DNA of 32,631 nucleotides from a virus, in IMG/VR virus record IMGVR_UViG_3300031521_001878, positions 1 to 32,631 of that record. One strand, 5' to 3'. Each line of letters opens with the position of its first letter. Position 1 is the stretch's first letter. The notes under the pieces are model-generated. The model saw only the letters and a list, made by a program, of their open reading frames with translations, was not told the origin of the DNA and searched no databases. Made by a program: the position numbers and the translations under genes. Of the stretch, positions 1 through 32,631 are shown one piece after another.

Positions 1-281
1 AAGAAGAACATAATAGCGATGTAATTTTTTGGGGACTTGTCGAGTATGATAATGATGAGACTCATAACGGCTATTCAACATTTTATGGCGGTGCCGACTT
101 TCAATGTGAGGCTGATTTTGATAGTGACGTATATTTTAATGGATTGGTTAACATGGGTTCGCTCTTTGTCTTAAGTCCTATTCCTAATCCTACTGGTGGT
201 TATGATGGGCAGATTGCATTCACCGGTTCTGCCTTCAAGGGGCGCATTAATGGAGTTTGGAAAACCTTTCAAATGGTATAA
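1..281 (+). CDS. C-terminal end of a virion surface or tail-fibre-like protein (partial)
   Basis: An open frame enters from the left edge and ends at TAA 279-281, giving about 92 residues with no start inside the window. The fragment is rich in Gly, Asn, Asp and aromatic residues (FYGGADF, YFNGLVNMGS) with alternating hydrophobic and polar residues, as in the beta-rich C-termini of phage fibres and collagen- or hyaluronidase-like tail proteins. It ends in GRINGVWKTFQMV. It lies immediately upstream of the lysis cassette, the usual place for the last tail gene. The virion role is inferred from position and composition; no catalytic motif is visible. Confidence 0.6.
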   Translation, partial: EEHNSDVIFWGLVEYDNDETHNGYSTFYGGADFQCEADFDSDVYFNGLVNMGSLFVLSPIPNPTGGYDGQIAFTGSAFKGRINGVWKTFQMV

Positions 282-300
282 TTAAATAAATAAAACAACA

Positions 301-672
301 ATGAAAAAATTTGACTTAAACAGAAACATTTTAGATGTTTCCGGAAATGTAATGACTGTAGCACAACTACAGCGCCGAGTAATGCCAACCGTGGACGCAA
401 CATCCGATCAGGAGAAAGTGGCAGCCACATTTGCTTCAATTGCCTATCCGGCTATTGAAAATCAACGCGGCCGCCAAATGACCGACAGCGATGTGAAGTT
501 GGCATTTTCGACGTTGAAAAAAATTAATGCGGCAGTTGTTGCTCAAACAATTGTAGAACTGGAAGATGATGAAGCTGCCTTGGTCGTGGCTGTATTCGGA
601 AATCAGGTTATAAGCATCCGCGCTCAGTTTATCGCTATGTCGGAAGAACTGAATCCGGTGGCTACTAATTAA
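301..672 (+). CDS. Small phage protein between tail and lysis genes, function unknown
   Basis: This 123-residue soluble protein has no signal peptide or membrane segment. It looks mostly helical, with a run rich in Ala and Val near residues 75-105 and an acidic stretch (ELEDDEAALVV). It starts 19 bases after the preceding fibre-like gene and is followed 23 bases later by a small membrane protein, so all are probably on one late transcript. I do not recognise the family. Its position suggests a tail-associated or lysis-accessory protein, which is inference only. Confidence 0.6.
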   Translation: MKKFDLNRNILDVSGNVMTVAQLQRRVMPTVDATSDQEKVAATFASIAYPAIENQRGRQMTDSDVKLAFSTLKKINAAVVAQTIVELEDDEAALVVAVFGNQVISIRAQFIAMSEELNPVATN

Positions 673-695
673 TCAACTGCTTTTACGAATCGATC

Positions 696-950
696 ATGAA
701 CAAAGAAGCGTTGACATCATATAGAAATACGATCCTGAGCTGGGTTCTCGGGGGTGTTATATCTATTGTCTGCGGTTACAATGCCGGGCTTTCGGCTATT
801 GAAAAAAAAACTGCAGTAATAGAGACAAAGCAAGAAGAATGTTCACGCGACAGAGCCGAATGGAAGCAGGATATTAAAGATATTAAGAATTCGATTAATG
901 ACATAAAAACATCGATGGCCGTACTGGCGGCCACAAAAAAAGATAAGTAA
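696..950 (+). CDS. Small membrane-anchored coiled-coil protein, holin-like or lysis accessory
   Basis: The 84-residue protein has one hydrophobic segment at about residues 13-30 (TILSWVLGGVISIVCGYNAG), then a charged coiled-coil-like tail with repeating Ile and Lys (DIKDIKNSINDIKTSM). One transmembrane helix plus a soluble coiled coil recalls XhlA-type haemolysin/holin accessories and inner-membrane spanins. Its stop overlaps the endolysin start by one base (TAATG), indicating translational coupling. The lysis role rests on topology and this coupling. Whether it is the holin, a pinholin partner or a spanin cannot be told from sequence. Confidence 0.65.
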   Translation: MNKEALTSYRNTILSWVLGGVISIVCGYNAGLSAIEKKTAVIETKQEECSRDRAEWKQDIKDIKNSINDIKTSMAVLAATKKDK

Positions 951-1384
951 TGGCAAATTTCGACAAAGCAATAGACCCCGTTCTCGAATCGGAAGGCTAC
1001 CGTCAGAAATTCGGAAAAGCTGGATATGTCAACGATCCTGATGATACAGGCGGTGAAACTATCGCGGGAATTTCAAGAAAGAACTGGCCAAACGAAGTTA
1101 TCTGGTTGTATATAGATACAGCAAAGAAACAACCTGGATTCCCGGGGGCATTGGCCGCCAACCTTAATGTTCGTGCGCTAATACTCGACTTCTATCATCG
1201 TTACTTCTGGAATCCTATCATGGGAGATGATATCAAAAATCAGGATATTGCCGACTTATTAGTAGATAAGGCCGTACTGGAAGGTATATCACCGGCCATT
1301 GCGCGAGCTGAAGAGATAGTTGGACTGCCAAAAACCGGTAAAGTATCTGCTGAATTAATCACAAAATTAAATTTACTCACATGA
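950..1384 (+). CDS. Phage endolysin, glycoside hydrolase family 108 (N-acetylmuramidase)
   Basis: The 144-residue protein carries the GH108 signature in order: an N-terminal helix with candidate catalytic glutamates at residues 13 and 15 (LESEGY), then YVNDPDDTGGETIAGIS, then a helix with FYHRYFWNP and a hydrophobic LLVDKAVLEG segment. The C-terminal part resembles the peptidoglycan-binding domain usually fused to this family. It should hydrolyse peptidoglycan at the end of infection. There is no signal peptide, so export depends on a holin, and holin-like membrane genes flank it. At 144 residues it is shorter than the usual 165-200. It overlaps the next gene by four bases (ATGA). Confidence 0.85.
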   Translation: MANFDKAIDPVLESEGYRQKFGKAGYVNDPDDTGGETIAGISRKNWPNEVIWLYIDTAKKQPGFPGALAANLNVRALILDFYHRYFWNPIMGDDIKNQDIADLLVDKAVLEGISPAIARAEEIVGLPKTGKVSAELITKLNLLT

Positions 1385-1626
1385 GGAAGCTTATTATAAC
1401 ACTTCTATTCGTGCCAATGATGCTCGCTGCGCAGGTTAAGGTAGATTCCGTGAAGGTTTTACGTGATTCTATTTGCAAGCTCACCCAGCGGCCTGTGATG
1501 ACGGCTCAGCAGTTCATTATGATATATAAGTACGAAACACTGCTAAAATATTACAAACTGACCAAGTCGCGACCGACAAATAAAAAATACTATTACGGGT
1601 GGAGCGCCCGTGTATTCGATAAATAA
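1381..1626 (+). CDS. Small exported protein of the lysis cassette
   Basis: The 81-residue protein begins with a clear signal peptide (MRKLIITLLFVPMMLAAQ), with predicted cleavage near residues 17-18. The mature part is basic, Tyr-rich and about 63 residues. No lipobox cysteine is seen, so it is not an obvious outer-membrane spanin lipoprotein. Its start overlaps the endolysin stop (ATGA), and it sits between the endolysin and two membrane proteins, so a role in disrupting the envelope is plausible. Function is otherwise unknown. Confidence 0.6.
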   Translation: MRKLIITLLFVPMMLAAQVKVDSVKVLRDSICKLTQRPVMTAQQFIMIYKYETLLKYYKLTKSRPTNKKYYYGWSARVFDK

Positions 1627-1633
1627 ACCTGAT

Positions 1634-1909
1634 ATGAAAAAACTAATGGAAATTCTAAAAAAATTCTGGCTTTATCTGAAAGCCGAAACACCTAAAGGGT
1701 GGGCATGGTTAGCTCACATTTCATTTATTGTTCCCTCGCTTATTTCAGTGATTAATCTGGCTACCGCTGGCACCATCGTGCCGCTTTGGTATGCTAATAA
1801 CCAATTCTATGTGATTGGGGTATTTACAATTATAGGCTTCTTTGCCGGTTCACGTACCACGGATAAAGGCAAAGAACAAGTAAAAAACGCAATAAATTCA
1901 CAGTCATGA
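1634..1909 (+). CDS. Two-helix membrane protein, candidate holin
   Basis: This start (MKKLMEILKKFW) lies 8 bases after the preceding stop. An in-frame upstream ATG at 1610 would overlap the previous gene and adds only eight residues. The 91-residue protein has two hydrophobic segments (about residues 28-45 and 56-74) joined by a short polar turn, a charged N-terminus and a lysine-rich C-terminal tail. Size and topology match class II holins, which form the membrane lesion that releases the endolysin. It overlaps the next gene by four bases. The holin call is based on topology and context. Confidence 0.65.
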   Translation: MKKLMEILKKFWLYLKAETPKGWAWLAHISFIVPSLISVINLATAGTIVPLWYANNQFYVIGVFTIIGFFAGSRTTDKGKEQVKNAINSQS

Positions 1910-2520
1910 CAACTTTAATACTTCTAAAAAAAGTTTGCAGCTTCGTTTGGAGCAATAAAAAAAACATTCTGATAGGTCTTGTCGCTATACTTATTATTTA
2001 TTTTTGGAATCAAAATAATGAGTTGACCAAACATGTCGGTTTTCTTCAACAGGGAATCAATACAGCCGAAACAACCAACTCTATTTTGCGTATGGATAAA
2101 GGTGAGATTAAGAGTTATTTGAAAGGCGACAACACTCCTGAAAAGAAAGAGATCAATTCAGCTCTGAAAAAAGCAGGCGTGAAGCCAGGCAACGTAGAGA
2201 GTTACGAGCAAACGACAACTACCACATCGCTTCCGAAGCCTGTTGATATTCCACTACCGCCTGTTCCGTACAAAGATACAAGTACATGGGTTAGCAAGAG
2301 TTTTGTTATAGATACTAATTGCATCAAAATAACCGGTACTGTGAAGTATCGTGGCTACGTGCCGAAACTTTCTATCGATTCAGCTGTATCAAAAATTTCG
2401 TCATACATTATTGTTGAGAAAAAACGTCTATGGTATACGCTTTGGATTTTCACAAAAACAAAAAAATATCGAATCTCAGAATGCGGTACGATGAAAACTG
2501 TTGAATTGATAAAAGAATAA
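1906..2520 (+). CDS. Single-pass membrane protein with periplasmic domain, spanin-like
   Basis: The 204-residue protein has an N-terminal transmembrane helix at about residues 20-37 (ILIGLVAILIIYFW), a helical stretch (residues 38-85), a Pro/Thr-rich linker near residues 95-122 and a C-terminal beta-rich region with basic residues. The N-in, C-out topology and last position in the lysis cassette resemble an inner-membrane spanin. Similar proteins of about 200 residues close lysis cassettes in Bacteroidota phages. No partner lipoprotein is obvious, so the mechanism is uncertain. It is followed by a strong terminator. Confidence 0.6.
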   Translation: MTTLILLKKVCSFVWSNKKNILIGLVAILIIYFWNQNNELTKHVGFLQQGINTAETTNSILRMDKGEIKSYLKGDNTPEKKEINSALKKAGVKPGNVESYEQTTTTTSLPKPVDIPLPPVPYKDTSTWVSKSFVIDTNCIKITGTVKYRGYVPKLSIDSAVSKISSYIIVEKKRLWYTLWIFTKTKKYRISECGTMKTVELIKE

Positions 2521-2559
2521 ATTTTCTCTCCTTTTTTTTGACATTTTAGTTTGTTTCTG

Positions 2560-2600
2560 GAAGGCTGTCGTAGTGATACGATAGCCTTCTATCTTTTTGT
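2560..2600 (+). terminator. Intrinsic terminator after the lysis cassette
   Basis: A 13-bp stem (2560-2572 with 2577-2589, one G-U pair) with a GTGA tetraloop is followed by a T-rich tail (TATCTTTTTG). It lies 40 bases after the last lysis gene and separates late genes from the next promoter. Confidence 0.85.
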
Positions 2601-2648
2601 ATGTTAACAAGTTAAACTAACTTAACCACACGAAAATACTTAGAATTA

Positions 2649-2683
2649 TGTGTACAATATACTCACTTTATAGTTACCTTTAC
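2649..2683 (+). promoter_or_regulatory. Phage-regulon promoter with palindromic operator (copy 1)
   Basis: The operator TGTGTA-CAATA-TACTCA (2649-2665) is followed after 9 bp by the -7 box TACCTTTAC (2675-2683), close to the Bacteroidota TAnnTTTG consensus. The gene starts at 2716. The same operator and box recur at 14149, 20069 and 27771. An AGTTAAACTAAC element lies at 2610-2621, 65 bp upstream of the -7 box. Confidence 0.75.
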
Positions 2684-2715
2684 ACTATAATTAATAACAT
2701 TAATATATAAAGACA

Positions 2716-3291
2716 ATGTTAGCAAATCAAGTAGTCACAAATAAAGGTCTATTATTAAGTAGCAAGTATGTTAGCGAACGTCATGCTATCGCAAGTCAGA
2801 CAAAGTACACTGCTGGGGAAGCTGCAAAAGAGCTCAAAAAAATGGGTTTGAAGTTGTCAGCCAAAGAATTGGTTAGTATTTACAAAACATTAGCAGGTAA
2901 AGAACCAGAGTGGCATCATGCCGGCTTCTACAATGCAAATGGACATTCTACTATGGGTAGAACTTTCTTTTTTACAGAAGAAAACATTCAGTTTATTTTT
3001 GACAACATAGACAAAGTCGCTGAAATTGAAGCAGCAAAAGAGGCTGAACGTAAAGCCAAAGAAGAAAATGTGATTTGCGGATTTTTCTATTCCTGGTCAC
3101 ATGATTACTCCGGTAATTATGGAAAAAAAAGAAACTTCAAGATTTTGAAAGCGTATAAAGGCAGCGAACTAAATAAGCCTCAAAACTTTACCTCGCTTTC
3201 AGAAAGTGGTTATCAGAAAGCTCTTGAATTGGATGGCCGCAAATACTTTGGATGGGACGAACCAACTGCAAGTGAGTTTGAGATTTTATAA
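2716..3291 (+). CDS. Phage-regulon protein of unknown function
   Basis: The 191-residue protein has a helical N-terminal half containing KYTAGEAAKELKKMGLKLSAKELV, which looks like a small helix-turn-helix or helical-hairpin domain (residues 30-60). A WHHAGFYNANG motif follows (about residues 76-86), then a charged Ala/Glu/Lys helix (residues 103-117) and a Tyr/Trp-rich C-terminal beta region. I do not recognise the family. It is transcribed from a promoter carrying the shared palindrome, so it belongs to the same regulon as the Bet, cassette and DUF488 operons, although it sits beyond the lysis genes. Confidence 0.65.
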   Translation: MLANQVVTNKGLLLSSKYVSERHAIASQTKYTAGEAAKELKKMGLKLSAKELVSIYKTLAGKEPEWHHAGFYNANGHSTMGRTFFFTEENIQFIFDNIDKVAEIEAAKEAERKAKEENVICGFFYSWSHDYSGNYGKKRNFKILKAYKGSELNKPQNFTSLSESGYQKALELDGRKYFGWDEPTASEFEIL

Positions 3292-3312
3292 ACAAAAATA
3301 AAAAATAAAGAC

Positions 3313-3804
3313 ATGGAAAAGAGTAGAAGCAAATTTGCATTAGTATTGACTTTCTTGAGACCGGTTACTCCGATTGTCAGAATTGGATACAAAAATTACA
3401 CACGCAGGCAGACAGCATTCAATGCCGCAATGTGTTACAATTTATCAAAAGCAGTTGATGGAGAATATCCCGAATATTCTCTTAATTATGAAAATGTTCT
3501 ATTATCGCAAGGTACTCTTAGCTCTATTATCAATGGGCGTATGGTTTACAAAGATAATGTTATTGGCATTGCGTGGGATTACACACCGCAGGCCATCAAT
3601 GATGAAACAATATTTGTGGCTGTCATCAACGAAGATGATGAAGAGGCTGTATTTCTCGAAAAAGGATCAACCCGGAGATCGTGCGGACAAATAATTCACA
3701 TCCCAAAAGAATGGAGCAGCAAGACCGTTCATGTATATGCTGGGTTTTCTCATTTCTCTGATGTTTCGAATAGCAAATATTTAGGATTCATCAAAATACA
3801 TTAA
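3313..3804 (+). CDS. DUF6266-like protein, apparently lacking the usual N-terminus
   Basis: The 163-residue protein contains the pattern PIVRIGYKNYTRRQTAFNAA followed by YNLSKAV and a yPEYSLNYENVLLSQGTL-type strand, matching my memory of DUF6266, common in Bacteroidota phages and genomes. Members are usually about 200-215 residues and start with a Gly-rich 'GxVGNVVG'-type segment that is absent here, so this copy looks N-terminally shortened. The C-terminal half is beta-rich. The function of the family is unknown to me. It is co-oriented with and 21 bases after the previous gene, and is followed by a hairpin. Confidence 0.55.
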   Translation: MEKSRSKFALVLTFLRPVTPIVRIGYKNYTRRQTAFNAAMCYNLSKAVDGEYPEYSLNYENVLLSQGTLSSIINGRMVYKDNVIGIAWDYTPQAINDETIFVAVINEDDEEAVFLEKGSTRRSCGQIIHIPKEWSSKTVHVYAGFSHFSDVSNSKYLGFIKIH

Positions 3805-3812
3805 ATCAAAAA

Positions 3813-3840
3813 TCCCTGCACTGTTTACGCAGTGCAGGGA
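3813..3840 (+). terminator. Strong hairpin after the DUF6266-like gene
   Basis: A perfect 11-bp stem (TCCCTGCACTG at 3813-3823 with 3830-3840) has a 6-base loop. On the plus strand the following bases are AAAACATT, so a U-tract is missing. Read on the minus strand it is followed by TTTTT. It probably ends or buffers transcription between modules. Confidence 0.6.
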
Positions 3841-3880
3841 AAACATTGAAAGCAAGCAATAACTCACAAACAATTTAACA

Positions 3881-4060
3881 ATGACAAAGATAAACGTTTT
3901 TCTATCAAAAAACAAGCCCTTTTTCCCCTATGCCTTTCAGGCAATAGAAAACGGAAAAGGTTGTAAAGATTTCAAGTTGCGAAGAATATCACAGCTTAAA
4001 TGTGCAGAAAAATCATCTGTAATTAGCACGTTTTCAGATGTAAATAAAAAGAAGATGTAG
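3881..4060 (+). CDS. Short ORF before the recombinase remnant, possible broken 5' part
   Basis: ATG at 3881 opens a 59-codon frame (MTKINVFLSKNKPFFPYAF...) ending at TAG 4058-4060. It is basic and not recognisable. The recombinase frame opens at 4048, overlapping this ORF's end in the -1 frame across an A-rich stretch (AATAAAAAGAAG). It may therefore be the remains of the N-terminal coding part of that gene, joined by a mutation or a frameshift, or just an unrelated small gene. Confidence 0.3.
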   Translation: MTKINVFLSKNKPFFPYAFQAIENGKGCKDFKLRRISQLKCAEKSSVISTFSDVNKKKM

Positions 4061-4062
4061 AA

Positions 4063-4791
4063 TTGAACGAAAAGTTACTTGAAAAAGATTACAAACGAAA
4101 TTACATCACTACTGTTCATGCAGCAATGCGGTTTTGTATAAAATCAGCAATAAAAGATGGTTTTCTTTCCAAACATCCGTACAAAGGACTTGAGCTTGAA
4201 AAAGCAAAAAAAATAAACACAGAAAGATACATTAGTACGGATTCTTATCTGAAAGTATTGCACGCAAAAATAGATGATGATAGATTAAATTACGTCCGTG
4301 ATTTATTTGTCTTTCAGTGCAATACTGGACTTTCATATTCTGATTTGATGTCTTCCGTTTATTCTGAAATATCTATTCTAAACGGAAGTAGTTGGATTTT
4401 TGGAAGCAGAAATAAAACTGGAGTATCGTATTACGTTCCTCTCTCTTCTATAGCCATTCAAATAATCGAAAAGTACAGAGGTGTGACTAAAATAGTTGAA
4501 CGAGCGCGAAAAGACAACGAGCATCTATTTGTTCACATCGACACCTGTAACTACAACTTACTTCTAAAAGAGGTAGGGCGATTAGCAGGTCTAAAAGAGA
4601 TTCTCACAACGCACAGGGGTCGGCATACCTTCGCTACTATGATGCTCGAAAATGGAGTGTCTATAGAAGCAATAAGCAAGATGCTTGGACACTCAAGACC
4701 AATAATGACAGAGTTATATAGCAAGGTAACAGTTAATAAGATAATGAAAGAAATCTCTAAACAATCATTTTTCAATTTCATATCAATATGA
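4063..4791 (+). CDS. Tyrosine recombinase, IntDOT-like catalytic domain, N-terminally truncated
   Basis: The 242 residues hold a partial core-binding domain (residues 1-50) and a full catalytic domain. CNTGLSYSDL has Ser91 where most recombinases have the first catalytic Arg. A beta-hairpin Lys lies in RNKTG. His184 and Arg187 form THRGR, His210 lies in LGHS and the nucleophile is probably Tyr219. A Ser at the Arg-I position is a known feature of the CTnDOT integrase IntDOT. The arm-binding domain and most of the core-binding domain are missing, and the frame begins at a TTG with no good ATG. Complete relatives are about 400 residues, so this copy is probably a remnant. It overlaps the DUF3873 gene by four bases. 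Confidence 0.7.
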   Translation: MNEKLLEKDYKRNYITTVHAAMRFCIKSAIKDGFLSKHPYKGLELEKAKKINTERYISTDSYLKVLHAKIDDDRLNYVRDLFVFQCNTGLSYSDLMSSVYSEISILNGSSWIFGSRNKTGVSYYVPLSSIAIQIIEKYRGVTKIVERARKDNEHLFVHIDTCNYNLLLKEVGRLAGLKEILTTHRGRHTFATMMLENGVSIEAISKMLGHSRPIMTELYSKVTVNKIMKEISKQSFFNFISI

Positions 4792-4988
4792 ATTCAATCA
4801 ATAATAATGGATGTTCTACCTGTCAATCGGGAGAAGAAAACTACACAACGTTTATTGCGGGATCACTCAAAGGTACTAAGTATTATCAGTATGATTACCG
4901 GTACGTGAATGGTGATCTATTTACCTACGTTGGAAAATCACTTGAAGAGTGTAGAAAAGAGAGAGATAAATGGTTAAAAAATAAATGA
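4788..4988 (+). CDS. DUF3873 family small protein
   Basis: The 66-residue protein reads NGCSTCQSGEENYTTF ... YYQYDYRYVNGDLFTYVGKSLEECRKERDKWL. This closely fits the DUF3873 pattern (STC...E.Y..F...YQYDYR..DGELF......LE.CR..RD.WL) known from CTnDOT/Bacteroides conjugative transposons and related islands. Function is unknown. It overlaps the recombinase and RadC genes by four bases on either side, so it is part of a tight operon. Its presence supports an ICE-derived origin for this block. Confidence 0.75.
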   Translation: MNSINNNGCSTCQSGEENYTTFIAGSLKGTKYYQYDYRYVNGDLFTYVGKSLEECRKERDKWLKNK

Positions 4989-5455
4989 TTATGGAAATGT
5001 ATGCAGGAAACATTCCTGAAATTGAACTCAAATTCAAATCAGGTAAAAAATTTGAGAAAAAGATAACTTGTTCTGGTGAGCTAAAAGATTTATTATTAAA
5101 CTTTTATGATCAAGACACTATCGAACTTACAGAAACAATGGTTGTTTTGTATTTGAATATTCGTAATCGTATAATTGGTTGGCAAAAGCATTCACAAGGT
5201 GGCTTATCCTCATGTATTCTTGATATAAAATTAGTAATGGGCATTGCGTTGAAATGCAATGCTTCTGGCATTATTATTTCTCATAATCACCCAAGTGGTG
5301 ATGTTAATCCATCAAAAGAAGATGAAAAGATTACATTAAGACTTAGGGATGCTTGTAAAACATTAGATTTGACAATGCTTGATCACATTATTGTTTCATC
5401 CGATGGTAATTATTATAGTTTCGCAGAAGAATCAACTCTTAACTCAATATTATGA
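4985..5455 (+). CDS. radC: RadC-like JAB-domain protein
   Basis: The 156-residue protein carries the JAB metalloprotease-like signature: a Glu/Thr-containing strand (ELTETMVVLYLNIRN), then SHNHPSGDVNPSKED with His100, His102 and Asp near 113, then LDHIIVSSDGNYYSF. Its length matches short mobile-element RadC proteins that lack the helix-hairpin-helix domain of chromosomal RadC. Such genes are frequent in ICEs and phages; a biochemical role is not established. It overlaps both neighbours by four bases. Confidence 0.85.
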   Translation: MIMEMYAGNIPEIELKFKSGKKFEKKITCSGELKDLLLNFYDQDTIELTETMVVLYLNIRNRIIGWQKHSQGGLSSCILDIKLVMGIALKCNASGIIISHNHPSGDVNPSKEDEKITLRLRDACKTLDLTMLDHIIVSSDGNYYSFAEESTLNSIL

Positions 5456-5826
5456 ACTACGATGAATTAATAAATCAACATCCTGTCTTATTTGAATGTT
5501 TTTTTGCATTCTCAAATGATCAGTTTGAAAAAGGAAAAAGAGAAGCTGGTATTGAAGGCAAAAAAATATATAATGGTGGTTCTGGCCTTTATGGTACTCA
5601 AGAAGGTATTGATAAGCTTTTCAATGATTACGAAGAAATTGATAAGAAAATATCTTCTGAATGTCAACCACAAGACGTATATGACTATGAATTTAATAAT
5701 CACGAATGTAGTTATACGTGTAACGATAGTGAAGCAATATCAATTGTATTTCGAATCTTCGGAAAAGAACGTACAAAAACTGTAAAGCTAAGATTTGCTT
5801 ATGTAAAAATTGATAATCTTGAATGA
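5452..5826 (+). CDS. Small mobile-element protein, DUF7659-like
   Basis: The 124-residue acidic protein contains FFAFSNDQFEKGKREAGI near the N-terminus, a Gly-rich GGSGLYGT segment and a YEFNNHECSYTCNDSEAI segment. These features recall a Bacteroidota family I know as DUF7659 (FFAFSNxQFxxGxxxxG ... NHExxxT), found on conjugative and integrative elements. The name is from memory. It overlaps radC by four bases and ends one base before the next ATG, so it is co-translated with its neighbours. Function unknown. Confidence 0.6.
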   Translation: MNYDELINQHPVLFECFFAFSNDQFEKGKREAGIEGKKIYNGGSGLYGTQEGIDKLFNDYEEIDKKISSECQPQDVYDYEFNNHECSYTCNDSEAISIVFRIFGKERTKTVKLRFAYVKIDNLE

Positions 5827-5827
5827 T

Positions 5828-7300
5828 ATGTTTGGAATAGATTTTTATCCTACACCAGAAACGGTGATTGAAAAAATGCTTGCAAATGTAATTGTAAGCA
5901 ATAAAGTAGTACTTGAACCAAGTGCAGGAACCGGGAACATTGTTGATTATTGCCAGAAGTATGGAGCTAAAGAAGTGATAGCTTGTGAAATTGATTCAAA
6001 TCTAAGCAAAATGCTATCCGGCAAATGTCATATTATTTGTTCTGATTTTCTTGAATTAACATCAGAGTATGTTTCTCATGTTGATTTTATCATTATGAAT
6101 CCACCGTTTAGTTATCAGGAGAAGCATATACTTCACGCTTGGGATATTGCGCCTGCCGGATGTCAAATCATTAGTCTGTGCAATAACTCCATGCTTGATA
6201 ATCGTTATTCAAGAACAAGAACCCAGATTAGTGACCTTGTTGATATGAATGGAAGTTCAGAATCGTTTGGAAAATGTTTTGACACATCCGAAAGACAAAC
6301 TAATGTTGAGATCGGTTGTATATTGCTTCATAAGCCAGGTACAGGAGAAAATGAGTTTGAAGGCTATTTTGATATTAATGACTATGAACAACAAGAAATT
6401 AATGGTTCAGGTGTTGTTAGATATGATTTTGTACAGGACATTGTTTCTCGATATGTAGAATCTGTTAGTATGTTTGACGAAGTAGATGCTACAAATACCC
6501 GTATGTCACATGCAATATCTGGCGTGACTGATCATTTTTCGATTAAATTTGGTGCCACATACACAACTAGTAATAATCAGTTTAGTTCAATAGATCGGAG
6601 TATTTTCAAAAAAGAACTTCAAAAAGCAGCTTGGAGAAAGTTGTTTAGTCTATTCAACATGGATAAGTATGTTACTCGTGGAGTAATGACTGACATAAAC
6701 AAATTCGTTGAACAACAGACACATGTACCATTCACAGTTAAAAATGTGTATTTAATGGTCCAAATGATTGTTGGAACGCATGGTAGTCGAATGGATAAAG
6801 TAGTTGTTGAGGCATTTGAAAAGATTTGTAGTTTTTCAAAAGAAAATAGCGGAGCCGGTGAAGGATGGAGAACTAATACTGATTTTAGTATCAACAAAAG
6901 GTTTATCCTTCCATGGATGACAGAAACAGGATGGTCAGGAGAACTAAAGCTTAGATACAGTAAAGATCAAGAAATGGATGACATATACAAGGCTCTTTGT
7001 TTTCTTACCGGAAAGAATTATGATGATATAAAGCCATTTTATTGGTGGGTAAACGATTTCAATAATTCTGTAAAAAGTTCAATTAATAAGCTTCAATTTG
7101 GTCAATGGTACGAATATGGTTTTTTTCGATTCAAAGGCTTCAAAAAAGGAACAATGCATTTTGAATTCATAGACGAAGATGTTTGGATAAAATTCAACCA
7201 GAAAGTTGCTGAGATCAATGGATGGAAAAACGTACTTACTCATTCAAAAAAAGCACGACAAACAAAGAAGCAGGAACAACAAGAAATGTCATTCGTATAG
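5828..7300 (+). CDS. Class I methyltransferase fused to DUF4942
   Basis: The start chosen is ATG 5828 (MFGIDFYPTPETVIEKML), one base after the preceding stop; the open frame extends slightly upstream without an ATG. The 490-residue protein has SAM-binding motif I (EPSAGTGNI from Glu30) and motif IV NPPF at Asn91. It is most like N6-adenine methyltransferases that keep an NPPF variant. The C-terminal 300 residues match DUF4942, the usual partner domain in CTnDOT-type elements. It could methylate DNA to protect the element. No cognate restriction enzyme is nearby. It closes the ICE-like block and is followed by the attP region. Confidence 0.8.
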   Translation: MFGIDFYPTPETVIEKMLANVIVSNKVVLEPSAGTGNIVDYCQKYGAKEVIACEIDSNLSKMLSGKCHIICSDFLELTSEYVSHVDFIIMNPPFSYQEKHILHAWDIAPAGCQIISLCNNSMLDNRYSRTRTQISDLVDMNGSSESFGKCFDTSERQTNVEIGCILLHKPGTGENEFEGYFDINDYEQQEINGSGVVRYDFVQDIVSRYVESVSMFDEVDATNTRMSHAISGVTDHFSIKFGATYTTSNNQFSSIDRSIFKKELQKAAWRKLFSLFNMDKYVTRGVMTDINKFVEQQTHVPFTVKNVYLMVQMIVGTHGSRMDKVVVEAFEKICSFSKENSGAGEGWRTNTDFSINKRFILPWMTETGWSGELKLRYSKDQEMDDIYKALCFLTGKNYDDIKPFYWWVNDFNNSVKSSINKLQFGQWYEYGFFRFKGFKKGTMHFEFIDEDVWIKFNQKVAEINGWKNVLTHSKKARQTKKQEQQEMSFV

Positions 7301-7326
7301 ATCAAAAATACTTATAAAATTGACGT

Positions 7327-7347
7327 GTGCCATTTTGGTGCCATTTT
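7327..7347 (+). repeat. Paired 10-bp direct repeat, candidate integrase arm sites (left arm)
   Basis: GTGCCATTTT occurs at 7327-7336 and again at 7338-7347, with an 11-bp period. An identical pair with the same period lies at 7543-7563. The two pairs flank the tRNA-like core at 7403-7418, the arrangement expected of arm-type sites for a tyrosine integrase. Confidence 0.6.
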
Positions 7348-7358
7348 TACAACGAAAG

Positions 7359-7397
7359 AAAAAGCCAACTAACTGTAATAATGTTAGTTGGCTTTTT
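7359..7397 (-). terminator. Bidirectional terminator beside the att core
   Basis: A perfect 15-bp stem (7359-7373 with 7383-7397, core AGCCAACTAAC/GTTAGTTGGCT) with a 9-base loop has A-runs and T-runs at the two ends, so it can work on both strands. Read on the minus strand it lies five bases after the tRNA-3'-like sequence, which is where a host tRNA terminator would be. It also ends the methyltransferase operon on the plus strand. Confidence 0.85.
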
Positions 7398-7402
7398 CTA
7401 TT

Positions 7403-7418
7403 GTACCCAGAGCCGGGG
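7403..7418 (-). other. Candidate attP core resembling a tRNA 3' end
   Basis: On the minus strand this reads CCCCGGCTCTGGGTAC, the look of a tRNA T-stem 3' strand, acceptor 3' strand and discriminator. It is followed at once by a terminator hairpin. Neither tRNA in the window shares it. It lies between two pairs of arm-like repeats and 170 bases from the integrase start. The assignment is by architecture; the bacterial partner tRNA is not in the window. Confidence 0.5.
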
Positions 7419-7542
7419 CAGAGTTATGAAATATCATTGAATAGTATTACATTGTATTGAATATTACTATCACCTAAACACTTGCAACGCAGAACAAACA
7501 CACATACAAAAGCACATAGTGTGTTATTATGTTTATATTCTC

Positions 7543-7563
7543 GTGCCATTTTCGTGCCATTTT
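7543..7563 (+). repeat. Paired 10-bp direct repeat, candidate integrase arm sites (right arm)
   Basis: GTGCCATTTT occurs at 7543-7552 and 7554-7563, the same 11-bp-period pair as at 7327. It sits directly upstream of the integrase -7 box, so integrase binding here could also repress its own promoter. Confidence 0.6.
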
Positions 7564-7566
7564 ACT

Positions 7567-7574
7567 TATATTTG
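7567..7574 (+). promoter_or_regulatory. Integrase promoter -7 box
   Basis: TATATTTG matches the Bacteroidota -7 consensus TAnnTTTG exactly, 15 bases before the integrase ATG at 7590. No clear -33 TTTG is seen; that region holds the GTGCCATTTT repeats. Confidence 0.6.
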
Positions 7575-7589
7575 TCGAAAATTTATATC

Positions 7590-8912
7590 ATGGCAACTTT
7601 GTATCTATCCTTATCTAAAAATCAGAATGAATTTGGCCGCTCTGAAATCCTTATTCGATTTTCTGTCAGTAGGACCATTAGACCACAAGTTAAGAGTGGT
7701 ATTTTTATTCCGGTAAATCGTTGGAGTGAAAAAAGAGGTGAAATATCATTACCAAAAATAGACACACAAGAAAGGAAAGAACTCGTTGAAATCTCATATA
7801 GATTGAATGATTTGAAAAAACGTATTTTCAAAGAATATGAATCTACAGAAAAAAATATAGTTTCAAAATATTGGTTAATTGATATTATAGAAAACGTCCA
7901 TACCCCGGCAATAATTGAAGAACAAAAAGAAGAAAGCATCTTTGAGGCTTATGAAGAATATTTCAATGTCAAAAAATTATCTTCCATAAGGGAAAAAAAC
8001 AGTCGTGTTGTCCTTAGATCGCTTAAAAGATTTGAATTGTACAATAAAAAATCTAATGTTGGTTACTCTCTCAGGTTCAGTACTATCAATGAGACGGTAA
8101 TATCTGAATTTGAATCATTCCTTTTTGATGAATGTAAATTGTATGAAAGAAATAAAGAGTTGTTCGATGAAATTCCTAATTATAGAAAGCAAGCACTACG
8201 TGGACAGAATTCAGTAAGTGAATCTTTGACCAGACTCAGATCATTTTTCAAATGGTGTGTGTCTGCTAAGAAGATCAATGTTTCTCCGTTTGACAATTAC
8301 AAAATAAAAGAGTGTGTTTATGGATCACCTATTTATCCCACAATAGAAGAACGTGATTCATTGTTAAGCGTTGACCTTACAAGTGATCCTGAGTTGTCTT
8401 TAGTACGTTATATGTTCTTACTTCAATCTATGATCGGTTGTCGTGTAGGAGATTATTACAAAATGAAGAATAGTAATATCATAGATGGTTGTATCGAATA
8501 TATCGCAAGAAAAACAAAAGATGGACATCCGGTAACTATTCGTGTTCCACTGCTCTTAAAAGCGAAAATGATTTTAGAAATGTTCTATGACCCAAATAGA
8601 AAATCAATAATGCCGTTTGTTAGAGAGCAGGATTATAATGAAGGGATTAAAAAGGTTTTTGAACTTGCAAATATAACAAGAATGGTTACTGTTTTGAATC
8701 CAACCACAAGGGAACCTGAACAAAGGAGACTTTGCGATGTAGTTTCGTCACACATGGCAAGACGTTGTTTTATAGGAAACATATACAAGAAAGTGAAAGA
8801 TCAAAATTTGATAAGTCCTTTTACCGGCCACAAAGAAGGTAGCAGGGCTTTTGCTCGTTATCGTGAAATAGATGATAATTTGAAAAGAGAGATTATAAAT
8901 CTCATTGAATAG
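7590..8912 (+). CDS. int: Phage tyrosine integrase
   Basis: The start chosen is ATG 7590 (MATLYLSLSK) because it follows a consensus promoter box and matches the N-terminus of Bacteroidota integrases; the frame is open 36 codons further upstream through the arm repeats. The 440-residue protein has an arm-binding domain (about residues 1-95), a SAM-like core-binding domain (about 110-225) and a catalytic domain with Arg285 (GCRVGD), a Lys in RKTKDG, His388 and Arg391 (SHMAR), His414 (TGHKE) and Tyr424. The catalytic set is complete. It should integrate the phage at the adjacent attP. A minus-strand gene overlaps its last 11 bases. Confidence 0.9.
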   Translation: MATLYLSLSKNQNEFGRSEILIRFSVSRTIRPQVKSGIFIPVNRWSEKRGEISLPKIDTQERKELVEISYRLNDLKKRIFKEYESTEKNIVSKYWLIDIIENVHTPAIIEEQKEESIFEAYEEYFNVKKLSSIREKNSRVVLRSLKRFELYNKKSNVGYSLRFSTINETVISEFESFLFDECKLYERNKELFDEIPNYRKQALRGQNSVSESLTRLRSFFKWCVSAKKINVSPFDNYKIKECVYGSPIYPTIEERDSLLSVDLTSDPELSLVRYMFLLQSMIGCRVGDYYKMKNSNIIDGCIEYIARKTKDGHPVTIRVPLLLKAKMILEMFYDPNRKSIMPFVREQDYNEGIKKVFELANITRMVTVLNPTTREPEQRRLCDVVSSHMARRCFIGNIYKKVKDQNLISPFTGHKEGSRAFARYREIDDNLKREIINLIE

Positions 8913-9174
8913 GGCTATCTATTTGCGTAAACATTCCACCTTTACCTGTAAAAATCCATTCAGAAGAAATCCCATAGTCAACTATCAAGTATGTTATCCA
9001 TACTAATTGAAAGATGTCTCTTTTGTGATCAGTTCGAACTTTATTGAAATTCCATCTATCTATACCGTATCTATCGGTAAACGTTTTTATCCCTCTGATT
9101 TTTTTTGAGGCTTTCAATATATCAAGAGCTTCAAAAAATCTGTTTATTATTACCACACTTTCAGGATTGTTCAT
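8902..9174 (-). CDS. Small putative DNA-binding protein at the end of the immunity operon
   Basis: The 90-residue protein has an N-terminal helix (SVVIINRFFEALDILKA), then KKIRGIKTFTDRYGIDRWNFNKVR, which looks like a helix-turn-helix, then a conserved-looking WITYLIVDYGISSEWIFTGKGGMF. Such short Bacteroidota phage proteins resemble repressor-like HTH proteins with a 'YGVSxEWLLTGxGxMF' tail. It overlaps the integrase 3' end by 11 bases and the upstream gene by 14 bases. Its convergent position fits the last gene of the repressor operon. Function is inferred. Confidence 0.6.
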   Translation of the reverse strand: MNNPESVVIINRFFEALDILKASKKIRGIKTFTDRYGIDRWNFNKVRTDHKRDIFQLVWITYLIVDYGISSEWIFTGKGGMFTQIDSPIQ

Positions 9175-9364
9175 ACTTTTGAAGTTGTAAAAGTTCTGTC
9201 AAATACTTTCCTAAATTTTCATCTTCGCAACCGGACTTAACAAAAGAAGCATCAATTTCAATGTTTGCCTCAAGTACTTTTTGTGCGAATTCCTTCGCAC
9301 TTAGATTGTTTTCAATTGCTTTTTTGTAAAGTTCAAGCAATTGTTGATATTGTACTGTTGTCAT
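9161..9364 (-). CDS. Small protein of the immunity operon, unknown function
   Basis: The 67-residue protein is largely helical (MTTVQYQQLLELYKKAIENN ... EDENLGKYLTELLQLQKYEQS) with a central acidic part. It starts three bases after the secreted-protein gene and overlaps the following gene by 14 bases, so it is co-transcribed from the repressor promoter. Expression in the lysogen is therefore likely. No family recognised. Confidence 0.6.
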   Translation of the reverse strand: MTTVQYQQLLELYKKAIENNLSAKEFAQKVLEANIEIDASFVKSGCEDENLGKYLTELLQLQKYEQS

Positions 9365-9367
9365 AAA

Positions 9368-9880
9368 TTAAATATCTTCTTTAATAGCAGTTTTCTTTTC
9401 CTTGTTCTCTATCTCTTCATTTATCTTGTCTGTGTACAAAATCAAAATTTCAGGTGGAAATATCCCGTTAGAATTATCCCTGCTTATAATGTAAATTGTT
9501 CCCTGCGGTAACTTCCATAGTGTGTTTTTACCTTCTATAGAATCACATTTTCCGTATTTATCAGTAAATTGTGATATTAAATCTTCGTACTGCGGGGAAG
9601 TGTTTTTTTCATCGTTTAAGAAACCCACAAGTACTGAAAATGTAGTTTTACTCTTAGTGGTTCCCATAACAAGAAAGTTACACTTCTTACCCGTAAATTT
9701 TCCCTTAAGAGCTATTGATTTTTTATTTTTTTCTAATATTATAAGTCCTTTTGATCTTGATAATATAGAAGAAAAGTTATTTATATTCCCTGTAATTGGT
9801 ATTCCCATAAACTTAATATGTTCTTGTGGAAACACAGTAATTGAAAATACCAAGAAAATAAAAACGATGAATTTTTTCAT
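9368..9880 (-). CDS. Secreted lysogeny-operon protein, candidate lysogenic-conversion factor
   Basis: The 170-residue protein has a clear signal peptide (MKKFIVFIFLVFSITVFPQ, cleavage near residue 19). The mature protein contains HIKFMGIPITGNINNF near its start, a motif I associate with small exported proteins in Bacteroidota, a beta-rich middle and a Lys/Glu-rich tail. There is no lipobox cysteine. It lies downstream of the repressor and a 40-residue membrane protein with ATGA coupling, so it should be made in the lysogen and act in the periplasm or outside. Superinfection exclusion or host-surface modification is possible; both are inference. Confidence 0.65.
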   Translation of the reverse strand: MKKFIVFIFLVFSITVFPQEHIKFMGIPITGNINNFSSILSRSKGLIILEKNKKSIALKGKFTGKKCNFLVMGTTKSKTTFSVLVGFLNDEKNTSPQYEDLISQFTDKYGKCDSIEGKNTLWKLPQGTIYIISRDNSNGIFPPEILILYTDKINEEIENKEKKTAIKEDI

Positions 9881-9999
9881 TGTGTTATATGTTGTATAAA
9901 AGAATATATCAAGCTAATAATCACCATTATTACAAATATGATTATTAGACATTTAAATGTTTTGTCTGAAATCCAAAATAGTTGTTTTGGCTTGTACAT
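9877..9999 (-). CDS. 40-residue single-pass membrane protein coupled to the repressor
   Basis: The frame begins at ATG 9999-9997, overlapping the repressor stop by one base (TAATG), and ends at TGA 9879-9877, overlapping the next ATG by four bases. It encodes MYKPKQLFWISDKTFKCL followed by a hydrophobic stretch (IIIFVIMVIISLIYSFI) and a short tail. The exact coupling at both ends is strong evidence that it is real. Tiny membrane proteins next to phage repressors often act in superinfection exclusion; that role here is inferred. Confidence 0.7.
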   Translation of the reverse strand: MYKPKQLFWISDKTFKCLIIIFVIMVIISLIYSFIQHITQ

Positions 10000-10313
10000 T
10001 ACAACTTCTTTTCTATTATAGTTATTAGTCTGTTAATTTGTTCATCTTTAATAGATAAACTATCTACTTGCTTCTGCATTATATTGATAAGTTTTCCAAT
10101 ATTGCTTTCGTCTTCCAAGTCTTCAATACACTCCAAAGAATCTTTGTTAATCGAATTGTCAGCTAATATTTTACTAATATATGAGTCTGGAATCTTTGAT
10201 TTACCGTTCTCAATTTGTGAAATAAAGCTTTGATCACATGCAAAATATAATGCAACATCGGATTGTTTTAATCCGTTGTCCTTTCTAAACTTCTTCAAAT
10301 CAATTGTATACAT
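9999..10313 (-). CDS. XRE-family repressor, candidate CI-like lysogeny regulator
   Basis: The 104-residue protein has a classic XRE helix-turn-helix at residues 5-55 (LKKFRKDNGLKQSDVALYFACDQSFISQIENGKSKIP) and a C-terminal coiled coil (IGKLINIMQKQVDSLSIKDEQINRLITIIEKKL) likely used for dimerisation. There is no LexA-like peptidase domain, so induction would not be by self-cleavage. It is transcribed leftward away from the Cro-like gene and heads a four-gene downstream operon. It probably binds the AT-rich intergenic region 10314-10423, where leftward and rightward promoter boxes face each other. Confidence 0.8.
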   Translation of the reverse strand: MYTIDLKKFRKDNGLKQSDVALYFACDQSFISQIENGKSKIPDSYISKILADNSINKDSLECIEDLEDESNIGKLINIMQKQVDSLSIKDEQINRLITIIEKKL

Positions 10314-10375
10314 TCAATTAACTAACATTAACTATAAAATATAAGCAATATTACTCATATTACTAATATTATTAC

Positions 10376-10384
10376 TATCTTTAC
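10376..10384 (+). promoter_or_regulatory. Early rightward promoter -7 box
   Basis: TATCTTTAC lies 70 bases before the Cro-like ATG. The stretch from about 10369 to 10390 is nearly identical to the 27771 promoter (TTATTACTATCTTTACATCA). The full operator palindrome is absent; only a half-site TACTCA is present at 10352-10357, 18 bp from the box. Confidence 0.65.
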
Positions 10385-10407
10385 ATCATAATATAAACTA
10401 TAAAGTA

Positions 10408-10415
10408 CAAAGATA
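10408..10415 (-). promoter_or_regulatory. Leftward repressor promoter -7 box
   Basis: On the minus strand this is TATCTTTG, an exact TAnnTTTG match, with TTTG 22 bases upstream as a -33 element. It points leftward into the repressor and lies downstream of the rightward box, so the two promoters face each other. Confidence 0.6.
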
Positions 10416-10453
10416 CAACGAAATTGTACTTAAACATCAAATTTAACTACAAA

Positions 10454-10714
10454 ATGGAAAAAATGACATTAAAAAGCTATTACGAAAGTTTGCCGGAGCC
10501 AACTGCTCCTAAAACAGAATTCGTTAGAAAAATAGCCAAGTTGTGTGAAGTGGGTGAACCCACTGTCAGATTATGGATCAGGGGTTTGTGGAAGCCGTCT
10601 AATCCTGAACATATTGCAATAATTTCCAAAGAAACAGGAATAACAGCTGATGATTTATTCAATGAAACAAATTTAGTACCATACCGATCCTGCAACCGGC
10701 GAAGCAATGTATAA
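10454..10714 (+). CDS. Cro-like or excisionase-like HTH protein, first early gene
   Basis: The start chosen is ATG 10454 (MEKMTLKSYYESLPEPTAPK); the frame also opens at an upstream TTG. The 86-residue protein contains EFVRKIAKLCEVGEPTVRLWIRGLWKPSNPEHIAIISKETGI, a compact helix-turn-helix with the recognition helix near 'EPTVRLWIRG'. It is the first gene of the rightward operon opposite the XRE repressor, the position of Cro in lambdoid phages. It overlaps the next gene by eight bases. Cro versus activator cannot be decided from sequence. Confidence 0.7.
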   Translation: MEKMTLKSYYESLPEPTAPKTEFVRKIAKLCEVGEPTVRLWIRGLWKPSNPEHIAIISKETGITADDLFNETNLVPYRSCNRRSNV

Positions 10715-11222
10715 GCTCATTGGTGAATCTATTGTTAGACAGTTTACTGAAGATGATGTTGAAATCATTAGTGATCTTCTTGATACTAGTCAAACAATGT
10801 ACCCCGAGCAATACAAAGCTCTAAATGATATATATGCTAAAAGTTCACCTAATAAAAAGTATTACGATTTTCTCAGGGCTCGTCGTATTATAAATTGTTG
10901 TTTTGGAGAGAACGATAGTAGGCTTGACATTGATGAATTTGGTATATTTAATTTCGAGCAGGTAAAGTGCCCACTAATAGCAGAATGCAAGTATTATCGT
11001 ATTGTCTGTAGGCCAAAATTCAACAGTCAGTTATCTGAACGAGAATTTGAAGTTATGAAAATGTATTTTCGTCACATTTCTACTGATGAAATTGCAGAAA
11101 AGTTATTTCTGTCTATTCACACTGTTAATAATCACCGTAGAAACTCTCTCGCAAAACTTGGACTTCACTCACTTGAAGAGTTCCAGGACTATGCTCACAA
11201 CAATAAAATATTTGAACGATGA
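10707..11222 (+). CDS. LuxR/GerE-type transcription regulator
   Basis: The 171-residue protein has an unrecognised N-terminal domain (about residues 1-105, with several Cys) and a C-terminal GerE helix-turn-helix: LSEREFEVMKMYFRHISTDEIAEKLFLSIHTVNNHRRNSLAKLG. LuxR-type domains bind inverted repeats with TAC-containing half-sites. This makes it a reasonable candidate to recognise the TGAGTA-N5-TACTCA palindromes found at four phage promoters. It overlaps the upstream gene by eight bases and the downstream gene by four. The regulon link is inference. Confidence 0.8.
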   Translation: MYKLIGESIVRQFTEDDVEIISDLLDTSQTMYPEQYKALNDIYAKSSPNKKYYDFLRARRIINCCFGENDSRLDIDEFGIFNFEQVKCPLIAECKYYRIVCRPKFNSQLSEREFEVMKMYFRHISTDEIAEKLFLSIHTVNNHRRNSLAKLGLHSLEEFQDYAHNNKIFER

Positions 11223-11455
11223 AAAAAGCTACATGTAAAACTATTTTCAACGAAAACACCATGATACACGTGTTTGGTGAAATTTTTCAGGTTACAGTTG
11301 ACTTCAAGGCAAAGACGTTGACTACAACTAAATATTGCGAAGTAATTGAGAGAATCGATCTTAATGAAAATCATTTTTCATTGGATATGTATTTCAACAA
11401 ACTTATTTCAATTGCTGAAAGTGAACAACAACTAAGTGAATTTGACCATGATTGA
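11219..11455 (+). CDS. Small early phage protein, unknown function
   Basis: The 78-residue protein has a mixed beta/alpha pattern (TIFNENTMIHVFGEIFQVTVDFKAKTLTTTKYCEVIERIDL) and an acidic C-terminus. No family is recognised. It overlaps the LuxR-type gene by four bases (ATGA) and the following MerR-like gene by eight, so it is part of the same translationally coupled early operon. Confidence 0.6.
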   Translation: MKKATCKTIFNENTMIHVFGEIFQVTVDFKAKTLTTTKYCEVIERIDLNENHFSLDMYFNKLISIAESEQQLSEFDHD

Positions 11456-11717
11456 CCCTAATACTCCTGTTTGGCAGTTAACTGTCGGTGAATTTACAGA
11501 ACTAATGACAAGTTTAACCGTCAAAGAAAAAGTTGAATCAGTAGAAGTAGAAATGGTATCTTTTAAAGATGCTGTTTCGTATCTAAATGTTAGCAAGGAA
11601 ACACTCCACAGATGGAATAGAATTCATTATTTGGATAAACGTCTTGTAGGTGGAAAACCGTTTTACAGAAAATCAGATTTAATTGCCGTTAAAACCGGCA
11701 CAGTTATTAACCAATAA
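11448..11717 (+). CDS. MerR/excisionase-like HTH protein
   Basis: The start chosen is ATG 11448 (MIDPNTPVWQLTVGEF) over GTG 11436, because the WQLTVGEF opening is typical of these small Bacteroidota DNA-binding proteins. The 89-residue protein has a helix-turn-helix of the HTH_17 type: SFKDAVSYLNVSKETLHRW followed by a wing and PFYRKSDLIAV. Excisionases of Bacteroidota integrative elements have this fold, so it may be the directionality factor for the integrase, or an early regulator. Confidence 0.7.
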   Translation: MIDPNTPVWQLTVGEFTELMTSLTVKEKVESVEVEMVSFKDAVSYLNVSKETLHRWNRIHYLDKRLVGGKPFYRKSDLIAVKTGTVINQ

Positions 11718-11727
11718 ATTTACAGCT

Positions 11728-11913
11728 ATGTTTGGAGAAAGAAAGAAAATTCAAGAACTTGAACAGACCATTGTAGCACTTAATGAAAAAATAGAAGTAA
11801 CTAATGGTTTGAATAAAGACCTTATGGAAAAAAACGCTTGGATGTCACAACGTCTTGAGTGGTATGAAAATCCAAAAAGGGATGAGAGAGGAAGATTTGT
11901 AAAAAGAACTTGA
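11728..11913 (+). CDS. Short coiled-coil protein
   Basis: The start chosen is ATG 11728 (MFGERKKIQELEQ); the frame also opens upstream inside the preceding gene. The 61-residue protein is a single heptad-rich helix (IQELEQTIVALNEKIEVTNGLNKDLMEKNAWMSQRLEW) with a basic tail (RDERGRFVKRT). Function unknown; perhaps a nucleic-acid-binding or bridging accessory. It lies 10 bases after the MerR-like gene and one base before the next ATG. Confidence 0.55.
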   Translation: MFGERKKIQELEQTIVALNEKIEVTNGLNKDLMEKNAWMSQRLEWYENPKRDERGRFVKRT

Positions 11914-11914
11914 C

Positions 11915-12127
11915 ATGGGACAGGCCGAACTTTTTGAAATAGAAACAGCAACATCACCACCTAAGAAAAGAATCTATTATAAAGGGAAAGGGGGTATGTT
12001 TACCAATAAGCATGATTCGGAAATGTATCAATTAAAAGATGCGTTGAAAAAAGAAAAAATTGTTTCTAATTATTGGAAAACTAAGGCTTTGCATTTACAG
12101 GAAATTGTATCACAAAAAACAAACTAA
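11915..12127 (+). CDS. Small basic protein with clamp-binding-like N-terminal motif
   Basis: The 70-residue protein begins MGQAELFEIETATSPPKKR. QAELF resembles the QLxLF-type motif by which bacterial proteins bind the DNA polymerase sliding clamp, and its exposed N-terminal place would suit that. The rest is basic with KGKGGMFTNKHDSEMY and a C-terminal helix. It starts two bases after the coiled-coil gene and ends four bases before the SMC-like ATPase. A replication or recombination accessory role is inferred. Confidence 0.55.
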   Translation: MGQAELFEIETATSPPKKRIYYKGKGGMFTNKHDSEMYQLKDALKKEKIVSNYWKTKALHLQEIVSQKTN

Positions 12128-12130
12128 AAA

Positions 12131-14140
12131 ATGACTGAAATTAGAATCAAAAAACTAACGTTTCATTATTTCAAAGGATTGATTGACAAAGAAATCAATT
12201 TCAATGGATTGAATGTAAACATTTGCGGAAGAAATGAAACCGGCAAAACCACTATTGCAGACGGTTGGAACTGGCTTTTGTTCGGAAAGGATAGTGATGG
12301 AAAAACTGATTTTGAAGTTAAAACTTTGAACCCGGACAACACTATTATTGATGGAGTTGATCACATTGTTGAAGGTGATTTGGTGGTTAACGGAATTGAT
12401 ATAACCCTTAAACGTGTACTTCACGAAAAATGGGAAAAGAAACGTGGCACCAATTTTACGGTGTTTACAGGAAACGAAACGCTTTGTTTCTATGATGGTG
12501 TTCCTTTGAGTATCACGGAGTACACAGCAAGGATCAATAAAATTCTTGATGAATCTCAGTTCAAACTTGTAACTAACCCGATGTACTTCAACGTTATCTT
12601 GAAATGGCAACAACGGAGGGAAATTCTCGCTAAGATGGCCGGTGATGTAACCAACGATCAGATTTTTGATAAGTTGATTACAGTATCCAACAAACAACAG
12701 TATATCGAATTGATTAACCTGTTGAATCAAGGAAAATCACTTTCTGACATCAAAGCAAAAGCATCTGCTGATCGAAAAAGAATCAAGGACCAACTTGATC
12801 AAATTCCACCACGTATTGACGAATTGAAAAGAAATATCCCTGTAGTTCAAAATTGGGAGGAGATTGAAAAAGAAATCTCAAACGTAAATCACGAAATCAA
12901 TTTGATCAACGAAAACATTTCCGGTAAGGTAAGTTCCAAAGAATCCCTATTGAAAACCAAGCACGAAAGAACAGAGCGCATACAGGCTCTTAAAACTGAA
13001 CAATCGAGTATTGTGTTCTCTCACAACTCACAAGCGCAGGAAGAGGCTAACAAAAAGAATACAGCAAGGCAAGAACTTATTCAAAAACGCACCCAGTTAA
13101 TTACTCAAAAAAGTGGAGTTTCCAGTGATATAGGTTCTAAGAATGACTTCTTGTCTTCTAAATCGAGGCATCTCAGCATGCTTAAAGAAAGAAGGGATCA
13201 GCTTCGTAAAGATTGGGAAGAGGAAAATTCAAAAGAACTTGGTTTGTCTCTTGATGGAATTACTTGTCCTATTTACAAAATCAAGTGTGCCGATCAAGAA
13301 GCGAACAAATTGTTCTCAAAAGACCAGGAAAGTTCAATCACAAGGTTCAATGAGGGAAAGAAAAATAACCTTGATAAGATCAACGAAAATGGAATTGAAC
13401 TCAGTAAGCAGATTGAAGTAGTCGAAAAAGAAATATCTGATTTGGAAATTGAAGTAATTCAGCTTTCTAAGCAGTTAAAATCATTAGAAGAAGAATTTGA
13501 ATCTGTTGATCGTAAAATTTCATTAACCCCGGTTGTTGGAGCCGATCTAATTGATTTTTCAAGCGTTACTGAATGGCAAGAAATACAACTGGAGATTGAA
13601 AAACTTGAATTGGTGGTAGATGAAACGGTTGACACATCCATCTATGAAAGTAGTCGTAAGGAAAAAGAAAATGAACTTTACGAACTCAAAAAGAGCTTGG
13701 ATACAAAGGAACAGATTGAAAGGACCAATCAACGTATTCATCAGCTCAATGAGGAATCAAATCGACTTGCACAAGAACAGTCCAATATCGAATGTCTTGA
13801 ATTTTTAGTTCAGGAATTCACTAAATGTAAGATGGATGAAGTTGAGAAACGTGTCAATGGAAATTTCAAATACGTCAAATTCAAAATGTTTGACAAGCAA
13901 ATCAATGGTTCAGAAGTTGAGTGTTGTGAAGCACTCATCAACGGTGTTCCTTTTAGTTCGGCCAATAATGCTGCAAAAATAAACGCAGGTATTGACATAA
14001 TCAATGCTGTTGGCTGTTTCTATGGAATAAATGTTCCAATATTTGTTGATAATGCTGAAAGTATCAATGAAATTCTTGTAACGCCAAGTCAGTTAATAAG
14101 GTTGGTAGTATCGTTCGATGAAAAACTTACAGTTAATTAA
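12131..14140 (+). CDS. SMC/SbcC-like AAA ATPase of the phage recombination module
   Basis: The 669-residue protein has an N-terminal Walker A motif GRNETGKT at residues 33-40 in an SMC/RecF-type context. Long coiled coils occupy about residues 210-320 and 400-560, separated by a central hinge-like segment with CPIYKIKC near residue 380. A C-terminal ATPase lobe contains FSSANNAAKINAGIDI (signature-like) and VPIFVDNAESI (Walker B-like). SbcC is over 1000 residues; this is a shorter phage form. It is followed by Bet and an MBL hydrolase, and in many phages a similar ATPase accompanies annealases. The role in processing DNA ends is inferred. Confidence 0.8.
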   Translation: MTEIRIKKLTFHYFKGLIDKEINFNGLNVNICGRNETGKTTIADGWNWLLFGKDSDGKTDFEVKTLNPDNTIIDGVDHIVEGDLVVNGIDITLKRVLHEKWEKKRGTNFTVFTGNETLCFYDGVPLSITEYTARINKILDESQFKLVTNPMYFNVILKWQQRREILAKMAGDVTNDQIFDKLITVSNKQQYIELINLLNQGKSLSDIKAKASADRKRIKDQLDQIPPRIDELKRNIPVVQNWEEIEKEISNVNHEINLINENISGKVSSKESLLKTKHERTERIQALKTEQSSIVFSHNSQAQEEANKKNTARQELIQKRTQLITQKSGVSSDIGSKNDFLSSKSRHLSMLKERRDQLRKDWEEENSKELGLSLDGITCPIYKIKCADQEANKLFSKDQESSITRFNEGKKNNLDKINENGIELSKQIEVVEKEISDLEIEVIQLSKQLKSLEEEFESVDRKISLTPVVGADLIDFSSVTEWQEIQLEIEKLELVVDETVDTSIYESSRKEKENELYELKKSLDTKEQIERTNQRIHQLNEESNRLAQEQSNIECLEFLVQEFTKCKMDEVEKRVNGNFKYVKFKMFDKQINGSEVECCEALINGVPFSSANNAAKINAGIDIINAVGCFYGINVPIFVDNAESINEILVTPSQLIRLVVSFDEKLTVN

Positions 14141-14148
14141 TTATAAGA

Positions 14149-14183
14149 TGTGTACAATATACTCACCTTATAGTTATCTTTAC
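14149..14183 (+). promoter_or_regulatory. Phage-regulon promoter with palindromic operator (copy 2)
   Basis: The operator TGTGTA-CAATA-TACTCA (14149-14165) is followed after 9 bp by the -7 box TATCTTTAC (14175-14183). The operator is identical to copy 1 at 2649. It starts the Bet operon after a long structured leader of about 115 bases. Confidence 0.75.
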
Positions 14184-14203
14184 ACCGTAAAAAAACTAAT
14201 CAG

Positions 14204-14279
14204 GGTAGGAGCTGATCAACGATAATTTTTTAGAGCGCTTTCAAGTGCGGATACTCCTACCTATCCAATCTTGAAGGCG
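14204..14279 (+). promoter_or_regulatory. Structured leader of the Bet operon, candidate pseudoknot
   Basis: Two helices interleave. GGTAGGAG (14204-14211) pairs with CTCCTACC (14254-14261). CGCTTTCAAG (14236-14245) pairs with CTTGAAGGCG (14270-14279, one G-U). The 5' arm of the second lies in the loop of the first, giving an H-type pseudoknot topology. TTTCTGTTTTT follows at 14280-14290, so the second helix could also end transcription. The gene starts at 14303. Confidence 0.6.
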
Positions 14280-14302
14280 TTTCTGTTTTTAAAACAAACA
14301 AA

Positions 14303-15034
14303 ATGGAAGAACAAAAAACACTGCCGGTACTTGATACCGACAAAGCCAAAACTACTTATTTAGTAGCAGGACAAGAAGTATCACTTTCTTATGCAATCGT
14401 TCGTAATTTTCTAACGAAAGGAGATGGTAAAGTAACTGATCAGGACCTAACGCAATTCATTTCGATCTGCAAGTACAACCAACTTAACCCGTTTTTGAAC
14501 GAGGCATACCTTGTGAAGTTTGGTTCTGCTCCAGCACAAATGATTGTAAGTAAAGAAGCTCTTATGAAAAGAGCAGAAGCTTGTGATAAGTATGAAGGAA
14601 TTCAAGCCGGAGTAATTGTAATGAGAGGAAAAGATGTTATTGAACTTGAGGGATGTTTTTTCCTACCCAACGATGAACTTGTTGGAGGATGGGCAAAAGT
14701 TTATAGGTCAGATCGTAAATATCCAAGTATTTCAAAATTACAATTCAAAGAGTACAACAAAGCACAGGCTACATGGAATGAAAAGCCTTCAACAATGATT
14801 CGAAAGGTTGCAGAGGTTCAGGCTCTTCGTGAAGCATTCCCTACTCAACTCGGAGCAATGTACACAGCAGAAGAACAAGGTATCAAAATTGAAGATGCAC
14901 AAGCGATTGTGGTAGCTTCTGAAATCAATGAGAAAGCAAACAAAGAAACAATCTCTATTGATCCTGAACAAGCGGTTGCTATGCCGGTCAGTGAATCTCA
15001 AAAAAGTAATGAACCTATTGCAAGAAAATTCTGA
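14303..15034 (+). CDS. bet: Bet/RecT-family single-strand annealing protein
   Basis: The 243-residue protein matches the lambda Bet family along its length: LTQFISICKYNQLNPFLNEAYLV, FGSAPAQMIVSKEALMKRAE, then LVGGWAKVYRSDRKYPSISKLQFKEYNKAQATW with PSTMIRKVAEVQALREAFPTQLGAMY. It should anneal complementary single strands during phage recombination and replication. It is the first gene of an operon with its own regulated promoter and structured leader. The ATPase gene precedes it and an MBL-fold hydrolase overlaps its stop. Family assignment is strong. Confidence 0.93.
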   Translation: MEEQKTLPVLDTDKAKTTYLVAGQEVSLSYAIVRNFLTKGDGKVTDQDLTQFISICKYNQLNPFLNEAYLVKFGSAPAQMIVSKEALMKRAEACDKYEGIQAGVIVMRGKDVIELEGCFFLPNDELVGGWAKVYRSDRKYPSISKLQFKEYNKAQATWNEKPSTMIRKVAEVQALREAFPTQLGAMYTAEEQGIKIEDAQAIVVASEINEKANKETISIDPEQAVAMPVSESQKSNEPIARKF

Positions 15035-15774
15035 TGAGACTAACCATTCTTGGCAGTTCAAGTTCGGGTAATTCTTATATCCTACACAACGACAAAGAAG
15101 CGTTGATTATTGAATGTGGAATAAGGTTTTCAGAGGTAAAACAAACTTTGAATTTCGACATAACAAAGGTTGTTGGATGTCTGATCACCCACGAACATGG
15201 CGATCACTCCAAGTATGTTAATGATGTTTTGAATTGTAGAATAATGGTGTTTGCCTCTTCCGGCACAATCAAAGGAATGAAACTTAAAACTTCGATTCAA
15301 CCCATTGCGGTTGAATCGGAGAAACAGTTTGGAATAGGAAATTTTAAAATTCTACCTTTCAGAACAAAGCATGATTGCAACGAACCATTAGGTTTTCTTA
15401 TCAGTCACCAAGAAATAGGTACTATGCTTTTTGCAACCGATACCTATTACTTACCCTTCACGTTTAGTGGACTTACCAATATCCTACTTGAGTGTAATTA
15501 TTCAGATGAAATATTGAATGAGAATATTCAAAAAGGAATTGTTCACCCTGCACTTAGAGATAGGACAATGCTAAGTCACATGAGCCTCAAAACGTGTATT
15601 AAGACGCTACAGGCTAACAACCTATCAAAAGTTAACAATATCATTCTTATTCACCTGTCAAGTCGTAATTCTGATGAAATATATTTTCAAAAGATTGTTT
15701 CTGAAAAGACAGGCAAGAATGTGATTATTGCAAAAAAAGGTCTTGAAATAGAGTTCAACAAACACCCTTTTTGA
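15034..15774 (+). CDS. MBL-fold metallohydrolase, possible exonuclease partner of Bet
   Basis: The 246-residue protein has the metallo-beta-lactamase signature HEHGDHS (His53, His55, Asp57, His58), a following metal-ligand ATDT and a later SHMSL. It begins MRLTILGSSSSGNSYIL, as in the WalJ/YycJ-like branch of the fold, which includes nucleases. No lambda Exo-like or RecE-like exonuclease is seen, and this gene overlaps bet by one base, so it may supply the nuclease activity. Family strong, partner role inferred. Confidence 0.85.
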   Translation: MRLTILGSSSSGNSYILHNDKEALIIECGIRFSEVKQTLNFDITKVVGCLITHEHGDHSKYVNDVLNCRIMVFASSGTIKGMKLKTSIQPIAVESEKQFGIGNFKILPFRTKHDCNEPLGFLISHQEIGTMLFATDTYYLPFTFSGLTNILLECNYSDEILNENIQKGIVHPALRDRTMLSHMSLKTCIKTLQANNLSKVNNIILIHLSSRNSDEIYFQKIVSEKTGKNVIIAKKGLEIEFNKHPF

Positions 15775-15775
15775 T

Positions 15776-16039
15776 ATGGAAAAGTATAATGAAAAGTCCT
15801 TTCTTTTACCTGATAGTCATAGGTCTATGGCTTGTTATCACGCCAAGGTAATAGATAATGTGATGAAAATCACCATCCATGATTGTAAAGGTTCAATTCA
15901 ACTTCATAACGATCTCTCTAATCCTGAAGAGGTAAGAGAAGCTTTGGAAAAATTAGAAGTTCTTGCTTCTGGAATAGTAAAACTACAGAATTTCGTTTAT
16001 CAAAATTACAAAGCAAATGAGCTAAGTATAAATAACTAA
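15776..16039 (+). CDS. Small Bet-operon protein, unknown function
   Basis: The 87-residue protein has an N-terminal beta-rich half (YHAKVIDNVMKITIHDCKGSIQLHNDL) and a C-terminal helix (PEEVREALEKLEVLASGIVKLQNFVYQNY). It starts two bases after the MBL gene. No family recognised. By position it may be a recombination accessory. Confidence 0.6.
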   Translation: MEKYNEKSFLLPDSHRSMACYHAKVIDNVMKITIHDCKGSIQLHNDLSNPEEVREALEKLEVLASGIVKLQNFVYQNYKANELSINN

Positions 16040-16061
16040 TCGCCGAAAGGCACAATAATTT

Positions 16062-16490
16062 ATGGAAAAAATTTTATTTGGAGAAATCCCGCAAGGGACA
16101 AGAAAACAGTACCTCGAAGACAACGCAGCGGGTATTGAAAGAATAGGCTACACCAAGCCTTTTGAAGCTGAACAAATTGATGAGTTCAAAAATCAACTTG
16201 CAGAAACTTCCATCTCTATCAACGACAAAGAAGAAGAGATTAGAGAGATCACAAAATCGCTCAAAGATGAGTTGAAGCCATTGAAGGAAGATCGTTCAAA
16301 ACTACTCAAGAACATCAAAGAAAAGTCCGAATTCGTCAATGAGGAGCTTTTCAAATTCATTGATCACGAAAATGGTAATGTTGGCTATTATGACAATAGC
16401 GGCATTTTGAGGTCTGAACGTAAAATTTACGCAGAAGAGAGACAAACAACCATCTTTCGTTTGCCTGTAGCGACAGGAACGGAAGGTTAA
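16062..16490 (+). CDS. Coiled-coil phage protein of the recombination operon
   Basis: The 142-residue protein opens with MEKILFGEIPQGTRKQYLEDNAAGIERIGYTKPF, has a long charged helix (about residues 38-95; EEEIREITKSLKDELKPLKEDRSKLLKNIKEK) and a short beta-rich C-terminus (NVGYYDNSGILRSERKIY). I do not recognise the family. It lies between the MBL hydrolase and a possible DUF2303-like protein. Confidence 0.6.
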   Translation: MEKILFGEIPQGTRKQYLEDNAAGIERIGYTKPFEAEQIDEFKNQLAETSISINDKEEEIREITKSLKDELKPLKEDRSKLLKNIKEKSEFVNEELFKFIDHENGNVGYYDNSGILRSERKIYAEERQTTIFRLPVATGTEG

Positions 16491-16515
16491 TTATTTACCA
16501 TCAAACAAATTAATT

Positions 16516-17262
16516 ATGAACTTAGAAGAACAAAAATTGAACATTACACTTGCACCAGGTCAGCAAGAAGTTGTAATTCGTTATGGAGAAGCACCGAAAG
16601 TGCTTGATCCAAAAGCTCCCGTAAAAGTTTCTATTAACGGAACTATTCAGTCACCGTATCAGTTTCTTACGAAAAGACTTGATCAAGCTGATCAGTTTAC
16701 TCAGAAGCTTTCTCACATCATTGTTAACAGAGATAATATTTCAATTCAACTCGTTATCTGCGAAAACGATGAATACACTCGTGGTAATGTTACTGGCAGG
16801 CTTGAATTTAATCCCAAATTTGTTGAATTTGGCGTAAATTATTCGGGCAAGGTTTGGTCTCCTTTTGAATTGGCGATGTTCATCAAAATGAACCGCTCAT
16901 TCTTTACTGACAAAGCAATCGCAATGAAGTTGGTTTCGGATTTGAAAAACTTCAAAGCAAAAGTAAACTCTAAAATTGAACAGGCTGCATCGGAAAAAGG
17001 AGATCGCACCGACAACTTTTCTCAAGTTGTTGATTCAAATCTACCTGAATCGTTTACTCTGAAAATGCCAATCTTCAAAGGTCAAGCCGCAGAATCTTTC
17101 GAGGTTGAAACATTCGCCTCCATTGATGGCCGTGAAGTAGGTTTCATACTTCTTTCGCCCGGTGCTAACGAAAGCATGGAAACGCTTCGTGATAGCGTGA
17201 TCGATGAGCAGTTGAATGCAATCAGAGAACTTACGCCTGACATTGCAATCTTTGAGGTATAA
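16516..17262 (+). CDS. Recombination-region phage protein, possibly DUF2303-like
   Basis: The 248-residue protein is beta-rich at the N-terminus (NITLAPGQQEVVIRYGEAP) with a middle helix (VWSPFELAMFIKMNRSFFTD, KAIAMKLVSDLKNFKAKVNSKIEQ) and a beta-rich C-terminus. Proteins of similar size and layout, such as the DUF2303/YfdQ family, occur beside phage annealases, and the 'W-P-F-E-L' helix recalls their conserved tryptophan region, but the match is weak. It is the last gene before the inverted repeat at 17287. Confidence 0.5.
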   Translation: MNLEEQKLNITLAPGQQEVVIRYGEAPKVLDPKAPVKVSINGTIQSPYQFLTKRLDQADQFTQKLSHIIVNRDNISIQLVICENDEYTRGNVTGRLEFNPKFVEFGVNYSGKVWSPFELAMFIKMNRSFFTDKAIAMKLVSDLKNFKAKVNSKIEQAASEKGDRTDNFSQVVDSNLPESFTLKMPIFKGQAAESFEVETFASIDGREVGFILLSPGANESMETLRDSVIDEQLNAIRELTPDIAIFEV

Positions 17263-17286
17263 AACCAAAGTTACAAAAGTCAAATC

Positions 17287-17361
17287 ATTGTAATTCAGGG
17301 AAAAATCAAGTTAAAAAACAGATTAAGTACCTGAATTACAATAATATATAATTATCTTTAC
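17287..17361 (+). promoter_or_regulatory. Promoter flanked by a perfect 13-bp inverted repeat
   Basis: ATTGTAATTCAGG (17287-17299) is repeated exactly in inverse at 17330-17342, with 30 bases between. The right arm ends 10 bp before the -7 box TATCTTTAC (17353-17361), the position occupied by the palindromic operator in other promoters here. The start codon follows only two bases after the box, so the transcript may be leaderless or the true start may lie downstream. A hairpin role is less likely because no T-run follows. Confidence 0.6.
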
Positions 17362-17363
17362 AC

Positions 17364-17744
17364 ATGGAAATCAAGGAAGAATTACAAATAATTCAGAATT
17401 ATATAGAAATTACTTGTTCTAATGATCCCGATGAAATAATGGATAGATTGTCTACTTTGAATGTATATCTTGCTCGTTCAACAGAAATGTATGCAAATGC
17501 GAGGCAAGTTCTAAGAGCAAAGAAAACGTCAAAAATAAGTGAAACCATTATATCAATAGCTAAAGAAAGTCATTTGTCCGCCAATGTCCAAAATGCTCTT
17601 CTTGATTCTATATGTGATGAAGAGTCAAAGATAGCAGAATGGTGTGAACGTCAGAATAGATGTATTACCCACCAGATGGATGTTTTAAGGTCTATACTTA
17701 GTTATGTGAAAGAAGACCGAAAGGCAACAAAATACGGAAATTGA
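17364..17744 (+). CDS. Helical phage protein before the replication genes, unknown function
   Basis: The 126-residue protein is nearly all helical (NYIEITCSNDPDEIMDRLSTLNVYLARSTEMYANARQVL ... AEWCERQNRCITHQMDVLRSILSYVKEDRK). Proteins with a similar pattern ('ER.N..HQ...LR..LSY.KE') occur upstream of phage replication genes, but I cannot name the family. Its start lies only two bases after a -7 box. It ends three bases before the DUF4373 ATG. Confidence 0.6.
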   Translation: MEIKEELQIIQNYIEITCSNDPDEIMDRLSTLNVYLARSTEMYANARQVLRAKKTSKISETIISIAKESHLSANVQNALLDSICDEESKIAEWCERQNRCITHQMDVLRSILSYVKEDRKATKYGN

Positions 17745-17746
17745 TT

Positions 17747-18604
17747 ATGGCAAAGACCGGATTCGATTATTACAATGTAGATACAGACAGGTATCAGGAC
17801 ATTCGTATAAAAAGATTGAAGAAAACATTTGGATGTAATGGTGTTGCCGTTTATGATTATATTTTGTGTGAGATTTACAGGGTAAAAGGTTGTTTCCTTG
17901 AGTGGGACGAAAGTACTGCCTTTGACGTGGCCGACTACCTTGAGCTGAAAGAATCAGCAGTAAATGAGATAGTAAACTACTGCGGTGTTGTGGGTCTTTT
18001 TAATAAAGAACTGCTCACAAGTGGGAGTATTATATCTTCTTTATCAATCCAGAACAGATATATAGAAATGTGCCGTAGAGCTAAAAGAACTAATTGTGAT
18101 ATTCCGAAAAATGTAATTATTCTGGAAGAAACGAAGAAACTTCCAGAAGAAACAGCAAAAACTACGGAAGAAACTCAACAAAGTAAAGTAGAGAAAAGTA
18201 AAGAAATACCCCCCCCTACCCCCCCTTTGGGTGGAGAGAGCGAGAATACTTCTCCTCAAAATCCACCTGAAACAAACAAAACTCCCAAAGAAAAACCCCC
18301 TTGGAAAAAAGACTTCGATGTTTACAAACAGGGATTAAGAGAAGCATTTAAATCTATTCGCAAAAACAAAGAATGGATTGAAAAGCAAGAAAAATTTAAC
18401 CCCGGAGTGGACATTATTTTATCCATCGAAAAAGCTTGCACCAACTACTGGGCTTTAGAAGCCGGTTGGAAAAAGAAAAAGGGAACTCAAATAATTGATA
18501 TTGACTGGCCTGCTACATTTGCCAACGCGATTTCAATGAACACAAACAGAGTATGGAAATCAAAAGAACTAAGCAATGAATCAGAAAACACCCATGTATA
18601 TTAG
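17747..18604 (+). CDS. DUF4373/Lin1244-like replication protein
   Basis: The start chosen is ATG 17747. The 285-residue protein has an N-terminal DUF4373-type domain (residues 1-105: GFDYYNVDTDRYQDIRIKRLKK, FGCNGVAVYDYILCEIYRVKGCFLEW), a Thr/Glu/Pro-rich linker (about 125-185) and a C-terminal helical domain with conserved Trp residues. These proteins sit beside DnaB in Bacteroidota phages and are thought to be initiators or helicase loaders. The linker is encoded by two cytosine runs (eight at 18209-18216, seven at 18219-18225), a possible slippage site. It overlaps dnaB by 29 bases. No primase is seen. Confidence 0.8.
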   Translation: MAKTGFDYYNVDTDRYQDIRIKRLKKTFGCNGVAVYDYILCEIYRVKGCFLEWDESTAFDVADYLELKESAVNEIVNYCGVVGLFNKELLTSGSIISSLSIQNRYIEMCRRAKRTNCDIPKNVIILEETKKLPEETAKTTEETQQSKVEKSKEIPPPTPPLGGESENTSPQNPPETNKTPKEKPPWKKDFDVYKQGLREAFKSIRKNKEWIEKQEKFNPGVDIILSIEKACTNYWALEAGWKKKKGTQIIDIDWPATFANAISMNTNRVWKSKELSNESENTHVY

Positions 18605-20024
18605 TGATTACGGAAAACTTCCACCTCAAGCAGTAGAGCTTGAAGAAGATGTACTGGGTGCTATAATGCTCGAAAAAGAAGCATACTTGAAAATAAATCT
18701 TCGTCCAGAAGACTTCTATAAGGAATCACATTTGAAGATATTTGAAGCGATTAAACAACTTGCTGACAAGCATATTCCAATAGATATGCATCTTGTGGTT
18801 GAACAGTTGAGAAAAAATGGAACGCTTGAAGAAGTTGGAGGGGCATACTACATCACTCAGTTAACCGTAAAAATAAGTTCATCCGCTAACATTGAATTTC
18901 ACGCAGCAATAATCAGGCAGAAATCATTAGCAAGAAAAATGATCTCAATGAGTTCATCTATTCAGGACATGTCGTTCAATGAAAATACAGATATTGCTGA
19001 TGTGTTTGAATTTGCAGAAAAGGAATTTACCCGAATCACAACCGATTCCAATGATGTAATGGCAAGTGATATGAAAGAGTCGCTTGAAGAAGTAATAAAA
19101 TACATATCTGAACTTCAAAACAAGGCTCAAAAAGGAGATAAATTAGCAATACCAACATGTCTGAACGCTCTTAACAAAGAATTATATGGTGGATGGCATG
19201 CGCCGGACCTTATTGTTATCGGAGCAAGACCATCAATGGGAAAGACACAGTTTGCAGTACAATTTGCAAAATTTGCTTCAAAAGCACTTCAAGACACGCT
19301 TTTTGTTTCTATAGAAATGACTAAAATACAGTTGTTGCTTAGGATGATAACAGAAAGCGATATACTTAGCATGGATAAGATCAAGACAGGCCAATTAACA
19401 AGTGACGAATGGAATGAACTTGATCTGATTATGGCTGATCTTGAAAATATGAATCTGTACATATCAGATGATCCATCTATTCGATATTTAAGTAACATTA
19501 AATCTGTTGCACGAAGTCTTGCAAGGCAAGGAAAATTAAAGCTTTTAATTATAGATTACCTTCAACTTATTAAGACAAATATGAAGTTTGGTACCCGTGA
19601 TCTTGAGATTGGTTATATCACAGGAGAATTGAAGAGTTTAGCAAAAGAATTGAATATCCCAATCATATTGCTTGCTCAGTTATCAAGACCAATGAAAGGA
19701 ATGAAAGTCAAAAACCCACAATTAGAAGATTTAAGAGAGTCTGGAAACATAGAGCAAGATGCTGACATTGTTATATTTATTCATAGACCTACATATTACG
19801 ATCAAGAAGCGGTAGATAAAATTGGAAATAGTTGGAAAAATAGAGGTAGTTTAATAATAGCCAAGCATAGGGAGGGAGAAAGGGATAAGTTAATACCTTT
19901 TGGTCATGATGAAAAATTCAAACGAATATTTGATGATGGATGTGATCCTGTTCATAAAAACGGAGATCATATAACAGAAGGAATCTTCCCAACTGACGGA
20001 TGGAACGATGGAAATGCATTTTGA
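18576..20024 (+). CDS. dnaB: DnaB-type replicative helicase
   Basis: The 482-residue protein has the DnaB N-terminal domain (residues 12-110: PPQAVELEEDVLGAIMLEKEA, FYKESHLKIFEAI) and a RecA-like C-terminal domain with Walker A GARPSMGKTQ at about 216, Walker B LLIIDYLQLI at about 324, LLAQLSRPM and DLRESGNIEQDADIVIFIHRP. It should unwind phage DNA at the fork. ATG 18594 is an alternative start that would shorten the overlap with the DUF4373 gene. It closes the replication operon; a phage-regulon promoter follows. Confidence 0.95.
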   Translation: MNQKTPMYISDYGKLPPQAVELEEDVLGAIMLEKEAYLKINLRPEDFYKESHLKIFEAIKQLADKHIPIDMHLVVEQLRKNGTLEEVGGAYYITQLTVKISSSANIEFHAAIIRQKSLARKMISMSSSIQDMSFNENTDIADVFEFAEKEFTRITTDSNDVMASDMKESLEEVIKYISELQNKAQKGDKLAIPTCLNALNKELYGGWHAPDLIVIGARPSMGKTQFAVQFAKFASKALQDTLFVSIEMTKIQLLLRMITESDILSMDKIKTGQLTSDEWNELDLIMADLENMNLYISDDPSIRYLSNIKSVARSLARQGKLKLLIIDYLQLIKTNMKFGTRDLEIGYITGELKSLAKELNIPIILLAQLSRPMKGMKVKNPQLEDLRESGNIEQDADIVIFIHRPTYYDQEAVDKIGNSWKNRGSLIIAKHREGERDKLIPFGHDEKFKRIFDDGCDPVHKNGDHITEGIFPTDGWNDGNAF

Positions 20025-20068
20025 TATAGTTAAACTAACGTAATTAGATAAAAATAAATGCCTGCATG

Positions 20069-20102
20069 TGAGTACATTATACTCACTTATCACTATCTTT
20101 AC
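20069..20102 (+). promoter_or_regulatory. Phage-regulon promoter with perfect operator, upstream of the cassette array (copy 3)
   Basis: The operator TGAGTA-CATTA-TACTCA (20069-20085) is a perfect 6-bp inverted repeat, 8 bp before the -7 box TATCTTTAC (20094-20102). AGTTAAACTAAC lies at 20028-20039, 66 bp upstream of the box. It points into the integron-like cassette region, taking the place a cassette promoter would have. Confidence 0.75.
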
Positions 20103-20337
20103 ATCATAATTAAAAGTACTAATATAATAAGTATTCATTGTAAAAAACTTTAGATTATGAGTAACTATTTGATAACAAGGGTAATGGTTTACCTAAAAAC
20201 TTCGGTGTCGTTGTTTTTTCTTAGCATTGTACATAACGATTAGCATAAGAGCAGGCGGGGTCTTGTGCGAAGTGACTGAACCCCGCAAAACTTAGTATTT
20301 ATTTTTTTGTGGGTGGATTTCTTAATTTAAAAACTAT
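20103..20337 (+). promoter_or_regulatory. Long structured leader between promoter and PAPS-reductase-like gene
   Basis: This 235-base stretch holds no good gene. It has a possible 28-codon leader peptide (ATG 20157, stop 20243; MSNYLITRVMVYLKTSVSLF...), a small hairpin GGTAA-TGGT-TTACC at about 20180-20193, and a GCGGGGTC/GAACCCCGC stem (20255-20262 with 20278-20286). AAAACTTAGTATTTATTTTTTTG follows, T-rich but about 15 bases from the stem. It may be an attenuator or a degenerate recombination site; neither is clear. Confidence 0.4.
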
Positions 20338-21156
20338 ATGGAATTAAAAAAAATTGATAGCGCAATAAAACTTTTAAAATCTGTAAAATGTGACGAAATA
20401 GAATTGTCGTATTCAGGTGGTAAAGATTCAGACGTTATTTTGGAGCTTGCAAAACTTGCAGATATTCCATACAGAGCTATTTATAAGAATACAACCATAG
20501 ACCCAAAAGGAACGATTCTGCACTGCAAAAATAACGGTGTTGAAATAATCAATCCGAAAAAATCATTTCTGAAACTGATAGAACAAAAAGGATTTCCAAC
20601 TATGCGCTGCCGTTTCTGCTGTGACGAATTAAAAGAGTATAAAATACTTGATAATTCAATACAAGGAATTAGAAGGTGTGAAAGCGCAAAGAGAGCTAAA
20701 AACTACAGAGAACCTATTATTTGCCGAATTTACGGAAGCAAAAAAAATCATGTAAACGTAGTTCTACCGATTTTAGACTGGACAGATAATGACGTTTTAG
20801 ATTTTGTTGAAATGCAAAAAATACAATGCCACCCGCTTTATTATGTGAATGGACAATTTGACGTAAAAAAAAGACTTGGCTGTGTTGGCTGCCCATTAAA
20901 AGCAGATAAAGGACTTTCCGATTTTAAAGAAAATCCGAAAATGGTGAAAGCATGGATAAACGCTGGGCAAATATGGTGGGATAAGCCACGAGAAAAGGAA
21001 ATAAAAAGCAAAGCAAAATTTGATAATATACATGAACTTTTTGCACACAACATTTTCTTTTCGAGTTACGAAAATTTTAGATTAGCAAAAGAAGGGTTTT
21101 TCGGAAAAGTTGATTTTAAAGAAAGACTTGAAAATTACTTCGATATTAAACTTTAA
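20338..21156 (+). CDS. PAPS-reductase-family (PP-loop) protein
   Basis: The 272-residue protein has the PP-loop SGGKDS at about residues 26-31, then cysteine motifs RCRFCCDELK and LGCVGCPLK that probably bind an iron-sulphur cluster or zinc, as in phage PAPS-reductase-like and DndC-like proteins. The family adenylates or reduces sulphur substrates. In phages the substrate is usually unknown, and DNA or tRNA sulphur chemistry is a possibility. No dnd or other sulphur genes are nearby. Its stop codon lies within CTTTAACGG, resembling the start of an attC site, so it may be the first gene cassette. Confidence 0.75.
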   Translation: MELKKIDSAIKLLKSVKCDEIELSYSGGKDSDVILELAKLADIPYRAIYKNTTIDPKGTILHCKNNGVEIINPKKSFLKLIEQKGFPTMRCRFCCDELKEYKILDNSIQGIRRCESAKRAKNYREPIICRIYGSKKNHVNVVLPILDWTDNDVLDFVEMQKIQCHPLYYVNGQFDVKKRLGCVGCPLKADKGLSDFKENPKMVKAWINAGQIWWDKPREKEIKSKAKFDNIHELFAHNIFFSSYENFRLAKEGFFGKVDFKERLENYFDIKL

Positions 21157-21262
21157 CGGCTTGAAAAGCCGAGAGCGTGGATAAAAAAAATAAATACGGC
21201 TGCGATAAGCTGTCAAAATGCGAAACGGTGTCTGCCGTGTAGGCATAGGTGATGTTAGCGGT
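21150..21262 (+). repeat. Candidate attC-like site A, chimeric or degenerate
   Basis: The right end GTTAGCGGT (21254-21262) is clear because it is the exact complement of ACCGCTAAC at the end of cassette B (21651-21659). The left end CTTTAAC (21150-21156) overlaps the stop of the PAPS-reductase gene, but the two halves do not pair well. A separate small stem CGGCTT-GAA-AAGCCG follows at 21157-21171. It could be a hybrid attC, an attI-like site, or only a target of cassette insertion. Confidence 0.45.
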
Positions 21263-21316
21263 TAGGTGCTTCTTTCTTATATTTTCAACTATTATTAATC
21301 AAATAAATTCACAATT

Positions 21317-21631
21317 ATGTTAGAAAACGAAAAATTATCCAGTAATAATTTATCAGCTCAACTTGAATTATACTCTGATATTTGTCAGAATTACAGTTCG
21401 ATTCTTCATCACATTTCTGAAAAAGGAACACTGATTCACGAAATTATTCGCAAGTCGAAAAAATCAGACAGTGGCGAAGTAACATTATCTAAAGAAGATT
21501 ACGAAAAACTTTTTGATATTTCTTATATTCTTTCAGATAGAAATAGATATGAAAATCTTGGTATTCTTGCAAAAACAGCAGTTCCAGATAATTTTGTAAA
21601 ATTAAAAATTCTGTCAACTCTAAAGCGGTAG
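21317..21631 (+). CDS. Cassette B gene, small helical protein of unknown function
   Basis: The 104-residue protein is predominantly helical (LSAQLELYSDICQNYSSILHHISEKGTLIHEIIRK) with no signal peptide or membrane segment. No family recognised. It is the only gene between G-TTAGCGG at 21254 and CGCTAAC at 21653, that is, one integron-like cassette of about 487 bp. There is no promoter box close to it, so it depends on upstream transcription. Confidence 0.6.
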   Translation: MLENEKLSSNNLSAQLELYSDICQNYSSILHHISEKGTLIHEIIRKSKKSDSGEVTLSKEDYEKLFDISYILSDRNRYENLGILAKTAVPDNFVKLKILSTLKR

Positions 21632-21650
21632 TCTGTTTTTTTTTGCACTT

Positions 21651-21749
21651 ACCGCTAACGGTGGTTGTATGGTGTCGGTTTGCCTTGCAGACACTTTCAC
21701 ATTACCGCTACATTGTCCGGCAAACTGCACTATACAACGTGTTATAAGC
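21651..21749 (+). repeat. attC-like site B
   Basis: This 99-base imperfect palindrome starts with R''-like CGCTAAC (21653-21659) and ends with R'-like GTTATAA (21741-21747). Arms 21664-21684 (GTTGTATGGTGTCGGTTTGCC) and 21719-21738 (GGCAAACTGCACTATACAAC) pair with a mismatched patch and one extrahelical base, as attC hairpins do. The 34-base loop is unpaired. The predicted crossover is between G21741 and T21742. Confidence 0.75.
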
Positions 21750-21827
21750 TGGGCATTTTAGTTATAAATTAAAAAGGGGAAGGCGAAAACCTTTAAAAGA
21801 GTAGCCAATAGATAAATACATAAATAA

Positions 21828-22118
21828 ATGAAAACAGCAGTTAAAAAAACCGAAGATTGGGCAAATTTTATTTTGCGCAGAATTACAAATGGTGTTGAAA
21901 CTGACACTATGCTTGGCGGATTTTACTCTTATATTGAAAAAGAGAAAAGCCCCGAAACATTTAATGAACTTACTAAAGAATGGGATGCTGACGATTTGAA
22001 AGATTGTTATGCTATAATCACATTTTTTGAAGAATCATTTATGCTACTATACGAAGGTTCTAATTATTACGTGATGACTGACACTGGTGGAACAGTAGCA
22101 AATAGAACTAAAAAGTAA
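21828..22118 (+). CDS. Cassette C gene, small acidic protein of unknown function
   Basis: The 96-residue protein is acidic and mixed alpha/beta (WANFILRRITNGVETDTMLGGF, WDADDLKDCYAIITFFEESFMLLYEGSNYYVMTDTGG). No family recognised. It is the single gene of a cassette bounded by GTTATAAGC at 21741 and GCTTATAAC at 22163, exact complements. The 5' flank after the cassette start (GCTGGGCATTTTA) is nearly the same as that of cassette D (GCTGGGCGTTTAA), suggesting a shared cassette ancestry. Confidence 0.6.
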   Translation: MKTAVKKTEDWANFILRRITNGVETDTMLGGFYSYIEKEKSPETFNELTKEWDADDLKDCYAIITFFEESFMLLYEGSNYYVMTDTGGTVANRTKK

Positions 22119-22123
22119 TTTTA

Positions 22124-22166
22124 AAGCAAGGCACTGACGTTCATTCGGAGCGTTTTTGCCTTGCTT
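22124..22166 (+). terminator. Inverted repeat at the 3' end of cassette C
   Basis: A perfect 10-bp repeat AAGCAAGGCA/TGCCTTGCTT (22124-22133 with 22157-22166) follows the cassette C stop and overlaps the start of attC-like site C. It could be a terminator inside the cassette or part of an older recombination site. No T-run follows the right arm, although TTTTT precedes it. Confidence 0.45.
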
Positions 22167-22297
22167 ATAACGGTGAGTATTGGCGTTGTTGCCGACTTAC
22201 CAGCACGAATTTAACACGTAAAAACGAAACTTATGAATACTGAAAAATTATCAATCGAGAACGAAAACGGCAATAACGCTAATACTGTGTTATATGC
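22163..22297 (+). repeat. attC-like site C, containing the next gene's start codon
   Basis: The site runs from GCTTATAAC (22163-22171) to GTTATATGC (22289-22297). Arms 22177-22194 (GTATTGGCGTTGTTGCCG) and 22268-22285 (CGGCAATAACGCTAATAC) pair at 16 of 18 positions, the two exceptions being G-T wobbles. The left outer segment has two extra bases. Its 73-base loop holds ATG 22233, which opens the frame of the following gene. Length (135) is within the known attC range. Confidence 0.75.
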
Positions 22298-22493
22298 TGG
22301 GCGTTTAAATAAAGGTGACCATTTTCAGACAAGAAAAAACGGCAAATGGTACACCGTACACGCCCAATGTGTTGAGCAAATGAATGACGGTTCAAGCGTA
22401 TTGGGTCGGGGAGAATTTTATACAGTTGCCGTTTGTAGAAAAAAGATGTACGCCTTTGATTACATGCAGGTAGTTTATTCGCCTTGCATATAA
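22233..22493 (+). CDS. Cassette D gene, small beta-rich protein started inside the preceding attC
   Basis: The 86-residue frame begins at ATG 22233 in the loop of attC-like site C and crosses the predicted crossover at 22289. The first 18 or so residues are therefore encoded by the neighbouring cassette's attC. GTG 22287 at the junction is another possible start. The cassette-encoded part reads RLNKGDHFQTRKNGKWYTVHA ... EFYTVAVCRKKMYAFDYMQVVYSPCI, small and beta-rich. The stop TAA lies inside the next R''-like GCATATAAC. Function unknown. Confidence 0.6.
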   Translation: MNTEKLSIENENGNNANTVLYAGRLNKGDHFQTRKNGKWYTVHAQCVEQMNDGSSVLGRGEFYTVAVCRKKMYAFDYMQVVYSPCI

Positions 22494-22583
22494 CGATTTT
22501 GCTATGTGCTGCACGGCATCGTAGAATTTTTCAAGTTACACAAGTGTTTATTTGCCGTGTTGCATATAGCATTTGTTAGCGTT
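22486..22583 (+). repeat. attC-like site D
   Basis: The site runs from GCATATAAC (22486-22494) to GTTAGCGTT (22575-22583). The left arm TTTTGCTATGTGCTGCACGGCA (22497-22518) pairs with the right arm from TGCCGTG (22553) to TAGCATTT (22574), with a mismatched patch and extrahelical bases. The loop is 34 bases. The predicted crossover is G22575/T22576. Confidence 0.75.
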
Positions 22584-22621
22584 TCGTGCTTTATTTTATA
22601 ACTTAAAAAACTAAATATAAA

Positions 22622-22954
22622 ATGAAAACAATTACAGAAGCATCAAAAGAATGTGAATTTCACTCAATCGGAAATCAATCCCATTTTACACCTGAACAAA
22701 TATTTAGGTATGGTGTTGCATTCGCAGAACAATGGATAAAATCAGAAGATGAATTGCCAGAACAAGTTGAAAAACTTATTGGTAATAAAATCAAATCTGA
22801 AAATGTACTTGTTAAACGCAAATGGGATGATACTGGAGAAATAGCAATAGAAATAAATTGCAGGTTTCGCCCTAGTACACGAATAGGTTTTTTGTGGAAT
22901 ATAGAATACAAAGGCTCATCAATTATCGAATGGCGACCGATAGAGCGTTTTTAG
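22622..22954 (+). CDS. Cassette E gene, DUF551-like protein
   Basis: The 110-residue protein has YGVAFAEQWIKSEDELPEQVEKL in the middle and ends W-N-IEYKGSSIIEWRPIERF. This 'FAexWI...eLPE...VLVk...W.....IxeWRPI' layout is like DUF551-type small proteins common in phages and prophages; the match is by eye. It is the sole gene of a cassette bounded by GTTAGCGTT at 22575 and AACGCTAAC at 22959, exact complements. It has phage-like cargo even though it is in a cassette. Confidence 0.6.
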   Translation: MKTITEASKECEFHSIGNQSHFTPEQIFRYGVAFAEQWIKSEDELPEQVEKLIGNKIKSENVLVKRKWDDTGEIAIEINCRFRPSTRIGFLWNIEYKGSSIIEWRPIERF

Positions 22955-22958
22955 CATG

Positions 22959-22999
22959 AACGCTAACAATTTATATGCGTACTTCAAAATTATGCACCA
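22959..22999 (+). repeat. attC-like half site E at the array's right end
   Basis: AACGCTAAC (22959-22967) is the exact complement of the start of cassette E, so it is the R'' end of its attC. The expected left arm (TTTATATGCGTACTTC) follows, but no matching right arm or GTTA end is found before or inside the next gene, which starts at 23000. The site appears truncated, marking the right edge of the array. Confidence 0.55.
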
Positions 23000-23224
23000 A
23001 TGACCTTCAACGACTTACAAGACAAACTTTTCTCTAATTACGAAAACGGAGCTATAAGCGACGAACAATTAGTGCGATTTTTTGAACAAATAGTGTCGTA
23101 TTTGAATCTAAAAACAATAACCAATTATGCGAAGGCGAACGGAATAACCTATAACGGAGCATTGAAACGAAAGCTTCGCAGGGTTAGAATTGATAATCAA
23201 ACATTTATAATTGATAACGAATAA
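23000..23224 (+). CDS. Small phage DNA-binding-like protein
   Basis: The 74-residue protein reads MTFNDLQDKLFSNYENGAIS ... LVRFFEQIVSYLNLKTITNYAKANGITYNGALKRK and ends VRIDNQTFIIDNE. The TITNYAKANGITYNGALKR part looks like a short helix-turn-helix seen in Bacteroidota accessory proteins. Its start lies 41 bases after the cassette E complement, so it is the first gene outside the array, or part of the degenerate last cassette. Function unknown. Confidence 0.6.
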   Translation: MTFNDLQDKLFSNYENGAISDEQLVRFFEQIVSYLNLKTITNYAKANGITYNGALKRKLRRVRIDNQTFIIDNE

Positions 23225-23253
23225 AAAATGAATCAAATTAAAATTTACAGATT

Positions 23254-24084
23254 ATGAAACCATTTAAAGGAAAAGCAATTTACAATCCTTCGGGAAAAGC
23301 AGGTGAATATAGTTATTGGGCCTGTAATTTTTACAAAGGTTGTTCAAATGGCTGTACTTATTGCTATTTGAAAAAAGGCGTTTTAGCACACGCAATGGGA
23401 GGTGATAAACCCGAATTAAAGGCGTGTTTCAAAAACGAAACACATGCACTGGAAGTATTCCAAAAGGAGTTACAACAAAATCTTGAAGAATTACGGAAAC
23501 ATGGGTTATTCTTTACGTTCACAAGTGATCCAATGTTATCTGAATGCATCGATCTTACTTGGGATGCTGTTGGAAATGCTATCTATAATCAAGTTCCCGT
23601 AAAGATATTGACTAAATGTACAGACTGGGTTTCTGATTTTATAATTGATTCTCGTCCCACAAGAAGGATTGATATAGAACATAATTCAATGTATGCTTTC
23701 GGCTTTACCCTTACCGGTCATGATGAATTGGAGCAAGGTGCCAGTACCAATGAAGAACGTATTGAAGCAATGGCAAAACTCCATGAAGCCGGATTCAAGA
23801 TATTTGCAAGCATTGAGCCGATTATTGATTTTGATAGTTCAGAGAGGATGATTGCAAAAACAAAGTCTTTTTGCGATCTATATAAAATTGGGTTGCAAAG
23901 CGGTAAAACCTATTCAAAAGACGCTCTTATCAAATTTATGAATGCAGTTAATTTCCAGTTATCAATGACCTCTAAAATTCCGAAAGTTTACTGGAAAGAT
24001 TCACTTCTAAAACAAGCGGGAATTGAACGAAGCGAACTTCCCGAAAATTGCGTAACGAGAGAATACAATATGTTTAACGATTGA
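23254..24084 (+). CDS. Radical SAM protein (SplB-like, phage type)
   Basis: The 276-residue protein has the CX3CX2C cluster motif at Cys30, Cys34 and Cys37 (GCSNGCTYCYL), an AdoMet-binding TSDPML segment and a TIM-barrel pattern (FGFTLTGHDELE, FKIFASIEPIIDF, YKIGLQSG). The cluster geometry and 'YNPSGKAGEYSYWACNFYKGC' N-terminus are typical of radical SAM proteins carried by Bacteroidota phages, related to spore photoproduct lyase-like and Rv2578c-like groups. The substrate is unknown. It is followed seven bases later by the ASCH gene. Confidence 0.8.
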   Translation: MKPFKGKAIYNPSGKAGEYSYWACNFYKGCSNGCTYCYLKKGVLAHAMGGDKPELKACFKNETHALEVFQKELQQNLEELRKHGLFFTFTSDPMLSECIDLTWDAVGNAIYNQVPVKILTKCTDWVSDFIIDSRPTRRIDIEHNSMYAFGFTLTGHDELEQGASTNEERIEAMAKLHEAGFKIFASIEPIIDFDSSERMIAKTKSFCDLYKIGLQSGKTYSKDALIKFMNAVNFQLSMTSKIPKVYWKDSLLKQAGIERSELPENCVTREYNMFND

Positions 24085-24090
24085 TCAACT

Positions 24091-24618
24091 ATGAAAGCAT
24101 TATCTTATAAACAACCTTGGGCGTGGCTTGCGGCTTCGGGAATTAAACCTATCGAAAACAGAACGTGGAAATTACCTGATAGGTACATTGGGCAACGCGT
24201 TTTGATTCATGCGAGTGCGAAACCGCTATTCCCGGCAAGTAATTTTCTATCCCCTCTTCAATATGAAGAGGTGGTTGCTCAAAATAAAATACACTTGCTG
24301 GATAGAGCGTATAGAGAGTGCGGTGCTATTATAGGCTCAGTTGAATTTGTGGGATGTACGGTTAATCATGAAAGCATTTGGGCTGAAAAAACAGCCGCTC
24401 AGCATTGCATTTATCATACCCCGTGTTCAGATGTGAAGACTCAGCCAAATTGTTGGGCTGGATGCGTTCACTTCTATAAACCAAAACCAATTTACAACTG
24501 GATTCTGGCTAACCCGATATTATTCCCTGAACCTATTTTGAATGTAAATGGGAAATTGGGCTTTTGGGATTACGATATTGAACGGTATGAAATTAGAAAA
24601 TTAGAGAAACAAATTTAA
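24091..24618 (+). CDS. ASCH-domain protein
   Basis: The 175-residue protein opens with the ASCH signature MKALSYKQPWAWLAASGIKPIENRTW and continues with VLIHASAKP and GAIIGSVEFVGC, then GKLGFWDYD at the end. ASCH domains adopt a PUA-like fold and act on RNA or modified nucleosides; some are RNases or deacetylate N4-acetylcytidine. In phages they may alter host translation. It sits between the radical SAM gene and a phage hydrolase-like gene, in one transcription unit. Confidence 0.85.
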   Translation: MKALSYKQPWAWLAASGIKPIENRTWKLPDRYIGQRVLIHASAKPLFPASNFLSPLQYEEVVAQNKIHLLDRAYRECGAIIGSVEFVGCTVNHESIWAEKTAAQHCIYHTPCSDVKTQPNCWAGCVHFYKPKPIYNWILANPILFPEPILNVNGKLGFWDYDIERYEIRKLEKQI

Positions 24619-24628
24619 TCAATTAATT

Positions 24629-25147
24629 ATGAGATCAGGAATTGAATTGATAGCAGAAGAAAGGAAAAGGCAAATCGAAGTAGAGGGATGGACAAAAGAA
24701 CATGATGCAATTCACGAAGATGAAAGCATGTCCTACTCAGCAGCTTGTTACGCAATCCCCCAAAATGGAAGGAACATATACGCTGGTCAAGGTGGAATTA
24801 GTAACATTATACGAGTTTTATGGCCTTGGGAAATTAAATGGTGGAAACCAACCCCAAACGATAGAATTCGTGAGCTTCAAAAGGCAGGAGCTTTAATTGC
24901 CGCCGAAATAGATAGAATACAATCTAAACAAAAAACAATAAAAGCATTTGAGTTAGAGGATAAAACTGATAATATATGTAATTATTGCAATACAAGTTTT
25001 CCTGATTGTTTTGCTCGACTAAGATTTGGAAACCACCATACAGGTGATAATATAATTGGATGTGACAGCTATAATGGAAATAGAGAAGATGTGTATATTA
25101 ACGAGAAAGAATATACAGAAGATCAGTTTAATAACTTATATGTATGA
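24629..25147 (+). CDS. Phage protein with 'EGWTKEHDA' domain plus cysteine-rich tail
   Basis: The 172-residue protein has an N-terminal domain common in phages (SGIELIAEERKRQIEVEGWT, AACYAIPQ, WPWEIKWWKP, RELQKAGALIAAEIDR). The pattern is reminiscent of all-alpha nucleotide pyrophosphohydrolases, but no full catalytic motif is seen. The C-terminal 55 residues form a separate metal-binding-like part (CNYCNTSFPDC ... IIGCDSYNG). The fusion of the two is worth note. It overlaps the next gene by four bases. Confidence 0.65.
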   Translation: MRSGIELIAEERKRQIEVEGWTKEHDAIHEDESMSYSAACYAIPQNGRNIYAGQGGISNIIRVLWPWEIKWWKPTPNDRIRELQKAGALIAAEIDRIQSKQKTIKAFELEDKTDNICNYCNTSFPDCFARLRFGNHHTGDNIIGCDSYNGNREDVYINEKEYTEDQFNNLYV

Positions 25148-25797
25148 GAATTAAAACTATGAAAATAGGAACTAAGTCAGTATTATTCGGTGTACACGCA
25201 TTTTGGTGGCACCCTATCATGGTAGCAATAGCGTGGATACGGTTGTACGGTTTTCCGTTTGATATTCGTATCTGGATTGCATTCTTTGTGCATGATTTGG
25301 GCTATTTTGGAAAGCCAAATATGGATGGTCCTGATGGAGAAACACACCCGGAGTTTGGTGCAAAAGTGATGGGATTTTTTGATTATAGATTTATGATTCT
25401 ATCTATACGCTTCATTTATAAAAACTATCCTGAATATACCAATTTAGGATATAAATCAGTATTTGAATTTAATGGATATACGCTTATAAAACGCAATACG
25501 CACTTCTGGCATAACTTCTGTCTTTATCATTCCAGATTCTATTCTAAGAAAGTCGGTGCATTTCCCTCCAAACTTTGTTTTGCAGATAAGTTGTCTGTGT
25601 GTTATGATCCTAAGTGGTTCTATATCTTACGTGGAGTGTTGTCTGGTGAAATATATGAATACATAAAGAATAATGATTTTCATAGCAAACGTGCTTTTGT
25701 AGAATGTTATAGACTTTTTGTAAAAAAGTATGTTGCTGAGATAAAAGATCAGAATATTGATACTCACACTAAAGAAAGGAAATTTGAATCATGTTAG
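25144..25797 (+). CDS. HD-like phosphohydrolase domain protein
   Basis: The 217-residue protein contains VHAFWWHPIMVAIAW, then FFVHDLGYFGKPNMDGPDGETHPEFGAKVM, then FWHNFCLYHSRFYSKK and ADKLSVCYDP. The His-Asp pair, further histidines and an Asp in order resemble an HD-type metal-dependent phosphohydrolase. Related phage proteins are usually annotated hypothetical. ATG 25159 is an alternative start. It overlaps both neighbours by a few bases. Confidence 0.65.
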   Translation: MRIKTMKIGTKSVLFGVHAFWWHPIMVAIAWIRLYGFPFDIRIWIAFFVHDLGYFGKPNMDGPDGETHPEFGAKVMGFFDYRFMILSIRFIYKNYPEYTNLGYKSVFEFNGYTLIKRNTHFWHNFCLYHSRFYSKKVGAFPSKLCFADKLSVCYDPKWFYILRGVLSGEIYEYIKNNDFHSKRAFVECYRLFVKKYVAEIKDQNIDTHTKERKFESC

Positions 25798-26009
25798 CAG
25801 AAGAATATCTACACGGGACAACCAACGAAAAAGAATTTCTTGAAATGTCCGATTTAGTTCCTTTTAGCGATGCATTAAAAGCATGTAAAATTGCATATAA
25901 CGAGGCACTCGAAGATGTGAAGAATAACTCAAATGCATATATAAGCTATAGCAAAGGATTTCCTGATGCGGTTTTAAATGTTCAATCTATTGATAAACTA
26001 AAAAAATAA
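25791..26009 (+). CDS. Small phage protein, unknown function
   Basis: The 72-residue protein is helical and acidic (MLAEEYLHGTTNEKEFLEMS ... ALKACKIAYNEALEDVKNNSNAYISYSKGF). No family recognised. It overlaps the HD-like gene by seven bases and ninG by one base, so it is translated from the same message. Confidence 0.6.
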   Translation: MLAEEYLHGTTNEKEFLEMSDLVPFSDALKACKIAYNEALEDVKNNSNAYISYSKGFPDAVLNVQSIDKLKK

Positions 26010-26401
26010 TGTCAAAATCAGATATAGAACAACTTGATGATGTATTTTCCAAGTTTATTCGGCTTTCAAATGCGGACCAATGGGGAATGGTTAGGTGTAT
26101 TAGTTGTGGAAAAAGAATGAACTGGAAGCAAGCGGACAACGGTCATTTCGTTCCACGAGGGAATATGTCATTGAGATTTGATCCTAAGAATTGTCACCCA
26201 CAATGTCAGGAATGTAATAGAGGTAAATATGGGAATATTAAAGATTATAGAGAGGCGCTTGTTAAAAGATTTGGAATTGTTCATGTTGAGTATCTTGAAA
26301 GCAAAAAAAATGAAGAACGTGATTTTGCTCATTTTGAAATAGAATTGTTGATTTTACACTACACAAAAGAAGTAAAGAGGTTACTTCAAGAAAAGACATA
26401 A
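26009..26401 (+). CDS. ninG: NinG/Rap-like recombination nuclease
   Basis: The 130-residue protein has a CxxC pair (CISCGKRMNW), then GHFVPRGNMSLRFDPKNCHPQCQECNRGKYGN, then YREALVKRFG. This is the zinc-binding and HNH-like core of lambda NinG (Rap), which cuts branched recombination intermediates. NinG of lambda is about 200 residues, so this is a short form lacking the N-terminal part. It should act with the Bet module. A promoter follows 80 bases downstream. Confidence 0.85.
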   Translation: MSKSDIEQLDDVFSKFIRLSNADQWGMVRCISCGKRMNWKQADNGHFVPRGNMSLRFDPKNCHPQCQECNRGKYGNIKDYREALVKRFGIVHVEYLESKKNEERDFAHFEIELLILHYTKEVKRLLQEKT

Positions 26402-26483
26402 GTAGGTGTTATACAACAAGTTAAACTATGTCAAACAGTTGAATTTTTCTTGCAAAACATGTCCGATTTTCAAATAATATAGT

Positions 26484-26492
26484 TACCTTTAT
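26484..26492 (+). promoter_or_regulatory. Promoter -7 box of the small-gene/YopX operon
   Basis: TACCTTTAT lies 35 bases before the ATG at 26527. AGTTAAACTA is present at 26419-26428, 65 bp upstream as in the promoters at 2675 and 20094, but the TGAGTA-N5-TACTCA palindrome is absent. Confidence 0.55.
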
Positions 26493-26526
26493 ATCATAAT
26501 ACTAAACTGATAATCAAATAGTTATC

Positions 26527-26703
26527 ATGCCACAACAAGATACTTACTACCAAGATCAGTTGAATAAAATCAACTTTCATTGTCTTTATAGTCCACAAGT
26601 TAAGTTTACAGATGAATCAGGTGGAACCAACTGGATGAGGGTAAACAAAGAATCTGCTATCTGCATCATAAAGAAGCTAAAGAAAGAGTTCAATTTAAAA
26701 TAA
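26527..26703 (+). CDS. 58-residue phage protein
   Basis: ATG 26527 opens a frame MPQQDTYYQDQLNKINFHCL ... GGTNWMRVNKESAICIIKKLKKEFNLK ending at TAA 26701-26703. The 'TNWMxxNxESxxxIIxxLxxEF' end is a pattern I associate with small Bacteroidota phage proteins. It is the first gene after a promoter box and is followed nine bases later by the next gene. Function unknown. Confidence 0.6.
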   Translation: MPQQDTYYQDQLNKINFHCLYSPQVKFTDESGGTNWMRVNKESAICIIKKLKKEFNLK

Positions 26704-26712
26704 AGAAAACTT

Positions 26713-27084
26713 ATGAAAGAGGAAATTGACGAAGTAGCCAAAAGGCTACATGATGGGGCGAAACAAGAAAAATGGACTTCTGATCTTACGTTTGTTGGTT
26801 CGCACATTACTCCATCTATCAAAGTAGATGATGGTGCTTTAACTCCCGTATGTACAATTGCTACACCAGAAGGTTATGAAAAAATACCTCACAGAAAAGC
26901 ACGTGCAGAACGATTAACTAATCTAATAAAAGCTGCACCTGATCTACTTGATGCATGTAAGATAGCAATTGAAGATATGGAAATGTTCCTATCCGGTGAA
27001 GCTGACATCAATGATGAAAACTTCATTGCAACACGTGATTATTTACAAAAGGCCGTAACGTTGGCCACAAAGGGAAGTGTATGA
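26713..27084 (+). CDS. Small phage protein, unknown function
   Basis: The 123-residue protein has a charged N-terminus, a beta-like centre (SHITPSIKVDDGALTPVCTIATPEGYEKIPHRKARAERL) and a helical C-terminus (LIKAAPDLLDACKIAIEDMEMFL). The 'LIxAAPDLLxAxxxxi' helix is frequent in small phage early proteins of unknown role. It overlaps the next gene by four bases. Confidence 0.65.
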   Translation: MKEEIDEVAKRLHDGAKQEKWTSDLTFVGSHITPSIKVDDGALTPVCTIATPEGYEKIPHRKARAERLTNLIKAAPDLLDACKIAIEDMEMFLSGEADINDENFIATRDYLQKAVTLATKGSV

Positions 27085-27272
27085 AAAAGAAAAAATCAAT
27101 TCCGTTTATTGTTACAGTTCAACTTGAAATTGTAGAAATCAAGGTGTTTGCAACAAACAAAACAGAAGCTAAGAAAAAAGCACTTCAAAAGCTTTCCAAA
27201 AAGAATCCAGTCAAATTGATTCATACCTGTTACCCCGGATGTAGAAAAGATATTTTCGTTGATAAAATTTAA
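27081..27272 (+). CDS. Small basic phage protein
   Basis: The 63-residue protein is Lys-rich (MKKKKSIPFIVTVQLEIVEIKVFATNKTEAKKKALQKLSKKNPVKLI). The beta-beta-alpha pattern with 'vxAxnkxeAkkkAl' resembles DpnD/PcfM-type small domains, but the match is loose. It overlaps the upstream gene by four bases and precedes the YopX gene by five. Confidence 0.55.
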   Translation: MKKKKSIPFIVTVQLEIVEIKVFATNKTEAKKKALQKLSKKNPVKLIHTCYPGCRKDIFVDKI

Positions 27273-27277
27273 GAAGA

Positions 27278-27751
27278 ATGAAAAGAGAAAACTTGTACAG
27301 AGGTAAAAGGCCAAATTCTGGTAAATGGATTTATGGATTTCCGTATCAAGAAAATGGTTTTGCGTGGATACTTTCAGAACGATTCAAATCTCCAGAATGT
27401 AGTTGTGAGGTTATTGAAGAAACCTTATCTGAATCTACTGGTTTGATTTCGCAAAAACACAAAACTAACATCGATCCAAGAATTTTTGAAGATGATGTTT
27501 TCAGATGTACAAAAGAAACCGATGAAGGTGAAGATATTACTTCTTATTTGGTTGTCATGTTGATCAAACAAAGAGCTGCTTTTTATTTAGTTCCAATTTG
27601 TCACTATTATATTATAAAAGATAACGATGTCTCTGAGGAGGCTGAATTTTCGTGGTTATTCAATGAAGCATCTCTTTCTGATTTCTCATTAGACTCTCAG
27701 TTAATGAAAGTTGGAAACATACATGATAATCCTGAGTATTTTACATTATAA
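27278..27751 (+). CDS. YopX family protein
   Basis: The 157-residue protein opens with LYRGKRPNSGKWIYGFPY, has EETLSESTGLISQKHKTNIDPRIFEDDVFRC in the middle and ends KVGNIHDNPEYF. This fits the YopX pattern (FRGK...GxWvyG, vgqyTGlxDxxgxxIyegDiv, GNiyxNPEL). YopX-type proteins are common in phages of Bacteroidota and Firmicutes; function is unknown. It is the last gene of its operon. Confidence 0.85.
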   Translation: MKRENLYRGKRPNSGKWIYGFPYQENGFAWILSERFKSPECSCEVIEETLSESTGLISQKHKTNIDPRIFEDDVFRCTKETDEGEDITSYLVVMLIKQRAAFYLVPICHYYIIKDNDVSEEAEFSWLFNEASLSDFSLDSQLMKVGNIHDNPEYFTL

Positions 27752-27770
27752 CATTATTTAACTCATAATG

Positions 27771-27804
27771 TGAGTACAATATACTCATTTATTACTATCT
27801 TTAC
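27771..27804 (+). promoter_or_regulatory. Phage-regulon promoter with perfect operator (copy 4)
   Basis: The operator TGAGTA-CAATA-TACTCA (27771-27787) is a perfect 6-bp inverted repeat, 8 bp before the -7 box TATCTTTAC (27796-27804). The ATG of the DUF488 gene is at 27828. It probably also drives the downstream tRNAs. Confidence 0.75.
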
Positions 27805-27827
27805 ATCACAATTAAAACATCAAGTAT

Positions 27828-28238
27828 ATGAAGATATACACCTCCTATTTTGGTAATTCAAGAGCCTTAACGAAGGCCGGAGTGCTTATGATAGGTATTA
27901 GTAGGTTTCCACCAAAATTCTTTGAAGGACCATCAATTTTTGAACTTGCACCATTTGGAACGATGCTTAAACTCCCACCAGTTGAGTATGATAAGATGTT
28001 TCAGCAAAAGATTCTTGGATCAACCACCCAAAGAAAAATGTTTGAATTGATCAAGTGGTATTCAGACAAGATGAATAAGGAAGAAGTTGCTCTTTGTTGT
28101 TATGAAAAAAATCCTTTGGAATGTCATAGAAGCGATGTAGCTAAATGGTTTGCCAAGGAAGGGATTGAGATTGAAGAGTTTTATGCTAAAAAAGAAGAGC
28201 CAAAGAAACCTGTTTTTGAACAGCAAAGTTTGTTTTGA
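27828..28238 (+). CDS. DUF488 family protein
   Basis: The 136-residue protein has MKIYTSYFGNSRALTKAGVL at the start, GISRFPPKFF, and a C-terminal CCYEKNPLECHRSDVAKWF, the conserved Cys/His/Arg cluster of DUF488. It ends EQQSLF, which resembles a sliding-clamp-binding QxxLF motif. DUF488 proteins may act on nucleic acids or nucleotides; the role is unproven. It heads the regulon operon that leads into the tRNA genes. Confidence 0.8.
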   Translation: MKIYTSYFGNSRALTKAGVLMIGISRFPPKFFEGPSIFELAPFGTMLKLPPVEYDKMFQQKILGSTTQRKMFELIKWYSDKMNKEEVALCCYEKNPLECHRSDVAKWFAKEGIEIEEFYAKKEEPKKPVFEQQSLF

Positions 28239-28268
28239 ATAGTTCTGCCAATGCAGAGAATGATATTT

Positions 28269-28341
28269 CGCGAAGTGGAGCAGTTGGTAGCTCGCTTGGC
28301 TCATAACCAAGAGGTCAGCGGTTCGAGTCCGTTCTTCGCAA
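28269..28341 (+). tRNA. tRNA with CAT anticodon, initiator-like (tRNA-fMet type)
   Basis: This 73-base cloverleaf has acceptor CGCGAAG/CTTCGCA with a C1-A72 mismatch, D-stem GAGC/GCTC (A11-U24), anticodon stem CTTGG/CCAAG around CTCATAA, and T-arm AGCGG-TTCGAGT-CCGTT. The C1-A72 mismatch and A11-U24 pair are hallmarks of bacterial initiator tRNA. The three consecutive G-C pairs of the anticodon stem are incomplete (U29-A41 replaces one). CCA is not encoded. It may supply initiator or elongator Met tRNA. Confidence 0.9.
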
Positions 28342-28377
28342 CAATGCCCCGGTCAGGCATAGTAAAGACCTAACGAT

Positions 28378-28722
28378 ATGAAACGATTCATTTTTATTGC
28401 CATTACGCTTTTCGGTTTGTGCTTGGCAAATGCTCAAGCAGGTTATCAAACGGAAAAAACCCACCCGCCTGGAATTGCAGTTCAGTTGACATCGCAAGAT
28501 TTTCAGATGCAATCAGTTGAAGTTATTGTTACTCCGTTTTTGCCCTGTGAAAACATGTTTCAACTTAACTCCATAACGAAAAATGTTATTCTGCCAACTG
28601 CACGGATTTGTCGTTATCGCCATAATCGAGGAAGTGGTGATTTGACTTATAAATGTATTTATGCTACAAATTCCAGTTATCGGCAACAAAATCTTAACGG
28701 AAGTCGAATTAGACATGTTTGA
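28378..28722 (+). CDS. Small exported protein between two tRNA genes
   Basis: The 114-residue frame has a good signal peptide (MKRFIFIAITLFGLCLANAQ, cleavage near residue 20). The mature part is polar with three Cys and many Arg and Asn, and is not recognisable. It starts 37 bases after the first tRNA and ends 55 bases before the second. The C-terminal half looks less protein-like than the N-terminus, so it could be a decayed gene. If real it acts in the envelope; function unknown. Confidence 0.45.
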   Translation: MKRFIFIAITLFGLCLANAQAGYQTEKTHPPGIAVQLTSQDFQMQSVEVIVTPFLPCENMFQLNSITKNVILPTARICRYRHNRGSGDLTYKCIYATNSSYRQQNLNGSRIRHV

Positions 28723-28777
28723 TTTTGCCTTAAAAACAATTTGCCTTAATAGGCTACAGTCGGGTAAGACCGACAAC

Positions 28778-28850
28778 CCGTAGATAGCTCAGTTGATAGA
28801 GTACCGTGCACTTTACACGGGGGTCGGGGGTTTGAATCCTTCTCTGCGGA
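28778..28850 (+). tRNA. tRNA with unusual anticodon loop, CTT (Lys) by geometry
   Basis: The 73-base cloverleaf is well formed: acceptor CCGTAGA/TCTGCGG, D-stem GCTC/GAGT, anticodon stem CCGTG/CACGG, T-arm GGGGG-TTTGAAT-CCTTC, discriminator A. The seven-base anticodon loop is CACTTTA, placing CTT at positions 34-36 but with A at 33 and U at 37 instead of the near-universal U33 and purine 37. CCA is not encoded. It may be a decayed tRNA-Lys or a specialised variant. Confidence 0.65.
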
Positions 28851-29101
28851 CAACACCAATGATGATTGGGACTATAGAGTTTTTAGAAACGAATTTTGAA
28901 GCGGTTAGGTGATGAGCCAGTAAAAGAATACTACGTGTAGTATAAACTTATGATTTGCGTACCAATGATCATACTGGAGGATGCAGGATGCTAAGCCTAT
29001 CAATAAATTCCCTGCTTAATATCAACAAAGTGCGATGTTTCTTAATAACGAATAAAAATATGTCCCTAATGAATAGAGAAGAATCCTCAAAGGCATGAGG
29101 G
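28851..29101 (+). other. Non-coding stretch after the tRNAs, possible structured RNA
   Basis: No convincing gene lies here. Seen are a CCAAT-GATG-ATTGG hairpin (28856-28869), a palindrome ATACTAC-GT-GTAGTAT (28928-28943), a tandem AGGATGC repeat near 28980 and a TGTCCCT/AGGGACA pair (29061-29067 with 29098-29104) whose right arm overlaps the next terminator by three bases. An unknown small RNA expressed with the tRNAs is possible. No known family recognised. Confidence 0.35.
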
Positions 29102-29134
29102 ACAAAGGCGGTCAAATGATCGCCTTTGTTTTCA
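29102..29134 (+). terminator. Intrinsic terminator before the modification/terminase genes
   Basis: A 12-bp stem ACAAAGGCGGTC/GATCGCCTTTGT with an AAAT loop (29102-29113 with 29118-29129) is followed by TTTTC. It ends the DUF488/tRNA transcript. Confidence 0.85.
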
Positions 29135-29152
29135 CGTTGTAATAAAAAAACC

Positions 29153-30565
29153 ATGGCAATTCAAACACCCGGAGCTTTTTTTCTTGGTACGCTTGTTCCA
29201 TCTGAACAAAAATACATCAAGAACTTATTAGAAGAAGCCATAAAGCAAGGTTATAATAGAGTTATTGAACCTTGTTGTGGCGCATTTGCAATGTCACATG
29301 TTGCTATTCAAGCGGGTTTCAAACCTGAACAGATAGAAACAAGCGACGTTACTATGTTTTCCTCGATTATGGGATATGCTATAATGGGGAAGTCACTTGA
29401 AGATTTACAAATTGAAGCAACAGGTTTTACGAAAGAAGAATTGCTTGATCCCGCTACTGCGTTGTACGCACTGATGTATTTGAAGACAACAGTAACAGCC
29501 GGTAGCGATTTCTTTTATGCTATGCTAAAAGACCTTGAGTTAAGAAAGGAAGAACACATAAAGCATATCAACGAACAATTACAACGTGCCAAAACATTGT
29601 TGAATGGTTTTAGTTATAGACCTCTTGATATGTTTGATCACATAGAAGAGGTTATGCAAGATGAAAAGACAATCATTATTGCTAATCCTCCTACATATAC
29701 AGCGGGTTTTGAAAAATGGTACGGCACAGGAGATAACATGACTTGGAAAGAACCTGAGTATAGAATATTTGACCCGAAAACAGGTTTGCAGGATTTATTC
29801 ACAGTAATGAATCAATCGAAAGCGCTTATCATTTGTTACGAAGAGAATGAAATTCAAAAGATGGCTGGAAAAGCCATATTCACCCGTTACGGTGTTCGTA
29901 AAGGCTTCAATGTTTACCTAACCACTAATCAAGAAGAAAAGGCAGAAGAACTTGCTAACGGCAAAATGGTTGTAAGACCTAATGAATCCAAAATGATGCC
30001 TCTTGATTGCTCTACCCTACCCACCGACTACGAGATCACAGAAAACTCAAAAATTGAGTTCATGCAAGTAGAGCCTCAATATTGCCAATATTACAGAAGT
30101 GTATGGACCCACAATTTTGTTGGAGGCCAGGCACAGGTAAATGTTGTATTACTCATTGATCGTTTTGTTGCCGGAGTATTTGGGTACCAGATAGCAATAG
30201 GTGCAAAGATACTAAAAGACATTCTTATCATGTATGGAATTACTGTACCGATCAAGGGTATTCGTCTTGGTAGGCTATTGACTATGATAGCATCAAATCA
30301 AGAAACTCTCAAAGCTGTTCTTACAGATTATCAGTTATCACGTCTCACGGGAATATCCACCACTCAGCTCACCAAGTACCCCGAATCAAAAGAGATGAGA
30401 GGTATTATGAAGATGGTAAGCAAGGAAAAAGGAAAGTTAGGTTTCAAGCTTGTTTACAGATCGGATATTCAGGTACGCACTAAGGAAGAAACTCTAAAAC
30501 TATTTCTACAAAAAGAAGAATTATGGAAAAAGGAACGACAGAAAGCAAAATCCCAGATGGAGTAA
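29153..30565 (+). CDS. DNA methyltransferase-like protein with possible Mom-like C-terminal half
   Basis: The start chosen is ATG 29153 (MAIQTPGAFFLG). The 470-residue protein has a SAM motif I-like VIEPCCGAFAMS (Glu39) and motif IV-like IIIANPPTYTAG (Asn178), so the N-terminal 230 residues look like an amino-methyltransferase. The C-terminal half (WTHNFVGGQAQVNVVLLIDRF, GVFGYQIAIGAKI, GIRLGRLLTMIAS, TKYPESKEMRGIMKMV) has an acyltransferase-like layout reminiscent of Mom-type modification enzymes, a weaker call. It lies beside a ParB-like gene and terminase, overlapping the former by 43 bases. Modification of virion DNA is inferred. Confidence 0.6.
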   Translation: MAIQTPGAFFLGTLVPSEQKYIKNLLEEAIKQGYNRVIEPCCGAFAMSHVAIQAGFKPEQIETSDVTMFSSIMGYAIMGKSLEDLQIEATGFTKEELLDPATALYALMYLKTTVTAGSDFFYAMLKDLELRKEEHIKHINEQLQRAKTLLNGFSYRPLDMFDHIEEVMQDEKTIIIANPPTYTAGFEKWYGTGDNMTWKEPEYRIFDPKTGLQDLFTVMNQSKALIICYEENEIQKMAGKAIFTRYGVRKGFNVYLTTNQEEKAEELANGKMVVRPNESKMMPLDCSTLPTDYEITENSKIEFMQVEPQYCQYYRSVWTHNFVGGQAQVNVVLLIDRFVAGVFGYQIAIGAKILKDILIMYGITVPIKGIRLGRLLTMIASNQETLKAVLTDYQLSRLTGISTTQLTKYPESKEMRGIMKMVSKEKGKLGFKLVYRSDIQVRTKEETLKLFLQKEELWKKERQKAKSQME

Positions 30566-31437
30566 AGATATTGGCCGATCTTGGTTATGGTATTGTAGTT
30601 GCCGAAGTTGAAGTAACAATTATTCGGGAGCAAGATAAAAACGCCCATATAGAAAAGCCGGAAGAGTTTAGGCAACTTGCTGAGAACATCAAAAAGAGAG
30701 GTGGACTTGAAAGTTTACCTTTTTGTGCTTTGATAGATGGAAGAATTGAAATGGTATCCGGCCATCACAGATTGAGAGCAAGTAAAGAGGCTCAGCTAAA
30801 AACAATCCACGTGTTACTTGATATTACCGGACTTTCAAGAAGCCAAATTGCAGCAAAGCAAATTGCTCATAATGCTATCAAAGGGTATGATGATCCATCT
30901 ATGTTGAAAGAGATAGCAAAGATGATCACCGATGTCGATGATATGATTGAAAGTTTCATTGGTAAAGATATTCTTGGAGAACCCACAGCTGAACTCGAAA
31001 AGTTACTTTCTCCAATGGTTGATTTCGACTGGAAACAAATACAGTTTGTTTTTTTACCACACCAACTTCAAAAACTCGAAGCTCTCGTTGAACGTGTTCA
31101 GGGGAACAATGATTTCATTGGTGCCGCCTATATCGAACAGTATGAACAACTAATGGATACGCTTCAAAAGTACCAGAACTTCAAGAACATTAAGAATCTT
31201 GGTACTACAATTAATTCAATGATTGAATCGGTAGAAAACGAAATGAATGAAGCCGGATATTCAGAAGAAGGAACATGGACCACATTGCAAAGTATATTTG
31301 GTTCCTCTGCTATTCCATTGGAATTAAAAGACACAATGAAAAATGTCTTTGAAAAGCTCAAAAAATCGGGAGATATAACCGATAAAACGAAATGGAAAGC
31401 ATTAAAAGTGCTTGCTGATAATTATTTGAATGTTTGA
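30523..31437 (+). CDS. ParB-like nuclease/CTPase-domain protein
   Basis: The 304-residue protein has a ParB N-terminal domain: EVEVTIIREQDKNAHIEKPEEFRQLAENIKKRGGLES, then FCALIDGRIEMVSGHHRLRASKEA, then TGLSRSQIAAKQIAHNAIKGYDD. The GHHRLRA segment is the conserved nucleotide-binding box. The rest is helical without the usual partition-type C-terminus. Phages often place such ParB-like proteins with methyltransferases just before terminase. There is no parA here, so plasmid partition is unlikely. It overlaps the upstream gene by 43 bases. Confidence 0.75.
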   Translation: MEKGTTESKIPDGVKILADLGYGIVVAEVEVTIIREQDKNAHIEKPEEFRQLAENIKKRGGLESLPFCALIDGRIEMVSGHHRLRASKEAQLKTIHVLLDITGLSRSQIAAKQIAHNAIKGYDDPSMLKEIAKMITDVDDMIESFIGKDILGEPTAELEKLLSPMVDFDWKQIQFVFLPHQLQKLEALVERVQGNNDFIGAAYIEQYEQLMDTLQKYQNFKNIKNLGTTINSMIESVENEMNEAGYSEEGTWTTLQSIFGSSAIPLELKDTMKNVFEKLKKSGDITDKTKWKALKVLADNYLNV

Positions 31438-31439
31438 TT

Positions 31440-31889
31440 ATGGCACGACCTATTGAATACATAGAAGGCATTCACGATGCTTGGGCTGAAAGTTTGGCTA
31501 TAGAAGGCTTGACTGACAGCGAGATAGCAAAAAGGATGAACATTGCAAGGTCAACTCTCTACAAGTGGAAAAATGATTTTTCCACGTTTTCGGACGCCTT
31601 AAAAAGCGGCAAAGAACCTGCTGATGCAAAAGTAAAGTTGTCTTTGTTCAAAAGGGCAATTGGTTATACTGTTAATGAGAAGAAGGTTATAGTTGAACTG
31701 GATGCAGAAGGAAATCAAAAACCTGCTCGAATTGAAACAACAACCAAACATATTGTTCCTGACACCATTGCACAGATATTTTGGCTTAAGAATCGTTTGC
31801 CGGAAGATTGGCGTGACAAGAAAGATGTTGATTTGGGAGGCAATATGTTTTTGCAGTTAATGAAAGAGGCATCTGCAAATGATAAGTAA
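31440..31889 (+). CDS. terS: Terminase small subunit
   Basis: The start chosen is ATG 31440, two bases after the ParB-like stop; an in-frame TTG lies six bases upstream. The 149-residue protein begins with a helix-turn-helix (WAESLAIEGLTDSEIAKRMNIARSTLYKWKNDF), followed by FKRAIGYTVNEKKVIVELDAEG and TTTKHIVPDTIAQIFWLKNRLPEDWRDK, the typical layout of phage small terminases that bind packaging sites. It is 238 bases before the large subunit. Confidence 0.8.
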   Translation: MARPIEYIEGIHDAWAESLAIEGLTDSEIAKRMNIARSTLYKWKNDFSTFSDALKSGKEPADAKVKLSLFKRAIGYTVNEKKVIVELDAEGNQKPARIETTTKHIVPDTIAQIFWLKNRLPEDWRDKKDVDLGGNMFLQLMKEASANDK

Positions 31890-32127
31890 TGATTTTCGCA
31901 AATTAGTTATTGGTATTTTGGGTAATAGGTTTATTCCTCATTTTAGTAGTATACATGGGGTGATGAAGTACTAATAGATGAAGATGAATGTATTATTTGG
32001 ATGAAAAAACAACTAATATCAAAATGATAGTAAAAAATCCATTTTTCTTTACAAAAGTTGTCTACGTTAAGACGGTGAATCCTCATTTTACAGTCAAAAA
32101 TGTGTCAAAAAGTAACTAAATGTAATT
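31890..32127 (+). pseudogene. Gap between terminase genes with remnants of small frames
   Basis: In one frame, about 31905-31963 reads a membrane-like segment (LLVFWVIGLFLILVVYMG, no ATG). In another frame TWGDEVLIDEDECIIWMKKQLISK ends at 32026, and a 31-codon frame (ATG 32024-TAA 32119, MIVKNPFFFTKVVYV...) overlaps it by ATGA. Together they look like a broken or frameshifted small membrane protein plus a tiny ORF. None is certain. Confidence 0.3.
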
Positions 32128-32631
32128 ATGTCTTTCGATAATAAGCAAATATCCGTTTACCGTTCTTGGCAATTAGACTGGTGTAAGTTTGCAAGGGATG
32201 TGCTTGGGTGCTACTTAGACAAAGATCAAGAGGATATTTTACATTCTATTCAAAAGAACAGGCGTGTATCTGTAGCAAGTGGAACAGCAAGAGGTAAGGA
32301 TTTCGTTGCGGCAGTGGCCGGTTTATCGTTTTTGTATTTAACTCCTAAATGGGGCAAAGATGGATCACTCATTGAAAACACAAAGGTTGCATTAACTGCA
32401 CCAACGGGAAGGCAAATAGAAAATATCATGCAACCTGAATTTGCAAGGTTGTTCAATAATGCTAAAAAACGTGGAGCTGTTTTACCCGGTAGGTTAGTTG
32501 CATGTGATATTAGAACAGATAGTGATGAATGGTTTCTAACCGGTTTTAAGGCTGACGAAAATAATCATGAAGCTTGGACAGGATTTCATGCCGTTAATAC
32601 TATGTTCATTGTTACGGAGGCATCAGGTATT
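32128..32631 (+). CDS. terL: Terminase large subunit (N-terminal part, runs off the window)
   Basis: ATG 32128 opens a frame of 168 codons that continues past the right edge. The protein has MSFDNKQISVYRSWQLDWCKFARDVLGCYLDKDQEDI, then a Walker A-like SGTARGKD at residues 51-58, an ALTAPTGRQIENIM strand and MFIVTEASGI (Walker B-like, near residue 160). This is the ATPase half of a large terminase that drives DNA into the capsid. The nuclease domain lies beyond the window. Confidence 0.85.
   Translation, partial: MSFDNKQISVYRSWQLDWCKFARDVLGCYLDKDQEDILHSIQKNRRVSVASGTARGKDFVAAVAGLSFLYLTPKWGKDGSLIENTKVALTAPTGRQIENIMQPEFARLFNNAKKRGAVLPGRLVACDIRTDSDEWFLTGFKADENNHEAWTGFHAVNTMFIVTEASGI

Follow-up and report, generated by a model that had tools for sequence, protein, structure and literature searches.

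Genes B to E, four small genes of a phage genome, are separated by long palindromes, and the question raised by this locus is whether they form an integron-type cassette array and, if so, what constitutes the mobile unit. The window, i.e. the whole stretch of DNA that was analysed, is an IMG/VR virus record of 32,631 bases and carries phage genes (terminase small subunit, endolysin, RecT-like, DnaB-like and NinG-like). An earlier note on this DNA had proposed an integron-type cassette array in a phage: the folded sites, the mirroring and the phage genes stood, but the polarity of the units and the classical IntI machinery did not. From sequence comparison, the window array appears to be one integrase-less (CALIN-like) representative of a cassette system that phages carry and that functions in the manner of an integron.

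Anatomy of the array

The four pairs of mirrored cores described in the earlier note were letter-exact (GTTAGCGGT at 21254 with ACCGCTAAC at 21651, GTTATAAGC at 21741 with GCTTATAAC at 22163, GTTATATGC at 22289 with GCATATAAC at 22486, and GTTAGCGTT at 22575 with AACGCTAAC at 22959). No other GTTA 9-mer of the window is followed, 150-600 bases further on, by its exact reverse complement, and neighbouring pairs lay side by side; shuffled windows gave a mean of 0.51 pairs and a maximum of 3. The cores retained GTTR, often without the full GTTRRRY consensus. Three long imperfect palindromes were likewise confirmed between the genes (about 21660-21740, 22172-22288 and 22495-22574). When folded as single strands, their + (coding) strands gave -17.5, -20.6 and -14.4 kcal/mol, against -16.0, -16.6 and -12.6 kcal/mol for the other strands, the + strand folding better in all three.

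All units are on the + strand. Unit B (21158-21659) contains the core at 21254-21262, gene B at 21317-21631 (104 aa) and the terminal box at 21651-21659. To its left, TTTAAC (21152-21157) is followed by a degenerate left site, and the core mirror within the unit is exact. On folding, the region before gene B (21158-21253) gave no long hairpin comparable to the other three, so the left end of this unit is tentative. Unit C (21660-22171) consists of the hairpin (21660-21740), the core (21741-21749), gene C (21828-22118, 96 aa), whose 5'UTR holds a DUF805b-like RNA (21773-21807), and the terminal box (22163-22171).

Unit D (22172-22494) comprises the hairpin (22172-22288), the core (22289-22297), ORF D (22233-22493) and the terminal box (22486-22494); 33 bases are identical to L051 and L102. 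Its hairpin carries the start codon (22233) and the leader MNTEKLSIENENGNNANTVL. Because ORF D starts inside the preceding palindrome, that hairpin is coding, a point overlooked in the earlier note. Unit E (22495-22967) holds the hairpin (22495-22574), the core (22575-22583), gene E (22622-22954, 110 aa) and the terminal box (22959-22967). It is followed by the attI-like sequence AATTTATATGCGTACTTC (22968-22985, +), with no integrase behind it; comparison with the consensus of relatives, AAC|TACTATATGTA, makes this a weak candidate for an attI remnant. In two places the TAA of a terminal TAAC box also serves as a stop codon, for ORF D (22491-22493) and for gene A (21154-21156), which ends just left of the array.

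Attachment sites of integron type are represented here by attC-like folded sites, inverted GTTR/YAAC boxes and own-core mirroring. With three full hairpin sites, and in agreement with the earlier note no integron integrase in the window (neither tyrosine recombinase there is of integron type), the array falls under the definition of a CALIN (at least two attC-like sites with no integron integrase nearby). An Rfam scan of the array region returned no attC family, its matches being the DUF805b-like element and one chance match, and a pattern search of the window record returned no attC-like strings. The phage collection, queried with the array at the nucleotide level, yielded a single marginal match.

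Relatives of individual genes were also inspected. Those of gene B (L011 and L012) were rejected as cassettes, as they were short local matches within other phage proteins, and relatives of the radical-SAM gene 3' of the array (L229-L232) were too distant to serve as an empty site. Two further records (L013 and L228) were the window's own phage in another sample (IMGVR_UViG_3300030943_000365). They are 100% identical to the window over 6104 bases, and the contig starts inside unit D; the contig break could reflect variation within the array.

Unit boundaries and gene polarity

Relatives showed the same genes in other orders and beside an integrase, which is what the check proposed in the earlier note would look for. 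Contig pairs were found that shared an ORF at 98-100% DNA identity between unrelated neighbours. Identity extended from the TAAC left of the hairpin to the unit's own terminal TAAC (L025/L046, L018/L049, L118/L120, L036/L048); the left end of a unit was visible in the L050/L068 alignment, and L020/L037 broke within the hairpin. The breakpoints at both TAACs therefore define the unit as hairpin, core, gene and RYYYAAC, and they place the crossover 5' of the gene, at the AAC side of the box (RYYYAA|C). The initial model of a gene with its downstream palindrome, as in the earlier note, was dropped on these alignments, and the cultured phages described below agree that a palindrome belongs with the gene that follows it and with that gene's own terminal RYYYAAC.

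A classical cassette has the gene and then attC, with the crossover at G|TT 3' of the gene; here the hairpin precedes the gene and the AAC crossover lies 5' of the hairpin. Since the hairpin is 5' of the gene and the crossover is at RYYYAA|C, gene polarity is reversed relative to a classical cassette. Viewed on the opposite strand, the unit is a classical cassette with its gene turned round.

Own-core mirroring, exact in the window as the earlier note had observed, was also far above control in relatives: at least 8 of 9 bases were mirrored in 39 of 48 units, with 4.9 expected when cores were dealt to other units. Of 53 hairpins, 49 folded more stably as the coding strand, which carries RYYYAA|C at its 5' side. 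The single extrahelical base, where visible by eye, is not on the arm that bears it in classical recombinogenic strands but on the other one, which counts against an integron-like reading.

One of the above pairs (L118 and L120) represents the same cassette present twice, with different neighbours, on a single Massilibacteroides MAG contig (NZ_JAQWCQ010000029.1); some bacterial or prophage contigs therefore also hold such arrays.

Leader-coding hairpins

Two viral contigs matched by the first residues of ORF D (L014 and L015) have a hairpin that encodes a start codon and the leader MSIENENGNFAKPML..., which stays in frame across the GTTA core and continues into different genes. The leader pattern ..ENGN.A...L was found in 77 stretches of viral contigs, about 70 of which were judged true by reading. 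Among 84,980 bacterial and archaeal species, searched with one genome per species, the pattern gave 29 stretches, only about six of them true-looking and mostly from Bacteroidetes MAGs. At least 40 codons were open in the leader frame in 55 of 61 distinct cassettes, against 0 and 3 in the other two frames, and the invariant columns in an alignment of 42 cassette proteins were confined to the leader. Known domains were recognised in few cassette proteins (three C5 methylases, one Dam, one phosphatase and single weak matches). On this evidence the family appears to consist of phage-encoded integron-like arrays with a leader fused in frame to unrelated genes.

Integrase and attI

In one relative (L060), a tyrosine integrase gene follows the array immediately. 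Elsewhere, two diverged integrases likewise lie directly downstream of arrays, with the common junction RYYYAAC|TATTATAT. A profile of the three integrases retrieved 217 relatives in viral contigs; 80 of these loci were examined, and 65 distinct integrases had enough upstream sequence for the attI test. The strict attI motif was present in 44 of the 65, usually 53-56 bases before the start codon (0.6 in shuffles), and many of those without it have what look by eye like variants. A relaxed motif found no match in 17 of the 80 loci, most of them variant-looking by eye, and this counts against the integron-like reading.

In 41 of 47 loci a mirror of the last unit's core stood upstream of attI, against 2 when the control stretch downstream was used; L194 was left out of this count as a contig-end artefact. 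Integrases that were 97-100% identical and had the same attI were yet preceded by four different last cassettes. An attI beside an integrase, with cassettes inserted there, was thus found in relatives, and the window has only a weak remnant without an integrase.

The phage integrases scored best with the XerA/integron-integrase model (178-198 bits); on the IntI model TIGR02249 they reached 138-165 bits, below the cut-off of 265. Across 50 array records, no integrase exceeded this cut-off, and only sub-threshold Xer/IntI-like matches were returned. The IntI-specific I2 insert was absent from the phage integrases when aligned with the IntI of Shewanella phage M16-3, which shows the insert, and the predicted integrase structure (mean pLDDT 78) showed no additional helix from residue 181 to 198. 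In the structure model the fold is nearest to XerA and IntI4, and PDB entries 5hxy, 4a8e and 2a3v are the closest solved relatives by sequence and fold. The enzymes keep the residues that we take, judging by the alignment, as the catalytic set. Since the relatives have neither the I2 insert nor the classical cassette polarity, the system is not a classical integron.

Two MAG sequences were considered separately. L132 was rejected as an array integrase because it looks like a chromosomal Xer. L125, from a Bacteroidetes MAG, encodes an IntI-like integrase without the I2 insert, directly followed by an IS91-type transposase-like ORF; it is possibly a relative of the phage enzymes.

Cultured Polaribacter phages

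The best named matches were the Polaribacter phages Leef and Freya. Seven of ten Freya genomes (Freya_1, 2, 5, 6, 8, 9 and 10), derived from a single host strain, were compared over the stretch between a common anchor and the start of the integrase. Base by base, they differed in the compared region by whole units only. The region grew from Freya_1 to Freya_2 (+842 bases), Freya_5 (+902) and Freya_6 (+472); Freya_9 equalled Freya_5 plus 2891 bases, Freya_10 equalled Freya_9 plus 307, and Freya_8 equalled Freya_10 without the 902-base unit. Units were mostly added at attI (the integrase end), with one difference inside the array. Simple junctions shared 3-11 bases, in several cases only AAC. 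Read by eye, some units, such as Freya unit 2 (about 1260-1720 of the Freya_10 region; L214 and its circular join), seem to have the whole gene inside the loop enclosed by the hairpin arms and not behind the core.

Over the stretch that was compared, Danklef_4 differs in lacking a single TAAC-bounded 781-base unit, encoding an adenine methylase, that is present in Danklef_5 and Danklef_1. The Danklef integrase (L233-L235; Danklef_1, 5 and 4) is truncated, its N-terminal part being gone where the gene meets a repeated cassette end, and the methylase cassette is still variable among the isolates despite this truncation. In Leef_1, mirrored units run up to an attI-like AAC|GCCCCTATATA. The paper that describes Freya, Danklef and Leef took the integrase as a sign of temperate life, and the word integron is absent from it (Bartlau et al., PMC8776804).

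Hairpin units of the same kind surround the methylase genes of Polaribacter phage P12002L. Qi et al. (2023, PMC9892861) reported a CALIN with methyltransferases in this phage and, in E. coli, recombination of one attC site of that CALIN by IntI1. By its sequence, this methylase CALIN looks like the same kind of array, and the sites tested in that work are presumably among the P12002L hairpin units.

Distribution in viruses and bacteria

The exact attI motif gave a single match in 395 Bacteroidota genomes, which was rejected as a chance match inside a gene. One large-terminase family, the sole family tried, was matched by 12 of 36 long integrase contigs; some of the metagenomic viral contigs may be misclassified. 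The scarcity of attI in Bacteroidota, the terminase matches and the cultured phages together indicate that, by the exact motif and in the present data, the system is mainly viral.

Gene C and its RNA leader

Gene C was found in ten other viral contigs (L001-L010) at 70-91% protein identity, without hairpins and with the 5'UTR also present. The 5' leader scored above the Rfam gathering score for the DUF805b element (RF02914) in L008 (3202-3236) and L010 (3939-3973), and below threshold in the window (21773-21807) and in L001. The 96-aa product has no assigned function and goes with the DUF805b element. As the gene is free in phages and also present as unit C, an ordinary phage gene with its own regulatory RNA exists as a cassette too. 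In L002 and L003 the terminator of free gene C ends in GCTTATAAC, letter for letter the terminal box of unit C, a hint that such terminator ends can seed cassettes.

Proposed mechanism and alternatives

We consider it highly probable that the window holds an integrase-less array of mobile units from a phage-encoded integron-like system. Each unit is a cassette, made up of hairpin, GTTR core, gene and RYYYAAC. On its coding strand the hairpin would fold as single-stranded DNA, and a XerA/IntI-like tyrosine integrase lacking the I2 insert would cut it at RYYYAA|C. The partner in the joining step would be a double-stranded attI (AAC|TACTATATGTA), located some 50-90 bases ahead of the integrase gene, and new cassettes would in this way enter next to the integrase. 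Genes point towards attI and the integrase, and the start codon, ribosome site and short N-terminal leader of many genes are supplied by their own hairpin. Comparison shows the anatomy, unit boundaries, shuffling, gain and loss at attI, integrase adjacency and frame fusion. Cutting would be carried out by the phage integrase itself, on a single-stranded substrate that presumably passes through a circle. An integrase of this kind is absent from the window, and both the attI remnant and the first site there are weak, all of which count against this explanation; we infer that the integrase that built the array either acted in trans or has since disappeared.

The units could instead be classical bacterial cassettes (gene then attC, moved by IntI) that were picked up from the host and are no longer moved by the phage. 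Folded attC-like sites with GTTR cores and mirrored ends would fit such an origin, and classical integrons and CALINs are already known in phages (PMC9892861). The breakpoints, however, tie each palindrome to the gene downstream of it and cultured phages show the AAC crossover; the 50 array records lack an integrase above the TIGR02249 cut-off, the only exact attI in Bacteroidota is the chance match, and the leader is true in about 70 viral contigs versus about six in the 84,980 genomes. We regard this origin as unlikely.

It is very unlikely that the hairpins are ordinary terminators or regulatory leaders, shuffled by homologous recombination between their repeated copies. The terminal core of gene C does overlap a terminator that free copies also have, and some pairs (L020/L037) break inside the hairpin, but repeated hairpins would not account for a core mirrored at each cassette's own far end, for junctions with as little as AAC in common, for insertion concentrated at one site beside an integrase or for the strand bias in folding. 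Slighter still is the chance that the enzyme is a lysogeny integrase, AAC|TACTATATGTA its attP and the small genes a variable accessory region. This would follow the reading of the integrase by Bartlau et al. as a sign of temperate life (PMC8776804), but it leaves unexplained the mirrored cores and hairpin units, the unit-wise growth at the site among isolates of one phage (Freya) and a one-unit difference far from the integrase (Danklef).

If the phage-encoded integron-like system is taken further, the chances appear evenly balanced that it represents a virus-borne integron lineage, ancestral to or independent of the bacterial one, that recombines cassettes as folded single-stranded DNA without the I2 helix and produces chimeric proteins whose common N-terminal leader comes from the recombination site.

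Relation to known systems and significance

The arrays share with integrons (class 1, Vibrio superintegron) the folded hairpin sites with RYYYAAC/GTTR boxes, own-core mirroring, cassette entry beside a tyrosine integrase and a content of mostly unknown small genes. Unlike integrons, they are carried by phages and have an integrase without the I2 insert; their genes run towards attI and the integrase, on the RYYYAA|C strand, and each gene is preceded on its 5' side by the hairpin, which in many cases codes for the gene's start and leader. Among the closest solved relatives of the phage integrase, XerA and archaeal Xer belong to a group of enzymes that act on double-stranded dif, and IntI4 has the I2 helix that the phage enzyme lacks.

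The nearest precedent is provided by the phage CALINs and integrons of Qi et al. (2023, PMC9892861), whose P12002L methyltransferase region would be the same kind of array. In the available part of that paper, the sites were treated as those of known integrons, odd directions were attributed to mosaicism, and no dedicated integrase, attI or reversed unit was reported for P12002L. No description of phage-encoded reversed arrays was found in the open-access literature, a scope outside which most subscription papers and all bioRxiv preprints fall. The attI1-encoded ORF-11 and the TIR-deficient or fused class 1 cassettes (PMC8876359) are comparable in that a recombination site also supplies the translation start. 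In class 1 integrons the signal is in attI, or a short attC ORF aids by reinitiation (PMC8876359), whereas the mobile phage hairpin bears the start and in-frame leader of its own cassette's gene.

How I2 could be selected while there were no attC sites, and attC while there was no I2, has been described as a chicken-and-egg problem (Escudero et al., PMC4792948), and integrases without I2 beside attC-like arrays would make it directly testable. Tools built on the classical gene-attC order and on IntI may misread or miss such arrays. A hairpin that is both recombination site and protein start would, if true, be an unusual expression route for captured genes. One-by-one gene insertion by integron-like machinery had been regarded as mainly bacterial; if the present reading is true, phages operate a gene-capture platform of their own, one that can be observed in cultured Polaribacter phages. 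The cargo of methylases and small unknown proteins would presumably serve an arms race with the host, in which cassette methylases may evade restriction, and such gene capture could explain the fast turnover of small phage genes, methylases included.
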